DNA from: Aurantiacibacter arachoides
GTDB lineage: Bacteria > Pseudomonadota > Alphaproteobacteria > Sphingomonadales > Sphingomonadaceae
Reading direction: 5' to 3'
Length of the DNA stretch: 64,000 nucleotides
Assembly (NCBI RefSeq): GCF_009827335.1
Contig: NZ_WTYH01000001.1
Span: forward strand, 1,364,001-1,428,000
Every line of letters starts with the position of its first letter. Within the stretch, counting starts at the first letter, position 1. A model generated the notes under the pieces. That model searched no databases. It had not been told where the DNA came from and saw only the letters and a program-made list of their open reading frames with translations. The position numbers were made by a program, and so were the translations under genes. This document shows positions 1 to 64,000 of the stretch, one piece after another.

Positions 1-1229
1 TCGGCATCATCGGGCAGGAACTGGGCCGCCAGCGGCACGGGATCGAACTGATCGCCAGCGAGAATATCGCCAGTCCCGCCGTGCTCGAAGCCTGCGGCAG
101 CGTTTTCACGAACAAGTATGCCGAGGGCTATCCAGGCAAGCGATATTACGGCGGCTGCGAGTTCGCCGACGCGGTCGAGACGCTTGCGATCGAGCGAGCC
201 AGGCAGTTGTTCGGTTGCCAGTTCGCCAACGTCCAGCCCAACAGCGGCAGCCAGATGAACCAGGCGGTGTTCCTCGCCCTGCTCAATCCCGGCGATACCT
301 TCATGGGCCTCGACCTTGCCAGCGGTGGTCATCTGACCCACGGTTCGCCGGTGAACATGAGCGGCAAGTGGTTCAATGTCGTGCCCTATGGCGTGCGGCG
401 CGACGACTGCCTGATCGACATGGCAGAGGTCCGCCGCCTCGCCAAGGAACACAAGCCCAAACTCATCATCTGCGGCGGTACCGCCTATCCCCGTCTGTGG
501 GATTTCGCCGAATTCCGCAGCATCGCGGACGAGGTTGGCGCCGTGCTGCTGGCGGACATGTCGCATTTCTCGGGCCTCGTGGCGGGCCATGCCCATCCCT
601 CGCCCTTCCCCCATGCGCATATCGTCACCAGCACCACGCACAAAAGCCTTCGCGGGCCGCGCTCGGGCATCATCCTGTGGAATGACGAGCAGTTTACCAA
701 GCCGCTCAACATGGCGATTTTTCCGGGGCTTCAGGGCGGCCCCCTGATGCACACCATTGCCGGCAAGGCCGTAGCATTCGGCGAGGCACTGCGGCCCGAA
801 TTCCGCACCTATGCCGCCGCCATCGTGGAAAATGCCAAGGCGCTGGCCAGCAGCCTGCAGGAGCATGGGTTGAGCGTCGTTTCCGGCGGCACCGACAACC
901 ACCTCGTGCTGCTCGACCTGACCGCGGTCGACGTGACGGGCAAGGCCGCGGAAAAGGGTCTCGACCGCGCCTTGCTGACCACCAACAAGAACGCCATCCC
1001 CTTCGACCCGCGCTCCCCCTTCGTCACCAGCGGCGTTCGTCTGGGTACCCCGGCCGGAACCACGCGCGGTTTCGGAGTGGCCGAGTTCCGCCGGATCGGT
1101 GCCATGATTGCCGACGTTGTCTCAGGCATGAGCCGCAATGGCGATGATGGGGACGCCCAGGTGGAAGAGCGCGTGCGCCGTGAAGTCGGCGAGATGTGCG
1201 ACGCATTCCCCGTCTATCCCGGAAGGTAG
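1..1229 (+). CDS. glyA: Serine hydroxymethyltransferase, 5' end missing
   Basis: PLP enzyme converting serine and tetrahydrofolate to glycine and 5,10-methylene-THF in the cytoplasm. The reading frame is open from base 3, and the first visible residues include the LIASEN motif that lies near the start of the family, so only a short N-terminal piece is outside the window. The PLP-binding lysine is in the STTHKS motif (codon at 642-644). Glycine-rich NSGSQ and GGPLMH segments are also present. The gene ends in TAG at 1227-1229. It is followed after 8 bp by a small membrane-protein gene, then nrdR. A glyA-nrdR linkage is common in alphaproteobacteria. Any internal start such as the GTG at 81 is not the real one. 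Confidence 0.97.
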
Positions 1230-1237
1230 TTGAAGCC

Positions 1238-1504
1238 ATGACCGATCCGTATCGCCCAGAACGCCCGGAAGACCGCCGCGAGGACCGTGCCGACCATGAC
1301 GGCATCGATCGCTACGTTCTCAAGGATGCCGTCGAGGAAGCCAAGGCCATGGGCCGCGGCGGGATGAGCCATCCCAGCACCAAACCGGTGCTGATCGGCG
1401 CCGGCGTGGGCGCGGTGGCGGCGGGCATCCTGCCCTTCGTCGCGTGGCCGGTCGGCCTGATCGCGGGCGCCGGTTTCATGCTCTACAAGCGCGTGCGCCC
1501 CTGA
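1238..1504 (+). CDS. Small membrane protein, 88 aa, unknown function
   Basis: No function recognised. The start chosen is the ATG at 1238 (MTDPYRPERP), 8 bp after glyA. The longer frame to 1196 would overlap glyA. The first 25 residues are very charged (many Arg, Asp and Glu). Residues about 47-85 form two hydrophobic, Gly/Ala-rich segments that look like a membrane hairpin, ending in a basic tail (YKRVRP). It sits between glyA and nrdR on the same strand with very short gaps, so it is probably co-transcribed with them. Confidence 0.72.
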   Translation: MTDPYRPERPEDRREDRADHDGIDRYVLKDAVEEAKAMGRGGMSHPSTKPVLIGAGVGAVAAGILPFVAWPVGLIAGAGFMLYKRVRP

Positions 1505-1510
1505 TCGTCC

Positions 1511-1996
1511 ATGCGATGCCCCTACTGCGCGCATGACGACAGCCAGGTAAAGGATTCGCGCCCCACCGAAGACAGTGCCGCCATCCGCCGCCGCCGCCAG
1601 TGCGAAGGGTGCGGCGCGCGCTTCACCACGTTCGAACGCGTGCAGCTGCGCGAGGTGACGGTGGTGAAATCGGGCGCCAACCCCCAGGAGGCGCGGCGCG
1701 AGCCCTTCGATCGGTTGAAGCTGGAACAGTCCGTCGCGCTGGCCTGTCGCAAGCGCGGAGTCGAACAGGAGCGGATCGACCGCCTGGTTTCCGGCATCCA
1801 GCGCCAGGTGGAAACCGCAGGTGACAGCGAGGTATCCTCGGCGCGCATTGGCGAACTGGTGATGGACGGGTTGAGGCAGATCGACAGCGTCGCCTACATC
1901 CGGTTCGCCAGCGTCTACCGCGACTTCTCCGAAGCCCGCGATTTCGAGGAATTTGCCAGTACGGTGAGAGATGTGGGGGACCTCGATCATGGCTGA
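1511..1996 (+). CDS. nrdR: Transcriptional repressor NrdR
   Basis: Nucleotide-sensing zinc-ribbon repressor of ribonucleotide reductase genes, 161 aa, typical family length. A zinc ribbon is formed by C3, C6, C31 and C34. An ATP-cone domain follows from about residue 47 to 140, ending with the family motif [11 protein letters not shown]. The gene starts 6 bp after the upstream small gene, and its last 8 bp overlap the start of the tRNA methyltransferase gene. No NrdR box was recognised in this window, so the targets are elsewhere. Confidence 0.97.
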
Positions 1997-2723
1997 TGCG
2001 TCCCCGCCCGTGATCGTTCTCGTTCGCCCGCAGCTGGGTGAGAATATCGGCAAGGCGGCGCGGGCCATGCTCAACTTCGGGCTCACGGAGATGCGCCTCG
2101 TCGCCCCGCGTGACGGGTGGCCCAACCCCTCCGCCGGCCCGGCCGCTTCGGGTGCGGACATGGTTCTGGAAAGCGCGCGGGTGTTCGAAACCACGGCAGA
2201 CGCCGTTGCCGACTGCGCGCATGTCTATGCCACCACGGTGAGGAAGCGCGGCGTGACCAAGCCCGTCCTGACGCCCGAGACCGCCGCGCGCGAAGTGCCA
2301 TCGCAGCCGGGACGCAGCGCCTTCCTGTTCGGCCCGGAGCGATCGGGGTTGGAGACAGAGGACGTCGCGCTCGCCCGCACCATCGTCACCGCGCCGATCA
2401 ACCCGCAGTTCGGCTCGCTGAACCTCGCGCAGGCGGTGATCCTGGTTGCGTACGAGTTGTCCAAGCACGCCAACCTCGCCACGCCGACGGCGGAAGACCT
2501 GCTGCCCCCTGCCCCGCAGGCGGAGCTGGAGGGACTTATCGATCACCTCGAGCGGCTTCTGGAAGCCAAGAACTATTTCTATCCTGAAAGCCGCGCGCAG
2601 GCCACGCACCTCACCTTGCGCACCATGTTGACCAAGCCAGCATGGAACCATCTGGAGGTGCGCACGATGCGCGGCGTCCTCTCGGCCTTGGAAAAGCCAA
2701 TCCGGCACGAGGCAACGGACTGA
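1989..2723 (+). CDS. RNA methyltransferase of the TrmH/TrmJ (SPOUT) family
   Basis: SPOUT-fold S-adenosylmethionine-dependent RNA 2'-O-methyltransferase, probably a TrmJ-like enzyme acting on position 32 of tRNAs. The protein is 244 aa. Family motifs are the N-terminal NIGKAARAM segment, the GPERSGL cofactor-loop segment and LNLAQAV, which forms part of the trefoil knot. The C-terminal extension (about 160-244) is typical of TrmJ. The start is the ATG at 1989, overlapping the nrdR stop by 8 bp, which suggests translational coupling. The exact target (tRNA versus another RNA) is inferred from family resemblance only. Confidence 0.88.
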
Positions 2724-2789
2724 GTCAATCACGCTCTCCCCCGGCACGGCGATCCATGCTATGGCAGCGCCGCCACGGGAGAAACCACG

Positions 2790-3143
2790 ATGACGTTTCC
2801 TATCCTAGCCGCCGCCATGATTGCCCTCGTTTCCAGCTTGGCGAGCCTGCAAGACTCACCGCCGCAGGAAACGCAGCCACCCCTCGCCGTCTCACCGGCG
2901 CTCCCACCGGCCGAGGCAGATGAAGCGCCAGCGCCAGTCGAGGCCGAATCCGATCCGGGCGAGGAAGTCGTCTGCCGCACCGAGCGCATGACCGGCTCGC
3001 TGACCCGTCGCACCCGCACCTGCATGACCCGCAACGAATGGAACGGCGTGGAATCGCGGATGCGCGACCAGCATAACCGCATGACACGCAGCGCATCCGG
3101 CGGCCAGTGCATCCCCAGCGATCCGCAATCCGGGCGCTGTTGA
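2790..3143 (+). CDS. Secreted hypothetical protein, 117 aa
   Basis: No function recognised. The N-terminus ([20 protein letters not shown]) is a likely signal peptide. A Pro/Glu/Ala-rich spacer follows to about residue 60. The C-terminal half is conserved-looking and basic, with four cysteines (CRTER, TCMTR, GGQCIP and a C-terminal Cys), which fits a small disulfide-bonded periplasmic protein. It has its own gap of 66 bp after the methyltransferase gene and lies upstream of the rpsD promoter region. Confidence 0.7.
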
Positions 3144-3157
3144 ACATGGCCTTCTGC

Positions 3158-3185
3158 TTGACTTGAACGCACACGCCGCTATGTG
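3158..3185 (+). promoter_or_regulatory. Candidate promoter of rpsD
   Basis: TTGACT at 3158-3163 and TATGTG at 3180-3185 are separated by 16 bp, a good match to housekeeping alphaproteobacterial promoters. Transcription from here would leave a leader of about 140 nt before the rpsD ATG at 3334. The leader is GC-rich and could fold, but no known riboswitch or S4 operator was recognised. Confidence 0.5.
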
Positions 3186-3333
3186 CGCGCCTTCGCGACA
3201 ATTGGCTCCGCACCCCGGTGAAGCGGTGGCCGCGTCCGGCATAAAAGGCCGGGCGGTGCGATACCGGGTTCAAGCCTCGGCTCCAGTTCATGGTGGATTG
3301 GGGGGCAAGGATAGCAAATCGAAGGAACGTCCC

Positions 3334-3948
3334 ATGACGAAGCGCACCAGCGCCAAGCATAAACTCGATCGCCGGATGGGTGAAAACATCTGGGGTCGTC
3401 CCAATTCCCCGGTCAACAAGCGTGCCTACGGCCCCGGCCAGCACGGCCAGCGCCGCAAAGGCAAGATGTCCGACTTCGGCCTGCAGCTGCGCGCCAAGCA
3501 GAAGCTCAAGGGCTATTACGGCGACGTCACCGAAAAGCAGTTCAAGGCCACCTACAAGGCTGCTGCCGCCATGAAGGGCGACACCGGCATGAACCTGATC
3601 GGCCTGCTGGAGCGCCGGCTCGACATGATCGTCTACCGCGCCAAGTTCGCGCCGACGATCTTCGCCGCGCGCCAGATCGTCTCGCACGGCCACATCCGCG
3701 TCAACGGCGTGAAGTGCAACATCGCCAGCCGTCGCTGCGACGTGGGCGACGTGATCAGCCTGGGCGACAAGGCCAAGGAAATGGCGCTGGTGATCGAGGC
3801 GCAGAGCCTGCCCGAGCGTGATATTCCCGAGTACGTCGCCACCGACGGCAACGAAAAGGTGACCTTCGCCCGCGTGCCCACGCTCGACGAAGTGCCCTAC
3901 CCGGTGCAGATGGAACCGAACCTGGTGGTCGAGTTCTACTCGCGCTGA
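3334..3948 (+). CDS. rpsD: 30S ribosomal protein S4
   Basis: Primary 16S rRNA-binding protein of the small subunit, 204 aa, the usual length. The N-terminal domain begins [14 protein letters not shown], and the S4 RNA-binding domain lies around residues 95-155 ([23 protein letters not shown]). The start is the ATG at 3334 with a GAAGGAAC ribosome-binding site. The longer upstream frame is not needed. It is a single-gene unit here, not part of the alpha ribosomal operon, as in other alphaproteobacteria, and is followed by a strong terminator. Confidence 0.98.
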
Positions 3949-3974
3949 TCGGTCTTTACGGAAACGAACAACGA

Positions 3975-4003
3975 AGGCGGCCCCGCGGGGTCGCCTTTTT
4001 TGT
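3975..4003 (+). terminator. Rho-independent terminator of rpsD
   Basis: GC-rich inverted repeat GGCGGCCCC / GGGGTCGCC with a GC tip, followed by a run of six T. It lies 27 bp after the rpsD stop. Confidence 0.88.
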
Positions 4004-4267
4004 TTGTGCTCAAGGGTATGGCTGGAACCGAGAGGCTTTTCGCGCGTCGCCGATTAAGGATGCGACAGTATCGTTACATAACCCGAAATCGCCGTGGCTA
4101 ATGGTACGATGCGCAGCCGCTTGCCCAGGCATTTGCGGGGCGCATCGGGGCAGGCTTTCTCGATTCGGCGGGCACGTTCGTCCCTTACCGCGGCACGATC
4201 CTGGAGATTCGCCAAAAGCCGGCAGCCATGACTGACGAGACCGCCGCCTGAGCGGGTCAACCGGTTG
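4004..4267. other. Intergenic stretch between convergent rpsD and tgt
   Basis: About 260 bp with no convincing gene. On the minus strand the frame continues open past the tgt stop to 4054 and could encode a Cys-containing basic tail (KACPDAPRKCLGKRLR). It lacks a clear ATG or ribosome-binding site, so it is not called as a gene. Confidence 0.4.
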
Positions 4268-6048
<1,781 letters not shown>

Positions 6049-6147
6049 AGCAATTGCGACTTTCGTTGGGGGGTAGGATGTCTGGAATTACCGAGACGCC
6101 CTGCGGTTCCAATGTTTCGCATTGCTGTTAGATTAATACGGATAGAG

Positions 6148-6160
6148 CGTTCGACGAACG
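6148..6160. repeat. Short perfect inverted repeat after the exporter genes
   Basis: CGTTCG-A-CGAACG lies directly behind the stop codon of the permease gene. There is no T-run, so it is a weak or Rho-dependent end signal at best. Confidence 0.35.
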
Positions 6161-6928
6161 TCATTCCCTGAGCCGCCAACCGCTTTTGAAGATCCATCCG
6201 ATGACGCCAACGCAGACCAGCAGAAAGGCCATCGTCGCCCCCAGCGAAAGGCCGATCGGGAAGTCGGACGTGCCGAGGAACGTCCAGCGCAATCCGTTGA
6301 CCAGATAGACCACCGGGTTGAAGAGCGCGACGGTGCGCCAGGGTTCGGCCAGATCCGAAATCGAGTAGAACGTGCCGCCCAGGAACGTGAGCGGCATGAG
6401 CACGAGCAACGGGATGATCTGTAGCTTTTCGAACCCGTTCGCCCACAAGCCGATGATGAAACCCAGCAGGGAGAAGCTGGCTGCCACCAGCAGGATATAG
6501 AAGAACGCCAGCACGGGGTGGACGATCTGGTAGTCGACGATGACCGCCGCGGTGCCGAGGATCACCGCAGCAAGGATCAGCGATTTCACCGCTGCCGCTC
6601 CGACGAACCCGATCAGCGTTTCCGCCACACCCACGGGCGCCGACAGTAGTTCATATATGGCCCCGGTGAACTTGGGCATGTAGATGCCGAAGCTGGCGTT
6701 GCTGGTGCTTTCCGTCAGCAGTGTGAGCATCAGCAGCCCGGGCACGATAAAGTTGGCATATGAAACGCCGCCAGGCAGCGCCATGCGTCCGCCAATCGCC
6801 GCGCCGAAAACGACCAGATAGAGCGAGGTCGTGATGACCGGCGCCAGGATCGAGCCAAAGGCGGTACGGAACATCCGCATCAGTTCGTTGCGGAAGATGG
6901 CGAAAGCGCCGCGCAGGTTGAGGGTCAT
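6161..6928 (-). CDS. ABC-2 type exporter permease (YadH-like)
   Basis: Inner-membrane permease of an ABC exporter, 255 aa with six predicted membrane segments, matching the ABC-2 family length. The N-terminal amphipathic stretch (FRNELMRMFRT) precedes TM1. The conserved region around PLTFLGGTFYSISDLAEPW before the last helices matches the ABC-2 signature. It overlaps the ATPase gene by 4 bp (ATGA), so the two are translationally coupled and form one exporter. The pair resembles E. coli YadG/YadH. The substrate is unknown. Confidence 0.9.
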   Translation of the reverse strand: MTLNLRGAFAIFRNELMRMFRTAFGSILAPVITTSLYLVVFGAAIGGRMALPGGVSYANFIVPGLLMLTLLTESTSNASFGIYMPKFTGAIYELLSAPVGVAETLIGFVGAAAVKSLILAAVILGTAAVIVDYQIVHPVLAFFYILLVAASFSLLGFIIGLWANGFEKLQIIPLLVLMPLTFLGGTFYSISDLAEPWRTVALFNPVVYLVNGLRWTFLGTSDFPIGLSLGATMAFLLVCVGVIGWIFKSGWRLRE

Positions 6929-7878
6929 GCCGCAGCCTCCTCCCCTTGCCGATCTTCGACGAGGTCGACGAAAATATCCTCCAGCGTGGAATCGCGGGTA
7001 TCGAACTCGGTGAACACGATACCCTCGCGAGCCATGATCTGCGCCAGTTCCGCCACCTCGCGCTTGCCCTTGCCGGTGCCGTCGCCGCCGCGATAGACGA
7101 GGCGGGTGCCCTCCCCTTCGAGATGCAGCGGGTAGGATGCAAGCACGGGCGGCACCGCGTCCAGCGGACGGGGCAGGGTGAAATGTGCTTCGGTGCGGCC
7201 GAGCTTGGCCATGATGGCGTTCTTGTCATCCACCAGCAGGATTTTCCCCTTGTTTATGACGCCAACCCGGTCGGCCATTTCCTCTGCCTCTTCGATGTAA
7301 TGGGTGGTGAGGATGATGGTGACGCCCTGCCCGCGCAGAATGTCGATCTGGCGCCACATATCGCGCCGCAGTTCCACGTCGACACCCGCCGTAGGCTCGT
7401 CAAGGAACAGCAGTTCGGGTTCGTGGGAGAGCGCCTTGGCGATCATCACCCGGCGCTTCATCCCGCCCGACAGCTCGCGTATCTGCGCATCGCGCTTGTC
7501 CCACAGGCTGAGGCTGCGCAGCACCTCCTCGATCCGCGCCTCGTCCGCCGGAAGGCCGAACATGCCGCGCGAGTACCGCACCTGGCGGATCACCTTGTCG
7601 AACATGTCGAAGCTGAGTTCCTGCGGAACCAGACCGATCTTGCGGCGCGCACGCTTCCAGTTCTGGCGGATGTCCTCGCCAAACGCATGGATGGTGCCGC
7701 CGGTGGGGTTCACCAGCCCGCACACGGCGCCGATCAGCGTGGTCTTGCCCGCACCGTTGGGGCCGAGCAGCGCGAAGATCTCGCCGCGACGGATGGTAAG
7801 GTCGACACCGCCGAGCGCCTGCACGCCGCCCTTGTAGGTCTTTTCGAGACCGCGGATTTCCAGAATGGGTTCGTTCAT
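6925..7878 (-). CDS. ABC transporter ATP-binding protein (YadG-like)
   Basis: ATPase of the exporter pair, 317 aa from the ATG at 7878 ([10 protein letters not shown]). The longer frame would add a poor N-terminus. Walker [10 protein letters not shown] is at residues 39-47, the Q-loop at VPQE, signature LSGGM at 136-140 and Walker B LLFLDEP at about 158-164. The H-loop is in TTHYIEE. A C-terminal regulatory region of about 90 residues is typical of the drug/NodI-like subfamily. Substrate unknown. Confidence 0.93.
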
Positions 7879-8027
7879 GCAACGGGAATTGGCCACATGA
7901 CCGCGTTTTGCAAGCGTCGGGCGAGGGGTAATCCCTTGCTGGCTAGGCCAGCCAGGACCGTACGGCCATCGCACAGCGCGTATCAACTGCCTGAGAACGC
8001 TGTGACTTCACGATCGTCCAGCGCCCG

Positions 8028-9077
8028 TCAGCACGGCTTCCGCTCCGGCAGCAGCAGGGATGAATCCCCGTAGGAATAGAACCGATAGCCTTCTGCGATC
8101 GCATAAGCATAGGCGGCCATCATCCGTTCGCGCCCCATCAGCGCGCTGACGAGCATCATTAGCGTCGATTTCGGCAGATGAAAATTGGTCATCAGCCCGT
8201 CCACCGCGCGGAACCGGTAACCGGGTGTGATGAAAATGGCGGTATCGCCGGCAAACGGCTGAACCGTCCCCTCCGCGTCCGCCGCACTTTCGAGCAAGCG
8301 CAGGCTCGTGGTGCCCACGGCGATTACCCGCCCACCGCCCGCACGCGCCTGATTGAGGCGGTCAGCCGCTTCCGGGCTGATGCTGCCCCACTCGGCGTGC
8401 ATGGCGTGGTCGTCCGTGTCCTCTGCCTTGACGGGCAGGAATGTGCCTGCGCCGACGTGGAGTGTCAGCGTTTCGGTGCCGACACCGCGCGCTGCCAGCG
8501 CCGCCATAAGGTCTGGTGTGAAATGCAGCGCCGCCGTGGGCGCAGCCACGGCGCCGTCCTTGCTGGCGAACATCGTCTGGTAATCGGCGCGGTCGCGTTC
8601 ATCGGTGGGGCGTTTGCCGGCGATGTAGGGCGGCAACGGCATGCGCCCCGCCCGCTCCAGCAGCACTTCGACCGGCTCTTCCCCCGCGAACGCAAGGGTG
8701 AACGAACCGTCGGAATGCCGCGCCTCGGCAATCGCGCTGACATCCGCACCGAATTCGATGCGGTCGCCCTCCCTCAGGCGCTTGGCATTGCGGATGAAAG
8801 CCTGCCAGCGGCGCAGGTCGATGCGCTTGTGCAGCGTCGCCCCGATGCGCGCTTCCCCCCGCATTCCTTCGAGTTGCGCAGGGATGACGCGGGTGTCGTT
8901 GAAGACCAGCACGTCGCCGGGTTCGAGCAAGCCCGGCAGATCGCGAACGATGGCGTCGGCAAAGGGTTCATCCCCGCGCACCACCAGCATTTGCGCTGCG
9001 TCGCGCGGTGCGACGGGGCGCAGCGCGATGCATTCCGGCGGCAAATCGAAATCGAACAGGTCGACCTTCACGGGCAC
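8028..9077 (-). CDS. queA: S-adenosylmethionine:tRNA ribosyltransferase-isomerase
   Basis: Transfers and isomerises the ribosyl group of SAM to preQ1-tRNA, giving epoxyqueuosine. The protein is 349 aa, typical length, starting [13 protein letters not shown]. Conserved segments are [34 protein letters not shown] and NFHLPKSTL. It is the last gene of a minus-strand run with the cyclophilin gene 21 bp upstream, and works in the same pathway as tgt. Confidence 0.97.
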
Positions 9078-9098
9078 CCCTCCCCGGTGAGGGCTGCG

Positions 9099-9800
9099 TT
9101 ACTCGCCAGTGGGCGCGTTCAGCATGTCGAGCGTGATACGCTCGGCCGGTTGGACCGCCTGCGGCATCGCCTGGGGCAGGCCATCGGCAGCAATCGAGGC
9201 CTGCAGGATGCGCGTCGGATCGCTGGGCGGTTCGCCACGATTGACCGCATCGACCGCGGCCATGTTGCTGATCACGCGGCCGAAGTTGGTATAGTTCCGG
9301 TCGAGCGCAAAGCGCGGGTAGAAGACGATGAAGAACTGGCTGTTCGCCGAATCCTCGCTCTGCGCGCGGGCCATGGAGACCGTGCCGCGAACGTGGGGCA
9401 GGAAGTTGAACTCCTCCTCCATGTCCGGCAGGGGCGAGCCGCCCTGGCCGGTGCCGGTCGGATCGCCGGTCTGCGCCATGAAGCCGTCGATCACGCGGTG
9501 GAACGGGTTGCCGTTGTAAAAACCTTGCCGGGCCAGCGTCTTGATCCGCTCGACATGGTTGGGCGCCCACTCGGGCATCAGGCGGATCGCCACGCGTTCC
9601 CCGCTCGAAAGGTCGAGCAGCAGGATGTTTTCCAGATCCTCGTTGACGTTGAAATTCACCGTCAGGGGAATTTGCTGCGCCTGGGCGTTGGCGGCCTCCG
9701 TGGTATCCAGCGCCGGAGTAAGCGCGGTATCCTGCGCAAGGGCGGGCGCGGAAAGCGAAAGCGTTGCAGCAAGAGCCGCGGCAAAGGTGGAGCGGAGCAT
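9099..9800 (-). CDS. Exported cyclophilin-type peptidyl-prolyl isomerase
   Basis: Periplasmic prolyl isomerase, 233 aa from the ATG at 9800. A signal peptide (MLRSTFAAALAATLSLSAPALA) with an ALA-Q cleavage site is followed by a linker of about 45 residues and the cyclophilin domain. Family motifs visible are NPFHRVIDGFMAQTGDPTG (with the catalytic Arg in FHRV), QFFIV and the NFGRVI loop. Neighbours queA and coaD are unrelated housekeeping genes on the same strand. Confidence 0.92.
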   Translation of the reverse strand: MLRSTFAAALAATLSLSAPALAQDTALTPALDTTEAANAQAQQIPLTVNFNVNEDLENILLLDLSSGERVAIRLMPEWAPNHVERIKTLARQGFYNGNPFHRVIDGFMAQTGDPTGTGQGGSPLPDMEEEFNFLPHVRGTVSMARAQSEDSANSQFFIVFYPRFALDRNYTNFGRVISNMAAVDAVNRGEPPSDPTRILQASIAADGLPQAMPQAVQPAERITLDMLNAPTGE

Positions 9801-9891
9801 TCGTGGATCCGGAATGGTTCGGTTGTGATCGCCGCCTTTACGGACGGGCGGCTGACAGTTCAATGAACATGTTGCCGCGCACGGCCGCCGG

Positions 9892-10407
9892 TCAGAACTC
9901 GCCCTTGCGCCCGATCTTCGTTACGCGGGCATCCACCTCGGCCTTCACCTCCGCGCTGACGAACGGCGCTATATCGCCGCCGTAAAGGGCGATTTCCTTG
10001 ACCAGTTTGCTGGCGATGGGTTGCAGCGCGGTGTCGGCCATCAGGAAAACCGTTTCGACCCGGTCGTTCAACTGCTGGTTCATCCCGGCCATCTGGTATT
10101 CGTATTCGAAGTCGGCAACGGCCCGCAGCCCGCGAATGATGACGCTGGCGCCGCATTTTTCGGCAAAGGTCATAAGCAGGGCATCGAACCCGACGATCTC
10201 GACGTTATCCAGCCCGAGGCGCGCGGTCTCGCCGCGCATCATGTCCAGCCGCTCATCAGTGGAAAACATCGCGGTCTTGCTGGGATTGGTGGTGACGCCG
10301 ACAATCAGCCGGTCCACCAGCTTGGCGCCCCGCCGGATGATGTCGGCATGGCCGAGCGTCACGGGATCGAAGGTGCCGGGGTAAAGGCCGATGCGTTCCA
10401 CGCTCAC
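9892..10407 (-). CDS. coaD: Phosphopantetheine adenylyltransferase
   Basis: Fourth step of CoA synthesis (4'-phosphopantetheine + ATP to dephospho-CoA). The protein is 171 aa. The nucleotidyltransferase T/HxGH motif is at residues about 15-18 (VTLGHADI after YPGTFDP). The second ATP motif is close to IASKLVKE, in the position of ISSxxxR. The start overlaps the ispA stop by 4 bp, so it is coupled to ispA. Confidence 0.96.
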   Translation of the reverse strand: MSVERIGLYPGTFDPVTLGHADIIRRGAKLVDRLIVGVTTNPSKTAMFSTDERLDMMRGETARLGLDNVEIVGFDALLMTFAEKCGASVIIRGLRAVADFEYEYQMAGMNQQLNDRVETVFLMADTALQPIASKLVKEIALYGGDIAPFVSAEVKAEVDARVTKIGRKGEF

Positions 10408-11315
10408 CGATCCCTCTCGACGATGAACCGCGCCAACGCGCGCAGCAGGTCGGCTTCCTCACCATATTGCACGAGGTGGCCGATGGCCTGTTCGCTCAGG
10501 GCATGGGCCTGCGCGCGGGCATCCTCCACGCCCATCAGACTGACAAAGGTGGCTTTGCCCGCCTCGGCGTCCTTGCGCAGCGCCTTGCCGGCCAGCGCCT
10601 CGTCCCCTTCTTCGTCGAGCAGGTCATCGGCGATCTGGAAGGCGAGGCCGATGTCACGGGCGTAGGCGCGCAGGTGGCCGCGCTGGTCTTCCGGCACGCG
10701 GGCGAGGATCGCACCCATTTCCACCGATGCGCCGAGCAAGGCGCCGGTCTTGAGTTGCTGGAGCCGAGTGACGGTGTGCAGGTCGAAATCCGCGCCGGCA
10801 CTCTCGGCGGCGATGTCCATAACCTGGCCGCCGGCCATGCCGTTGTGGCCACTGGCGCTGGCGAGCGCGTGGACGAGGTCGGCGCGGATCACCGGGTCGG
10901 TGCTGACGTGCTGGCTGGCGAGGATCTCGAACGCCAGCGCGTGCAGCGAATCGCCGGCGAGCACGGCAATCGCCTCGTCATACTGTTTGTGCAGCGTGGG
11001 CTTGCCGTGGCGCGTGTCGTCGTCGTCCATGCACGGCAGGTCGTCGTGGATCAGCGAGTAGACGTGGATCGCCTCCAGCGCGCAGCCCGCCAGCACGGCG
11101 GCATCGCGCTCGGCTCCATACATTTCGGCCACGGTCACCAGCAGCATCGGGCGCACCCGCTTGCCCCCGCCGATGGCGGCATAACGCATGGCCTCGACCA
11201 GCGTGGCGCGGGTATCGTCAGGCACTTCGAGCAGCGCGTCGAATGCGGCGTCCACCTCACCCTGCACACGGGCCAAGCCGCGGCCCAGAACGTCGTCGGC
11301 AAGCACGAGGCCCAT
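10404..11315 (-). CDS. ispA: Polyprenyl synthase, probably farnesyl diphosphate synthase
   Basis: Condenses IPP with allylic diphosphates, 303 aa. The first aspartate-rich motif is in HDDLPCMDDDD, the second in ADDLLDEEGD, with GGKRVRP at the IPP site. The bulky-residue pattern before the first motif and the short length fit a farnesyl or geranyl synthase rather than a long-chain one. It is preceded by xseB at a 4 bp gap, the common xseB-ispA order, and followed by coaD. Confidence 0.92.
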   Translation of the reverse strand: MGLVLADDVLGRGLARVQGEVDAAFDALLEVPDDTRATLVEAMRYAAIGGGKRVRPMLLVTVAEMYGAERDAAVLAGCALEAIHVYSLIHDDLPCMDDDDTRHGKPTLHKQYDEAIAVLAGDSLHALAFEILASQHVSTDPVIRADLVHALASASGHNGMAGGQVMDIAAESAGADFDLHTVTRLQQLKTGALLGASVEMGAILARVPEDQRGHLRAYARDIGLAFQIADDLLDEEGDEALAGKALRKDAEAGKATFVSLMGVEDARAQAHALSEQAIGHLVQYGEEADLLRALARFIVERDR

Positions 11316-11319
11316 TGCG

Positions 11320-11592
11320 TCAGTCCGCGTCGAAGGGTGCTATGCCGGTGGCGCGAACGCCGCCCTGCCCGTCCGGCCCGGCGACGATCTTCTCGATCCG
11401 CGCCTGCGCCGCGTCGAGCCGCGCCTGGCAATGGGCGCGCAATTTTTCGCCGCGTTCGTACAGCGCGATGGACTGGTCGAGCGGAACCTCCCCGCCCTCC
11501 AGATCGCGGACGACCTTTTCCAGCGCCTTCAGCGCATCTTCGAAGCTCATCGCGGCGATGTCGGTGGTATCCTCTGCCATGGTGCCAAGCAT
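11320..11592 (-). CDS. xseB: Exodeoxyribonuclease VII small subunit
   Basis: Small subunit of the nuclease that degrades single-stranded DNA, 90 aa from 11592 or 86 aa from the second methionine at 11580 (MAEDTTD). The second start has no stronger site, so the start is uncertain. The family core MSFEDALKALEKVVRDLEGGEVPLDQSI is recognisable (only a part is given here by name: SFEDALKALEKVV and GEVPLDQSI). It is the first gene of the minus-strand run and divergent from purL. Confidence 0.93.
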   Translation of the reverse strand: MLGTMAEDTTDIAAMSFEDALKALEKVVRDLEGGEVPLDQSIALYERGEKLRAHCQARLDAAQARIEKIVAGPDGQGGVRATGIAPFDAD

Positions 11593-11699
11593 TGGCGGCG
11601 CGCGGGCGCAGGGTCAAGCCGGGGGTGAGCGCCGGGGCGGGGGGAAATCGCGGCGTGCAGGGCTAGCGCCCCCTGCGCCCGCTCGCTAAAGCGCGAACC

Positions 11700-13949
11700 A
11701 TGTCCCAGATCACCCCCGAAGTCGTCGCCCAGCACGGGCTTTCCGAAGACGAATACGCGCGCGTGCTGCACGCGCTGGGTCGCGAGCCGAACCTTGTCGA
11801 GCTCGGCATCTTCTCGGTCATGTGGTCCGAACATTGCAGCTACAAGTCGAGCCGCCTGCATCTGAAGAAGTTGCCGACTGAAGCACCGTGGGTCATCTGC
11901 GGACCGGGCGAGAATGCCGGCGTGATCGACATCGGCGATGGGCCTGACGGGACGAAATTGGCCGCCATCTTCAAGATGGAAAGCCATAATCACCCCAGTT
12001 ACATCGAGCCCTACCAGGGCGCCGCCACGGGCGTGGGCGGCATCCTGCGCGACGTGTTCACCATGGGCGCGCGGCCCGTCGCCAACGCCAACGCGCTGCG
12101 GTTCGGCCGACCCGATCACCCGAAGATGAAGCACCTGGTGCAGGGCGTGGTCGCCGGCATCGGCGGATACGGCAACTGCGTAGGCGTGCCGACCGTGTGC
12201 GGAGAGACGAACTTCGATGCCGCATACGACGGCAACATCCTCGTCAACGCGATGACCGTGGGCGTGGCGGATGCGGACCGGATCTTCTATTCGGCCGCGA
12301 CAGGCGTGGGCAATCCCATCGTCTATGTCGGCTCCAGGACCGGGCGCGACGGCATCCACGGCGCGACCATGGCCAGCGCCGATTTCGAGGAAGACGCCGA
12401 GGCCAAGCGCCCCACGGTGCAGGTCGGCGACCCGTTCACCGAAAAGCTGCTGATCGAGGCGTGCCTGGAACTGATGGCCACCGATGCCATCGTCGCCATT
12501 CAGGACATGGGCGCGGCGGGCCTCACCAGCTCCAGCGTGGAGATGGCCACCAACGGCAAGGCCGGCATCCGACTCGACATGAACGAGGTGCCCTGCCGCG
12601 AGGAGGGCATGACGCCCTACGAGATGATGCTGAGCGAGAGCCAGGAGCGCATGCTCATGGTGCTGAAGCCCGGCAAGGAACCCATGGCCGAGGCGATCTT
12701 CCGCAAGTGGGAACTCGATTTCGCAGTCATCGGCGAGGTCACCGACACCGGGCACATGGTGCTGGAATTCGGCGGCGAAGTGGTGTGCGACATTCCGCTT
12801 GGCCCGCTGGCGGCAGACGCCCCGCTCTACGATCGGCCCTACCTCTCGATGGAGGACTACACCGCGTGGGCGGGCATTACCCCCCTTACCGATCGGCCTG
12901 ACACGGCCGACGCGGGCGCAGACCTGCTGAAGCTGCTCGCCAGCCCGGCGCTCGGCAGCCGCAGCTGGATATTCGAGCAGTACGACAGCCAGGTAGGCGC
13001 GGACACCTTGCAGACGGGCGGCGATGCGGGCGTCGTGCGCGTCCACGGCACCAAGAAGGCTCTGGCGATCAGCACGGACTGCACGCCGCGCTACGTCTTC
13101 GCCGACCCCTACGAGGGAGGAAAGCAGGCCATTGCCGAGGCCTATCGCAACCTGTGCGCAGTGGGCGCCCGCCCGCTGGCCGTGACCAACTGCCTCAACT
13201 TTGCCAACCCGCAGCGGCCCGAGATCATGGCCCAGCTTGTCCACGCGCTGCGCGGCATGGGCAAGGCGTGCCAGTATCTCGACTTCCCGATCGTGAGCGG
13301 CAACGTCAGCCTCTATAACGAAAGCAAGGCGACGGGTGGCGGATCGGCCATCCTGCCCACCCCGGCGATCGGCGGCGTCGGTCTTATCGACGACTATGCA
13401 CAGATGATGACGATGCCGTTCAAGGCTGCGGGTGAGGCGATTTACCTCGTCGCGCCTGATGCCTGGTCGGTGCCCGACCCGGACCGCTCACACCTTGGCA
13501 AGTCGCTGTGGCTTAAGGAGATCATGGGCCGGGACGAGGGCCGCGCTCCGCCGGTCGACCTCACGCTGGAAAAGGCCGCGGGTCGCATCGTGCGCGAACT
13601 GATTGCGGACGGGCTCGTCTCCGCCGTGCACGACATTTCCGATGGCGGCCTCGCCGTTGCGCTTGCCGAAATGGCCATGGCATCGGGCATCGGTGCCGAC
13701 GTCGAGAAGCAGAGCGACTACACGGCCGCGCAGTGGTGGTTCGGCGAGGACCAGGGCCGCTACGTCATCACCGTGCCCGATACCCACGCCTTCAACACGG
13801 CACTCGCCAGGGGCACCGAGAACGACGAGACCGCCGCTGTCGGTTTCACTCGCATTGGCATAACCGGCGGCACCACACTGCTCGGTCAGAGCGTAGCGGA
13901 CCTCAAGGCAGCGCACCGCAGTTTCTTTGCCGGGTGGATGAAGCCCTGA
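11700..13949 (+). CDS. purL: Phosphoribosylformylglycinamidine synthase subunit PurL
   Basis: Synthetase subunit of the FGAM step of purine synthesis, 749 aa, the small-PurL type that needs PurQ and PurS. It has the duplicated AIRS-like architecture. Recognisable motifs are [10 protein letters not shown] near residue 42, GPGENAGV with metal/ATP-binding residues, [16 protein letters not shown] and the C-terminal [18 protein letters not shown]. PurQ and PurS are not in the window. The gene is divergent from xseB with 107 bp between. Confidence 0.97.
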
Positions 13950-14240
13950 TACGGTCGCGCAAGGTAAAGCCGGGACCATCGAGGGCGGAGACCGGCGGGA
14001 AGTTAGGAAGCGTCGCCACTGCGCTGCCTTCCCCCTTTATTAGGACGTGTAACGCGAGGCGCGTATATGCGACCGTAACGCCGATGGGCCTAGTGCAAAA
14101 TATCTGGCGACTTGCGCGGAACGACAAAGCAGCGATGGTCGTTACGCATTTTTGGCGACGGTGCCCAGTCTTCCGACAATCAAAGTCCGCGCGGATGTGT
14201 GGCGAGTCGGCACCAGTCGCATGAAGTTGAATCTAAAGGG
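13950..14240. other. Gene-free stretch between purL and the orphan peptide gene
   Basis: About 290 bp (390 bp to the peptide start) without a supportable gene. The short frames present have no ribosome-binding site and no recognisable protein. No clear terminator for purL was seen. The base composition becomes less GC-rich toward 14100-14340 than in the flanking genes. Confidence 0.5.
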
Positions 14241-14269
14241 TTGCTCACGTTTGAGCGGCCATCTAAGTG
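14241..14269 (+). promoter_or_regulatory. Candidate promoter of the orphan peptide gene
   Basis: TTGCTC at 14241-14246, 17 bp spacer, TAAGTG at 14264-14269. The same -10 hexamer with the same spacing is found ahead of the tRNA-Glu genes (25225-25253). Expected start of transcription is near 14276, giving a leader of about 65 nt. Confidence 0.45.
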
Positions 14270-14340
14270 AATATGACCGTGATTTATTCGGACGGTTAGT
14301 GCCGTTTTTGCTACCGACCACCCAGTTAAGGAGTTTTGCA

Positions 14341-14484
14341 ATGATCGAGAACGACACCACCCGCCTCGCCTGGACCACCCCGGTAGTCATCGATGCCGAC
14401 GCTGGTGCTGGTGACATCTGTTCCACCGTGGCGGCAGGCCTCACCTTGGATGGCGGCGCAGGCTTTATCTACTCCACGTCCTGA
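14341..14484 (+). CDS. Orphan 47-aa peptide, RiPP-precursor-like
   Basis: Not recognised as a known protein. The ATG at 14341 has a strong ribosome-binding site (AAGGAG, 8 bp upstream), a plausible promoter and a shared terminator, so the gene looks real despite its size. The first half contains W11-x-x-P14 followed by V15-V16 (LAWTTPVVID), which resembles the aromatic-x-x-P-x-aliphatic leader motif bound by RiPP recognition elements in lasso-peptide systems. An acidic stretch (DADAGAGD) follows, then a single Cys (C27) and a Gly/Ala/Ser/Thr-rich tail ending FIYSTS. No cyclase, protease or recognition-element gene is nearby, so any processing enzymes would be elsewhere. A non-modified small protein remains possible. 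Confidence 0.6.
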   Translation: MIENDTTRLAWTTPVVIDADAGAGDICSTVAAGLTLDGGAGFIYSTS

Positions 14485-14545
14485 TCGGACTGGTTGGCGG
14501 AAAATCGCTACGCGCGGCGTGGGAATTTTCCGACTGCTGATATCG

Positions 14546-14579
14546 AAACGGCGGGCCGAGAAATCGGGCCGCCGTTTTC
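14546..14579. terminator. Bidirectional terminator between the peptide gene and serB
   Basis: AACGGCGG(G)CCGA-GAAA-TCGG(G)CCGCCGTT is a 13-bp stem with one mismatch and a GAAA loop, with T-runs on both strands. It ends transcription of the convergent peptide gene and serB. The serB stop codon (14578-14580) overlaps its edge. Confidence 0.8.
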
Positions 14580-15468
14580 ATATGTTCGGCAGATCGAGAA
14601 GCTTGAGGATCGCGCTCAGGTCACCGCGATCGATCCAGCCGTTGGCGGCGGCACGGGCTTGCGGTTTTGCGTGATAGGCCAAACCGTAAGTAGCGGCCTC
14701 CAACATCGGCACATCGTTTGCCCCGTCACCAGCAGCCATTGCAATTGCGGTTGCGCCTTTCTTGGCAAGCTCCTCTTCCAGAACCTGTTTCTTCGCCAGG
14801 CTATCGGTGATCGCCCCCACCAGGCGACCGGTCAAACGCCCGCCCACAACTTCGAGCCGGTTTGCCACCACCCGATCAAACCCGAGTTGTTCTGCGATCG
14901 GATCGGCGAAGTGGTGGAAGCCGCCTGTGACCAGCACCGTTCGGCATCCGTTGCGCGCCAGTGTATCGATCAGGGCGCGGGCGCCTTCGGTTGGCTGGAT
15001 GCGTTCTCGCAAACACCGATCTATCGTATCGTCGGCAAGCCCGGCAAGAAGAGCGACCCGCTCACGCAAGGCGCTGGCGAAATCCAGCTCGCCACGCATC
15101 GCGCGCTCGGTGATGGCAGAAACCGCATCCCGCAAGCCCGCATAATCGGCCAGTTCGTCGATACATTCCTGCCGAATAATCGTCGAATCCATGTCCGAGA
15201 CGAACACGTCGGGCACGCGGATCTCGTCGCGGGCGATCAGGCCGTCGCTGTCGGGAAAATGGGCGTCCAGCGCCGCGCGCATGGCCGCCATGTCGTCGCC
15301 CGGGCTCTCGATCTGGAGCACATCGCCGCAAAAATCGAGCATCGCTGCGTGGGCCATCGGCACCGGTCCACCGGCCACCGCATCGGCAAAGGCATCCAGC
15401 CGCCTTTCCAGCCCTATACCGTCTTGGGCGGGGTCTGCTATCACGCGGGCGATGAGCAAGGCGGGCAC
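14578..15468 (-). CDS. serB: Phosphoserine phosphatase
   Basis: Last step of serine synthesis, 296 aa. The HAD motif DMDSTII (with the nucleophile Asp) is followed by QECIDELADYAG. Later motifs VTGGFHHFADPIAEQLG and AAGDGANDVPML are complete. An N-terminal ACT-like region of about 80 residues precedes the HAD domain. The start is a GTG at 15468 (MPALLIARVIAD). A TTG three codons later is an alternative. The 5' end overlaps the 5' end of divergent miaA by 17 bp. Confidence 0.95.
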   Translation of the reverse strand: MPALLIARVIADPAQDGIGLERRLDAFADAVAGGPVPMAHAAMLDFCGDVLQIESPGDDMAAMRAALDAHFPDSDGLIARDEIRVPDVFVSDMDSTIIRQECIDELADYAGLRDAVSAITERAMRGELDFASALRERVALLAGLADDTIDRCLRERIQPTEGARALIDTLARNGCRTVLVTGGFHHFADPIAEQLGFDRVVANRLEVVGGRLTGRLVGAITDSLAKKQVLEEELAKKGATAIAMAAGDGANDVPMLEAATYGLAYHAKPQARAAANGWIDRGDLSAILKLLDLPNI

Positions 15469-16402
15469 TCCTCAGGACAACGAGTTGGCGCTCATCGCAG
15501 GGCCGACCGCGAGCGGCAAGAGCGATCTGGCGGTGCGGCTGGCGCTGGCGCTGCACAATCGGTTTCAGCGCCCCGCCATCGTCATCAATGCCGACAGCGC
15601 GCAGGTCTATGCGAATCTGCACGTGCTGAGCGCGCGCCCGTCCGAGGACGAGATGAAAGGCGTGCCGCATCGCCTGTTCGGCACCTGGGACGGGGCACAA
15701 GCCTGCTCGGCGGCGGACTGGGCCGCTGCGGCCCGGCGGGAGATTGCGGATGCGCACCAGTCCGGCGCGGTGCCCATCCTGGTTGGTGGGACGGGGCTCT
15801 ACATTCGCACGCTTCTGGATGGCATCGCGCCGGTCCCCGCTATCGATCCCGGCGTGCGCGCAGAGGTGCGCGCCATGGAACTGGGCGAAGCCTTCGCAGC
15901 CCTCCGGGCGGCTGATCCGGACCGCGCCGCGAAACTCGCCCCCGCCGACAGCCAACGCATCACGCGGGCATTGGAGGTGGTGCGCTCGACCGGCCAGACT
16001 CTCGACCACTGGCAGCGCCACAAGGTGGGCGGGATCGGCGACGCCGTCTCCCTCGCCCCGCTGGTGCTGCTTCCAGACCGGGCGACGCTGTTCGCCCAGT
16101 GCGACGCGCGATTCGCGGCGATGGTCGATGGCGGCGCTGTGGCGGAGGTGGAGGCATTGCTCGCTCGCCAGCTCGACCCGACACTGCCGGTAATGCGGGC
16201 GATCGGGGTGCCGGAGATTGCCGGCTACCTGCGCGGCGACTGGCCGCTGGAGCAGGCCGTGACGCGCGGTCAGCAGGCCACCCGCAACTATGCCAAGCGG
16301 CAGTTCACGTGGCTGCGGCACCAGTTACCAGCGGGTTGGTTGCGACACGAAGAGCAAGATGCCGCCCTCGAGCACGTTCTTGAAATATTGTTGCCGAGAT
16401 AG
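15452..16402 (+). CDS. miaA: tRNA dimethylallyltransferase
   Basis: Adds a dimethylallyl group to A37 of UNN-reading tRNAs. The protein is 316 aa. The P-loop GPTASGKSD is at residues 17-25, followed by INADSAQVYANL, GVPHRLFG and VGGTGLYIRTLLDG. The C-terminal tRNA-binding RNYAKRQFTWLR is present. The start is the ATG at 15452, inside the start of serB. A TTG at 15482 is the only other option before the P-loop. Confidence 0.96.
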   Translation: MSKAGTPQDNELALIAGPTASGKSDLAVRLALALHNRFQRPAIVINADSAQVYANLHVLSARPSEDEMKGVPHRLFGTWDGAQACSAADWAAAARREIADAHQSGAVPILVGGTGLYIRTLLDGIAPVPAIDPGVRAEVRAMELGEAFAALRAADPDRAAKLAPADSQRITRALEVVRSTGQTLDHWQRHKVGGIGDAVSLAPLVLLPDRATLFAQCDARFAAMVDGGAVAEVEALLARQLDPTLPVMRAIGVPEIAGYLRGDWPLEQAVTRGQQATRNYAKRQFTWLRHQLPAGWLRHEEQDAALEHVLEILLPR

Positions 16403-16405
16403 CGG

Positions 16406-16434
16406 TTGACAGGTTATTTTATAATTCTTAGGTG
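16406..16434 (+). promoter_or_regulatory. Candidate promoter of the ilvBN unit
   Basis: Perfect -35 TTGACA at 16406-16411, 17 bp spacer, TAGGTG at 16429-16434. The expected transcript starts near 16441 and has a leader of about 90 nt. Confidence 0.55.
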
Positions 16435-16456
16435 ACGCATCGAGACACCACAGTCA

Positions 16457-16505
16457 GGCCCGGCGAGAGCGATCTTGCCGGGCCCCTCGTTTCCGCCTCG
16501 CCCGA
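16457..16505 (+). promoter_or_regulatory. Two hairpins in the ilvB leader
   Basis: GGCCCGGC (16457-16464) pairs with GCCGGGCC (16477-16484), and immediately after it CTCGTT pairs with AACGAG. No branched-chain-codon leader peptide was found between the promoter and ilvB, so classical attenuation is not supported. The role of the hairpins is unknown. Confidence 0.35.
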
Positions 16506-16531
16506 ACGAGATCGACAAAAGGAGCATCCTC

Positions 16532-18274
16532 GTGACCACCGAGCGCAGCGGCGCCGCGATCCTCGTCGAAAGCCTGGTGCGACAGGGCGTCGAATTCGTG
16601 TTCGGCTATCCCGGCGGCGCAGTCCTGCCGATCTACGACGAGCTGTTCGGAGACGACCGCATTCGCCACATCCTCGTGCGGCACGAGGCCGGTGCGGCCC
16701 ATGCCGCGGAAGGCTATGCCCGCTCCACCGGCAAGCCTGGCGTCGTTCTCGTCACCAGCGGACCGGGGGCAACCAACGCCATCACCGGGATTGCCGACGC
16801 GTTTCTCGATTCGATTCCCCTGGTCGTGATCACCGGTCAGGTGCCCACCAATATGATCGGCACAGACGCCTTCCAGGAAGCCGACACGATCGGGCTCACA
16901 CGTCATTGCTCCAAGCACAATTACCTTGTGAAGGATCCGGAAGACCTCGCCGCAACTATCGAGGAAGCCTTTGAAATTGCCACGACAGGTCGTCCCGGAC
17001 CGGTCGTGGTCGATGTGCCGAAGAACGTGCAGATCGCCACCGCCATGATGGCCGACGGGCCGGCACCGCGGCGCAGGCGCTACGCCCCGCGCACGCAGGC
17101 CACGCCGGACGAAATTGCCAAGGCCGTCGCGATGATAGCAACGGCAGAACGCCCGGTGTTCTACACCGGCGGGGGCGTGATCAACGCTGGTCCGCGCGCC
17201 AGCGAGCTGCTGCGCCAGTTCCAGGCCTTGACGGGGGCTCCGGCCACGAGCACGCTGATGGGCCTGGGTGCCTTTCCTGCCGATGATCCGGACTGGCTCG
17301 GGATGCTGGGAATGCACGGCACCTTCGAAGCCAACATGGCGATGAACCAGTGTGACGTGATGGTTTGCCTGGGTGCGCGGTTCGATGATCGGGTCACCGG
17401 CCGGCTGGACGCGTTCTCGCCTGCGTCGAAGAAGATCCACATCGACATCGACAGGTCCAGTATCAACAAGATCGTCCCGGTCGATCTGGGCATCGTGGGC
17501 GATTGTGCCGCCGTGCTTGAGCAATTGCTGGGCGAATGGGGAGCTCGCCAGGGCCGCGACCTCGGCGAATGGAAGGCGCGTATCGCTGGCTGGCGGGCGC
17601 GGGACAGCCTCGGCTATCCGCCCGGCAAATCGGAGATCATGCCCCAGCACGCGGTGGAGCGGCTTTATGCCCTCACCCGCGATCGCGATCCGATCATCAC
17701 CACCGAGGTTGGCCAGCACCAGATGTGGGCGGCGCAGTATTTCGGCTTCACGGGCCCGAACAAGTGGCTGACGAGCGGGGGCCTTGGCACCATGGGCTAT
17801 GGCCTGCCCGCCGCCATCGGTGCGCAGCTCGGCAACCCCGATGACCTCGTCATCGATATCGCCGGCGAAGCGAGCATCCAGATGAACATTCAGGAATTGG
17901 GCACCGCCAGCCAGTTCCGCCTGCCGGTGAAGGTGTTCATCCTCAACAACGAATACATGGGTATGGTCCGCCAGTGGCAGGAACTGACCTATGAAAGCCG
18001 CTATTCAAACAGTTACAGCGATTCCTTGCCAGATTTCGTGAAGCTGGCGGAGGCTTACGGCTGGAAGGGCATCCGCATCACCGAAGAGGCCGGGCTCGAT
18101 GCCGGGATCCAGGCGATGCTGGCGCACGACGGACCGGTGATGGTGGATTGTCAGGTGTCGAAGGACGCCAACTGCTTTCCAATGATCCCCAGCGGCGCGG
18201 CGCATACCGACATGCTGCTGTATGGCGACCTGGTAGCAGGTACGATGGCCGACGAAGCCAAGGCACTGGTGTAG
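16532..18274 (+). CDS. ilvB: Acetolactate synthase, large catalytic subunit
   Basis: Thiamine-diphosphate enzyme making acetolactate or acetohydroxybutyrate, first common step of branched-chain amino acid synthesis. The protein is 580 aa from a GTG at 16532 preceded by AAAAGGAG. Motifs are [13 protein letters not shown], the catalytic Glu in [21 protein letters not shown] and [17 protein letters not shown]. The ThDP/Mg motif reads AGEASIQMN, where most enzymes have GD at the metal-binding position. Asparagine and the rest of the motif are present. It is followed after 4 bp by ilvN. Confidence 0.96.
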
Positions 18275-18278
18275 ACCC

Positions 18279-18794
18279 ATGAAAATCCAGCATCGCGAAT
18301 CCGAGCGGCACGTCCTCGCCGTCACCGTTGACAACGAGGCAGGCATCCTCGCCAAGATCGCCGGCCTGTTCACCGCGCGCGGCTACAACATCGACAGCCT
18401 GACCGTGGCCGACATTTCGGAGGATCACGCGCTCAGCCGCATTACCGTGGTCACCAACGGCCCCCCGCCGGTGATCGACCAGATCATGGCGCAGCTGGAG
18501 CGGCTGGTGCCGGTTCACAAGGTCGTGGACCTTACCGAGGCCGGCCCGCACGTCGAGCGCGAGCTGGCCCTGATCAAGGTCGTCGGCACCGGCGAGCACC
18601 GGGTCGAGGCGCTGCGGCTGGCGGACGTGTTTCGCGCGCGGCCGGTGGACACCACGACAACCAGTTTCATCTTTGAACTCACCGGGCCGCCGGACAAGAT
18701 CGACAGCTTCATTGCCTTGATGCGTGAAATCGGCTTGGTCGAGGTGGGCCGCACGGGAATCGTCGGCATGATGCGCGGTCCCGAAGGGGCCTGA
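18279..18794 (+). CDS. ilvN: Acetolactate synthase, small regulatory subunit
   Basis: Valine-sensing regulatory subunit, 171 aa. An N-terminal ACT domain (about residues 5-80) carries HVLAVTVDNEAGILAKIAGLF and RGYNIDSLTV. The C-terminal domain begins around residue 90. It starts 4 bp after ilvB, so the two subunits are made from one message. Confidence 0.96.
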   Translation: MKIQHRESERHVLAVTVDNEAGILAKIAGLFTARGYNIDSLTVADISEDHALSRITVVTNGPPPVIDQIMAQLERLVPVHKVVDLTEAGPHVERELALIKVVGTGEHRVEALRLADVFRARPVDTTTTSFIFELTGPPDKIDSFIALMREIGLVEVGRTGIVGMMRGPEGA

Positions 18795-18808
18795 AGGAGC
18801 TTGAACCG

Positions 18809-20249
<1,441 letters not shown>

Positions 20250-20280
20250 CCACGGCAAACTCGCGGCGGTGGGAGAACCA

Positions 20281-20334
20281 ATGATGAACCGCATTCCGGC
20301 GTCCAAGATAACCGTCCCGGCAGTCTGCGACTGA
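20281..20334 (+). CDS. Possible 17-aa ORF behind ilvC
   Basis: [17 protein letters not shown] follows a good ribosome-binding site (GGGAGAACC). It is too short to judge from one sequence and may be chance. Confidence 0.2.
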
Positions 20335-20338
20335 ATCG

Positions 20339-20692
20339 GTGGCGGGGCATCGCATCTTCGCCATGCCCTTTGCCAAGGTCTACCCCGCCTACGTTGCCAA
20401 GGCGGAGCGCAAGGGCCGCACGCGCCAGGAGGTGGACGCGATAATCCGCTGGCAAACCGGATACGAGGAGGCCGGGTTGGCGGCGGCCCTGGCCGATGGT
20501 CGCGATTTCACGGCCTTTTACGCACAGGCGCCGGCGATGAACCCGGATCGCATGCTCGTCACCGGCAGGGTTTGCGGCGTGCAGGTGGAAGCGGTGAACG
20601 ACCCGCTGATGCGAGAGATCCGCGTGCTCGACAAGCTTGTCGATGAACTCGCCAAGGGCCGAGCAATGGAGAAAATCCTGCGCCGGGCGTAA
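20339..20692 (+). CDS. DUF2200 family protein
   Basis: Cytoplasmic protein of unknown function, 117 aa, close to the usual DUF2200 length. The family pattern is clear: [16 protein letters not shown], then an IIRWQTGY segment, [20 protein letters not shown] and the C-terminal [19 protein letters not shown]. The start is a GTG at 20339, as no ATG lies in a fitting position. The biological role is not known. Confidence 0.85.
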
Positions 20693-20755
20693 GGCGGTGG
20701 ACATTGTCATGGCCGCGCGGCAGATTGCCGGTGCACCCTGCTCCGGAGACCCAAG

Positions 20756-21403
20756 ATGCGCAAACTCGTTCTCGCCGCCGCCGCCTCGGTCACCATAGCC
20801 GCTGCCGCGGTCGCGGTCACCACCGCGCCGATCCATGCGCAGGCTGGTCCCGAAGCGCAGGAAATCACTGTCACCTCGGGCACCTACACCACAGATCCGA
20901 ACCACACGCTGGTCGGCTGGAGCCTCGACCACCTCGGCTTCAACGACTACTTCGGCATCTACGGCAACGTTACCGGCACCCTGATGCTCGATGCCGAGAA
21001 CATGGCCAACACCAGCGTCGACATCACCATCCCGCTCGATACGCCCACCGTTGCCAGCGCCGGCCTTGCCCAACACCTGCTGCGCGCCGGTGCCGATGGC
21101 GCGGCGCCGGATTTCTTTGGCCCAAGCCCGGAGCCGGCGCGTTTCGTCTCCACCGCAGTTCACCCGATGGGCGACAACCAGGCGCACATCATCGGCAACC
21201 TCACGTTCAACGGGCAGACCCATCCGGTGGAGATCACCGCCGGCCTTTCGGGCGCGGGCACCAACGGCATGAACCAGAAGGACACGCTCGGCTTCCACGG
21301 CACGGCCATCATCGTGCGCTCGCAATGGGGCCTTGGCTGGGGCACCCAGTTCGGCCTCGGCGACGAGGTGAAGCTCAACATTACCGCCGCGTTCGAGAAG
21401 TAG
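20756..21403 (+). CDS. YceI family periplasmic protein
   Basis: Lipocalin-like barrel that binds polyisoprenoids, 215 aa. A signal peptide (MRKLVLAAAASVTIAAAAVA, cleavage near HAQ) is followed by the YceI domain from about residue 35, including YTTDPNHTLVGWSLDHLGF, the GNVTGTLMLD strand and NITAAFEK at the end. Exact ligand unknown. No direct functional link to the neighbours. Confidence 0.9.
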   Translation: MRKLVLAAAASVTIAAAAVAVTTAPIHAQAGPEAQEITVTSGTYTTDPNHTLVGWSLDHLGFNDYFGIYGNVTGTLMLDAENMANTSVDITIPLDTPTVASAGLAQHLLRAGADGAAPDFFGPSPEPARFVSTAVHPMGDNQAHIIGNLTFNGQTHPVEITAGLSGAGTNGMNQKDTLGFHGTAIIVRSQWGLGWGTQFGLGDEVKLNITAAFEK

Positions 21404-21442
21404 ATGTTGTCACCGGGCGCGCCCGCGGCGGTGTGTCCGGTA

Positions 21443-21470
21443 TTGACCATCTTTGCCGGTTGCCTGTAGC
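21443..21470 (+). promoter_or_regulatory. Candidate promoter of leuA and its leader peptide
   Basis: TTGACC at 21443-21448 and TGTAGC at 21465-21470, with a 16 bp spacer. Transcription would start a few bases before the leader peptide ATG at 21480. Confidence 0.45.
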
Positions 21471-21479
21471 TTCCGCCTC

Positions 21480-21530
21480 ATGAGCATGGCATCGCGCACC
21501 GATCTGCTACTTCGACTAACGCGCCCTTAG
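21480..21530 (+). CDS. leuA leader peptide (16 aa)
   Basis: MSMASRTDLLLRLTRP contains four leucines in six codons (CTG, CTA, CTT, then CGA, CTA). CTA, normally rare in GC-rich genomes of this kind, is used twice. It lies just upstream of leuA, where a leucine-sensing leader is expected. Stalling of the ribosome at these codons would change folding of the RNA behind it. It is an ORF too short for normal gene finders. Confidence 0.7.
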   Translation: MSMASRTDLLLRLTRP

Positions 21531-21577
21531 GCGCGCAACCCTCCCCCTGCGCCCTGTGCAGGCGTGCGCTTAAGGGC
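21520..21577 (+). promoter_or_regulatory. Attenuator-like alternative hairpins upstream of leuA
   Basis: CGCGCC (21520-21525) and GGCGCG (21530-21535) form a tight hairpin across the leader stop codon. Overlapping bases 523-536 (in this 21 kb region) can instead pair with 564-577, a 14-bp stem with three G-U pairs. The two folds exclude each other, the pattern of an attenuator. A small CCTGC/GCAGG hairpin sits inside the loop. No T-run terminator is visible, so the mechanism could act through translation or Rho. Confidence 0.5.
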
Positions 21578-21626
21578 CCTTCACGCGAAACGCCGCCAGG
21601 CGGCCCCAAGTCGAAGAACCAGCACC

Positions 21627-23345
21627 ATGTCCATGCTCCGTGACCCGAGCGCCAAGTATCGCCCCTTTCCGCAGGTGAACCTGCCAGATCGCCAGTGGCC
21701 GAGCCGCACGCTCACCGCCCCGCCGCGGTGGCTTTCCACCGACCTTCGCGATGGCAACCAGTCGATTATCGACCCGATGGACCGGGCGAAGAAAAACCGC
21801 TTCTTCGATCTGCTGGTGGACATCGGCGTGAAGGAAATCGAGGTCGGTTTCCCCGCCGCGGGCGAGACCGAGTTCGATTTCATCAGCTGGCTCGTCCAGT
21901 CGGGCCGGGTGCCTGACGACGTGGTGGTGCAGGTCCTCACCCAGTCGCGCGCGGACCTGATCAAGCGCAGCTTCGAAAGCCTCGAGGGCGCCCGCGAAGC
22001 CATCGTGCATCTCTATAACGCCGTCAGCCCGGCCTGGCGCGACATCGTCTTCCGCATGACCCGGGCCGAGGTGAAGCAGATCGCAATCGACGGCGCGCGC
22101 CTGTTGGTGGACGAGGCGGCGAAGCGGCCCGGCACGAAATGGCACTTCCAGTATTCGCCCGAGACCTTCTCAACCGCCGAGCTCGATTTCAGCCTCGAGG
22201 TGTGCGAGGCGGTGATGCAGGTCGTAGGGCCGAGCGCGGAATGGCCGATCATCCTCAACCTGCCCGCCACGGTCGAGGCATCGACGCCCAACGTCTATGC
22301 CGACCAGATCGAGTATTTCTGCCGCAACCTGCCGAACCGGGAAGCGGCGGTCATCAGCCTCCACACCCATAACGATCGCGGGACCGGCGTTGCCGCCGCG
22401 GAACTGGGCATGATGGCGGGCGCTGACCGGGTAGAAGGCTGCCTGTTCGGCAATGGCGAGCGCACCGGCAACTGCTGCCTGGTGACCCTGGCGCTCAACC
22501 TGTACACGCAGGGGATCGACCCCGGCCTCGACTTCTCGGACATCGACCGGGTCATCGAAACGGTCGAATACTGCAACGAATTGCCCGTTCACCAACGCCA
22601 CCCCTATGGCGGCGAGCTGGTGTTCACCGCCTTTTCCGGCAGCCACCAGGATGCCATCAAGAAGGGGTTCGAAGCGAACGAGGTGCAGAACGATCCGCAG
22701 TGGCGGGTGCCCTATCTGCCGATCGACCCGGCCGATCTTGGCCGCAGTTACGAGGCGGTCATCCGCGTCAATTCGCAAAGCGGCAAGGGCGGCTTTGCAT
22801 GGGTGCTGCAACAGGACCAGGGGTTGCGCCTGCCCAAGCGGATGCAGGCGCATTTCAGCCGCCATGTGCAGGCGATGGCCGACGATCTGGGACGCGAATT
22901 GAACGCCGCCGATATCTGGAACTGTTTCCGCCACGCCTACTACCTCGAGGATGAGGCACGGCGGTTCGCCCTCGTCGATTACGACGAAAGCCGAACCACG
23001 CAGGGCGACCGCGTATTTACCGGCACGATCCGCCACCAGGGCGAAGAACAGCGCGTTTCGGGGCGCGGCAACGGGCTTATATCCTCTGTCCTCGCGACGA
23101 TCCGCGATACCTATGGCCTCGATTTCGAGGTCGTCGATTATTCGGAGCACGCGCTGGGCAGCGGCGTCGATGCGCGGGCGGCGGCCTACATCGAATGGGC
23201 CCTGCCCGACGGCACCGGCGGATGGGGCGTGGGCGTGGACGAGGACGTGGCCACTGCCGGCGTGCGCGCGCTGTTGTCCGCTGCGAACAGCGCGTCCCGT
23301 GGATTGGATCTCAGCCCGGCCGGGAGCGGGGAGACGGCAACTTGA
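21627..23345 (+). CDS. leuA: 2-isopropylmalate synthase
   Basis: First committed step of leucine synthesis (2-ketoisovalerate + acetyl-CoA). The protein is 572 aa, the long form related to the actinobacterial and yeast enzyme rather than the short LeuA1 type. The catalytic start is STDLRDGNQSIIDPMD, with metal ligands in SLHTHNDRGTG. A C-terminal allosteric domain extends from about residue 430. The start is the ATG at 21627. The second ATG two codons later is equally possible. Confidence 0.96.
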   Translation: MSMLRDPSAKYRPFPQVNLPDRQWPSRTLTAPPRWLSTDLRDGNQSIIDPMDRAKKNRFFDLLVDIGVKEIEVGFPAAGETEFDFISWLVQSGRVPDDVVVQVLTQSRADLIKRSFESLEGAREAIVHLYNAVSPAWRDIVFRMTRAEVKQIAIDGARLLVDEAAKRPGTKWHFQYSPETFSTAELDFSLEVCEAVMQVVGPSAEWPIILNLPATVEASTPNVYADQIEYFCRNLPNREAAVISLHTHNDRGTGVAAAELGMMAGADRVEGCLFGNGERTGNCCLVTLALNLYTQGIDPGLDFSDIDRVIETVEYCNELPVHQRHPYGGELVFTAFSGSHQDAIKKGFEANEVQNDPQWRVPYLPIDPADLGRSYEAVIRVNSQSGKGGFAWVLQQDQGLRLPKRMQAHFSRHVQAMADDLGRELNAADIWNCFRHAYYLEDEARRFALVDYDESRTTQGDRVFTGTIRHQGEEQRVSGRGNGLISSVLATIRDTYGLDFEVVDYSEHALGSGVDARAAAYIEWALPDGTGGWGVGVDEDVATAGVRALLSAANSASRGLDLSPAGSGETAT

Positions 23346-23416
23346 TGGGCGTTGTGCCTGTAGAGAGCCATCGCCGCATGCTTTTCCAAACCCGCGCAAA
23401 CGTATAGGCGTCGGGA

Positions 23417-25201
23417 ATGGACGCGATTGGCAATGTTTTGGGTATTTCCCGCTCGCTGTCCGGGAAATCATGGCGCTGGCGCGGCGGGAACATGGACTTT
23501 GGTGCGCAGGGTCCGGGACTGGACTCGGACATCGCGACCCAGCTCCTGCTGTCTCGCGGCGTTGCGCGGGGTGATCTGGACTTGCACCGCAACCCGGCCC
23601 TGCGCGGGTTCCTGCCCGATCCCAGCGCCTTTCAGGACATGGACCGCGCCGCCGAGCGGATTGCCGAGGCCGTCATCACGCGTGAGCCCGTCACCGTCTA
23701 TGGCGATTACGACGTCGACGGGGCGACCAGCGCAGCGCTGATCATCCGCCTCCTGCGGATGCTCGGTCACGACGCCCGGCATTACATCCCCGATCGCCTG
23801 CTCGAAGGGTACGGCCCAAGCGGGTCGGCGCTGCTCACCATCGGTGAACAGGGGTCCAGCCTGATTGTCACCGTCGACTGCGGGGCCATGGCGCACGAGG
23901 CGCTGGGGATGGCGCACGATGCCGGGATCGACGTGATCGTTGTGGATCACCACAAGTGTTCTCCCGAGCTTCCCCGGACCTATGCGCTGGTCAACCCCAA
24001 CCGGCTGGACGAAAGCGACCTTGCAGCCGGCCACGGCCATCTCGCGGCAGTCGGCGTCGCGTTCCTGGTGGCGGTGGCCGTGGTTCGCACGTTGCGCCAG
24101 CGCGGTTATTTCGATTCGACTCGTGCGGAGCCGGACCTGTTTGCTCTCCTTGATCTGGTGGCATTGGGCACGGTGGCGGACGTTGCGGCAATTCGCGGGC
24201 TGAACCGCGCCTTCGTCGCGCAAGGGCTCAAGGTCATGGCGCGCCGGGCCAACACCGGCATGGCGGCCCTGATCGACGCAAGCCGGTTGAAGGCCGCGCC
24301 CAAGGCCAGCGACTGCGGCTTTGCCCTGGGCCCGCGCATCAATGCCGGCGGACGGGTGGGCGAGGCGACGCTGGGCGTGCGCCTGCTGACCACCGACGAT
24401 CCCGACGAAGCGCGCGCCATCGCCGAAACGCTCAGCCGTCTCAACGACGAGCGGCGCGCGATAGAGGCGATGGTGCAGGAAGAGGCCGAGGAACAGGTTG
24501 CCGCCCAGCACAACCGCAGCGTGATTGTCTGCGCCGGTCTGGGCTGGCATCCTGGCGTGATTGGCATCGTGGCCGGTCGCATCAAGGAAAAGACCGGCAA
24601 GCCTGCCGTGGTCATTGCCCTCGATGCCGAGACCGGCGAAGGCAAGGGTTCCGCCCGATCGATCTCCGGGGTGGACCTTGGCGCAGCAATCATCGGCGCA
24701 AGCGAAAGCGGCCTGCTGGTCAAGGGCGGCGGGCACGCCATGGCGGCAGGGATGACGATAAAGGCCGACAAGCTCGACGCGTTTACCCAATGGCTCGACG
24801 AGCGGCTGGCGGGACCGGTGGCGCGCGCGTCGGAATCGCAGGAAATGCTGCTCGATCTGTCCATCGCACCCGGCGGCCTGACGCCCGAGCTGGTCGAGGC
24901 CCTCGACAGTGCCGGACCCTACGGCGTCGGCTGGCCCGGACCGCGCGTTGCCGTGGGGCCGGTGCATCTGGTGAAGGCGGACGTGGTCGGCAACGATCAC
25001 CTGCGCGTCATCGCTGCGGGCAAGGACGGCGGCAGCTTCAAGGCCATCGCGTTTCGCGCCGCGGAAAGCGACATGGGCCAGGCCCTGCTCCACGGCGCAA
25101 GCGGGCGCCGCCTGTGGCTGGCAGGCCGCGTCAAGATCGACGACTGGGGCAATCGCCCCGCCGCAGAACTGCACCTGGAGGATGCCGCCTGGGCGGATTG
25201 A
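23417..25201 (+). CDS. recJ: Single-stranded-DNA-specific exonuclease RecJ
   Basis: 5'-3' ssDNA exonuclease of recombination and mismatch repair, 594 aa, normal length. DHH motif VYGDYDVDGATSA, the VDHH motif in VIVVDHHKC and the DHHA1 motif KGGGHAMAAG are all complete. An OB-fold C-terminal region follows. It sits between leuA and the tRNA-Glu pair. Confidence 0.95.
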   Translation: MDAIGNVLGISRSLSGKSWRWRGGNMDFGAQGPGLDSDIATQLLLSRGVARGDLDLHRNPALRGFLPDPSAFQDMDRAAERIAEAVITREPVTVYGDYDVDGATSAALIIRLLRMLGHDARHYIPDRLLEGYGPSGSALLTIGEQGSSLIVTVDCGAMAHEALGMAHDAGIDVIVVDHHKCSPELPRTYALVNPNRLDESDLAAGHGHLAAVGVAFLVAVAVVRTLRQRGYFDSTRAEPDLFALLDLVALGTVADVAAIRGLNRAFVAQGLKVMARRANTGMAALIDASRLKAAPKASDCGFALGPRINAGGRVGEATLGVRLLTTDDPDEARAIAETLSRLNDERRAIEAMVQEEAEEQVAAQHNRSVIVCAGLGWHPGVIGIVAGRIKEKTGKPAVVIALDAETGEGKGSARSISGVDLGAAIIGASESGLLVKGGGHAMAAGMTIKADKLDAFTQWLDERLAGPVARASESQEMLLDLSIAPGGLTPELVEALDSAGPYGVGWPGPRVAVGPVHLVKADVVGNDHLRVIAAGKDGGSFKAIAFRAAESDMGQALLHGASGRRLWLAGRVKIDDWGNRPAAELHLEDAAWAD

Positions 25202-25224
25202 TGGCCTCACGCTCGCTTGCCCAC

Positions 25225-25253
25225 TTGACCTGCATCGCGCACCCACCTAAGTG
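25225..25253 (+). promoter_or_regulatory. Promoter of the tRNA-Glu genes
   Basis: TTGACC, 17 bp, TAAGTG. The -10 ends 19 bp before the first tRNA. Confidence 0.6.
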
Positions 25254-25272
25254 CGCCGCTCGCATCGCAGAT

Positions 25273-25347
25273 GGCCCCTTCGTCTAGCGGTTAGGACGCG
25301 GCCCTTTCACGGCTGAAACACGGGTTCGATTCCCGTAGGGGTCACCA
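25273..25347 (+). tRNA. tRNA-Glu (TTC)
   Basis: 75-nt tRNA with CCA encoded. The acceptor GGCCCCT pairs with AGGGGTC, the anticodon loop CTTTCAC gives anticodon TTC, and a TTCGATT T-loop is present. Confidence 0.97.
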
Positions 25348-25370
25348 CGCGATGCCAGAGCCACGCGGAT

Positions 25371-25445
25371 GGCCCCTTCGTCTAGCGGTTAGGACGCGGC
25401 CCTCTCACGGCTGAAACACGGGTTCGATTCCCGTAGGGGTCACCA
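25371..25445 (+). tRNA. tRNA-Glu (CTC)
   Basis: Identical to the tRNA at 25273-25347 except for one base, the first anticodon position (loop CTCTCAC), which makes it read GAG. CCA is encoded. Confidence 0.97.
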
Positions 25446-25532
25446 CGGTGAGCGGGTCTGATCGCTGCCCGGATCTACCTCGGTTCGCCGGCAGGATCGC
25501 CTCCCGGCAAAAATTCCGCTCCACCATTCCAA

Positions 25533-25550
25533 TTGTCACAAATGTGTGGC
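25533..25550 (+). promoter_or_regulatory. Pho-box-like site at phoR
   Basis: TTGTCAC-AAAT-GTGTGGC. The first seven bases match the Pho-box half site, and the second half shares GTGT with the other sites of this locus. It ends only 14 bp before the phoR start chosen here. Confidence 0.35.
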
Positions 25551-25564
25551 TAAGCCTTCGCCCG

Positions 25565-26749
25565 ATGGACGCACGCTTCGTTCCCGTCGCCGGCATCGTG
25601 CTGGCCCTGCTGTGCTGCGGCGTGCTGCTGGCCAACGGCGTCGACCTGTGGGTTGTCGCAGGTGTGCTTACGGTCTGGATCGGCTCGTTCTGGCTCGCCG
25701 TCCCGCCCCCCGCCGCCCCGCCGCCCGCCGCCAGCGACGGGCTGACGATCTCGCAATCGGGCGTGCGCGACCTGATCGAGAAATCCGGCCTGCCCATGCT
25801 GCTGCTGGATGGTGAACGCATCATCGTCGCCAATGCGGAGGCGCGGCGGGAGATCGGCCAGCACGTGACGGGGCAGGATGCGCGCGTCGCCCTGCGCCAC
25901 CCCGCGGCGATCGACCTGTTGGGGCGCGAACGCGGCGGCGCAGTTACCGTGCAGGGCCTCACCGGGCCGCGCAGCAACTGGCAGATGAGCGTGCAACCGA
26001 TCAACACTCGGTATCGCCTTGTCGAGCTCATCAACCGTACTTCCGAAGCCGACGTCAGCCGCGCGCACACCGATTTCGTCGCCAATGCCAGCCATGAACT
26101 GCGCACGCCGCTGTCCAGCATCATCGGCTATCTCGAAACGCTGGAGGATGAGGGCGAGGACATCGACCCCGCGCTCGCCCGTCGGTTTCGCTCTACCGTG
26201 TTGCGCGAGGCGCGGCGTCTGCAGAGCCTGATCGCCGATCTCCTTTCCCTCAGCCGCGTGGAGGCCGAGAAGCACGACCAGCCGCGCGAGGCGATCGACT
26301 TGGCCCAGGTGGTGCGCAGTTCCGCGCGCGATGCGGCGGGGATCGACAACATGCCGCGAATCGAATTCGCCGTTGTTTCGGGACCGGTCCCGGTCCGCGG
26401 CGATTCCAACCAGCTCGAACAACTCGTGCGCAATCTCGTCGACAATGCGCTGAAGTACGGCACGCCGGAATCGCCTGTCACCGTTTCGCTCGATCGCGGC
26501 GACCGGGACATGGCGGTGCTGCAAGTCGTCGATCGCGGCGACGGGATCGATCCGGACCACCTGCCGCATCTCACGCGCCGCTTTTACCGCACCGATCCGG
26601 GGCGCAGCCGGGCTGCCGGCGGGACGGGCCTGGGCCTCGCCATCGTCAAGCATATCGTGGAACGGCATCGCGGCCGCCTCGATATCGAAAGCCAGCGCGG
26701 CGAAGGCACGACGGTTACAGTGCGCCTCCCCCTCGCCGCTGACGCCTGA
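25565..26749 (+). CDS. phoR: Phosphate-regulon sensor histidine kinase
   Basis: Membrane histidine kinase controlling phoB, 394 aa from the ATG at 25565. Two N-terminal membrane helices (about residues 7-27 and 32-50) precede a PAS-like region. The H-box is in FVANASHELRTPLSSIIGYL, the N-box in LVDNALKYG, and the G-boxes are DRGDGIDP and GGTGLGLAI. A longer frame from the GTG at 25448 abuts the tRNA and is not preferred. Together with the porin, pst genes and phoB it forms one phosphate-starvation locus. Confidence 0.92.
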   Translation: MDARFVPVAGIVLALLCCGVLLANGVDLWVVAGVLTVWIGSFWLAVPPPAAPPPAASDGLTISQSGVRDLIEKSGLPMLLLDGERIIVANAEARREIGQHVTGQDARVALRHPAAIDLLGRERGGAVTVQGLTGPRSNWQMSVQPINTRYRLVELINRTSEADVSRAHTDFVANASHELRTPLSSIIGYLETLEDEGEDIDPALARRFRSTVLREARRLQSLIADLLSLSRVEAEKHDQPREAIDLAQVVRSSARDAAGIDNMPRIEFAVVSGPVPVRGDSNQLEQLVRNLVDNALKYGTPESPVTVSLDRGDRDMAVLQVVDRGDGIDPDHLPHLTRRFYRTDPGRSRAAGGTGLGLAIVKHIVERHRGRLDIESQRGEGTTVTVRLPLAADA

Positions 26750-26795
26750 TCGTCCATGGTTTGCAGCAAGCCTGTGTCCACAGGCGATTGGCGAA

Positions 26796-26813
26796 CTGTC
26801 ACATAAGTGTAAT
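26796..26813 (+). promoter_or_regulatory. Pho-box-like site of the porin gene
   Basis: CTGTCAC-ATAA-GTGTAAT, 58 bp before the porin start. A second CTGTCAC lies at 26833-26839. Fits PhoB binding at the -35 position. Confidence 0.5.
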
Positions 26814-26871
26814 GTCACGAAACTAGGGGCCGCTGTCACAACTTGGACACCTGATCGAACAGGGAACGCCG

Positions 26872-28248
26872 ATGCGCTCGATTGCCTGCCTCCCCCTGCC
26901 AGCCCTCGCCCTGATCGCGACGCCCGCAGCGGCGCAGCACGGCGACCGTGCCGCCAGCGAAGCGGAGATCGAATCGCTGCAAGCGCAGGTCGCGGTGCTG
27001 AGCGAGCAATTGGCCATTCTTACCGCGCGTATAGAATCGATGGCCCAGCAAGGTTCGCCCCAGACGGCAACCACGGCAGCGCCGCCCCCCGCCGCCGCCA
27101 GCGATCCTTCCGCGCCAACGGTTGCGATCGGCATGGACGCCGCGCCGGAGATCGAGAGCGCGGACGGATTCAGCTTCAAGCCCTTTGGCCGTCTGCAACT
27201 CGACGCCGGGATGACTGCGCTGCCCGATGGCCTTGCCAGGGGCGATGGGTTCGGCGCGGAGATTCGCCGCGCGCGGGTGGGTGTGGAAGGCACGATCCCC
27301 GGCGGCTTCGGCTACAAGATCGAGATCGATGTCGCGACGGGCGAGGCCGAACTGACCGACGCCCTGCTGACCTACGAGGCGGGCGATGTCGAGCTGACCG
27401 CCGGCCAGCACAACACCTTTCAGGGCCTGGAGGAACTGACCAGCAGCCGGTTCACGTCGTTCATCGAACGCGCCGCCTTCACCGATGCCTTCGGGTTCGA
27501 GCGGCGCCTTGGCGTCTCGGCCCAATACGGCAGCGGCCCGGTTCTGGTCCAGGCGGGCGTCTTTGCCGATACTATCGCCGATTTGCCCGAATCGGACGCG
27601 TGGAGCGTCGATGGCCGCGTGGTCTACTTCCCGGTCGTGGCGGGCACGCAGTTCCATGTCGGCGGCTCGGTACATTACACCGAGGTCGATGACGGGGGCA
27701 CGGTCCGGTATCGCCAGCGCCCGCTGGTGCACTTCACCGCAGAGCGGCTCATCAATACCGGCACCCTGGCGGGCGACAGCGAATTTGGCCTCGGCCTGGA
27801 ACTGGCCGCCATCCGCGGGCCGTTCCACTTCGCTGCCGAAGGCTTCCGGCAACAGGTCTCCGGCCTTGGCCTGGCTGACGAGACCGCCTCCTTCCACGGT
27901 GGCTACATCGAAGGCGGCCTGTTCCTCACGCGGGACGACACCCGCGGGTATCGCGGCGGGCGCTGGAACCGCACGCGTCCGGCGCGGCCCGTGGGCGAAG
28001 GCGGCATTGGCGCAGTCCAGGCGAACCTGCGCTACGATTACCTCGAGCTCAACGACAGGCGTGTCCGCATCGTCGGAGGGTCGCAGAACGCCTACCAGGG
28101 CTCGCTGGTCTGGACTACGACCGACTACACCCGCTTCCAGGTCAACTACGCCCACATCGCGTATGACGAGGCCGTCTTCGCGCTGCCCGACGGCACGCGC
28201 GATTACAGCGCCGACGTGATCGGCATGCGAGCGGAGATCGATTTCTGA
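26872..28248 (+). CDS. Phosphate-selective porin, OprO/OprP family
   Basis: Outer-membrane anion porin for phosphate uptake, 458 aa. A signal peptide (MRSIACLPLPALALIATPAAA, cleavage near AAQ) precedes a coiled-coil of about 35 residues with heptad Leu (IESLQAQVAVLSEQLAIL), an Ala/Pro linker and the 16-strand barrel starting FSFKPFGRLQLDAG. The barrel contains RRARVGVEGTIPGGFGYKIE, typical of the family, and ends in an aromatic residue (EIDF). The position between phoR and pstS supports the phosphate role. Confidence 0.9.
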   Translation: MRSIACLPLPALALIATPAAAQHGDRAASEAEIESLQAQVAVLSEQLAILTARIESMAQQGSPQTATTAAPPPAAASDPSAPTVAIGMDAAPEIESADGFSFKPFGRLQLDAGMTALPDGLARGDGFGAEIRRARVGVEGTIPGGFGYKIEIDVATGEAELTDALLTYEAGDVELTAGQHNTFQGLEELTSSRFTSFIERAAFTDAFGFERRLGVSAQYGSGPVLVQAGVFADTIADLPESDAWSVDGRVVYFPVVAGTQFHVGGSVHYTEVDDGGTVRYRQRPLVHFTAERLINTGTLAGDSEFGLGLELAAIRGPFHFAAEGFRQQVSGLGLADETASFHGGYIEGGLFLTRDDTRGYRGGRWNRTRPARPVGEGGIGAVQANLRYDYLELNDRRVRIVGGSQNAYQGSLVWTTTDYTRFQVNYAHIAYDEAVFALPDGTRDYSADVIGMRAEIDF

Positions 28249-28299
28249 CACGAAACATCACCACCCCCTTGCCAGATAAGACCGCGATGTGACGCGAAT

Positions 28300-28317
28300 C
28301 TGTCGCATCGCGGTAAT
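28300..28317 (+). promoter_or_regulatory. Pho-box-like site of pstS
   Basis: CTGTCGC-ATCG-CGGTAAT, close to the site before the porin, 44 bp before the pstS start. Confidence 0.45.
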
Positions 28318-28360
28318 AGGGGGCCACTAGCTCAACACCTGTAGAGGGGCTTTTTTCGCC

Positions 28361-29413
28361 ATGAAGACCATTGCCATCATCGCCGCCGCGCTGGCCGCCA
28401 CCGCGCTTACCGCCTGCAATTCGGGCTCTCCCGGATCCACCGGCGGCGACAGCCGCGACGCCATTCGCGCCGTGGGCTCGTCCACCGTCTATCCCTTCGC
28501 CCGCCGCGTCAGCGAGGTATTCACCAGCGAATATCCGGACTTCGCCTCGCCGGTGATCGAATCGACTGGCACCGGGGGCGGCATCAGCCTGTTCTGTTCC
28601 GGCATCGGCCCCTCCACGCCCGACATCGCCCATGCCTCGCGCCGGATGAAGGACAGCGAGTTTGCCGATTGCCAGGCCAATGGGGTGACGGACATTGCGG
28701 AAATCCAGGTCGGCATGGATGGTATCGCCATCGCCTCGGCAAAGGGCGGCATCACGATGGATCTGACGCCAGAGCAGCTTTACCGCGCGCTGGCCGCCAA
28801 TCCCTATGGGGAGGCGCAGACCACCAACACCTGGAACGACGTCGACCCCTCGCTGCCCAACCTGCCGATCCTGGTGTACGGCCCGCCGACCACCTCGGGC
28901 ACGCGAGACGCCTTTGAAGAACTGATCATGCTGGCCGGGTGCGAGAGCAACGCCGCGTTCGCCGCCACCGAAGAAGCGGACGAAGACGCCTACGAAACCA
29001 CCTGCACCGAATTGCGCAGCGACGGCAAATATGTCGACCAGGGCGAACAGGACAACCTGATCGTGCAGAAGATCGAAGGCAACGAGAACGCCATTGGCGT
29101 GTTCGGATATTCCTATCTGGAAGAGAACGCCGACCGTTTGCAGGGCCTGCACATCAACGGTGTCGAACCGACCTACGACAACATCGCCAGCTTCGCTTAT
29201 CCCGGGGCCCGTCCGCTCTACATCTACGTGAAGAAGGAGCATATCGGCATCATTCCTGGCTTGCAGGAGTTCCTGTCCACCTGGGTTGCAAGCTGGGGAG
29301 AAGACGGCGTGCTGGCCCAGATTGGGCTTGTGACCAACCGCGGTGACGTTATGGCGGCGCAGACCAGCGCCGTGACCGATCTTCCGAGCCTGACGGCGCA
29401 AGATCTTCAGTAG
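28361..29413 (+). CDS. pstS: Phosphate ABC transporter, substrate-binding lipoprotein
   Basis: Periplasmic phosphate receptor, 350 aa. A lipobox LTAC puts the lipidated cysteine at residue 19. Phosphate-binding segments are AVGSSTVYPFA after the lipobox and SGTRDAFEEL. The protein is followed by pstC after 17 bp. It has extra acidic inserts (EEADEDAYE) not found in the E. coli protein. Confidence 0.95.
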   Translation: MKTIAIIAAALAATALTACNSGSPGSTGGDSRDAIRAVGSSTVYPFARRVSEVFTSEYPDFASPVIESTGTGGGISLFCSGIGPSTPDIAHASRRMKDSEFADCQANGVTDIAEIQVGMDGIAIASAKGGITMDLTPEQLYRALAANPYGEAQTTNTWNDVDPSLPNLPILVYGPPTTSGTRDAFEELIMLAGCESNAAFAATEEADEDAYETTCTELRSDGKYVDQGEQDNLIVQKIEGNENAIGVFGYSYLEENADRLQGLHINGVEPTYDNIASFAYPGARPLYIYVKKEHIGIIPGLQEFLSTWVASWGEDGVLAQIGLVTNRGDVMAAQTSAVTDLPSLTAQDLQ

Positions 29414-29430
29414 GGATCTGACGTAGCACC

Positions 29431-30816
29431 ATGTCACCAGTCATACCGCTTCTCCTGGCCCTGGGCCTCGGGCTTGCCGGTTGGCTGGTGGCCCGGGCGC
29501 GCGCCTGGACCTTCAAACGCGCCGCCCCCCACGGCCGCATCGCCGCGCTGCCCCAATACCATGCCTGGTATGCCGCGCTGTGGATCGCGGTGCCGTTGCT
29601 GTTGTTCTTCTTGCTGTGGGATTACGTCAGCGGGCAGCTGATCATGGCCCATGTGCTCGCCAGCCCAGAAGCTGCGGCCCTGCCGCAATCCGGGCTGCGC
29701 CGCGATACCATCCTGAACGAAGCCTTCAGCATTGCCTCCGGTACGTCCAACCGCGTGCTGAACGAGGAATCCGTCGCGCTCGCAGAGCCGTTCCGGCAGG
29801 CGGTTTCCCGCTATCAGCTGATCGGCATCGCGATAGGCCTCGTCATCGCCGGCGCGGCGGCGGCCTGGGCTTTCCTGCGCCTCAAACCCGATTTTGCCGC
29901 GCGCACGAAGGTGGAGCGGCTGGTGCTCGCCGCGCTTTTGCTCGCCTCGCTGGTCGCCATTCTCACCACGCTCGGCATCTTCGTGACGCTGGTGTTCGAG
30001 ACGGTGCGCTTCTTCGGCATGATCTCGCCGATCGATTTCCTGTTCGGCACCCATTGGAACCCCGATCCGATGGGCAATGCCGCCAATCCGGATCCCAGTC
30101 GCTACGGAGCGATCCCGCTGTTCTGGGGGACGCTGTTCATCGGCGCGATCATCGCCATGATCGTGGCCATTCCGCTCGGCATGATGAGCGCGATCTATCT
30201 CACCCAGTACGCGCGGCCCGCAACGCGCAAATGGATCAAGCCCGCGCTCGAGGTGCTCGCCGGCGTGCCGACCGTGGTCTACGGCTATTTCGCCGCGCTG
30301 ACCGTGGCCCCCGCCATCCGTGACATGGCGCTGGCGATAGGAGTCTCGAACCCGTCCAGCGAAAGCGCGCTTGCCGCCGGCCTGGTGATGGGCGTGATGA
30401 TCATTCCCTTCGTCTCCTCGATGGCCGACGATTCGATTGCCGCCGTGCCGCAGGCCATGCGTGACGGGTCTCTCGCCATGGGCGCCACTGCTAACGAGAC
30501 GATCCGCCGCGTTCTGGTCCCCGCCGCGCTGCCCGGCATCGTGGGCGGAGTGATGCTGGCTGTCAGCCGCGCCATAGGCGAAACCATGATCGTGGTCATG
30601 GCCGCCTCCACCGCCGCCACGCTCAGCGCCAATCCGCTCGATTCCATGACGACCGTCACCGTGCAGATCGTCGCCCTGCTCACCGGCGAGGGCAGTTTCG
30701 ACCACCCCGCCACGCTCGCCGCCTTTGCCCTGGGTTTCGTGCTGTTCCTGGTGACGCTGGCGCTCAATTTCATCGCCCTGCGCGTGGTGAAGAGGTTCCG
30801 AGAAGCCTATGAGTGA
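29431..30816 (+). CDS. pstC: Phosphate ABC transporter permease PstC
   Basis: Inner-membrane permease, 461 aa, longer than the E. coli protein because of an N-terminal extension with two extra helices and a periplasmic loop. The C-terminal half holds the standard fold with the permease/ATPase coupling motif DGSLAMGATANETIRRVLVPAALPGI. It overlaps pstA by 8 bp. Confidence 0.94.
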   Translation: MSPVIPLLLALGLGLAGWLVARARAWTFKRAAPHGRIAALPQYHAWYAALWIAVPLLLFFLLWDYVSGQLIMAHVLASPEAAALPQSGLRRDTILNEAFSIASGTSNRVLNEESVALAEPFRQAVSRYQLIGIAIGLVIAGAAAAWAFLRLKPDFAARTKVERLVLAALLLASLVAILTTLGIFVTLVFETVRFFGMISPIDFLFGTHWNPDPMGNAANPDPSRYGAIPLFWGTLFIGAIIAMIVAIPLGMMSAIYLTQYARPATRKWIKPALEVLAGVPTVVYGYFAALTVAPAIRDMALAIGVSNPSSESALAAGLVMGVMIIPFVSSMADDSIAAVPQAMRDGSLAMGATANETIRRVLVPAALPGIVGGVMLAVSRAIGETMIVVMAASTAATLSANPLDSMTTVTVQIVALLTGEGSFDHPATLAAFALGFVLFLVTLALNFIALRVVKRFREAYE

Positions 30817-32059
30817 CCTCGTCCATCCCACGCGCACCCCCGCCTTCGAAGCGCGGATGAAAAAACGCTATGCGGCAGAGCGCCGGTTCAAGGCGATGGG
30901 CCTTTCCGCCGTCGTCTTCTCCATCGCCGTGCTGCTGTTCCTGCTCGTCACCATGACGCTGAACGGCGTCGGCGGTTTTCAGCGCGCGGTGATGAGCGTG
31001 CCGATCGATTTCCCCGCCATGGGGCTGTCCGCACCTGCCGAGACCGAGGATCAGGGCGCGGCCATCCGGGCCCTGCAGGGTCAGGGATTGCAGGAAGTAG
31101 TCCAGTTCAGCGCCGACGAGGCTCTGGGCGAGGCCGGCGCGGCGCAGATCAATCCGGAAGCCTGGCGGCAGGTCGGTGAGGCGATTGTCAACGATCCGAC
31201 GATCCTCCAGCGCCAGGCCACTTTCGCGCTCCCCGCGAGCGAGAAATTGGCCAGCGCGCTGCGCGGTGATGGCCAGACCGAACTGCAGCCGCTCGCCCAG
31301 GATCTGGCGGAGCGCGGTCTGTTGGAGCGGCGTTTCGATACCGGATTCCTGACCCGCGCGGACGCAACCGATCCGCAAATGGTCGGCATCTGGGGCGCGC
31401 TGAAGGGTTCGATCCTCACGATGATCGTTACCTTGTTGCTGGCCTTTCCCATCGGCGTGCTGGCAGCACTCTATCTCGAGGAATACGCGCCAAAGAACCG
31501 CTGGACCGACGTGATAGAGGTGTCGATCAACAATCTCGCCGCCGTGCCCTCGATCATCTTTGGCCTGCTCGGCCTCGCCGTGTTCCTCACGCTGTTCCCC
31601 TCCATGCGCTCGGCCCCGCTGATCGGGGGGATGACACTTGCACTGATGACCATGCCGGTCATTGTCATCTCGGGGCGCAACGCGATCAAGGCCGTGCCGC
31701 CGAGCATCCGCGACGGCGCGCTGGCCGTGGGCGCCAGCCCGGTGCAGGTGGTGTTCCACCATGTCCTGCCCCTCGCCCTCCCCGGCATCCTGACCGGCAC
31801 CATCATCGGCATGGCCCGCGCGCTGGGCGAAACCGCGCCGCTGCTGCTGATCGGAATGCGCGCCTTCGTCGCCACTCCGCCCGATGGCTTCACTGACAAC
31901 GCCACGGTGCTGCCGATGCAGATCTTCCTCTGGTCGGACGAAATCGACCGTGGCTTCGTCGAACGCACCAGCGCGGCGATTATCGTGCTACTGATCTTCC
32001 TGTTGCTGATGAATGGCGTCGCCATTTACCTGCGTAACCGCTTCGAAAAGAAATGGTGA
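30809..32059 (+). CDS. pstA: Phosphate ABC transporter permease PstA
   Basis: Second permease subunit, 416 aa, longer than the E. coli one. A periplasmic insert of roughly 130 residues (about 70-180) sits after TM1. The family core includes the coupling loop [26 protein letters not shown]. It overlaps pstC and pstB by a few bases, so the pst genes are translated as a block. Confidence 0.94.
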
Positions 32060-32892
32060 TGACCCAAGACACCCCCCCTCCCCTGGCCCAGGCCATCCAG
32101 GACCAGCCTGCCGATGTCGTCGATCCGGCCACCTCGGAGGTGAAGATGCGGGCGCGCGATGTGTCCATCTACTACGGGACGAAAAAGGCCATCGATGCGG
32201 TTTCGGTCGACGTGTTCACCGAATACGTGACCGCGTTCATCGGCCCCTCGGGCTGCGGCAAGTCGACATTCCTGCGCGCCCTCAACCGCATGAACGACAC
32301 CATCCCTTCCGCCCGCGTGGAAGGGACCATCGAACTCGACGGAGAGGATATCTACGCCAGCGGCATGGACGTGGTGCAGCTGCGCGCGCGGGTCGGCATG
32401 GTGTTCCAGAAGCCCAATCCGTTCCCCAAGTCGATTTACGAGAACATTGCCTACGGCCCGCGCATCCACGGCCTTGCCGAGGGCAAGGACGAGCTTGACG
32501 CCATTGTCGAGAAATCGCTGCGCCGCGCGGGACTTTGGGAAGAGGTGAAGGATCGCCTGCAGGATTCGGGCACAGCCCTTTCGGGCGGGCAACAGCAACG
32601 TCTGTGCATCGCCCGCGCCATCGCCGTGGATCCCGAGGTCATCCTGATGGACGAGCCGTGCAGCGCGCTCGACCCGATCGCCACCGCCAAGATCGAGGAA
32701 CTGATCGGTGATTTGCGCGGCCGGTATGCCATCGTCATCGTCACGCACTCGATGCAGCAGGCGGCCCGCGTATCGCAGCGCACGGCCTTCTTCCATCTTG
32801 GGCATCTGGTAGAGTATGGTCACACCGAGGACATCTTCACCAATCCGCGTGAGCAACGCACGCAGGACTACATCACAGGCAGGTACGGCTGA
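32053..32892 (+). CDS. pstB: Phosphate ABC transporter ATPase PstB
   Basis: ATPase of the phosphate importer, 279 aa. The Walker A motif GPSGCGKST is at residues 64-72, signature LSGGQ in the SGGQQQRLC segment, and Walker [13 protein letters not shown]. It starts ATGGTGATG inside the pstA end. Either ATG (32053 or 32059) may be used. A 30-residue N-terminal extension precedes the fold. Confidence 0.96.
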
Positions 32893-32895
32893 GCC

Positions 32896-33561
32896 ATGGA
32901 ACATACCGTCAAGGCATTCGATGAGGACATAACCCGGCTGCGCGGCCTGATCGCCGAAATGGGCGGCCTGGCGGAACTGGGCATCAGCGAGGCCCTGTCG
33001 GCACTGGTTTCGGGTGACGAGGAGCTTGCCCGCCGTGTGGTCGCCCGTGACAAGAAGCTCGACGCGCTGGAGGCTGAGGTCGATGCTCTGGCGGTGCGGG
33101 TGCTGGCCCTGCGGGCGCCGATGGCGGACGATCTGCGCGAAATCGTCGCCGCGCTGAAGATTTCCGGGGTCGTAGAACGCATTGGCGACTACGCCAAGAA
33201 CATCGCCAAGCGTATCGGCAAGATCGACGGGCGGGCCAAGTTCGAACCGCTCACCCTGCTTCCCGCCATGGGCGAGATCGCGGCCGAAATGGTCCACGAT
33301 GTTCTCACCGCGTTTGCCGCGCGCGATCCAGTCCTGGCGCTGGAAGTGATCGAACGGGACGAAAAGGTCGACGCCTTTTACGATTCGATCTTCCGCAACC
33401 TCGTCAGTCACATGGTGGAGAACCCCTCCACCATTTCGACCGCGGCGCAGTTGCTGTTCGTGGCCCGCAACATCGAACGAATTGGCGACCACGCCACCAA
33501 CGTCGCCGAGATGGTGCATTACTCGGCAACCGGAACCTATCCGCGCGAAATCGAGCGCTGA
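32896..33561 (+). CDS. phoU: Phosphate signalling protein PhoU
   Basis: Couples Pst to PhoR and holds phosphate signalling off when phosphate is plentiful, 221 aa. Two PhoU repeats with metal-contact E/D-x-x-x-D pattern (RIGDYAKNIAKR and RIGDHATNVAEM). It follows pstB by 3 bp. Confidence 0.95.
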   Translation: MEHTVKAFDEDITRLRGLIAEMGGLAELGISEALSALVSGDEELARRVVARDKKLDALEAEVDALAVRVLALRAPMADDLREIVAALKISGVVERIGDYAKNIAKRIGKIDGRAKFEPLTLLPAMGEIAAEMVHDVLTAFAARDPVLALEVIERDEKVDAFYDSIFRNLVSHMVENPSTISTAAQLLFVARNIERIGDHATNVAEMVHYSATGTYPREIER

Positions 33562-33593
33562 GGCGGCCGGCGCTGCGCTCGCCTGCAATAAAA

Positions 33594-33611
33594 CTGCCAT
33601 GAAAGTGTCAT
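33594..33611 (+). promoter_or_regulatory. Pho box of phoB
   Basis: CTGCCAT-GAAA-GTGTCAT, the best Pho-box match in the window (two 7-bp half sites, 11-bp period). It is 54 bp upstream of the phoB ATG, suggesting autoregulation of phoB in addition to read-through from the pst operon. Confidence 0.6.
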
Positions 33612-33665
33612 AGGCGGGGTCACACGATCGCCACCCTGAGGCGCATTTCAGGGAGGAGTACCGCG

Positions 33666-34355
33666 ATGTCCGCCCCCAAGCTGCTGCTGGTCGAAGACGA
33701 CACCGCGCTGGCCGAACTGCTGCAGTATCGCTTCGAGAACGAGGGCTATGTCGTGCGGGCCACACCCGACGGCGACGAAGCCCTGGTCATGGCCGCCGAG
33801 GATCCGCCGGACCTGGTGATCCTCGACTGGATGATCGAGGGGGTAAGCGGGATCGAGGTTTGCCGGCGGTTGCGGCGGGACCGGGCCACGGCGCACGTGC
33901 CCATTCTCATGCTTACCGCACGCGAAGCAGAGGACGACCGTGTGCGCGGCCTGGAAACCGGCGCGGACGACTATGTCACCAAGCCGTTCTCTCCCCGCGA
34001 ACTGCTGGCGCGGGTTTCCGCCGTCTTGCGCCGGGTCAGGCCGGCGCTTGCGGGGGAGACCATCGAGGCAGGCGATCTCAAGCTCGATCCTGTCGCCCAT
34101 CGAATCGAGCGGCGCGGGCACGAAATGCGCTTGGGGCCCACCGAATACCGGCTGGCGAAGTTTTTCATCGAGCATCCGCGGCGGGTGTTTTCCCGCGCGC
34201 AATTGCTGGATGCGGTGTGGGGAACGCAAAGCGAGATCGAGGAGCGAACGGTGGACGTCCATATCCGTCGTCTGCGCAAGGCGCTCACCGTGCCGAACGC
34301 GCCCGATCCAATCCGCACCATCCGCTCGGCGGGATATGCTCTCGAACCATCGTGA
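33666..34355 (+). CDS. phoB: Phosphate response regulator PhoB
   Basis: Response regulator activating pho genes, 229 aa. Receiver domain with phosphoacceptor D54, T84 and K106, acidic pair at 11-12. The OmpR-type winged-helix DNA-binding domain starts near residue 130 and ends with VDVHIRRLRKAL and RTIRSAGYAL. Its ribosome-binding site is GGGAGGAG. Confidence 0.96.
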   Translation: MSAPKLLLVEDDTALAELLQYRFENEGYVVRATPDGDEALVMAAEDPPDLVILDWMIEGVSGIEVCRRLRRDRATAHVPILMLTAREAEDDRVRGLETGADDYVTKPFSPRELLARVSAVLRRVRPALAGETIEAGDLKLDPVAHRIERRGHEMRLGPTEYRLAKFFIEHPRRVFSRAQLLDAVWGTQSEIEERTVDVHIRRLRKALTVPNAPDPIRTIRSAGYALEPS

Positions 34356-34482
34356 AATCCGCCCGGTACGGAACGATACCGCAGGTGCAGCATTTGATGT
34401 TGCAGACGCATATTTGCGCGTTTTTGCTGGGTTAAATTTGTGGCATTAGCGCAACAACCGTTTTTCCAAGTGCCCATTGTCG

Positions 34483-34502
34483 AGACGGAAAACGTCTTTT
34501 TG
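34483..34502 (+). terminator. Weak terminator behind phoB
   Basis: AGACG / CGTCT, 5-bp stem with a short loop then TTTTTGGGG. Stem is short, so modest confidence. Confidence 0.35.
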
Positions 34503-34577
34503 GGGTTCACATGGTGATATGGTCGCGTTAGATGCAGTCTCGCGATTTTGAACACCTCCGACGAAATGAGGGATGCT

Positions 34578-34811
34578 ATGAAGAAGTTTGTTACCAGTAT
34601 CGCCGCCGCCAGCTTCGTGCTCGGCTCTGCTGTCTCGGCCCAGGCCCAGACGGTTCCCGCCATCGACCGTGATGCGGTCGAAGTGTCCGACGCCGAAGGC
34701 TTCGGCGGCGGTTCGGCCCTGATCGTTCTGCTGTTCGCGCTGATTGCCGCGGGCATCGTTGTCCTCATTGAGGACAAGGAAGACGAAGACGATCTGCCGA
34801 CCAGCCCCTGA
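34578..34811 (+). CDS. Small secreted or membrane protein, 77 aa
   Basis: No function recognised. It starts at 34578 (MKKFVTSIAAASFVLGSAVSAQA, a signal peptide). A short acidic segment is followed by one helix (SALIVLLFALIAAGIVVLI) and an acidic tail (EDKEDEDDLPTSP). The single helix could anchor the protein, with the tail exposed. It has its own terminator at 34834, and 222 bp separate it from phoB. Confidence 0.75.
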   Translation: MKKFVTSIAAASFVLGSAVSAQAQTVPAIDRDAVEVSDAEGFGGGSALIVLLFALIAAGIVVLIEDKEDEDDLPTSP

Positions 34812-34833
34812 TAGGCGGTTGCAGAATTGTTAC

Positions 34834-34865
34834 GGAAACCCTCGCTTCGGCGGGGGTTTTTGTTT
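34834..34865 (+). terminator. Terminator of the small protein gene
   Basis: AAACCCTCGC-TTCG-GCGGGGGTTT followed by TTG TTTG. A UUCG tetraloop. Confidence 0.8.
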
Positions 34866-34877
34866 GTCTGCTTTGGA

Positions 34878-35597
34878 TTACCGGCACGCGCCCATTACAA
34901 GCGCCCGACCCTGATCCAGATGCAGATGGTCCGCGTGCGCCGCGTTATAGTCTGGCGACAGGACCGTTCCGAAACTCTGGCAGGCGGCATCGCGCACCGA
35001 CTGCAGGAATTCCGATTCGGGCGTGTCACCGGCCCAGTCTCGCAGGATGCTGACATGGCGGCCATCTTCCATGACGAAGCCGGCTATATCGATCGCGTTG
35101 CCCGTGGCATGTTCGCTCCACCCCCCGGTCGCCGCGCCGTACATCCGCCGGCAGCTGTAGGTCCCCAACTGATCGATTCGCGCCACCCGCGTGTCCAGGG
35201 TCTCTTCCGCCAGTCGCTGGACATCCTTGTCGATCCACATCTGCAACCCCGCCGCCACCGGACAGGTCAGCTGCGGGCTTGCGGGGGACAAGGGTGCCTC
35301 GGCCAGCGTCAGCCGATCCTCGCGTCGGCATTCCCCCTCGCCCACCGGGTCAAGCGGAGTAAAGGCGACCCCGCTTCTTTCAAGGACCGCCCGGCATTCC
35401 GGCACGTCGCTGCGCAGAGCCGCCAGCTTTGTCGCCGTCGCCCAGCCCCGTGGATCGTTCAGATTGAGCGGAGCACCGGGATCGTGTTCAGGGTGTTCGG
35501 CCAGCCAGGCGCGACCGGTCAGGGCCAGAGCGGCCACCACAATCAGCGCCAGCACCCGCCGGTCACCGCGAAAGGCGCCTATCTCGCGTGCGATCAT
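34878..35597 (-). CDS. Extensin-like C-terminal domain protein
   Basis: Probable membrane-anchored periplasmic protein, 239 aa, with a hydrophobic segment at about residues 15-33. The C-terminal extensin family domain (about 55-235) shows HATGNAIDIAGF, DWAGD and the final DHLHLDQG, all resembling metallo-peptidase-like (VanY/extensin-like) folds. Cysteines at several positions suggest disulfides. Its start overlaps the lysE stop by 4 bp. Confidence 0.85.
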   Translation of the reverse strand: MIAREIGAFRGDRRVLALIVVAALALTGRAWLAEHPEHDPGAPLNLNDPRGWATATKLAALRSDVPECRAVLERSGVAFTPLDPVGEGECRREDRLTLAEAPLSPASPQLTCPVAAGLQMWIDKDVQRLAEETLDTRVARIDQLGTYSCRRMYGAATGGWSEHATGNAIDIAGFVMEDGRHVSILRDWAGDTPESEFLQSVRDAACQSFGTVLSPDYNAAHADHLHLDQGRALVMGACR

Positions 35598-36229
35598 GGA
35601 AGGTCCCCTGCGATCTCGATCAATACCAGCGCGGCGATCAGCAGGAACGCGGCGCCGATGGCCAAGTCTATCCAGCGGCGTGATCGCGCGCGTTCCATGA
35701 AACGCGCCAGTCGCTGTCCCGTGCCGATGTAAAGCGCCCCGATTGCCAAGTCGATCACCATCGCGACAAGCGCCAGCACCACCAGCTGCGATGCGGCAGC
35801 GCGTCCGGGGTCGACAAAAGGCGGCAGGATGGCAAGCATGTAGAGCAACGATTTGGGATTGCCGACGGCGACGGCGATCCCGTCACGAAAGGCGTGACGC
35901 GACGGTTCGCGCGCCGTGCGTGCGCCATCCTCGTCCGGCGCAAACGAATTGCGGATCGCCGCCAGGCCCAGCCAACCCAGGTAGGTCGCCCCCGCCAGGG
36001 CCAGCAGGTGAAAGACCAGTGGATAGGCAGCGGCCAGCGTGCCCAGTCCGAGTCCGGCAAGCACCCACCACAGGATGTAGCCGAACTGCATCCCCAGCAG
36101 CGCCGCCCATCCCGATCGCGGCCCGCGCCAGATGGCCTGCGCCATCACGAACAGCATGGATTGCCCCGGCACCAGGCTGGTGGCGCCGGTGACCAGCGCA
36201 AAGGCGACGAGTTTCTCGGGATCGATCAC
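35594..36229 (-). CDS. LysE/RhtB family exporter
   Basis: Inner-membrane amino-acid or metabolite exporter, 211 aa from a GTG at 36229. About six helices with family features: SLVPGQSMLFVMAQAIW at the start (VPGP-like motif), the LGWLGL helix and GNPKSLLYMLAILPPFV. It follows dnaE2 by 14 bp and overlaps the extensin-like gene. The substrate is unknown. Confidence 0.88.
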   Translation of the reverse strand: MIDPEKLVAFALVTGATSLVPGQSMLFVMAQAIWRGPRSGWAALLGMQFGYILWWVLAGLGLGTLAAAYPLVFHLLALAGATYLGWLGLAAIRNSFAPDEDGARTAREPSRHAFRDGIAVAVGNPKSLLYMLAILPPFVDPGRAAASQLVVLALVAMVIDLAIGALYIGTGQRLARFMERARSRRWIDLAIGAAFLLIAALVLIEIAGDLP

Positions 36230-36243
36230 GACTGGTGAAGCGA

Positions 36244-39200
36244 CTAGTGAAAGTCGCGCGACTTGGGAATGATCCGCACATCGCGCGGATGGCCGCCAGC
36301 CTCCGGGCCGTGGAAACCGCATTCCCGGTTGCCCGGGCCGGGGGGCTGCCACGGTTCCACCGGCCCGGCCGCTTGCGTGTTGTGAGGGTCGTCCGCGCCC
36401 GTGCGCAGGTCGTCGCGCGGGTTCGGCTTGCCACAGGCGAGCGGTGAATTGACATGATCGGCGCGCGCGATCACCGGGCGCAGCAGGTCATCCGACAGGC
36501 GATGCAGTTCGCGCGTGGCATCCGTCATGTGATGGGCAATGACGTGGATCACCTCGTCATCGTATTCCACCCGGCCCCGCACCTCCATCAACCGCGCGCC
36601 CATTACCACGGTGCGCTGCTTTTCCTTGAGATCGGGCCAGACGACCAGGTTGATGACGCCGGTCTCGTCCTCCAGCGTAATGAAGCATACGCCCTTGGCA
36701 CTGCCCGGCCGCTGGCGGATCAGCACGACCCCCGCCACCTGCACCATCGAACGGAACTTGCGGGCACGCAGGTCCACGGCGCGCACGAAGCCGCGATCCG
36801 CCAGGCTGGCCCGCAGGAACGCCAGCGGATGCGCCTTCAGGCTGAGGCGCGTGGTCTGGTAATCGGCGACGACTTCCTCGGAAAGCGGCATCCGCGGCAG
36901 GATGGCGCGGCGCCGCTCTGCCCCCTCGTCGCGCTCGTCGGCATGGGCGAACAGCGGCAGGTCGGGCGCGGCAACCAGGCTGCGCGCATCCCACAGCGCC
37001 TGCCGCCGGGTGAGGTCCATCGACTGAAAGGCATCGGCGCTGGCAAGCCGTTCGACATGCGCCGGCCCGATTCGCGCCCGATCGCGCAGTTCGGCGACAT
37101 CGGCATAAGCGCCGCCGTCCGCCCGCGCCGCGACGAGCTTGGCGGCGACGTGTTCGGGCAAGCCGTCGATCTGCCGCAGGCCCAGGCGCAGCGCGATGTG
37201 CCGGTCCTGACGGCCGGACACGTCGGCACCGGCTTCATTGGCCAGGCCCGTCACCTCCAGCGTGCAGTCCCACGCGCTGAGGTTCACATCGACCGGCAGC
37301 ACCTGCACGCCGTGCTCGGCCGCATCGCGCACGATCTGCGCCGGGGCGTAGAAGCCCATGGGTTGCGAGTTGAGCAGCGCGCAGCCGAAGGCGGCGGGAA
37401 AGTGGCATTTCAGCCAGCTCGAAACGTAGACGAGGTGTGCAAAGCTGGCCGCGTGACTCTCGGGGAAGCCGTATTCGCCGAAGCCGCGGATCTGGTTGAA
37501 GCAGCGCTGGGCGAAGTCGCGGTCGTAGCCGCGGTCGACCATGCGTTCGACCATCATGTCCTGCAATTCGTCCACCATGCCGCGGCTGCGGAAGGTCGCC
37601 ATCGCCTTGCGCAGGCGGTTGGCCTCCTTGCTGGAGAACCTGGCCGCATCGAGCGCGATCTTCATCGCCTGTTCCTGGAAGATCGGCACGCCAAGCGTCC
37701 GCTCTAGGATGCTGGAAAGCTCGTCGGGCGGGCCGTGTTCGGGCGATGGCGCTGGGATCTGCACCTGTTCCGCCCCGCGGCGGCGCTTCAGGTAGGGGTG
37801 CACCATGTCGCCCTGGATCGGACCGGGGCGCACGATGGCGACCTGGATGACGAGATCGTAGAACTCGCGCGGGCGCAGGCGGGGCAGCATGTTCATCTGC
37901 GCCCGGCTTTCAACCTGGAACACGCCGAGCGAATCGCCCTTGCGCAGCATGGCATAGGTTTCCGGGTCTTCCCGCGGCACGCTGGCGAGCGTCAGCGATC
38001 GATCGTGGTGGTCCTCCAGCAGGTTCAGACACTTGCGGATGCAGGTCAGCATCCCCAGCGCCAGCACGTCCACCTTGAGGATGCCGAGCGCCTCGATGTC
38101 ATCCTTGTCCCACTCGATGAACGTGCGGTCGGGCATGGCCCCGTTGCCCACCGGCACGGTTGCGGTCAGCGCGCCTTCGGTCAGGATGAATCCCCCGACG
38201 TGCTGCGACAGGTGGCGGGGCATCCCGACCATCTGCTCGGTCAGTTTCAGCACGCGGCGCAGGTGCGGATCGGTCACGTCCATGCCGGTTTCGGCGGCGT
38301 GCTTCTCGCTCACCTCCTTGCCCCACCCGCCCCACACGGTGCGCGCCAGCGCGGCGGTGACATCCTCGGTCAGCCCCATCGCCTTGCCCACCTCGCGGAT
38401 GGCCATGCGCGGGCGATAGTGGATGACCGTGGCGCACAGCCCGGCACGGTGGCGGCCATAGCGTCGGTAGATGTGCTGGATCACCTCCTCGCGCCGCTCG
38501 TGCTCGAAATCGACATCGATGTCGGGCGGTTCCTTGCGGTCTTCGGAGATGAAGCGATCGAACAGCAGCTGGTGGTGCGCCGGGTCGACGCTGGTGATGC
38601 CCAGGCAATAGCACACCGCCGAATTGGCCGCGCTGCCCCGCCCCTGGCACAGGATCGGCGGATCAACCTCGTATCGGGCGAAATCGACGATGCCCTTGAT
38701 GGTGAGGAAATAGCGCGCCAGCCCCATCTTTGCGATCAGTGCCAGTTCCTTTTCCAGCGTGGCGAGGATGTGGTCGGGCACGCCATGGGGGTAGCGGTCA
38801 GTCGCGCCCCAGAACGTCTCCATCTCCAGATAGTCCTGCGGGCCCATGCCCTGCGGATAGATTTCCTCAGGATACTCGTATTGCAGTTCTTCGAGGCTGA
38901 AAGTGCAGGCATCGGCCACCGCGCGCGCGGCGGCAATGGCGTGGGGCCAGCGGGCGAACAGGCGCGCCATTTCGGCCGGGCTCTTGAGGTGCCGTTCGGA
39001 ATTGCCGTGGAGCAGATGGCCCGCGGCGGCCACGGTGGTCTTGTGACGGATCGCGGTCATCACGTCCTGCAACGGACGGCGATCGGCGGCATGGTAATGC
39101 ACATCGTTGGTGGCGAGCAGGCGCATCCCGTTCGCCCGCGCGAGGGCATCGAGCCGGTCGATCCGGGCGATATCATTGCCCTGATACAGATAGGCCGCCG

Positions 39201-39825
39201 CAAGGTGGCCCATGCCGGGCAACATGGCCCGCAGGTGGCGCAGCAGATCGGGGAATGGCGCGGTCAGCCGGTAGGGGCCGAAGGCGGGCGTAGTGCTGCC
39301 CGGAAAGGCCACCACGTTGCTGGGCACGGCAACGGTGAAATGCCGGTCCAGGTCGCGCGGCGGCATGATGACGAGGTGCACGTCTTCGGCATGGTCCACC
39401 AGCATGGCCAGGTTGATGTCGCAGGCGCCCTTTTCCTGCCATTCGCCATCCAGCGTGGCCATGCGGCCCGCGCTGATGAGGCTGCAGAGGCGGCCATAGG
39501 CGGCCCGGTCGCGCGGATAGGCGAGGAAAGCGAACCCTTCGACGGTCTCGATCCGCGTGCCGATGACGGGGCGCATTTTCAGCGTCCTCGCCTCGGTATG
39601 CACGCGCACGACACCGGCCATCGAATTAGCATCGGCGATCCCGATGGCATCGTAGCCAAGCGCGCGTGCCGTCAGCACCAGGTCGACCGCATCGGATGCC
39701 CCGCGCAGGAAGCTGAAGCAGCTGACGAGGCCGAGTTCCACGAACGGCGCGCGTGATGGTGCATCGATGGTGTCGGGATCGAGCTCGATCGTCCGGCGGG
39801 GCTGGAGAAGGTCGTTTTCGGGCAT
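36244..39825 (-). CDS. dnaE2: Error-prone DNA polymerase DnaE2 (ImuC)
   Basis: C-family polymerase that copies damaged DNA together with ImuA and ImuB, 1193 aa. An N-terminal PHP domain (VELGLVSCFSFLRGASD) is followed by the polymerase core with catalytic aspartates D435 and D437 and D439 in the PDIDVDFEHERR motif. ERTLGVPIFQEQ, a family motif, and an OB-fold C-terminus are present. It is apart from imuA-imuB here, 7 kb away, and lies 97 bp behind the UdgX fusion gene on the same strand. Confidence 0.95.
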   Translation of the reverse strand: MPENDLLQPRRTIELDPDTIDAPSRAPFVELGLVSCFSFLRGASDAVDLVLTARALGYDAIGIADANSMAGVVRVHTEARTLKMRPVIGTRIETVEGFAFLAYPRDRAAYGRLCSLISAGRMATLDGEWQEKGACDINLAMLVDHAEDVHLVIMPPRDLDRHFTVAVPSNVVAFPGSTTPAFGPYRLTAPFPDLLRHLRAMLPGMGHLAAAYLYQGNDIARIDRLDALARANGMRLLATNDVHYHAADRRPLQDVMTAIRHKTTVAAAGHLLHGNSERHLKSPAEMARLFARWPHAIAAARAVADACTFSLEELQYEYPEEIYPQGMGPQDYLEMETFWGATDRYPHGVPDHILATLEKELALIAKMGLARYFLTIKGIVDFARYEVDPPILCQGRGSAANSAVCYCLGITSVDPAHHQLLFDRFISEDRKEPPDIDVDFEHERREEVIQHIYRRYGRHRAGLCATVIHYRPRMAIREVGKAMGLTEDVTAALARTVWGGWGKEVSEKHAAETGMDVTDPHLRRVLKLTEQMVGMPRHLSQHVGGFILTEGALTATVPVGNGAMPDRTFIEWDKDDIEALGILKVDVLALGMLTCIRKCLNLLEDHHDRSLTLASVPREDPETYAMLRKGDSLGVFQVESRAQMNMLPRLRPREFYDLVIQVAIVRPGPIQGDMVHPYLKRRRGAEQVQIPAPSPEHGPPDELSSILERTLGVPIFQEQAMKIALDAARFSSKEANRLRKAMATFRSRGMVDELQDMMVERMVDRGYDRDFAQRCFNQIRGFGEYGFPESHAASFAHLVYVSSWLKCHFPAAFGCALLNSQPMGFYAPAQIVRDAAEHGVQVLPVDVNLSAWDCTLEVTGLANEAGADVSGRQDRHIALRLGLRQIDGLPEHVAAKLVAARADGGAYADVAELRDRARIGPAHVERLASADAFQSMDLTRRQALWDARSLVAAPDLPLFAHADERDEGAERRRAILPRMPLSEEVVADYQTTRLSLKAHPLAFLRASLADRGFVRAVDLRARKFRSMVQVAGVVLIRQRPGSAKGVCFITLEDETGVINLVVWPDLKEKQRTVVMGARLMEVRGRVEYDDEVIHVIAHHMTDATRELHRLSDDLLRPVIARADHVNSPLACGKPNPRDDLRTGADDPHNTQAAGPVEPWQPPGPGNRECGFHGPEAGGHPRDVRIIPKSRDFH

Positions 39826-39840
39826 GGCTCGACGTCCCGC

Positions 39841-39918
39841 TCATCCTGAGCCTGTCGAAGGACTGCCTACCTTCTGCCGGGGCGAAAGCGAGAACCCCGT
39901 CGACAAGCTCAGGAAGAG
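39841..39918. repeat. Inverted REP-like repeat between UdgX and dnaE2
   Basis: Two imperfect inverted arms: TCATCCTGAGCCTGTCGAAG at the left (39841) and GTCGACAAGCTCAGGAAGAG at the right (39899-39918). This is the intergenic CTCAGGATGAG-type element common in sphingomonads. It can form a large hairpin in the message between udgX and dnaE2. Confidence 0.6.
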
Positions 39919-39922
39919 CAGA

Positions 39923-41374
39923 TCAGGGGGCCTCCGCCATCTGGTCGAGCCGCTCCTTCACCGCGGCCAGGTCTGCGGCGAACAGGCGTTGCTGTTCTTC
40001 CCGCGCTGGCCCGTCGAGGCGGAGCAGATAGGAAGGGTGCGCGGTGACCCACAGCTCGCTGCCGTCGTCGAGCGGGATCGGCTCGCCGCGTGCCTTGGTG
40101 ATGCTGACCGTCTTGCCGAGCAGCCCGCGCGCGGCGGACGCGCCCAACGCCAGCACCAGTTTGGGTTTCACGATGGCACGCTCGGCCTCCTGCCACCAGC
40201 GGCAGGTGTCGATTTCCTTGGCCGTGGGCGACTGGTGCAGCCGCCGCTTGCCGCGCTGGACGTATTTGAAATGCTTGACCGCGTTGGTGACATAGGTGCC
40301 GCTCCGGTCGATCCCCGCCTGCTCCAGCCCGGCGTCGAGAACCTGTCCGGCAGGTCCGACGAAGGGTCGCCCGGCAAGGTCTTCCTGATCGCCCGGCTGT
40401 TCGCCCACGATCATCAGGGCCGCATCGCGCGGCCCCTCCCCCATCACCGCCTGGTTGTCGAGATGGCCGATGGGGCACTGGCGACAGGCATGGATGGCCT
40501 TGTCGATGGCTTCCAGCGTCTCGGGCCGCTCGGCAAATTCCAGTTCTCCTGCCGCGACCATCGCGCTCTCCCGCCGCTGAGCGCCTGCCACCAGCTCGGG
40601 AATGAGCGCGGCCTCGGGCATGTTCTTCCAGTATTTCTTGGGCATTTCCTTCAGCATCGCCCCGATCTTCAAACGCGCAGGATTGAAGATGGATGCGTAG
40701 TACTTGCGCCACAGGTCCTCCGCCGGATCGCCCTGCGGCGCGTCGCCGCGCTCGGCGGGTGGGCCTTCGCGCAGGACCTCGCCGTCCCAGTGCAGCGTGC
40801 CCGCCGGCGTCAGGATCGACCATCGCATGGAGGCAAAACGGCGCACGAAGAAGCCCGCCTCGCGCCGCAGGATATGGTGATCGGGCTCGAACCAGGCGAC
40901 GTAATGCTCGTGCGGCTGGCCCTCCTCGTCCAGCTCTTCCACCATGCGGAAGCGCACGAAGGCGTGCATCTTGTGCGCGTCGCGGCGGACGGCCTTGTCC
41001 AGCTCCTCGATCCGGCGAACGTCGGCATCGGCCTTGTCCTCCATCAGGCGCGGGTTGGACTGCAACCGCCACAGCATGCGATAGAGCAGCGCAAAGCGTT
41101 CCGGATCGGAATGCAGCGCTGCGTTCTTCGCCAGCGAGACGAAGCGCTTGCTGGCGCGCACGGGGCGATCGGGATCGTCGGGCACGGGTGCGCGCCGCTC
41201 ACCGTGGCTGAACAGCGAGCCGGTGGCGCCCGGCTCCACCCAGGCGATCCGATCGGGCGGCACGTCGCACTGAATCAGGCTGCGCGCCCGCTCTCGCCAG
41301 AAGGCGAAGTCGTCAGGATCGGGCAGGTTGACGACGTAGTAAGTGCCAAGCCTGACGTGTTGCAACGCGGTCAT
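39923..41374 (-). CDS. DUF4130 (TIGR03915) - UdgX uracil-DNA glycosylase fusion
   Basis: Two-domain repair protein, 483 aa. Residues about 5-250 match the DUF4130 / SAM-linked family that pairs with the upstream radical-SAM protein. Residues about 275-480 are a UDG-superfamily UdgX domain, with GEQPGDQ at 324-330 and the histidine H380 in the KRRLHQSPT loop. In UdgX this His forms a covalent link with deoxyribose after uracil removal. A four-cysteine Fe-S site typical of UdgX is suggested by HACRQCP and other cysteines. The start is 10 bp behind the radical-SAM stop, so they are co-translated. Confidence 0.9.
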   Translation of the reverse strand: MTALQHVRLGTYYVVNLPDPDDFAFWRERARSLIQCDVPPDRIAWVEPGATGSLFSHGERRAPVPDDPDRPVRASKRFVSLAKNAALHSDPERFALLYRMLWRLQSNPRLMEDKADADVRRIEELDKAVRRDAHKMHAFVRFRMVEELDEEGQPHEHYVAWFEPDHHILRREAGFFVRRFASMRWSILTPAGTLHWDGEVLREGPPAERGDAPQGDPAEDLWRKYYASIFNPARLKIGAMLKEMPKKYWKNMPEAALIPELVAGAQRRESAMVAAGELEFAERPETLEAIDKAIHACRQCPIGHLDNQAVMGEGPRDAALMIVGEQPGDQEDLAGRPFVGPAGQVLDAGLEQAGIDRSGTYVTNAVKHFKYVQRGKRRLHQSPTAKEIDTCRWWQEAERAIVKPKLVLALGASAARGLLGKTVSITKARGEPIPLDDGSELWVTAHPSYLLRLDGPAREEQQRLFAADLAAVKERLDQMAEAP

Positions 41375-41384
41375 GACCGCCCCC

Positions 41385-42626
41385 TCATCCCGCGAACAGC
41401 TCGAGCTGTTCCTGCTTCGGCGCCAGCAGCGCGCGCAGATCCGCGCGGTCCGTCAATGTGATCGGGCGCCAGTCGGCGGCAATCAGGAAAGGCCGCACGC
41501 GGCTGATGGAGACGGTGAGCTTGGCCACGTCCTCCAGCCGCAATGTGCGATGGCGGCGGCTGGCGATGATCTGCGCCACGGCCTTGGTCCCCAGCCCCGG
41601 CACCCGCCACAACTGTTCCTTCGTGGCGCGGTTGACGTCGACGGGAAAGTGCTCACGGAATTTCAACGCCCAGGCGAGCTTGGGATCGATATCGAGCGGC
41701 AGGTTGCCGTCCGCCTCGGTCGCCTGCATCACCTCGCGCGGGGCGAAGCCGTAGAACCGCATCAGCCAGTCCGACTGGTAAAGCCGGTGCTCGCGCATCA
41801 ACGGCGGGCGCTTCAGCGGCAGCACCGCACTCGCATCGGGGATTGGCGAGAACGCGCTGTAATAGACGCGGCGCAGGCGGAATCGATCGTAGAGGCGGCT
41901 GGCCTTGCCCACGATATCCGCATCGCTTGCCGCGTCCGCCCCCACGATCATCTGCGTCGACTGGCCAGCGGGCGCGAAACGCGGTGCGTGCTTGAAGCGC
42001 TTCTTCTCGTCGACGGCCTGCTTCATGGCCATCTTCATGCCGCCCATCGCGCCTTCGATCTTCGCTGCGTCCTTGTCGGGTGCGAGACGGGTAAGGCCGG
42101 CATCGGTGGGCAGTTCGACGTTGATGGAAATGCGGTCCGCATAGAGCCCGGCCTGATGGACCAGCTGCGGATCCGCCTCGGGAATGGTCTTCAGGTGGAT
42201 ATAGCCGCGAAAGTCGTGCTCCTCGCGCAGGATGCGCGCGGTTTCCACCAGCAGTTCCATCGTGTGGTTGGAGCTCTTGATGATGCCCGAGGAAAGGAAC
42301 AGCCCCTCTATATAATTGCGGCGATAAAAGGTGAGCGTGAGGTCGGCCACTTCCTGCGGCGTAAACTTGGCGCGCCGCACGTTCGAACTCTTGCGGTTGA
42401 CGCAGTAGTGGCAATCGAAAATGCAGTGATTGGTCAGCAGGATCTTCAGCAGCGAGATGCATCGCCCATCGGGCGCATAGGCATGACAGATGCCCATCCC
42501 CTCGGTCGAGCCGATGCCGCCCGACTTGCTGTTGCGCTTGGCCGTGCCGGACGATGCGCACGAGGCATCGTACTTCGCCGCATCGGCAAGGATTTCCAGC
42601 TTCTGGATGGTATCGAGCGCGGCCAT
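41385..42626 (-). CDS. Radical-SAM putative DNA modification/repair protein (TIGR03916)
   Basis: Radical-SAM enzyme, 413 aa. The cluster motif is C68-x3-C72-x2-C75 (HCIFDCHYC). The core continues with GLFLSSGI and the IPEADP segment. A C-terminal helix-hairpin-helix-like DNA-binding region follows (VDVNRATKEQLWRVPGLG, near residue 330). The reaction is not known. Families of this kind always travel with the DUF4130/UdgX protein, as here. A LexA box overlaps the ribosome-binding region, so the gene is damage-inducible. Confidence 0.9.
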   Translation of the reverse strand: MAALDTIQKLEILADAAKYDASCASSGTAKRNSKSGGIGSTEGMGICHAYAPDGRCISLLKILLTNHCIFDCHYCVNRKSSNVRRAKFTPQEVADLTLTFYRRNYIEGLFLSSGIIKSSNHTMELLVETARILREEHDFRGYIHLKTIPEADPQLVHQAGLYADRISINVELPTDAGLTRLAPDKDAAKIEGAMGGMKMAMKQAVDEKKRFKHAPRFAPAGQSTQMIVGADAASDADIVGKASRLYDRFRLRRVYYSAFSPIPDASAVLPLKRPPLMREHRLYQSDWLMRFYGFAPREVMQATEADGNLPLDIDPKLAWALKFREHFPVDVNRATKEQLWRVPGLGTKAVAQIIASRRHRTLRLEDVAKLTVSISRVRPFLIAADWRPITLTDRADLRALLAPKQEQLELFAG

Positions 42627-42628
42627 AT

Positions 42629-42643
42629 GTTCCTTATATGTTC
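42629..42643 (-). promoter_or_regulatory. LexA (SOS) box before the radical-SAM gene
   Basis: GTTC-CTTATAT-GTTC, the alphaproteobacterial LexA site GTTC-N7-GTTC, two bases from the start codon. Nearly identical to the box at 49066-49080. Confidence 0.85.
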
Positions 42644-42753
42644 ACTTGTTGGATTCACAAGCCCCCCGTGAGATCGCCCCAACAAATCTCGGGAACTCTT
42701 GAGGAATTTTCGGTGTTAGGAATGTGAACTCTTACCGACTGAAGGATATCCCC

Positions 42754-43590
42754 ATGGCATTTTTGAAAACCCGCGACGGCACTCATCTGCGCTGGAAGGA
42801 ACTTGGCTCCGGACGCCCGGTGGTCCTGATCCACGGCTGGCCGCTGTCCGCGGACAGCTGGGATCCGGTGATGATGGAATTGGCCGACAACGGCTATCGC
42901 GCCATCGCCTATGACCGCCGCGGCTTTGGCCACTCCGACCATGCGGCCTCGGGCTACGATTACGATACCTTCGCCGACGATCTTGCCGACGTGATGAAGG
43001 AAACCGGCGCGACCGAGAACGTGGCGCTGGTCGGCTTCTCCATGGGCGGCGGCGAGATCGCCCGCTACATGTCACGCCACGGCGGCCAGGGCGTGACGCA
43101 GGCGGTGCTGGTCAGTTCCGTGGTGCCCTACATGCTCAAGACCGACGACAACCCGGACGGTGTGCCGCAGTCGACCTTCGATGAGATGACCGACGGCATG
43201 AAGACCAAGTACCGCCATTTCTTCACCGGCTTCTTCAAGGATTTCTACGGGGACGGCGTGCTGACCGACAAGGTCTATGACGAGGAGAAGCACTGGGCCT
43301 GGATGACCACGATGATGGCATCGAAGTATGCCACCATGAAATCGGCCGAGGCCTTTGCCACCACCGATTTCCGTCCCGACCTGCCGAGCATCACGGTGCC
43401 CACGCTGGTGATTCACGGAACCAAGGATCAGACCGTGCCAATCGACGCCACCGGCCGCGCCGTGGCCGAGCAGGTGCCGGGCGCCACGCTGATCGAATAC
43501 GATGGGGAGCCGCACGCCGTCTTCGCCACGCAGACCGAGCGCCTGTCGCAGGATATCGTCGCGTTCCTCGACAACCGCCGATCCGCCTGA
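42754..43590 (+). CDS. Alpha/beta hydrolase, non-haem chloroperoxidase-like
   Basis: Soluble hydrolase, 278 aa from the ATG at 42754. The nucleophile elbow GFSMGGGE puts the serine at residue 96. HGWPLSADSW is the oxyanion region, TLVIHGTKDQTVPI the acid (Asp) region and EPHAVFA the catalytic histidine. The sequence matches the cofactor-free haloperoxidase/esterase type. The natural substrate is unknown. It is divergent from the radical-SAM gene, with the LexA box in the gap. Confidence 0.88.
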   Translation: MAFLKTRDGTHLRWKELGSGRPVVLIHGWPLSADSWDPVMMELADNGYRAIAYDRRGFGHSDHAASGYDYDTFADDLADVMKETGATENVALVGFSMGGGEIARYMSRHGGQGVTQAVLVSSVVPYMLKTDDNPDGVPQSTFDEMTDGMKTKYRHFFTGFFKDFYGDGVLTDKVYDEEKHWAWMTTMMASKYATMKSAEAFATTDFRPDLPSITVPTLVIHGTKDQTVPIDATGRAVAEQVPGATLIEYDGEPHAVFATQTERLSQDIVAFLDNRRSA

Positions 43591-43608
43591 TTCTCAAACA
43601 GACATACC

Positions 43609-43646
43609 AAAGGGGCGTGCACCGCGAGGTGCGCGCCCCTTTTTCG
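43609..43646 (+). terminator. Terminator of the hydrolase gene
   Basis: GGGGCG(T)GCACC-GCGA-GGTGC(G)CGCCCC followed by TTTTT. Confidence 0.85.
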
Positions 43647-43726
43647 TTCTCAATCCGAAATTAACCGCGTTTCGCAAACCGGAATTTACCAACGGCGGCC
43701 AGCCTGAGAGGGAAGAGGACCCTTGC

Positions 43727-44155
43727 ATGAAACTGTTCAGGCGCGCCAAGCCCGATCCGCTCCCCGAACGGCGCATCGCCGCGCGGGTACGCGTCAACGC
43801 ACCCGCCATGCTGCTGCTGCCGAGCGGGGGGCGGCCCGGCCACATCTTCGACATCTCCACGGACGGCGCGCGTTTCATGACACAAAGCCCGCCGCGCCAG
43901 GGCATGAGCGCCATCCTGGAATGGGCGGATTACGAGGTTTATTGCATTGTCTCGTGGCAACGGCCGGGAATGTGCGGCGTGGCATTCGATCGCCCGATAT
44001 CGCAGCAGGCCGTCGATCGGCTCGCACGCGAATGCCCGGCCGGCCCGCGCCCGTTGATGAGCCTGCCCGACCTGTTTGACGACGAGGACCCTGCCGCCAC
44101 CTCCCCCAGCCCCGCGCCCGCCCCAATTCCCCCACGCCGCCGCTTCATGTGCTGA
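43727..44155 (+). CDS. PilZ domain protein
   Basis: Probable cyclic-di-GMP binding protein, 142 aa from the ATG at 43727. The PilZ signature is split as RRIAAR near residue 16 and DISTDGARF around 49, consistent with R-x3-R and (D/N)-x-S-x2-G. A proline-rich tail follows (SPAPAPIPPRR). It stands alone between the hydrolase and the carbonic anhydrase. Target unknown. Confidence 0.85.
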   Translation: MKLFRRAKPDPLPERRIAARVRVNAPAMLLLPSGGRPGHIFDISTDGARFMTQSPPRQGMSAILEWADYEVYCIVSWQRPGMCGVAFDRPISQQAVDRLARECPAGPRPLMSLPDLFDDEDPAATSPSPAPAPIPPRRRFMC

Positions 44156-44331
44156 TCGCTGGTCGGTGTCCGGAACACCAATTTCTCTCTTTCAGCGGCA
44201 GGGAAGACAGGCTAGGCGATCGTCACGTACCGGGCCCCTCTGGCGAACCGCAAAGGCTCGCGATGTCGGACGTATCGACCTTGGGGCGATACGCGGCAGC
44301 GGTCGTCCCATCAGTTCAGATGGAGCGAATG

Positions 44332-45066
44332 ATGTTTTCCCGACGCGATCTTATTACCACCGGTTCCGCTCTTACCGCCGCCACGCTAGTGACCGGCGCC
44401 ACTGCCTCTGCCCACGCGCGCTCGATGCCGCCCGCAGCGGATCCCATCACCGCCCTGCCGCCGACCGATCTCACGCCTGATCAGGCCTTGGCCTTGCTGC
44501 GCCAGGGCAACGCCGCTTTCTTGCGCGGCGAGCAGCCCCAGGTGCTGCCGAATCCCCGGCGCCGGCTGGAGATGGCTGCGGGGCAGAGCCCGTTTGCAGC
44601 CTATGTCACCTGTTCCGACAGCCGGGTACCACCCGAACTCCTGTTCGGCCGCGGCCTTGGTGAGTTGTTCATTATCCGCAACGCCGGCAACACCGTCGAC
44701 ACGGTCGCGCTGGGCTCGATCGAATACGCTGTTGCCGTGCTGGGCGTGCCGTTGGTGGTGGTCATGGGCCATGAAAGCTGCGGGGCGGTAAAGGCGGCGA
44801 CCGAGGTGGTGACGGACAATGCCACCTTCCCCGGTTCCATAGGCCCGATGATAGAGCCCATCATTCCCGCCGTGCTGGCCGCCCGAGGTGAGGATGGCGA
44901 CCTGCTCAACAACGCCATTCGCGCCAACGTGCGGCGCGTGGTGCGGCAACTGCGCCAGCATACCGACCCCTTGCTGCTGGAGCCGCAGCGCGAAGGCCGG
45001 CTGAAGGTGGTCGGCGCCTATTACGACCTGAACGACGGCAGCGTGGACTTCTTCGACCTGCCCTGA
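44332..45066 (+). CDS. Tat-exported beta-carbonic anhydrase
   Basis: Zn enzyme interconverting CO2 and bicarbonate, 244 aa. The start is ATG 44332 or 44329 behind GGAG. A Tat-like signal (SRRDLITTG, hydrophobic stretch, AHA) suggests export to the periplasm, not the more usual cytoplasmic location. Zinc ligands are C94, H147 and C150, and D96/R98 form the active-site dyad (CSDSR). Confidence 0.87.
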   Translation: MFSRRDLITTGSALTAATLVTGATASAHARSMPPAADPITALPPTDLTPDQALALLRQGNAAFLRGEQPQVLPNPRRRLEMAAGQSPFAAYVTCSDSRVPPELLFGRGLGELFIIRNAGNTVDTVALGSIEYAVAVLGVPLVVVMGHESCGAVKAATEVVTDNATFPGSIGPMIEPIIPAVLAARGEDGDLLNNAIRANVRRVVRQLRQHTDPLLLEPQREGRLKVVGAYYDLNDGSVDFFDLP

Positions 45067-45086
45067 GATCTGAACCAAGAATTTCC

Positions 45087-45122
45087 GTGCGCGCCCGCCC
45101 GTGCGGGCGCGCTCTTTCTTTC
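45087..45122 (+). terminator. Terminator of the carbonic anhydrase gene
   Basis: GCGCGCCCGC-CCGT-GCGGGCGCGC followed by TCTTTCTTTC. Confidence 0.85.
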
Positions 45123-45252
45123 ATGCCGCCGAATTCGTAAAGGCTGCAGCATAACCGGAACCGCAGCGCGCCGCCGGGGTTCAGTGCCGACAACAGACCG
45201 GGACGAAGTCTATCGTCTCGAATAAACAGGCAATCCAGGGACCGACATCACG

Positions 45253-46056
45253 ATGGACATCCTCGCCCTTCTTTCCGATCCCGCTGCCTGGCTGGCGCTG
45301 GGCACCTTGATCATGCTCGAGGTGATCCTCGGCGTGGATAATCTCATCTTCATCGCCATCCTTTCGAACAAGCTGCCCAAGCACCTGCAATCCAAGGCCC
45401 GTCGCATCGGCCTCTCGCTGGCGCTGATCATGCGGATCGGCCTGCTGATGCTGATCGGCTGGATCGTCACGCTGCAGACGCCGCTGTTCGATCTCGGGCT
45501 GGTGGGGTCGCCCAACGAATACGGCGAACCGAGCTTCGAGACCGCATTTTCGGGCCGCGACCTCATCCTGCTGGCGGGCGGCCTGTTCCTGCTGTGGAAG
45601 GCGACCAAGGAAATCCACCACTCGATGGAACCGCTCGACAACTCGGGTGACATCATGGACAAGACCCCCGGCCTTGCCGCCGCCGGGACCGCCACCTTCG
45701 GGGCCGTCATCGCGCAGATCATCGCCATCGACCTCGTATTCTCCGTCGATTCCATCCTGACCGCCGTGGGCATGACGGACGAGGTGCCGATCATGGTCGC
45801 CGCCGTCGTCATCACCGTGGGCGTGATGATGGTCGCTGCCGACCCGCTCTCGCGCTTCATCGAGAAGAACCCGACGCTGGTGATGCTGGCGCTCGCCTTC
45901 CTCGTGATGATCGGCCTGGTGCTGATCGCCGACGGCCTCGGCTTCCACGTGCCCAAGGGCTACATCTACGTCGCGATGGGCTTCTCGGTCGGCGTGGAAC
46001 TGCTCAATATGGTCCAGCGCAACAAGCGGGTGCGGGAGGCGGCTTCCGAGGGGTGA
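45253..46056 (+). CDS. TerC family membrane protein
   Basis: Integral membrane protein, 267 aa, with seven or more helices. The family motif [13 protein letters not shown] in the first helix and [10 protein letters not shown] in a later one have acidic residues thought to bind metal. TerC homologues take part in manganese or other metal export and resistance. It overlaps the PhyH gene by 4 bp. A second protein of the superfamily is at 53844. Confidence 0.9.
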
Positions 46057-46718
46057 CGCCTTGCCTGCGCGAAGACGGGACCGAGCTTCACCCGCACCTG
46101 GCAGCTGCAATGCTGCCGGAACTTCGCGTTCTTGCAGAAGGTATCGGGTCTTCGCTGGCCGGGGTGCGTCTGCACGGTCATGCTGGCCTGGAGGCACTGC
46201 TGCGACCCGAACGGGCTGTGGGATCGCTGGCGGTGGCATTGCTGGGGGATCGCGCTCGTCCGGTGCGTGCCATTCTGTTCGACAAGCGCCCGGGGATGAA
46301 TTGGGGGCTGGCGTGGCACCAGGACCGCACGATCTGCGTGGAGCGCAAGGTGGAAACCGATGGCTTCGGCCCATGGACCATGAAGCAGGGCATCCACCAT
46401 GTCGCGCCGCCGATGACCGTGCTGGAGCGGATGGTGACCTTGCGCATTCACATCGATGATGTGCCAGCGACCAATGCTCCGTTGCTCGTGGCACTGGGTT
46501 CGCATCGCCTCGGCCTCGTGCCTGAGCCAGAGATCGAGCGCGTGGTGGAACGCCATACGGTCGTGGAATGCCTTGCCCGGGCGGGTGACGTCTGGGCCTA
46601 TGCCACGCCGATCCTGCATGCCTCACGTTCCGCCTCGGGGGCGGTCAGTCGCCGCGTTCTGCAGGTGGATTTCAGTGCCGTCGAGCTGCCGGGCGAACTG
46701 ATGTGGCTCAGCATCTGA
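46053..46718 (+). CDS. Phytanoyl-CoA dioxygenase-like (PhyH) protein
   Basis: Putative Fe(II)/2-oxoglutarate dioxygenase, 221 aa from a GTG at 46053. The iron ligands appear as H-x-D in WHQDRT with the distal His in TPILHASRS, and an Arg after it (SRRVLQVDF) would bind 2-oxoglutarate. The substrate is unknown. It shares an ATG/GTG overlap with terC, so it is likely in the same message. Confidence 0.82.
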
Positions 46719-46722
46719 CCGC

Positions 46723-48273
46723 TCACGCGAACAGCCCCTGCAGATACCACTCGGGCATTCCCCCGCGCCCATCGGTGGCGAGGCCGTTGCGGTAGATCCA
46801 GTAGCGGCGGCCGGTATCGTCCTCGATGCGATAGTAATCGCGCAGGCGCGTGCGGCCGTTCTCGCGCCACCATTCGGGGGCGATGCGTTCGGGGCCTTCC
46901 ACGCGGGCGACCTCGAACACATCGCCCCGCCAGCGGAAGCGGCGCGGTTCGCCATCGGGGCTGGCGTAGAGCACGGCAATGGGTTCCGCCCGATCGAGCA
47001 GCTTGGCCGGGCGCTGGTGAAAGGCCAGCTGATGCTGGTGCACGGGTTCGGGATCGAGCGGCGGCTGCCACCCTTGCGCGCGTTCGGGAATATGGCTGGC
47101 CTTGAGCACCGGGCGGCGCACGGCCCTGGTGCCCAGGCGGACGGTCAGCCGGTCCATGCAGGCCGCCAGCGACGTGCCGTGGCCCTCTGCCGCAGCCTCG
47201 ATGTCGGCCTGCGCCAGGCCCAGCGGTTCGGCCCAGCTGGCGCGCAGGCGCAGCATCTCGATCCCGAAGCCCGCGTCCACGTCATCCAGCTTGGCGGCGA
47301 ACAGGCGGCAGATGTGCGCCGCCTCACGCGTGGCGGCGGCAAGTTCGAGCTGGCGCCAGACCACCTCCCCATCCACCCGCCACATGCCCAGCTGCAACCG
47401 CCGCGCGCCTTCGCCCCGCCCTTCCAGCGTGCGGGCCATGTCGTCCGCCAGGTCGCCCACCACCTGATCCAGCAGCTCGCGGTGGCGGATCGGTTCCATC
47501 AGGCGGCGCTGGACGATGGGCATGGTCAGCGGGATGACCGGCAGCAGCGGTTCCGGCACGCGGCCGGTCAGCTGGTCCATGCGCACCAGCGGGTTGGCAG
47601 CGGGCGACTTGCGGTTGCGGAACCGGCGGTGGAGCGAATCGCGGCCTCTGGTATCGCCGCTCATGCCGGAAAGGTCGCCCAGCTGCTTCAGGCCGAGGCG
47701 GCGCAGCACCAGCAGCACGTCGGCATCGAGGCGCAACGCGGCGACGGGCAAGCCGGCAAGGCGCGCGGCCACGTCCTCCCCTGCCCCGATCACCGTGCCC
47801 GGGGCGGCGTAGTGCGCCAGCGCCCAGGCCGCGCCCGCGGTGGGTGCGATGGCGGCGGCGACGGACAGGCCGCGACCGGCGCAGCGGGCGGCGACATCGG
47901 CCAGCAACCGTGCCTCTCCGCCGAACAGGTGCGCTACGGCGGAAACGTCGACCAGCACGCCGTCGGGCGCGTCCATCGCGCTCCACGGGCCCCAGCGCTG
48001 GCTCCACACGGCAAAGCGTTCGAGAAAGGCGAGATCGCCCGCCGGATCGCTCGGCTGGACGGCGATCTGCGGGCACAGCGTGCGGGCGTCGGCCAGCATC
48101 ATGCCACGCGTGGCGCCGTGCGCGCGGGCGAGCACGTTCGCCGCCTCGATCCGCGGACCGTGGGCGGTTTCCGCAATCAGCGCCAGTGGCTGGGCGTCCG
48201 CGCCTTCCCCGGCGCCGCAATTCTCAGAGTGTCGCCAGCGATCGAGCATCAGCTCCCGGCACCAGATCGCCAT
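46723..48273 (-). CDS. imuB: Y-family-like mutagenesis protein ImuB
   Basis: Catalytically inactive Y-family homologue that connects DnaE2 to the beta clamp, 516 aa. Start MAIWCREL at 48273. The usual metal residues of active Y polymerases are absent (the AMDAPDGVLVDVSA segment stands where DinB carries SxDE). GDLSGMSGDTRGRD and the little-finger region are conserved, with LFGGE after. Its start lies 50 bp inside the imuA end. Confidence 0.93.
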   Translation of the reverse strand: MAIWCRELMLDRWRHSENCGAGEGADAQPLALIAETAHGPRIEAANVLARAHGATRGMMLADARTLCPQIAVQPSDPAGDLAFLERFAVWSQRWGPWSAMDAPDGVLVDVSAVAHLFGGEARLLADVAARCAGRGLSVAAAIAPTAGAAWALAHYAAPGTVIGAGEDVAARLAGLPVAALRLDADVLLVLRRLGLKQLGDLSGMSGDTRGRDSLHRRFRNRKSPAANPLVRMDQLTGRVPEPLLPVIPLTMPIVQRRLMEPIRHRELLDQVVGDLADDMARTLEGRGEGARRLQLGMWRVDGEVVWRQLELAAATREAAHICRLFAAKLDDVDAGFGIEMLRLRASWAEPLGLAQADIEAAAEGHGTSLAACMDRLTVRLGTRAVRRPVLKASHIPERAQGWQPPLDPEPVHQHQLAFHQRPAKLLDRAEPIAVLYASPDGEPRRFRWRGDVFEVARVEGPERIAPEWWRENGRTRLRDYYRIEDDTGRRYWIYRNGLATDGRGGMPEWYLQGLFA

Positions 48274-49048
48274 GATCCGGCGTGCCGGTTGCGGAACGCT
48301 CGGCGGCGAGGATATCGTCCCCATCGCGCAGTATCCATTCTCCGGGGATATGGCCGCGGGCCCGGAACAGCTCGGCATGCCAGGCCGGACGGCCGGGCGC
48401 GGCGGTGTTCCACAGCGGCGGGGCGGACGGGGCGGCGCGCGCGTGCCAGCGCATCCGCGCCGAGCTGAGTTCGGGGTGTGCATCCAGCCGCACCATCACC
48501 AGCGGCACACCGTGCTTTTCCGCTGCAAGGCTGAGGCGGCGCGAGGCGGTGAAATCGAACACGCGCGGGTTGCCTGCCAGTTCGCCGATGACGCAGGCGA
48601 GGTCGCGGCAGCGCACGCCTTCCTCCAGCGCGAACAGCGCGTCTTCCGGCTTGTCGGCGGCGACATGGATCAGGCGGTGGGCCAGCCAGCGCGGCAGGCC
48701 CGGGCGATAGGGCATGCCCGACAGCCGCCGCGCGCGCTTGTCCTGCACCCACAATATCGGTTTCTCGTCCGCCTCTGCCCCTACTGCGGTCCCTGCCCCG
48801 ACCCCTGCCCCGACCCTTGCCCCGATCCTTGCCCCGTCGGCTCGAGCCGCCGCGCGCAGCCCGTCGCGCGCCAAGGCAAGCGCCATCCCCGCCCCGCTAC
48901 CCTCTGTGGCAGGAGCGAATATCTCGCTGTGCAGCGCATGCGCGGCTCTTGGCTGCCAATGCGGGGCGTGACTGCTCGCCGCGGCGAGATCGCCCGCGCG
49001 CAGCAGGTGGCCCGCCTTCAGGGCATCGGGATGGGCTGCCATGTCCAT
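48224..49048 (-). CDS. imuA: SOS mutagenesis protein ImuA
   Basis: RecA-like partner of ImuB and DnaE2, 274 aa. A core resembling the ImuA family begins at ILWVQDKRARRLSGMPY. The Walker region is poor, as known for the family. A Gly/Ala repeat (GARIGARVGAGVGAG) at about residues 72-88 is encoded by a 12-bp DNA repeat. A LexA box lies 18 bp upstream. Confidence 0.88.
   Translation of the reverse strand: MDMAAHPDALKAGHLLRAGDLAAASSHAPHWQPRAAHALHSEIFAPATEGSGAGMALALARDGLRAAARADGARIGARVGAGVGAGTAVGAEADEKPILWVQDKRARRLSGMPYRPGLPRWLAHRLIHVAADKPEDALFALEEGVRCRDLACVIGELAGNPRVFDFTASRRLSLAAEKHGVPLVMVRLDAHPELSSARMRWHARAAPSAPPLWNTAAPGRPAWHAELFRARGHIPGEWILRDGDDILAAERSATGTPDHGDLVPGADARSLATL
48794..48840. repeat. 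12-bp tandem repeat inside imuA
   Basis: TGCCCCGACCCC type unit repeated about four times with small changes (TGCCCCGACCCT, TGCCCCGATCCT). In frame with imuA, so it changes length by 4 residues per copy. Confidence 0.85.
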
Positions 49049-49065
49049 GGCGAATCGACTCCTTT

Positions 49066-49080
49066 GTTCCGCTTATGTTC
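49066..49080 (-). promoter_or_regulatory. LexA (SOS) box before imuA
   Basis: GTTC-CGCTTAT-GTTC, the alphaproteobacterial LexA site. Confidence 0.85.
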
Positions 49081-49188
49081 CCGTCCAGCTTTCGGCGCAA
49101 CCGCAAGGCCCAACAAGCATGTGGACTTTGGCCCCGGCCCGGAACCGCAAGGCGTGCCCTGCCGTTGAGCGGGCAAAAGGAGAACGAC

Positions 49189-49656
49189 ATGAGCGATACC
49201 GAAGAACTCAAGCATAAATTCTGGAAGACCCTGGCCGACAGCCCCTTCCTGTTCCTGCAACTCGACAGCGCGCCCCACAACGCGGTGCCGATGACGGCCC
49301 AGCTGGACAAGGATGCCAACAGCGCGATCTGGTTCTTCACCACCCGCGACCATTGCCTGGCCAACGGCGGTCCGGCCACCGCTACCTTCAGCGGCAAGGG
49401 ACACGACATGTTCAGCCGATTCACCGGCACCCTGACGGAAGAGACCAGCCGCGAGCGGTTCGAGAAGATGTGGAGCAAGCCGGTCGAGGCATGGTTCCCC
49501 GGCGGCAAGGACGATCCCAACATGCTGCTGCTGCGCATGGACCTGGGCCAGGCGGAGATCTGGGGCGATCTGGGCGTGTTTGACACGGCCAAGATGCTGC
49601 TCGGCTTCGACGTGCGCGAAGAAGCGAAGGACGAGCATACCGAAACGACGCTCTGA
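49189..49656 (+). CDS. Pyridoxamine 5'-phosphate oxidase-like (general stress) protein
   Basis: Split-barrel FMN-binding-type protein, 155 aa, like general stress protein 26. Start at 49189 behind AAAAGGAG. Core strands are FLFLQLDS, AIWFFTTRD and FSRFTGTLTEE, followed by MWSKPVEAWFPGGKDDPNMLLLRM, typical of the family. The flavin or heme partner is not visible. It runs into a strong terminator. Confidence 0.86.
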   Translation: MSDTEELKHKFWKTLADSPFLFLQLDSAPHNAVPMTAQLDKDANSAIWFFTTRDHCLANGGPATATFSGKGHDMFSRFTGTLTEETSRERFEKMWSKPVEAWFPGGKDDPNMLLLRMDLGQAEIWGDLGVFDTAKMLLGFDVREEAKDEHTETTL

Positions 49657-49693
49657 TAGCGTCAGATATTAGCGGGACGCGTACGTCACGCGC

Positions 49694-49736
49694 GTGAGCC
49701 GCCGCTCCCCCATGGGAGCGGCGGCTCTTTCGTTTG
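49694..49736. terminator. Bidirectional terminator
   Basis: GAGCCGCCGCTCCC-CCAT-GGGAGCGGCGGCTC followed by TTTCGTTT. Perfect 14-bp stem serving the stress gene and the convergent permease gene. Confidence 0.9.
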
Positions 49737-49740
49737 CGCC

Positions 49741-51330
49741 TTAGCGATCCGGGTGGCTTTCCGGCGTATCGATCGGGAAATCGTGGGCCTGACCGCCGAT
49801 CTCGTCGACCACCTCCACCACACCGCGACCAAGATGGCTGCGACGACGACCGTAGGCGAAGTAGACGAGCAGCCCGACCGCGGTCCAGATCGGCAGGACC
49901 ATCATCGCCTCGAACGGCAGGTTGAGGAACAGGAAGGCACAGCCGAAGATCGTGGCAGGCCCCACCAGCCACAATGCCGGTGTGCGGAAGGCGCGCTTGC
50001 GGCCCGGGTCGGTGCGCCGCAGGATCATCACCGCCACGGCCACCATCAGGAACGCATACAGCGTACCGGCATTGGCGATGTCCGCCAGCTGGCCCACGGG
50101 GAAGAAGGCTGCGCCGAATGCCACGATCACGCCGGTGATGGCGGTCACGACATACGGCGTCTTCCACTTGGGATGCACCTTCGACAAGCCTTCGGGCAGC
50201 AGCCCGTCACGGCTCATGACGAAGAAGATGCGGGTCTGCGCGAACAGCAGCACCAGGATCACCGACGGCAAGGCCAGGAAGGCCGCGACGCCAAGCACGT
50301 TGCCAATGCCGGAGAAGCCGATTTCCCGCAGCACGTGCGCGAGAGCCTCGTCCGAACAAACCAGCGCGCCGGCATATTGCGGCATGGCACACTGCAGGGC
50401 CAGCTCTTCCGATCCTGCGGGGAACGGCACCCCGTTCGGCCCCATGATCGGCTGACCACCGATGGTGCCGATCGCGCCCGCTGCCACCAGGATGTAGAAC
50501 ACGGTGCAGAACAACAGCGATCCCACCAGCCCGATGGGCACGTTCTTCTGCGGGTTCTTGGTCTCCTCCGCCGCGGTGGAGACCGCATCGAAGCCGACGT
50601 AGGCGAAGAAGATCGTCGCCGCTGCGCCAACCGCGCCTACGCCTGTGCCGAAGCCGCCGAAGACGCCTGCAGGCAGGAACGGGTTGAACTTGTCAGGATC
50701 GAAATAGGCGCTCGTCAGCGTCAGGCCGATGAACAGCAGCAGCGCGGTGACCTTGATTGCCACCAGCACGGCGTTGACCTTGGCGCTTTCGCTGGTGCCG
50801 ATCATCAGCAGCCAGGTGACAAGCAGGGCAATGATCATCGCCGGCAGGTTGATGAAGCCGCCCGGCTCTCCGCCCAGTGCCAGCGGCCCGGCAGCCAGCC
50901 ACTGTGGCAACTGTATGCCCAGGAATTCATTCAGGATCGTGCCCGAGAAATACCCCGACCACCCCACCGATACGGCGGAGGCGGCGATGGCGTATTCCAG
51001 CACCAGCGCCCAGCCCACGGTCCAGGCGAGAAACTCGCCCATGGTCGCATAACTGTAGGTATAGGCGCTGCCGGCTACCGGGATCATCGCGGCAATCTCT
51101 GCATAGCAGAGCGCGGCCACGATGCACACGAGCCCGGCGATGACGAAGGCCAGCATCAACCCCGGCCCCGCCTTTTGCGCGCCCGCGGCCGTCAGCACGA
51201 AAATGCCGGTGCCGATGATGCAGCCGATGCCGAACAGCATGAGCTGAAAGGCACCAAGCGAACGATGCAGCGATTTCTTTTCCGCCGTCGCGAGAATCGC
51301 GTCGAGCGGTTTGACACGGTCAAGAATCAT
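49741..51330 (-). CDS. APC-family amino acid permease
   Basis: Twelve-helix inner-membrane transporter, 529 aa from the ATG at 51330. TM1 carries the glycine-rich IGCIIGTGIFVL unwound segment and later PVAGSAYTYSY. A loop of about 60 residues with two cysteines lies in the second half. Probably a cationic or neutral amino acid transporter. Substrate not determined. An SNF-type transporter gene is 93 bp upstream on the same strand. Confidence 0.9.
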   Translation of the reverse strand: MILDRVKPLDAILATAEKKSLHRSLGAFQLMLFGIGCIIGTGIFVLTAAGAQKAGPGLMLAFVIAGLVCIVAALCYAEIAAMIPVAGSAYTYSYATMGEFLAWTVGWALVLEYAIAASAVSVGWSGYFSGTILNEFLGIQLPQWLAAGPLALGGEPGGFINLPAMIIALLVTWLLMIGTSESAKVNAVLVAIKVTALLLFIGLTLTSAYFDPDKFNPFLPAGVFGGFGTGVGAVGAAATIFFAYVGFDAVSTAAEETKNPQKNVPIGLVGSLLFCTVFYILVAAGAIGTIGGQPIMGPNGVPFPAGSEELALQCAMPQYAGALVCSDEALAHVLREIGFSGIGNVLGVAAFLALPSVILVLLFAQTRIFFVMSRDGLLPEGLSKVHPKWKTPYVVTAITGVIVAFGAAFFPVGQLADIANAGTLYAFLMVAVAVMILRRTDPGRKRAFRTPALWLVGPATIFGCAFLFLNLPFEAMMVLPIWTAVGLLVYFAYGRRRSHLGRGVVEVVDEIGGQAHDFPIDTPESHPDR

Positions 51331-51423
51331 GCCGTGGAATCTCCTCCCGGCGCCATGACGATCATGGCGCGAACGGCAGCGTTCTATGCCGATTTCGCCC
51401 GCTGGCAATCAGGAAAACGCAAG

Positions 51424-52851
51424 CTAATCGAGCAGCTTCGGGAAAAGACCGAAAAGTAGGATAGCGGCCACCGCCAGCGGGCACAGCCAGGCCAGCAGGA
51501 AACGCCACAGCATGAACATCGGCCGCGAGAGGCCGGTGGTCTGCTCCGTCAATCGCCGGTCCGCCCGCCAGCCGACGAACAGCGAGGTGCACAGCGCACC
51601 CAGCGGCAGCATGATCTTGCCGGTGAATCCGTCGATGGTGTCGAGGATGTCGGTTTCCGCGAAGATCGACCAGAAACCCAATGGGCGCACGTCGGACCAC
51701 ACGTTGTAGCCCAACAGGCAGGCGACGCCGATGGCAAAGGCGCCGGCGCCGAAAGTCAGCGCCGCGCGGCGGCGGCTCCAGCCAAGTTCGCCAATGGCCC
51801 ATGCCGTCGGCACCTCGAGCAGCGAGATCGAGCTGGTAATGGCAGCCACGAGGACGAGGACGAAGAACAGCAAGCCCACCAGCGCGCCTGCCGGCATGGC
51901 CTCGAAAGCGAAAGGCAGGGTCTGGAACACCAGCGTCGGCCCGGCGGCGGGATCGAGCCCGACGGCGAAGACGATGGGGAAGATCATCAGGCCCGCGACC
52001 AAGGCCACCGCCGTGTCGGCCAGACCGATGGCAAAGGTGGTCGGCCCCAGCCGCGTGCCTTCACGGATGTAGGAGCCATAGGTGATGATGCCGGCAACCC
52101 CCAGCGACAGCGAGAAAAGCGCCTGTCCCAGCGCCTCGTTCATCACCCGCGCATCCAGCTTCGACCAGTCCGGCGTGAACAGGAAGGCCGCCGCCTCCCC
52201 CACGTCGCCCACCACCGCGCCGTAGATGGTGATGGAAATGAGCAGCGCGAAGAAAGCCGGCATGAGCCACGTGGCCGCCTTCTCGATGCCGCCGGAAATG
52301 CCGCGCGCGACGATGAACAGCGTTGCGCCCATGAAAACGAGGTGCATCGACAGCAGCAACCAGGGCGAGTCGAAGAGGTCGCTCATCCGACCGGCGATCT
52401 GCTCCTGCGTCTCCCCTTGCAGCGCACCGCGGAAGGGGTCGCCGGCAGCCAGTGCCTGCGCGAAGTCGCCCGCGAAAACGCCGACGTAATAGAGCACCCA
52501 GCCCGCTACGACCGAATAGAACGATACGATCAGAAAGGCCGCCAGCGCGCCGAGCCCGCCGAACAGCGCCCAGGCGTGTGACACGCGCGAGACCTGCGCC
52601 ACCTTGCGAATGGACCCGACGGCGTCGGTCTGCCCGGCGCGGCCGATGAAGATTTCCGCCAGCAGCAGCGGCAGGCCCAGCAATACCACGCAGCCGATGT
52701 AGACGATGACGAAGGCCCCGCCGCCGTTCTCCCCCGCCAGCGTGGGAAAGCGCCAGAGATTCCCCAACCCCACTGCCGCGCCGATTGCTGCAAGAATGAA
52801 CGCGCTGCGCGACGACCATCCGTCGCCCGTGGGGTTGCCTGAAATCGCCAT
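51424..52851 (-). CDS. Sodium-dependent transporter, SNF/LeuT family
   Basis: Sodium:solute symporter, 475 aa from the ATG at 52851. TM1 has AAVGLGNLWRFP, the sodium and substrate motif, then GGGAFVIVY. About 11 to 12 helices. The much longer frame to 53817 is antisense to panB and is rejected. Probable substrates are amino acids, by family. Divergent from panB with 114 bp between. Confidence 0.93.
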   Translation of the reverse strand: MAISGNPTGDGWSSRSAFILAAIGAAVGLGNLWRFPTLAGENGGGAFVIVYIGCVVLLGLPLLLAEIFIGRAGQTDAVGSIRKVAQVSRVSHAWALFGGLGALAAFLIVSFYSVVAGWVLYYVGVFAGDFAQALAAGDPFRGALQGETQEQIAGRMSDLFDSPWLLLSMHLVFMGATLFIVARGISGGIEKAATWLMPAFFALLISITIYGAVVGDVGEAAAFLFTPDWSKLDARVMNEALGQALFSLSLGVAGIITYGSYIREGTRLGPTTFAIGLADTAVALVAGLMIFPIVFAVGLDPAAGPTLVFQTLPFAFEAMPAGALVGLLFFVLVLVAAITSSISLLEVPTAWAIGELGWSRRRAALTFGAGAFAIGVACLLGYNVWSDVRPLGFWSIFAETDILDTIDGFTGKIMLPLGALCTSLFVGWRADRRLTEQTTGLSRPMFMLWRFLLAWLCPLAVAAILLFGLFPKLLD

Positions 52852-52965
52852 GCCCGCTGTCTCTCCGATGCTTCCTGTTCTTCGCGAGCGGCCACCCTTG
52901 CAACTTTTGTCCGCGAGGCCAAGGGCACGGTTGGCGCTTTCTTTTCGCGGCGCTAAGGGAGCCCG

Positions 52966-53841
52966 ATGTCCACGACCTTCACGCTCGACACGGCAACCAG
53001 CCGCGCGAACCCCACGCCGCAGCCGATGCGGCGGCTGACCGTGCCGAAAATTCGCGCGCGCAAGGCGGATGGAAATACGGCCGAGCCGATCGTGATGCTG
53101 ACCGCCTATACCGCACGCCAGGCGCAATTGCTCGATCCGCACTGCGACATCTTGCTGGTGGGGGATTCGCTGGGACAGGTGATCTATGGATTGCCCTCGA
53201 CCATTCCCGTCACGCTGGAAATGATGGCCAACCATGCCGCCGCCGTGGTGCGCGGCAGCTATCACGCCGTCGTGGTGGTCGACATGCCGTTCGGTGCCTA
53301 CGAGGCGTCGCCGCAACACGCGTTCGAGGCGGCGGCGCATCTGCTGAAGGCCAGCGGTGCCGCGGCGGTGAAGCTGGAAGGGGGCGAGGCCATGGCCGAG
53401 ACGGTCGCCTTTCTCAGCCAGCGCGGCATACCGGTGATGGGCCACGTCGGCCTCACCCCGCAGGCGGTCAACGTGCTGGGCGGCTATGCCGCGCGCGGGC
53501 GTGACGATGGCGAGGCGGACAAGATCATCGGCGACGCCACGGCGCTGGAGGAAGCAGGGGCCTTTGCCGTCGTGGTGGAAGGTGTCGTCGAACCGATCGC
53601 CGTCGCCGTGACCAGGTCGCTTGCATGCCCCGTCATCGGCATCGGCGCGTCTGCCCAGTGCGATGGCCAGGTGCTCGTTACCGAAGATATGCTCGGCATG
53701 TTCGAACGCGTGCCCCGCTTTGTAAAACGCTACGGCGATATTGCCGCGACGATTTCCGAAACTGCCGAACGCTATGCCACCGAGGTGCGGGCACGCAGCT
53801 TTCCCGGACCCGATCAACTATACCAGCCGAAGGACGACTGA
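52966..53841 (+). CDS. panB: 3-methyl-2-oxobutanoate hydroxymethyltransferase
   Basis: First step of pantothenate synthesis (ketoisovalerate to ketopantoate), 291 aa. Mg-binding and catalytic motifs are [26 protein letters not shown] and the GHVGLTPQ segment. The partner panC is not next to it. Its substrate comes from the ilv branch made by genes at 16-20 kb. Confidence 0.96.
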
Positions 53842-53843
53842 AC

Positions 53844-54914
53844 GTGAGCACGTTTCGCCAATATTACGGATTTTCGCTGGTATTCACGATCATCTGCCTG
53901 GCGCTGGGTGCCTGGTACGGGTGGTCGAGCACGGGCAGCCTGGGTGGCACCCTGTCGATGCTGTGGATCATCGCCGTGCTTTCGGTGCTGGAGATTTCAC
54001 TCAGCTTCGACAACGCGGTGGTCAACGCCAGTGTGCTGAAGGGCATGGACAAGGTGTGGCAGCGCCGCTTCCTGACCTGGGGCATCGCCTTTGCCGTGTT
54101 CGGCATGCGCGTGGTCTTCCCGCTCGCCATCGTCGCGATCGCGGCGGGGCTCGGCCCGGTCGAGACGATCGACCTGTCGCTGAACGATCCTGCCGAGTAC
54201 GAGCGGATCGTCAGTTCCGCCCACGTCGGCATCGCCGGTTTCGGCGGCGCGTTCCTGGCCATGGTGGGCCTCAAGTTCTTCTTCGATCCGAACAAGGACA
54301 TTCACTGGATCCGCCGCATAGAGGAATGGCTGAGCAAGTTCGCCGCCCTGCCCGCGGCCGAGATCGCCATCCTGCTGCTGGTCATCTGGGGCATTTCTTC
54401 CACGTTGCCCGATGCAGAGGCGCTGACCTTCGTGATCGCGGGCATCCTCGGCCTCGTCACCTTCATCGCGGTGGAGGGCATCAATACCATCCTCGAACTG
54501 CATGAGGAGAAGCAGCGGCTGGCCGGCGCGGTGGTCAAGAGCGGCCTGGGCGGGTTCCTGTACCTCAACGTGCTGGATGCCAGTTTCAGTTTCGACGGGG
54601 TGATCGGTGCCTTTGCCCTGTCCAACAACATGATCGTGATCGCGCTGGGCCTCAGCATAGGGGCGATGTTCGTGCGTTCGATGACCATTCACCTGGTCGA
54701 GAAGGGCACGCTGGCGCAGTATCGCTTCCTGGAGAACGGCGCGTTCTGGGCGATTATCGCGCTGGGCGGCATCATGCTGTTCTCCGCCCGGTTCCACATT
54801 CCGGAAACGATCACGGGCCTAATCGGCGCGATCCTGATCGGCCTCAGCCTGTGGTGGTCGGTGCGCTTCAACAAGAGGAACCCGGACGCTCCGGACCTCA
54901 ACCCCCACGGCTGA
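53844..54914 (+). CDS. DUF475 family TerC-superfamily membrane protein
   Basis: Integral membrane protein, 356 aa from a GTG at 53844, 2 bp after panB. Two copies of the metal-type motif are seen, VLEISLSFDNAVVNA and LDASFSFDGVIGAFALSNN. About eight to nine helices. Function is probably metal export or resistance by analogy with TerC. Its 3' end overlaps the convergent symporter gene by 17 bp. Confidence 0.87.
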   Translation: MSTFRQYYGFSLVFTIICLALGAWYGWSSTGSLGGTLSMLWIIAVLSVLEISLSFDNAVVNASVLKGMDKVWQRRFLTWGIAFAVFGMRVVFPLAIVAIAAGLGPVETIDLSLNDPAEYERIVSSAHVGIAGFGGAFLAMVGLKFFFDPNKDIHWIRRIEEWLSKFAALPAAEIAILLLVIWGISSTLPDAEALTFVIAGILGLVTFIAVEGINTILELHEEKQRLAGAVVKSGLGGFLYLNVLDASFSFDGVIGAFALSNNMIVIALGLSIGAMFVRSMTIHLVEKGTLAQYRFLENGAFWAIIALGGIMLFSARFHIPETITGLIGAILIGLSLWWSVRFNKRNPDAPDLNPHG

Positions 54915-55860
54915 GCCGCGCCGCCAGCGGGGCGGATACGACCAGTTGCAGCAAGTGATAGAGCAGCACGGGGAGCAGCACGAGCCCGGCCGTGGCCGGC
55001 GGGAACAGGATCGCGGCAAGCGGCGCGCCCATCGCGATGCTCTTCTGCGCCCCGGCGAACAGGAACGAGATACGGTCCGGCCGCGCCAGTCGCAGGCCGC
55101 CGCCGATCCACCAGGCTCCAAGGAAGCCGATCAGCAGCAGCGCCCCGACCATGCCCAGCAGCGCCGCCCATTCCGGCAGGGACAGCAGCGTCCACAGACC
55201 CTGCACCACCGCCCCGGAAAAGGCGACATAGACGGCGATGGCGATGGCGATCCGGTCCGCCCAGCTGACCAGGCTGCGCCGCTCGGTGACGAGATGGCCC
55301 GCCCAGCGTTGCAGCAACTGGCCAAGCGCAAAGGGCAGCAGAAGGATCAGCCCGATCCGCTCCAGCCCGCCAATATCGATGGCGGGCATTCCGCTGCTCG
55401 CCAGCAGGCCGACGAGCGGCGCGGTAACGAACACCCCCAGGATGTTGAGCACCGCCGCCGCGATGACCGAATTGGCCACGTTACCGCCGGCGAGCGAGCT
55501 GTAGGCCGTCGCCGATTGGACCGTGGACGGCAGCACGCCCAGGAACACGAAACCCAGCGCCACGCTGGCAGGCAGGATCGCCGCGCCCAGTTGCGCCGCA
55601 CCCCATCCGGCCAGTGCCATCGCGCCGAACACCCACGCCACCAGCGGCAGCAGGAAGCGCGCATGACGCAGGCCCCCCAGCACCTCGCGACGCGGCAGGC
55701 GCAGGCCGTTCAGCAGGAACAGCAGAAAGATCGCCGCGTCCGACACGTCGCGCGCCACGTCCCGCGCGCGGCCCTCCACCGGAAACACCGTCGCCAGTAC
55801 GATTGCCAGCAGCAGCAGGCGCACCAGCGGATCGATAGCGGCAGACAGGCGGGAAAACAT
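54898..55860 (-). CDS. Bile-acid:sodium symporter-like (SBF-type) protein
   Basis: Ten-helix membrane protein, 320 aa from the ATG at 55860. SBF-like features are the FLNGLRLP region, VLPSTVQSATAYSSLAGGNVANSV with sodium/substrate sites, and SFLFAGAQKSIAMGAPLAAILF. Belongs to the subfamily that is often a non-bile organic-anion carrier. Substrate unknown. Located 34 bp after prsR on the same strand. Confidence 0.86.
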   Translation of the reverse strand: MFSRLSAAIDPLVRLLLLAIVLATVFPVEGRARDVARDVSDAAIFLLFLLNGLRLPRREVLGGLRHARFLLPLVAWVFGAMALAGWGAAQLGAAILPASVALGFVFLGVLPSTVQSATAYSSLAGGNVANSVIAAAVLNILGVFVTAPLVGLLASSGMPAIDIGGLERIGLILLLPFALGQLLQRWAGHLVTERRSLVSWADRIAIAIAVYVAFSGAVVQGLWTLLSLPEWAALLGMVGALLLIGFLGAWWIGGGLRLARPDRISFLFAGAQKSIAMGAPLAAILFPPATAGLVLLPVLLYHLLQLVVSAPLAARLSRGG

Positions 55861-55894
55861 CGCCGGCGCCTGTGCCCGGCGCACGTGCCGCTGT

Positions 55895-57271
55895 CTAGGC
55901 GCTCAGGTCGTACTGCTTGAGCAGGTCGTACAGCGTCGGCCGACTGATGCCGAGGATCTTGGCGGTGCTGGAAATGTTGCCCTCGCTGCGGGCGAGCGCG
56001 TGCCGGATGACCTTGCGATCCGCCTGTTCGCGGGCGCTTTTCAGGTTGAGCACGTTGGCATCCTCGGCCTTGCGCTGGGCAAGGTCCAGGTCTTCGGCCC
56101 CCACCAGCTTGCCATCGGCCATGATGACCGCCCGCTTCACGCGATTTTCCAGCTCGCGCACGTTGCCCGGCCAGGCCCAGCCATCGATCGCGGCCAGCGC
56201 ATCGGGTGCAAAGCCGGTGACGGACGGGTTCATCTCGTTCGCAAACCGCTTGAGGAACACCTTGGCAAGAAGCCCCGCATCGCCCGGACGCTCGGCCAGC
56301 GAGGGGATCTTCACCACCACCTCGGCCAGGCGGTAGAACAGGTCTTCGCGGAACCGCCCCTCGGCAATCATCGTGTCGAGATCCTGGTGGGTTGCGCACA
56401 CGATCCGCGTGTCGACCGCGATGGAACTGCGCCCGCCGATGCGCTCGATCGTGCGTTCCTGCAGGAAGCGCAGCAGCTTGACTTGCAAGGGCAGCGGAAT
56501 GTCGCCCACCTCGTCCAGAAAAAGCGTGCCTCCGCTGGCCATCTCGATCTTGCCCTCGGTGGTCTTGACCGCGCCGGTGAACGCCCCCCTTTCGTGCCCG
56601 AACAGCTCGCTTTCCAGCAGGTTTTCGGGGATCGCCGCGCAATTGATGGCGACGAAGTTGCCCCCGCGCCGGTCGCTCGCATCGTGCAGTCCGCGCGCCA
56701 GCAATTCCTTGCCCGTGCCGCTTGCGCCCAGCAGCATCACGGAAACCTTGGTGTTCGCCACCCGCTCGATCGTGCGCGCGACCTTTACCATTTCAGGCGC
56801 GGAAGTGACGAGGTTGCCCAGCACCCGGTTGCCGTCGCCTGCCCGTGAGGCGAGCTTGCGGTTCTCCTGCTCGATCCGGTGCAGGCCGAGCGCACGGCGC
56901 ACGATGAGGCCGAGTTCCTCGATGTCGACGGGCTTCTGATAGAAATCGTAGGCGCCGCGTTCGATGGCGGTCAGGGCACTTTCCCGCGCCCCGTGGCCGG
57001 AGGCGACGATGACCTTGGTATCGGGCTTCAGCGCCATGATCTCATCGAGCACGGCAAAGCCCTCGCTGGTGCCGTCAGGGTCCGGCGGCAGGCCGAGGTC
57101 GAGCGTTACCACTGGCGGTTCTTCTGCCCGCAGGGCCGCGATCGCCGCCTCCCGTGAGCCGACGATGGTGACCTCGAAATCCTCGTAGGCCCATTTCAGC
57201 TGCGCCTGCAGCCCCTCGTCGTCCTCGACGATCAGCAGCCTTGGCAAGGCGTCGTGCTTGGTACTGGCCAT
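55895..57271 (-). CDS. prsR: PEP-CTERM-box sigma-54 response regulator PrsR
   Basis: Sigma-54-dependent activator for the XrtA/PEP-CTERM exopolysaccharide genes, 458 aa. Receiver domain with D58. AAA+ domain with Walker A GASGTGKELLA and the GAFTGAV loop contacting sigma-54. A Fis-type helix-turn-helix ends the protein (SSTAKILGISRPTLYDLLKQY). Shares the TAATG junction with prsK. Confidence 0.93.
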   Translation of the reverse strand: MASTKHDALPRLLIVEDDEGLQAQLKWAYEDFEVTIVGSREAAIAALRAEEPPVVTLDLGLPPDPDGTSEGFAVLDEIMALKPDTKVIVASGHGARESALTAIERGAYDFYQKPVDIEELGLIVRRALGLHRIEQENRKLASRAGDGNRVLGNLVTSAPEMVKVARTIERVANTKVSVMLLGASGTGKELLARGLHDASDRRGGNFVAINCAAIPENLLESELFGHERGAFTGAVKTTEGKIEMASGGTLFLDEVGDIPLPLQVKLLRFLQERTIERIGGRSSIAVDTRIVCATHQDLDTMIAEGRFREDLFYRLAEVVVKIPSLAERPGDAGLLAKVFLKRFANEMNPSVTGFAPDALAAIDGWAWPGNVRELENRVKRAVIMADGKLVGAEDLDLAQRKAEDANVLNLKSAREQADRKVIRHALARSEGNISSTAKILGISRPTLYDLLKQYDLSA

Positions 57272-59379
57272 TATGCAACCTCTCTTATGGTGTCCTGCAT
57301 GGTGCGAAGCAGGGCGGATGCCTCGCTCAGCGGCAGCCGCAGGACGAAACGGGTGCCCAGCCCCTCGCGCGATTCCACGTCGAGGCGGCCGCCCATGGCA
57401 CGCACCAGCTCGCGCGCTTCGAAGGCGCCGATGCCGAACCCGCCGGGTTTGGACGAATGGAACGGCTTGAACAGCCGCGTGCGGATGAAGTCGGGCGACA
57501 TGCCCTCGCCGGAATCGACGATCTGCAGCAAGGCGCTGCCACCGTCGGTGCGCAGGTCGAGAAGCACCGGCTCGCCCGCGCTGCTCGCCTCGATGGCGTT
57601 CTGGATCAGGTGCACCAGCGCCTGCTCCAGCGCATCCGCATCGGCACGCACCCGAGCCGGTTCGTGCGACAGCAGGGTGACTTCGTGCTGCCCGCGATAG
57701 CGCGCAGCAACCTTGCCAAGCAGTTGCGCGAGGTCGAACTCCTGCCGCTCCTGCCCGCCCACGCTGCCGTAGCGACCGAGCCGGGCGAGCAGGGCGGTCA
57801 ATTTGTCGGTGGAGTTGCGCAGGGTGATGATCATGTCCGCACGAAATTCCGGCTTGTCGGCGTGCTTCTCGGCATTCTTCGCCAACAGCGAAAGCTGGCT
57901 GGCGAGGTTCTTGATATCGTGCATGACAAAGGCGATGCGGCGATTGAATTCGTCGAACCGCTGCGCTTCGCCCAGCGCGTCCTGGCTGGTCTGTTCGGCA
58001 AGGTAGCTCGCCAGCTGCCGGCCAACCACGCGCAGCAGGTCGAAATCCTCCCAGTCCAGCCGCCGAGCCATCGGCGGCCGGGCGAGCAGGATCACGCCCA
58101 CCAGCCGTTCGTAATGCAGCAGTGGCACGAGCGCCCAGGTGGAGGCGTCCGCGAACAGCCAGGGCGGAGAGGCCTGCGGCGGAATCCCGTCTTGGCGGCC
58201 TTTGCGCAAATCGTCGAGATCGAGGATGAACTGGCTGTCTTCGAAAAATCGCGCGCCGTCCGCATCCAGCGCCTCGCCCGGCACATCGATATCAGGCCAT
58301 TGCCAGCGGGCGGCAAGCGCCATGCCGCCTTCCTCCCGCGGCGTGAGCAGCAGACCCGATGGACTGTCGGTGATGTCGGCAATTGCCTGCACCGCGCGTT
58401 CGAGCAGCGGCACCGACTGCTGGCCCGCGCGCCCTATGGTGTCGGTGAAGCGGAGCCATTCTGACCGATAATCATAACGGTGCTGAAACAGGTTCTTCGA
58501 CAGCGTGACGCGCAGCCAGCCGCGCAGCTTGGCAGACGGCAGCACCGTAAGCGCAACCAGGCTTGCCAGGAGCACGAAGCCCGTTTGCAGGATGCGGCCG
58601 TAGTCGCTGCCCGCATAGGCCAGCCCCTGCGCCACCACGACCATGACCACCAGGTAGGCACCGATCAGCAACAGCGAGAACGACTGGAAGGCGAACCCGC
58701 GCGACGGGCGGAACTTCAGGTCGCTTTCGTTGCGGAGCAGGCCCAGCCCCAGCAGCCCGACAGCGGCAAGAACCGCCACCCAGCGCAAATCTTCCAGGAT
58801 AACGGGCTGCCCGCCGCCCAGATAGGCAATGGTGTAGAAATTGAGGTCGTAGAGAAATACCGCGCCCAGGGCCGCCGCCGGCCAGCGCAGGGCCAGCCGG
58901 GCCTGCTGGGATGCGCCAGCATAGAGGTTGTGCACCAGCACCAGCGCGCCGATGCACATCAGCAGCCGGAAGGTGAAGGCGAAACGGGCGATCATGATGT
59001 CCGCATCGGGCTGCGCGGCATATTGCAGGCGCGCCGCGATCAGGGCGAATTGCAGCAATTCGACAAAACCGAGCACAAACACGACGGGCCGGATCGGCCC
59101 CAAGCTCTTGTCGCGTTCATCGTGGCCAAACAGGCGATACAGCATCCACAGCCACGCCAGGTTGCTGGCCACCAGCAGGGCTTCATCCACCACGCTGTCA
59201 CCGCCGAAGCCGGCGACCGCAAAGCACCACAGCGCCGCCATGACGAGCGCGGCCGCGCTGGCGGTGATTGCCGGGCCCTTCGTGCGCGGATTGGTTGCCA
59301 GCCACAGCCCCATCGCCACCGCGGCACAGGCCGCGATGATAAAGCCGATGTACGAGGCCATGGACCATGCCACGCCCAT
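57271..59379 (-). CDS. prsK: PEP-CTERM system histidine kinase PrsK
   Basis: Membrane histidine kinase partner of PrsR, 702 aa. An N-terminal block of eight to nine helices (about 1-290), a GAF-like domain (about 330-480) and the kinase core. The H-box is FVMHDIKNLASQLSLL. G-boxes are VDSGEGMSPDF and GFGIGAFEAR. The stop and start codons overlap with the next gene at both ends, one base each, a tightly coupled operon. Confidence 0.93.
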   Translation of the reverse strand: MGVAWSMASYIGFIIAACAAVAMGLWLATNPRTKGPAITASAAALVMAALWCFAVAGFGGDSVVDEALLVASNLAWLWMLYRLFGHDERDKSLGPIRPVVFVLGFVELLQFALIAARLQYAAQPDADIMIARFAFTFRLLMCIGALVLVHNLYAGASQQARLALRWPAAALGAVFLYDLNFYTIAYLGGGQPVILEDLRWVAVLAAVGLLGLGLLRNESDLKFRPSRGFAFQSFSLLLIGAYLVVMVVVAQGLAYAGSDYGRILQTGFVLLASLVALTVLPSAKLRGWLRVTLSKNLFQHRYDYRSEWLRFTDTIGRAGQQSVPLLERAVQAIADITDSPSGLLLTPREEGGMALAARWQWPDIDVPGEALDADGARFFEDSQFILDLDDLRKGRQDGIPPQASPPWLFADASTWALVPLLHYERLVGVILLARPPMARRLDWEDFDLLRVVGRQLASYLAEQTSQDALGEAQRFDEFNRRIAFVMHDIKNLASQLSLLAKNAEKHADKPEFRADMIITLRNSTDKLTALLARLGRYGSVGGQERQEFDLAQLLGKVAARYRGQHEVTLLSHEPARVRADADALEQALVHLIQNAIEASSAGEPVLLDLRTDGGSALLQIVDSGEGMSPDFIRTRLFKPFHSSKPGGFGIGAFEARELVRAMGGRLDVESREGLGTRFVLRLPLSEASALLRTMQDTIREVA

Positions 59380-60764
59380 CAGCGCGCCCCCTCAGGCCAC
59401 AATACCACGCGCAGCGTCTGCAACATGATCAGCAGGTCGAGGAAGGGCGTGTAGTTCTTGGCGTAATAGAGGTCGTATTCAAGCTTCTGGCGCGCATCGT
59501 CGATGCTGGCCCCATAGGGATAGTTGATCTGCGCCCATCCGGTGATGCCGGGTTTCACCATGTGCCGTTCGGCATAGTAGGGCAGGTGCTGTTCCAGATC
59601 GTCCACGAATTGCGGCACTTCGGGACGCGGGCCGACGAAGCTCATATGGCCGGTGAGGACGGTCCACACCTGCGGCAGTTCATCGATCCGGACCTTGCGG
59701 ATGAAGGCACCTACGCGGGTGATGCGCGTATCGTTCTTTTGCGCCCACTTCGCCCCGTCCTTTTCGGCATCGGTGCGCATGGATCGCAGTTTCACCAGCT
59801 CGAACGGCTGGCCGTAGAGCCCGATGCGCTTTTGCCGAAAGAAGGCCGGCCCTGCGCTATCGAGCTTCACGATCAGCGCGAACAGCGCGATTACCGGAAA
59901 AGTGGCGAGCAGCAGCAGGCCGCTTGCAAGAATATCGAACCCCCGCTTCGCCACGCTCGAAATCGCCCGCCCGGACGAAAAGCCATCGGAAAAGATCAGC
60001 CAGCTGGGATTGAGCGTGTCGAGATCGACACGGCCCGTCTCGCGCTCCATGAAACTGGAAAATTCGTTGACGTGCACCCCGGCGGTCTTGACGCGCAGCA
60101 GGTCCTTCAGCGGCAGGGCATTGCGGCGTTCCTCCAGCGCCATCACCACCTCGCTCGCGCCCAGGTTGGCGACGTGGGCGGACAGATCGGCAATCGCGGC
60201 GCGGGAAATAGCTTCGGGAACGGCCGGCTGCGCATCGCCCATGCCGACGAAGCCGACGATGACGAACCCGCTCTCGGGACGTTCGGCCAGCCGCTTCAGT
60301 CGCCGGGCCCGCTCACCCGCACCGAGCACGAGCACCCTCCGGCGAAAGGCGGATGTGCCCAGCAAGCCTCCGGTCACGAGCCGGTTGGCGATGAGCAGGC
60401 CGATCGCCAGCAGCATCGCGTAGAGCAAGGTTGAACGCCAGTAGGTGTGGCCAGGCAGGACGAAATCGAGCAGCGCCAGCGCAAGTATGGCGAGGCTGAC
60501 CGCCACCATCAACCGGGCGCAGGCAAAGCGCATGGAGCGCAATGCCTCCGGACCATAGACCCCCACGGCAATCATCGCCGCCAGCGTTATTCCGGCGAAT
60601 CCCGCCATCGGCAGGATGCGATCCGCAAGCTGTCCGGTGGAAAGGTCGATCTGGGCTGCGCGGAACTTCCACGCCAGGTCGCCCGCCAGCAACAACAGCA
60701 CGCAATCGAGCAGCCCGAGCAGCAGCACGGCATGCGGAATGTAATGCTTGAAGAGGCGGATCAT
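59379..60764 (-). CDS. EpsB-type sugar transferase (XrtA-linked exopolysaccharide)
   Basis: Polyprenyl-phosphate sugar transferase starting exopolysaccharide assembly, 461 aa (TIGR03013 type). Four or five N-terminal helices, a nucleotide-binding CoA-like domain ([18 protein letters not shown]) and the C-terminal bacterial sugar transferase domain ([32 protein letters not shown]). It is the first gene of the prs block, with 116 bp to the next gene upstream. Confidence 0.92.
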
Positions 60765-60838
60765 GGCTGCAATCGGTCACATGGCTGGACGGATTTCCAA
60801 GCCATGCGAACCGGTTAACGGCGAGTCATGAAATGTCG

Positions 60839-60849
60839 GTAAACTTTAC
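60839..60849. repeat. Perfect palindrome in the eps promoter region
   Basis: GTAAA-C-TTTAC, 75 bp upstream of the sugar transferase start. May be an activator site, for example for PrsR; no sigma-54 promoter was recognised. Confidence 0.3.
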
Positions 60850-60880
60850 AACGCTTACGTAATTCGGTGGAATCGCCGGG

Positions 60881-61165
60881 TTAGTTGGTCAGGTTTTCGG
60901 CGGCATCCTGTGCTGCTTCGCCGACCTGTCCGGCAGCATTGCCGACATCCGACGCGGCATCGGCCACGGCGTTATCCTTGGCCGCTTCGGAACCGCTCAT
61001 CTGCATGAAGGCGAATACGGCAATCGCGCCAAGCACCAGCAGCACGATGACCAGGCCCCAGCTGGCACCGCCGCCCGAACGCGGCTCGCCGTCGGTGACG
61101 ACGGTGGTGTGGGTATGGGTGTTGCCCGAGGGCGTTTCGACTTCGGTAATGCGTTCTTCGGTCAT
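60881..61165 (-). CDS. Small single-helix membrane protein, 94 aa
   Basis: No function recognised. Start at 61165 (MTEERITEVE). A polar N-terminus (about 35 residues), a single helix (WGLVIVLLVLGAIAVFAFM) and a repetitive Ala/Asp-rich tail (DAASDVGNAAGQVGEAAQDAAENL) likely helical. The tail resembles LEA-like stress repeats. Stands alone. Confidence 0.72.
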   Translation of the reverse strand: MTEERITEVETPSGNTHTHTTVVTDGEPRSGGGASWGLVIVLLVLGAIAVFAFMQMSGSEAAKDNAVADAASDVGNAAGQVGEAAQDAAENLTN

Positions 61166-61299
61166 GCTTTTTCTCCACCTGATTGCCAGTGAAACCCTTG
61201 CCTGTTGTGCCAGTTCCGGCGGGGCGCATAATGATGGTAAGCGCGAATTAACCACGTCAGGCGCCGCCCCCTTAACCGGGCGTGGATTAGGGGCCCGCC

Positions 61300-61821
61300 A
61301 TGGCGACTCTTTCCAAGCCTCCGATCCCGCTGAAGATGTACAAGCACTTCGCCGTCGTCACGCTGACGTTGACGGCAGGCATCGCCATGTTCGCCGATTC
61401 AGACAATCGCGAGGCGATGGCGCAGCAGGTGGAGGATCACCAGCAGGATGCCGAACTGGGCCGTGCCAGTGCGGAACGGGTAGGCTCCGGCGAATTGGAG
61501 CGGCGCGACCTGGAGGGCGGCGGCGCGTTCGGAAACGAGGATGCTGGTTACGGCGAACCGGGCATGATCGTGCGGCCCGTCGGCCGTAGCGGCGGGCGGC
61601 GGCGCCCGGGCGCGACCACGCGCATCGCCATTCCGGGATACACGCCCGAACAGATCGCTGCCCTGAGCGAGGCTGATTACAGCAGGCTGGTTGCCGCCCT
61701 GCCCCCGCAGCAGCGTTTCGCAACCGACACCGCACCCTCTGCGGCCGACGTGACCGCGATCGAGCGTGCATCGGCACGGCGCGCCGGCGGATCGAACATG
61801 GGCGCCGATGCCCCCGGCTGA
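61300..61821 (+). CDS. Hypothetical exported protein, 173 aa
   Basis: No function recognised. Residues about 13-33 (MYKHFAVVTLTLTAGIAMFA) form a signal anchor. The rest is polar and low in hydrophobics, with acidic, Gln-rich and Gly/Arg-rich parts, so probably a periplasmic protein. Divergent from the preceding small gene with 134 bp between. Convergent with the SLC13 gene, whose stop is 1 bp away. Confidence 0.78.
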   Translation: MATLSKPPIPLKMYKHFAVVTLTLTAGIAMFADSDNREAMAQQVEDHQQDAELGRASAERVGSGELERRDLEGGGAFGNEDAGYGEPGMIVRPVGRSGGRRRPGATTRIAIPGYTPEQIAALSEADYSRLVAALPPQQRFATDTAPSAADVTAIERASARRAGGSNMGADAPG

Positions 61822-63657
61822 TTACAGCGAGTAGGTCATGACCAGCAGGAAGCTCAGCGTCGTCACCATGATAAGCACCAAGGGCACCCCGGTCTTCATG
61901 TAATCGCCGAACCGGTAGCTGCCCTCTGCCATGATCAGCATGTTCGTCTGGTAGGCGATGGGCGTGGCGTAGCACAGGTTACACCCGAACAGCACGGCCA
62001 GCACCAGCGGCTCTTCCGGCAGGCCGAGTTCGTTGGCGAGGGCAAAGGCGATGGGCGTGCCGACGGTTGCCGCCGTGGCATTCGAGGCAAAATTGGTGAG
62101 CACGGTCACGAACAGCATGACCGCCATCAGGACGCCTGCGGGCGGCAGATACTGCAAACCCAGCGCCAGTGCCTCGCCCAGCCATCCCGCCGCGCCGCTT
62201 TCCAGAACGATGCGGCCTATCGCGATGCTGGCAGCGACCAGCACGATGACCTTGGCCGAGAGCGCCCGCCCGACCCGATCGAATTTCACGCAGCCCGTCA
62301 CGAACATGACGATGGCCCCCGCCAGTGCGGAGATCGCGATCGGCACCTTGACCAGGTAGAGGCCGGCGGCCCCGATCCAGGGCAGCCCGACGGAAGCGAG
62401 CGCCACCGCGCCGAACATGATCGCCGCCGCCAGCAAGGCCTTTGAACGGCGGGGAACTTCCCGCGCGCCTTCGAGCTGCAACAGGCTGTCGGTGGCGGCG
62501 AAAGGCTCCAGCCCATCGGACAAGCCCATGACGAGCAGCACGTCGCCTTCCGCCAGGCGCAGGTCGTGCGCGGCAGCGGCATTCGTGTCGCCCCGCAGCA
62601 GGCTTTTAGGCTTGTGCACACCGAGCACGGCAACACCGTAGCGATCGGCAATACCCGAGCTTGCCAGTGTGCGCCCCACCAGCCGGCTGTCGGCGGTCAC
62701 GACCATTTCAACGACCTGGATATCTTCCCTGCGCTTTCTCGATCGCCCTACAATCTGATCGATCACCCACGATGGCGCGACCTGGCCGCGCAGCATGCGA
62801 ATGGCGCTTTCCAGGCCATCGTGCGTGCCGGAGATGAGGAAGCGCTGGCCCGGTTCGAACGCCCCGCCGGGTCGCTCCTCGAAGCGGAAATCATCGGGCA
62901 GGCGCCCCGCGATCTCGTCGAAGTGGCGACCTGCCAGCTCGCTTTGCGGGGTGACCCGCAGGTGGCTGAAGAAGCGGCGGATGGTCTGCGTGCGTTCGGG
63001 CGTATTGTCCGGCAGCAGGCGTGGCATGACCAGCCACAGATAGGGCAGCGCCACCAGCGCGGCCGTCAGCACGATAGGCGTGTAGTGGAACACCGACAGT
63101 TGCCGCATCCCCAGATCCTGCGCGATGCCCACCACCAGCAGGTTGGTCGATGTGCCGATGGTCGTGGCCATGCCGCCGATCAGGACTGCGGCGTTGAGCG
63201 GAATCAGCGTCTTGGAAGCCGGCATGGCGCCGCGCTGCGCCAGGGCCACGAAAATCGGCATCAGCAGCACCAGCACCGGGGTATCGTTGACGACCATGGA
63301 AAGGGCCATGGCGAGCAAGAGCGACACCAGCATGCCGAGCTGCGCGTTCAGCTTCCACACCCGTTCCAGCACCCGGGCCGCGGGTTCCAGCGCCCCGGTG
63401 ACCACCAGGCCCCGCCCCATGATCATCAGCGCGCAGATGGTGATCAGCGCCGGGTGCCCGAAGCCGGCAAAGGCCAGCGTCAGCCCGTCCGTGGGCAAGG
63501 TATCGGGCAGCGGATAGAAATACAGGCCCACGCCGATCAGCGCGATGGTGAACAGCGAGACGATCTCGATGCTCGGCTTGCCACGGGCGAAGGCCACGAA
63601 CACGCCGACCGTCATGATCATTGCGGCCAGGGCATGGAAGGAAGGAAGGTCTATCAC
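61822..63657 (-). CDS. SLC13/DASS-family transporter with two TrkA-C domains
   Basis: Sodium-coupled or ion transporter, 611 aa. About ten to twelve helices in two halves, with two TrkA-C regulatory domains in the middle (about residues 205-385, with RPGGAFEPGQRFLISG and LAEGDVLLVMGLSDGLE). Helix-hairpin motifs SMVVNDTPVLVLLMP and TNFASNATAATVGTPIAFAL carry the SNT/SNA sites known in this family. Probably carries dicarboxylates, sulfate or similar anions. The substrate is not determined. Confidence 0.9.
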   Translation of the reverse strand: MIDLPSFHALAAMIMTVGVFVAFARGKPSIEIVSLFTIALIGVGLYFYPLPDTLPTDGLTLAFAGFGHPALITICALMIMGRGLVVTGALEPAARVLERVWKLNAQLGMLVSLLLAMALSMVVNDTPVLVLLMPIFVALAQRGAMPASKTLIPLNAAVLIGGMATTIGTSTNLLVVGIAQDLGMRQLSVFHYTPIVLTAALVALPYLWLVMPRLLPDNTPERTQTIRRFFSHLRVTPQSELAGRHFDEIAGRLPDDFRFEERPGGAFEPGQRFLISGTHDGLESAIRMLRGQVAPSWVIDQIVGRSRKRREDIQVVEMVVTADSRLVGRTLASSGIADRYGVAVLGVHKPKSLLRGDTNAAAAHDLRLAEGDVLLVMGLSDGLEPFAATDSLLQLEGAREVPRRSKALLAAAIMFGAVALASVGLPWIGAAGLYLVKVPIAISALAGAIVMFVTGCVKFDRVGRALSAKVIVLVAASIAIGRIVLESGAAGWLGEALALGLQYLPPAGVLMAVMLFVTVLTNFASNATAATVGTPIAFALANELGLPEEPLVLAVLFGCNLCYATPIAYQTNMLIMAEGSYRFGDYMKTGVPLVLIMVTTLSFLLVMTYSL

Positions 63658-63727
63658 CGCGCGCCGCCTTCACAGCCGCGCGCCGGTTTGGCAAGGTGAT
63701 TGGCGGCATTCGCACGCCGATTGCGGA

Positions 63728-63812
63728 TGGTACCCCTGGCCGGACTCGAACCGGCACTTCGTAAGAAACTCGATTTTGAGTCGAGCGCGTCTACCAATTC
63801 CGCCACAGGGGC
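63728..63812 (-). tRNA. tRNA-Leu (CAA)
   Basis: 85-nt class II tRNA, with a variable arm and encoded CCA. The anticodon loop CTCAAAA gives anticodon CAA. Confidence 0.95.
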
Positions 63813-63855
63813 ATCCGGTCCGTTGCTGCGAGCCGCGATAACGGCGCGACTAGCT

Positions 63856-64000
63856 TTACTTCAACGCTCCCGCAATCAGCTTGTGCAGACGGGAATGCAG
63901 CGGGTCGTTACCGGCGATGACCTGCTTGTCGCAGATCGGCAGCGAGCGCCCCCGATAATCGGACACGAAACCGCCCGCCTCGCGCACCAGCAGGCAGCCA
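63856..64000 (-). CDS. Inositol monophosphatase family protein (C-terminal part)
   Basis: Only the last 48 residues are in the window. They read GCLLVREAGGFVSDYRG and end with a HKLIAGALK segment, which matches the C-terminal part of inositol monophosphatase/SuhB proteins. The 5' portion is outside the window. Confidence 0.85.
   Translation of the reverse strand, partial: GCLLVREAGGFVSDYRGRSLPICDKQVIAGNDPLHSRLHKLIAGALK

Follow-up and report, generated by a model that had tools for sequence, protein, structure and literature searches.

A Predicted SOS-Controlled Radical-SAM and DUF4130-UdgX Gene Set in Aurantiacibacter arachoides with a Beta-Clamp-Binding-Type Tail on the Radical-SAM Protein

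The Gene Set and Its Neighbors

The window analyzed here is a stretch of 64,000 nucleotides of the Aurantiacibacter arachoides genome (contig NZ_WTYH01000001.1, positions 1,364,001 to 1,428,000). Its minus strand carries a radical-SAM gene (41385..42626), a gene for a DUF4130-UdgX fusion protein (39923..41374) and dnaE2, encoding an error-prone DNA polymerase (36244..39825), separated by gaps of 10 bp and 97 bp, respectively. An earlier note on this DNA had placed these three genes on one strand behind a LexA box, and every coordinate holds. The protein identities that it gave were borne out as well, all of them scoring above the curated cut-offs. The radical-SAM protein has the CxxxCxxC motif and belongs to TIGR03916 (rSAM_link_UDG; 571.2 bits, cut-off 343.5), and the polymerase is DnaE2 by NF004225 (1360.5 bits, cut-off 939). 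Within the fusion, residues 20-255 (40610..41317, minus strand) match DUF4130/TIGR03915 (219.6 bits, cut-off 112.25), and the stretch encoded at 39959..40606 of the same strand matches UdgX (TIGR03914; 319.3 bits, cut-off 189.95). In alignments the UdgX domain has the GEQPG motif with its Gln, the HPS motif and the KRRxH motif with its His; the R-loop, KRRLH (40235..40249, minus strand), holds the cross-linking His, which is conserved in 124/125 relatives.

An imuA-like and an imuB-like gene, missed by the earlier note, lie 4 kb upstream of the set on the same strand and have a LexA-type box of their own, found by pattern match (49066..49080, minus strand). The imuB-like ORF (46723..48483, minus strand) encodes a Y-family protein that was assigned from IMS and DUF6504 matches and from synteny in relatives; its true start is probably at about 48.3-48.4 kb. 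The product of the second gene (48224..49048, minus strand) matches ImuA_translesion (NF033429) weakly, with an E value of 7e-6 and 26.1 bits, under the cut-off of 150, and we call the gene imuA-like because it adjoins imuB, as synteny in relatives also supports. The window shares with the ImuA-ImuB-DnaE2 mutasome the dnaE2, imuB-like and imuA-like genes, their common strand and the LexA-type boxes, but it differs in that the cassette is split, with the radical-SAM and UdgX pair before dnaE2. No contiguous cassette is found in the window, where imuB and dnaE2 are about 7 kb apart and five plus-strand genes lie between imuB and the radical-SAM gene.

Predicted SOS Control

The LexA box GTTCCTTATATGTTC (42629..42643), which reads GAAC-N7-GAAC on the minus strand, lies 2 bp before the ATG of the radical-SAM gene. 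Exact GTTC-N7-GTTC sites number three in the window, and since 15/100 shuffles also reach at least three, a single box is weak evidence. Genome-wide there are 89 such sites, compared with 45 for the reversed pattern. SOS control is therefore supported by comparison across loci and not by the window box alone. Within about 100 bp upstream of the radical-SAM gene the box was found in 96/98 loci of the family versus 4/1078 control windows, and in 26/26 other alphaproteobacterial loci (controls, 1/285). Loci of other classes have the form CTGT-N8-ACAG (11/14; controls, 0/154), and mostly Bacteroidota loci the form CTAA-N5-TTAG (16/69; controls, 0/725). GTTC-N7-GTTC was also seen upstream in 3/69 of the mostly Bacteroidota loci (controls, 1/725). 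In the same genome, recA and lexA also have upstream boxes, at 831524-831538 for recA (whose match begins at 831689) and at 1164303-1164317 for lexA (match 1163590-1164246, minus strand). The conserved, class-specific box at the promoter makes LexA control of the radical-SAM set very likely, in agreement with what had been claimed for this DNA.

From the window sequence and an alignment of 92 upstream regions, a -10-like element, TATAAG (42633..42638, minus strand), was recognized inside the LexA box. A -35-like element, TTGTGA (42655..42660, minus strand), precedes it with a 16-nt spacer in the window, and the consensus in relatives is CTTGxC with a 17-nt spacer. The box thus overlaps the -10 element and abuts the ATG, for which reason the radical-SAM mRNA is probably leaderless.

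The TIGR03916/TIGR03915 pair (COG4277 with COG1573, where we take COG4277 to be the TIGR03916 radical-SAM family) is known as a putative SOS-regulated uracil-DNA-glycosylase repair operon, and the same families are present here. Beyond the published pair, the present analysis describes the clamp-type tail, the extra Cys/His residues, a promoter that lies under the LexA box and probably gives a leaderless mRNA, and a dnaE2 gene farther downstream. SOS control and the UDG connection of the pair have been published before (PMC8565304, PMC3765255); the first paper predicts this control in Bacteroidetes and states it as reported in Verrucomicrobia and Alphaproteobacteria. A literature search covering few subscription papers found none that joined UdgX with radical SAM, none that joined radical SAM with a clamp-binding motif, none on mutant fitness, cisplatin, radical SAM and DNA repair together, and a single one naming COG4277.

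A Core of Radical-SAM Protein and DUF4130

DUF4130 adjoins the radical-SAM gene in 95/98 loci of the family, in 40/40 other proteobacterial loci, in 4/5 further loci and in 76/80 mostly Bacteroidota loci. No UdgX domain was found in these 80 loci, and in 11 of the 40 other proteobacterial loci DUF4130 likewise stands without UdgX. The core is the radical-SAM protein with DUF4130, and UdgX is an optional fusion, a correction to the earlier reading of the set. Because the Bacteroidota loci carry DUF4130 without a UdgX domain, the "UDG operon" label used for them may be an annotation carry-over. The core pair is widespread, and we found no described reaction for it. A listing of TIGR03916 matches, which may include some below the cut-off, has one in Caulobacter vibrioides.

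The DUF4130 part of the fusion was modeled with high confidence (pLDDT mostly >90 in the block of residues 11-210). The structure lists of the fold search with the fusion were filled by the UdgX domain, and a profile search against PDB sequences gave only UDG-type matches over UdgX, with one chance-level row for the DUF4130 part (E 0.21). A weak Pfam match of the window DUF4130 to PF23343 (replication protein), seen in 1/61 members, was set aside as chance.

The window UdgX differs from that of Mycobacterium smegmatis in being fused to DUF4130 and in sharing a LexA-boxed operon with the radical-SAM gene. UdgX bonds covalently to the abasic site, and the same source describes its physiological role as largely unknown (PMC10359453); the present finding bears on that role in these bacteria. 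This covalent bond, together with the fusion and the operon pairing with a radical-SAM partner, would suit a trap-and-release device in which the radical-SAM enzyme resolves the UdgX-DNA adduct. We regard such a device as highly doubtful, since the many loci that pair the radical-SAM gene with DUF4130 and have no UdgX mean that the core reaction cannot need UdgX.

A Clamp-Binding-Type Tail on the Radical-SAM Protein

The main new result is that the radical-SAM protein ends in a conserved beta-clamp-binding-type motif, QLELF (residues 407-411; 41394..41408, minus strand), which was also missed by the earlier note. Clients of the beta clamp are defined by a motif of the QLxLF or QLxLxF/L type. 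The Gln is aligned in 222/223 homologues, which are not independent of one another; it is followed by L or M in 212, by L in 211 and by F, L or W at the last position in 214. A strict pentamer stands in the last 15 residues of 181/223 homologues versus 2/2980 control ORFs. Over the last 70 residues the strict pentamer occurs in 186 of the 223, and 25 more match the pattern less strictly; in another 11 the only match is a hexamer (for example QLGFGF, QLSLGF or QLILDF). The tail of one homologue (L250) is missing at a contig end, and a few others, for example L252 and L257 (...LQYSIDW/LQYSIQW), fit the motif poorly. In the predicted structure the tail has a pLDDT <50, so that by sequence and model a client-type motif lies in a flexible tail.

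Such a tail looks made for docking on the sliding clamp. It would locate the enzyme where the translesion polymerases are and narrow its substrate to lesions at clamp-loaded DNA, and the QLELF residues are one clear mutation target.

Strict pentamers were also counted in the other proteins. They occur in 2/32 ImuB and 2/125 UdgX fusion sequences, where the motif is unconserved. The matches in 20/35 DnaE2 sequences were not accepted as clamp motifs; at least eight of them are QLILL or QLVLL and lie about 1000 residues from the C terminus.

Additional Cysteines and the Class of the Enzyme

The CxxxCxxC motif of the AdoMet cluster (C68/C72/C75; 42402..42425, minus strand) is present in 223/223 homologues. 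The alignment of the same homologues shows further conserved residues, C23, C47 and H48 (each in 221/223) and C56 (222/223), with codons from C23 to C56 at 42459..42560 of the minus strand. This Cys/His set suggests a second Fe-S cluster, perhaps held by C23/C47/C56; model confidence around these cysteines is a pLDDT of about 45. The auxiliary-cluster motif of lipoyl synthase is CX4CX5C. It is absent here, the extra cysteines being spaced C-x23-C-x8-C (residues 23, 47 and 56), and the resemblance to the lipoyl synthase/MiaB type amounts to 12% identity and a fold match that is generic for radical-SAM proteins. A helix-hairpin-helix region was found at residues 328-358 (41553..41645, minus strand; HHH_3, E 2.6e-5), with 24.7 bits against a gathering score of 27.

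The protein might be a photoproduct lyase of the SplB kind in a non-sporulator, reversing thymine photoproducts with DUF4130 and UdgX as helpers and with the clamp motif of minor importance. NCBIfam includes models of spore photoproduct lyase. At E <= 1e-3 it lists none of them for this protein, whose matches there are TIGR03916 and, weakly, ThiH, and no such lyase chain is among the 50 matches listed in a structure search with the radical-SAM model. The protein shares with SplB the radical-SAM class and a link to damage; UV damage would fit SOS control and the helix-hairpin-helix region would fit such a lyase, which itself differs from the window protein in this region, in the extra Cys/His set and in the clamp-type motif. 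PMC3765255 names the similarity, terming DUF4130-associated enzymes SplB-like radical SAM photolyases. Given the extra residues, the lack of a listed lyase model and a motif Gln conserved about as well as the cluster cysteines, we consider the SplB kind unlikely, if worth keeping in mind.

Modification of DNA bases by the pair, as a mark or against phage and with no repair, would agree with the NCBIfam title "DNA modification/repair", and auxiliary-cluster-like cysteines would suit insertion of sulphur or carbon. Such a role is hardly credible in view of the LexA-type boxes conserved in several classes, the lack of any match to the defense-system models of PADLOC-DB at E <= 0.01 and the carriage of the pair by phages at only 2 viral loci.

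Position of dnaE2

That dnaE2 should stand with the radical-SAM pair had been called unusual. It is not a one-off, since the same order recurs in 28/98 loci of the family besides the window, which supports a conserved gene order and a link to DnaE2; the layout is derived, as all 20 tested relatives without the order keep imuA-imuB-dnaE2 contiguous, with an upstream box. Among 40 loci from further proteobacterial families, four, which belong to a single family, have imuAB-dnaE2 next to the pair in divergent orientation. The radical-SAM gene occurs in 97/134 genomes with DnaE2 versus 3/15 without it (p = 1e-4). The link is real but derived. The radical-SAM protein need not have the polymerase as its partner, as 70/98 family loci have no dnaE2 inside 6 kb and 3 of the 15 DnaE2-less genomes have the radical-SAM gene. 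On a quickly built tree the order requires 12 label changes, so that it was gained or lost repeatedly.

These changes, and the absence of the order from most relatives, would also be expected if dnaE2 were functionally separate and downstream by chance, with a promoter of its own within the 97-bp gap. That gap itself counts for this reading and against assured read-through: it contains a strong hairpin formed by two inverted copies of a repeat that has 10 copies (CTGAGCYTGTCGA; 39845..39913, computed at -53.8 kcal/mol, z -3.2), another feature that the earlier note lacked. A chance neighbor is nevertheless improbable. The udgX-dnaE2 gap is <=15 nt in 24/28 relatives with the order and 1 nt in 13, the 20 tested relatives have dnaE2 in a boxed imuAB operon, and the stretch from the radical-SAM box to dnaE2 in the window has no second GTTC-N7-GTTC match. 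A further match lies inside the DUF4130-UdgX gene in 4/28 relatives with the order.

Proposed Model

We favor clamp-tethered lesion processing beside ImuAB-DnaE2, and the set is, on balance, probably an operon of the SOS response that handles lesions at the sliding clamp. LexA would be cleaved after damage, freeing the promoter whose -10-like element lies under the box. The radical-SAM protein, partnered by DUF4130, would contact damaged DNA via its helix-hairpin-helix and dock on the beta clamp by its QLELF tail, and the 5'-deoxyadenosyl radical, perhaps with the second Fe-S cluster, would process the damaged base. The fused UdgX would remove uracil, such as that arising by cytosine deamination, and then cap the abasic site. 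DnaE2, recruited by clamp-bound ImuB, would fill the remainder; ImuB is the clamp-binding hub according to PMC10421592. In the clade of the window the pair would have come to separate imuB from dnaE2, putting the polymerase under the LexA box of the pair. In six relatives imuB lies <=100 bp upstream of the radical-SAM gene.

A bolder version, which is possible and which we would still bet against, takes TIGR03916 as a branch of the SOS response, unrecognized until now, that performs direct repair while docked on the clamp. In it a radical-SAM enzyme with two clusters would ride the sliding clamp together with DUF4130, chemically undo or rewrite lesions at clamp-marked gaps and share the clamp with ImuB-DnaE2. 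If so, repair and mutagenic bypass would compete or hand over on one clamp ring, and some lineages would have wired the repair arm and the polymerase into one operon.

Organization and Probable SOS Control of the Radical-SAM Unit

In the window, which covers 1364001-1428000 of a 2.94-Mb contig, a LexA-type box (42629-42643) precedes three genes on the same minus strand: the radical-SAM gene (41385-42626; its TIGR03916 product is called rSAM here), a DUF4130-UdgX fusion gene (39923-41374) after a gap of 10 bp, and dnaE2 (36244-39825) after a further gap of 97 bp. The earlier note had placed the box, the genes, and the gaps in this way, and all positions were borne out by the window sequence. 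All four family assignments passed the curated family cut-offs in profile searches. The closest homologue of rSAM among the matches listed is that of Aurantiacibacter luteus (96% identical).

The window alone holds three GTTC-N7-GTTC sites and at least three were reached in 15 of 100 shuffles; taken by itself, the box in the window could be explained as chance. TIGR03916 was over cut-off in 100 of 149 Sphingomonadaceae genomes, and 98 of these loci were fetched, the two left out being the window's own genome and G026, where the copy is split over two frames. The box was found within about 100 bp upstream of the rSAM start in 96 of the 98 loci (L086 and L105 have none) and in 4 of 1078 control windows from the same loci. 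Of 299 genomes sampled across the phylum, 53 have TIGR03916 over cut-off, and 40 of the 43 loci from outside the family were fetched. The GTTC box was present in all 26 alphaproteobacterial loci outside the family and absent from all 14 loci of other classes, where CTGT-N8-ACAG replaces it in 11 (controls, 0/154). Neither of these two boxes was found in Moraxellaceae loci (0/6). In the mostly Bacteroidota loci, CTAA-N5-TTAG, a motif described in a passage of PMC8565304, was present in 16/69 (controls, 0/725) and the GTTC match in 3/69 (controls, 1/725). Because the letters of the box shift with lineage while its place stays constant, the comparison of sequences gives strong evidence in favor of LexA control of rSAM. 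Boxes are also found upstream of recA and lexA in the window's genome.

Upstream regions from 92 of the 98 family loci were aligned on the box; the six that were dropped comprise the two boxless loci and four in which the box reads GTTC on this strand. The aligned regions share a -35-like CTTGxC, a 17-nt spacer, and TATAa within the box, and in 74 of the 92 the ATG 2 nt past the box is the first in-frame start codon. The corresponding elements of the window are TTGTGA, 16 nt, and TATAAG. LexA bound here would cover the -10 element, and transcription would start at or beside the start codon, so that the rSAM mRNA is probably leaderless.

SOS control and the association with uracil-DNA glycosylases are not new, since text in PMC3765255 ties DUF4130 to SplB-like radical-SAM enzymes and uracil-DNA glycosylases near SOS operons, and a part of PMC8565304, with citations of a Verrucomicrobia paper and a Caulobacter SOS regulon paper, predicts that COG1573-COG4277 is under SOS control in Bacteroidetes.

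DUF4130 Is the Core Partner

DUF4130 is found near rSAM in 95/98 family loci, 40/40 other proteobacterial loci, 4/5 plasmid loci, and 76/80 mostly Bacteroidota loci, and the fused UdgX in 94/98, 29/40, 2/5, and 0/80, respectively, the last two sets not being random because the plasmid loci were chosen by hand for distance and the 80 are those among 588 that best match a 17-sequence alignment, with Bacteroidota dominating. The first row of this alignment is the L137 protein, 50% identical to that of the window. No UdgX domain was found beside DUF4130 in the mostly Bacteroidota loci L186-L261. DUF4130 is the core partner of rSAM and UdgX is an optional fusion. Some DUF4130-only proteins carry the name "uracil-DNA glycosylase" or "DNA polymerase" in public sources, which is likely annotation carried over from the fused proteins; the COG1573 label on the Bacteroidota operon, as it appears in a section of PMC8565304, may be another such case. 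The Gemmatirosa locus L179 encodes a radical-SAM relative (36% identical) that lacks the three extra Cys and has no DUF4130 match close by, but does carry QLSLW close to its C-terminus; it perhaps represents a sister family.

The Unit Lies between imuB and dnaE2 in Part of the Family

A tblastn search placed dnaE2 immediately downstream, in the same orientation, in 28 of the 98 fetched family loci, as in the window, and G026 also has this order as judged by coordinates. The gap from the fusion stop to the start of the dnaE2 match is at most 15 nt in 24 of the 28 (1 nt in 13) and 91-137 nt in the other four. In the window, the udgX-dnaE2 gap contains an inverted pair of the short repeat CTGAGCYTGTCGA (39845-39913) that forms a strong hairpin; this repeat has 10 copies in the genome, and the same gap in L055, a long-gap locus, matches its pattern. 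Other long-gap relatives have other palindromic-looking sequence there. An extra GTTC-N7-GTTC match was seen within the fusion gene, about 1.6-1.7 kb past the rSAM start, in 4 of the 28 loci (L039, L047, L056, and L077).

Upstream on the same strand, imuB is present in 26 of the 28, with an imuB-rSAM spacer of 53 to 3354 bp. It is less than 100 bp away in six (L046, L049, L051, L066, L082, and L091), and the order there is thus imuA-imuB-rSAM-UdgX-dnaE2. In the window, the imuB-like and imuA-like genes (46.7-49.0 kb, the latter scoring below the ImuA cut-off) are on the minus strand like the rSAM unit and go with a second LexA-type box (49066-49080). Read-through from imuAB into rSAM is unlikely in the window because five plus-strand genes (42724-46718), matching alpha/beta hydrolase, PilZ, carbonic anhydrase, TerC, and PhyH, intervene.

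In all 20 loci sampled from the 70 relatives without the dnaE2 order, imuA-imuB-dnaE2 is contiguous with a box upstream of imuA. This arrangement indicates, from gene order, that in one part of the family the rSAM unit came to separate imuB from dnaE2. In a quick tree built from 98 rSAM proteins (the window and 97 relatives, the interrupted L122 being omitted), the dnaE2 order takes 12 label changes versus 24.8 in shuffles, and a value as low was reached in 0/500. The interruption in L122 is an in-frame stop; the copy in G026:C1:2412438-2413633 is also interrupted, its match being split over two stretches.

The dnaE2 link reaches beyond this clade. In L147-L150, from another alphaproteobacterial family, imuA-imuB-dnaE2 is divergent beside rSAM-DUF4130-UdgX and the single LexA-type box found is in the rSAM upstream region; in Nonlabens (L225), a dnaE2-like ORF and a weakly imuB-like ORF lie just upstream of rSAM. 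rSAM is present in 97/134 genomes with DnaE2 versus 3/15 without (p = 1e-4, uncorrected for relatedness), and in 3/11 when the DnaE2-negative set alone is restricted to genomes at least 95% complete (p = 0.004).

A Clamp-Type Motif at the C-Terminus of rSAM

Two motif forms of bacterial clamp clients are the pentamer QL[SD]LF and the hexamer QLxLxL/F. The rSAM of the window ends in ...KQEQLELFAG. The motif Gln is conserved in 222 of 223 homologues, the sum of the four sets of 98, 40, 5, and 80 loci, the exception (L250) being truncated by a contig end, and the positions after it are L or M in 212, L in 211, and F, L, or W in 214. The strict pentamer Q[LM]xL[FLW] occurs within the last 15 residues of 181/223 rSAM proteins versus 2/2980 other ORFs (250 aa or longer) in these loci, a control that mainly gives the chance rate because many of these ORFs are probably spurious frames. 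When the last 70 residues are considered, the strict form is found in 186 proteins, a looser one in 25 (QLSLI, QASLF, and QMSLAL among them, with a poor fit in L252 and L257), and the hexamer only in 11 (e.g., QLGFGF, QLSLGF, QLLLDF, and QYQLNF); one protein is cut off. The linker around the motif varies across homologues and the rSAM tail is of low confidence in the predicted model. Mycobacterial ImuB has the motif QLPLWG, according to a passage of PMC10421592. "Radical SAM" together with "clamp-binding motif" was not found in the literature, most subscription journals lying outside the search, and no description of the clamp-type tail, the Cys/His set, or the split mutasome cassette was found in the literature searched.

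We propose that rSAM would dock on the clamp through its C-terminal motif, hold a second cluster, form a complex with DUF4130, and act on a damaged base; UdgX would cap uracil sites and hand-over to DnaE2 would follow. This setting is supported by the Caulobacter work, since DnaE2 and ImuB are described in part of PMC8102061 as working at clamp-loaded gaps from excision repair.
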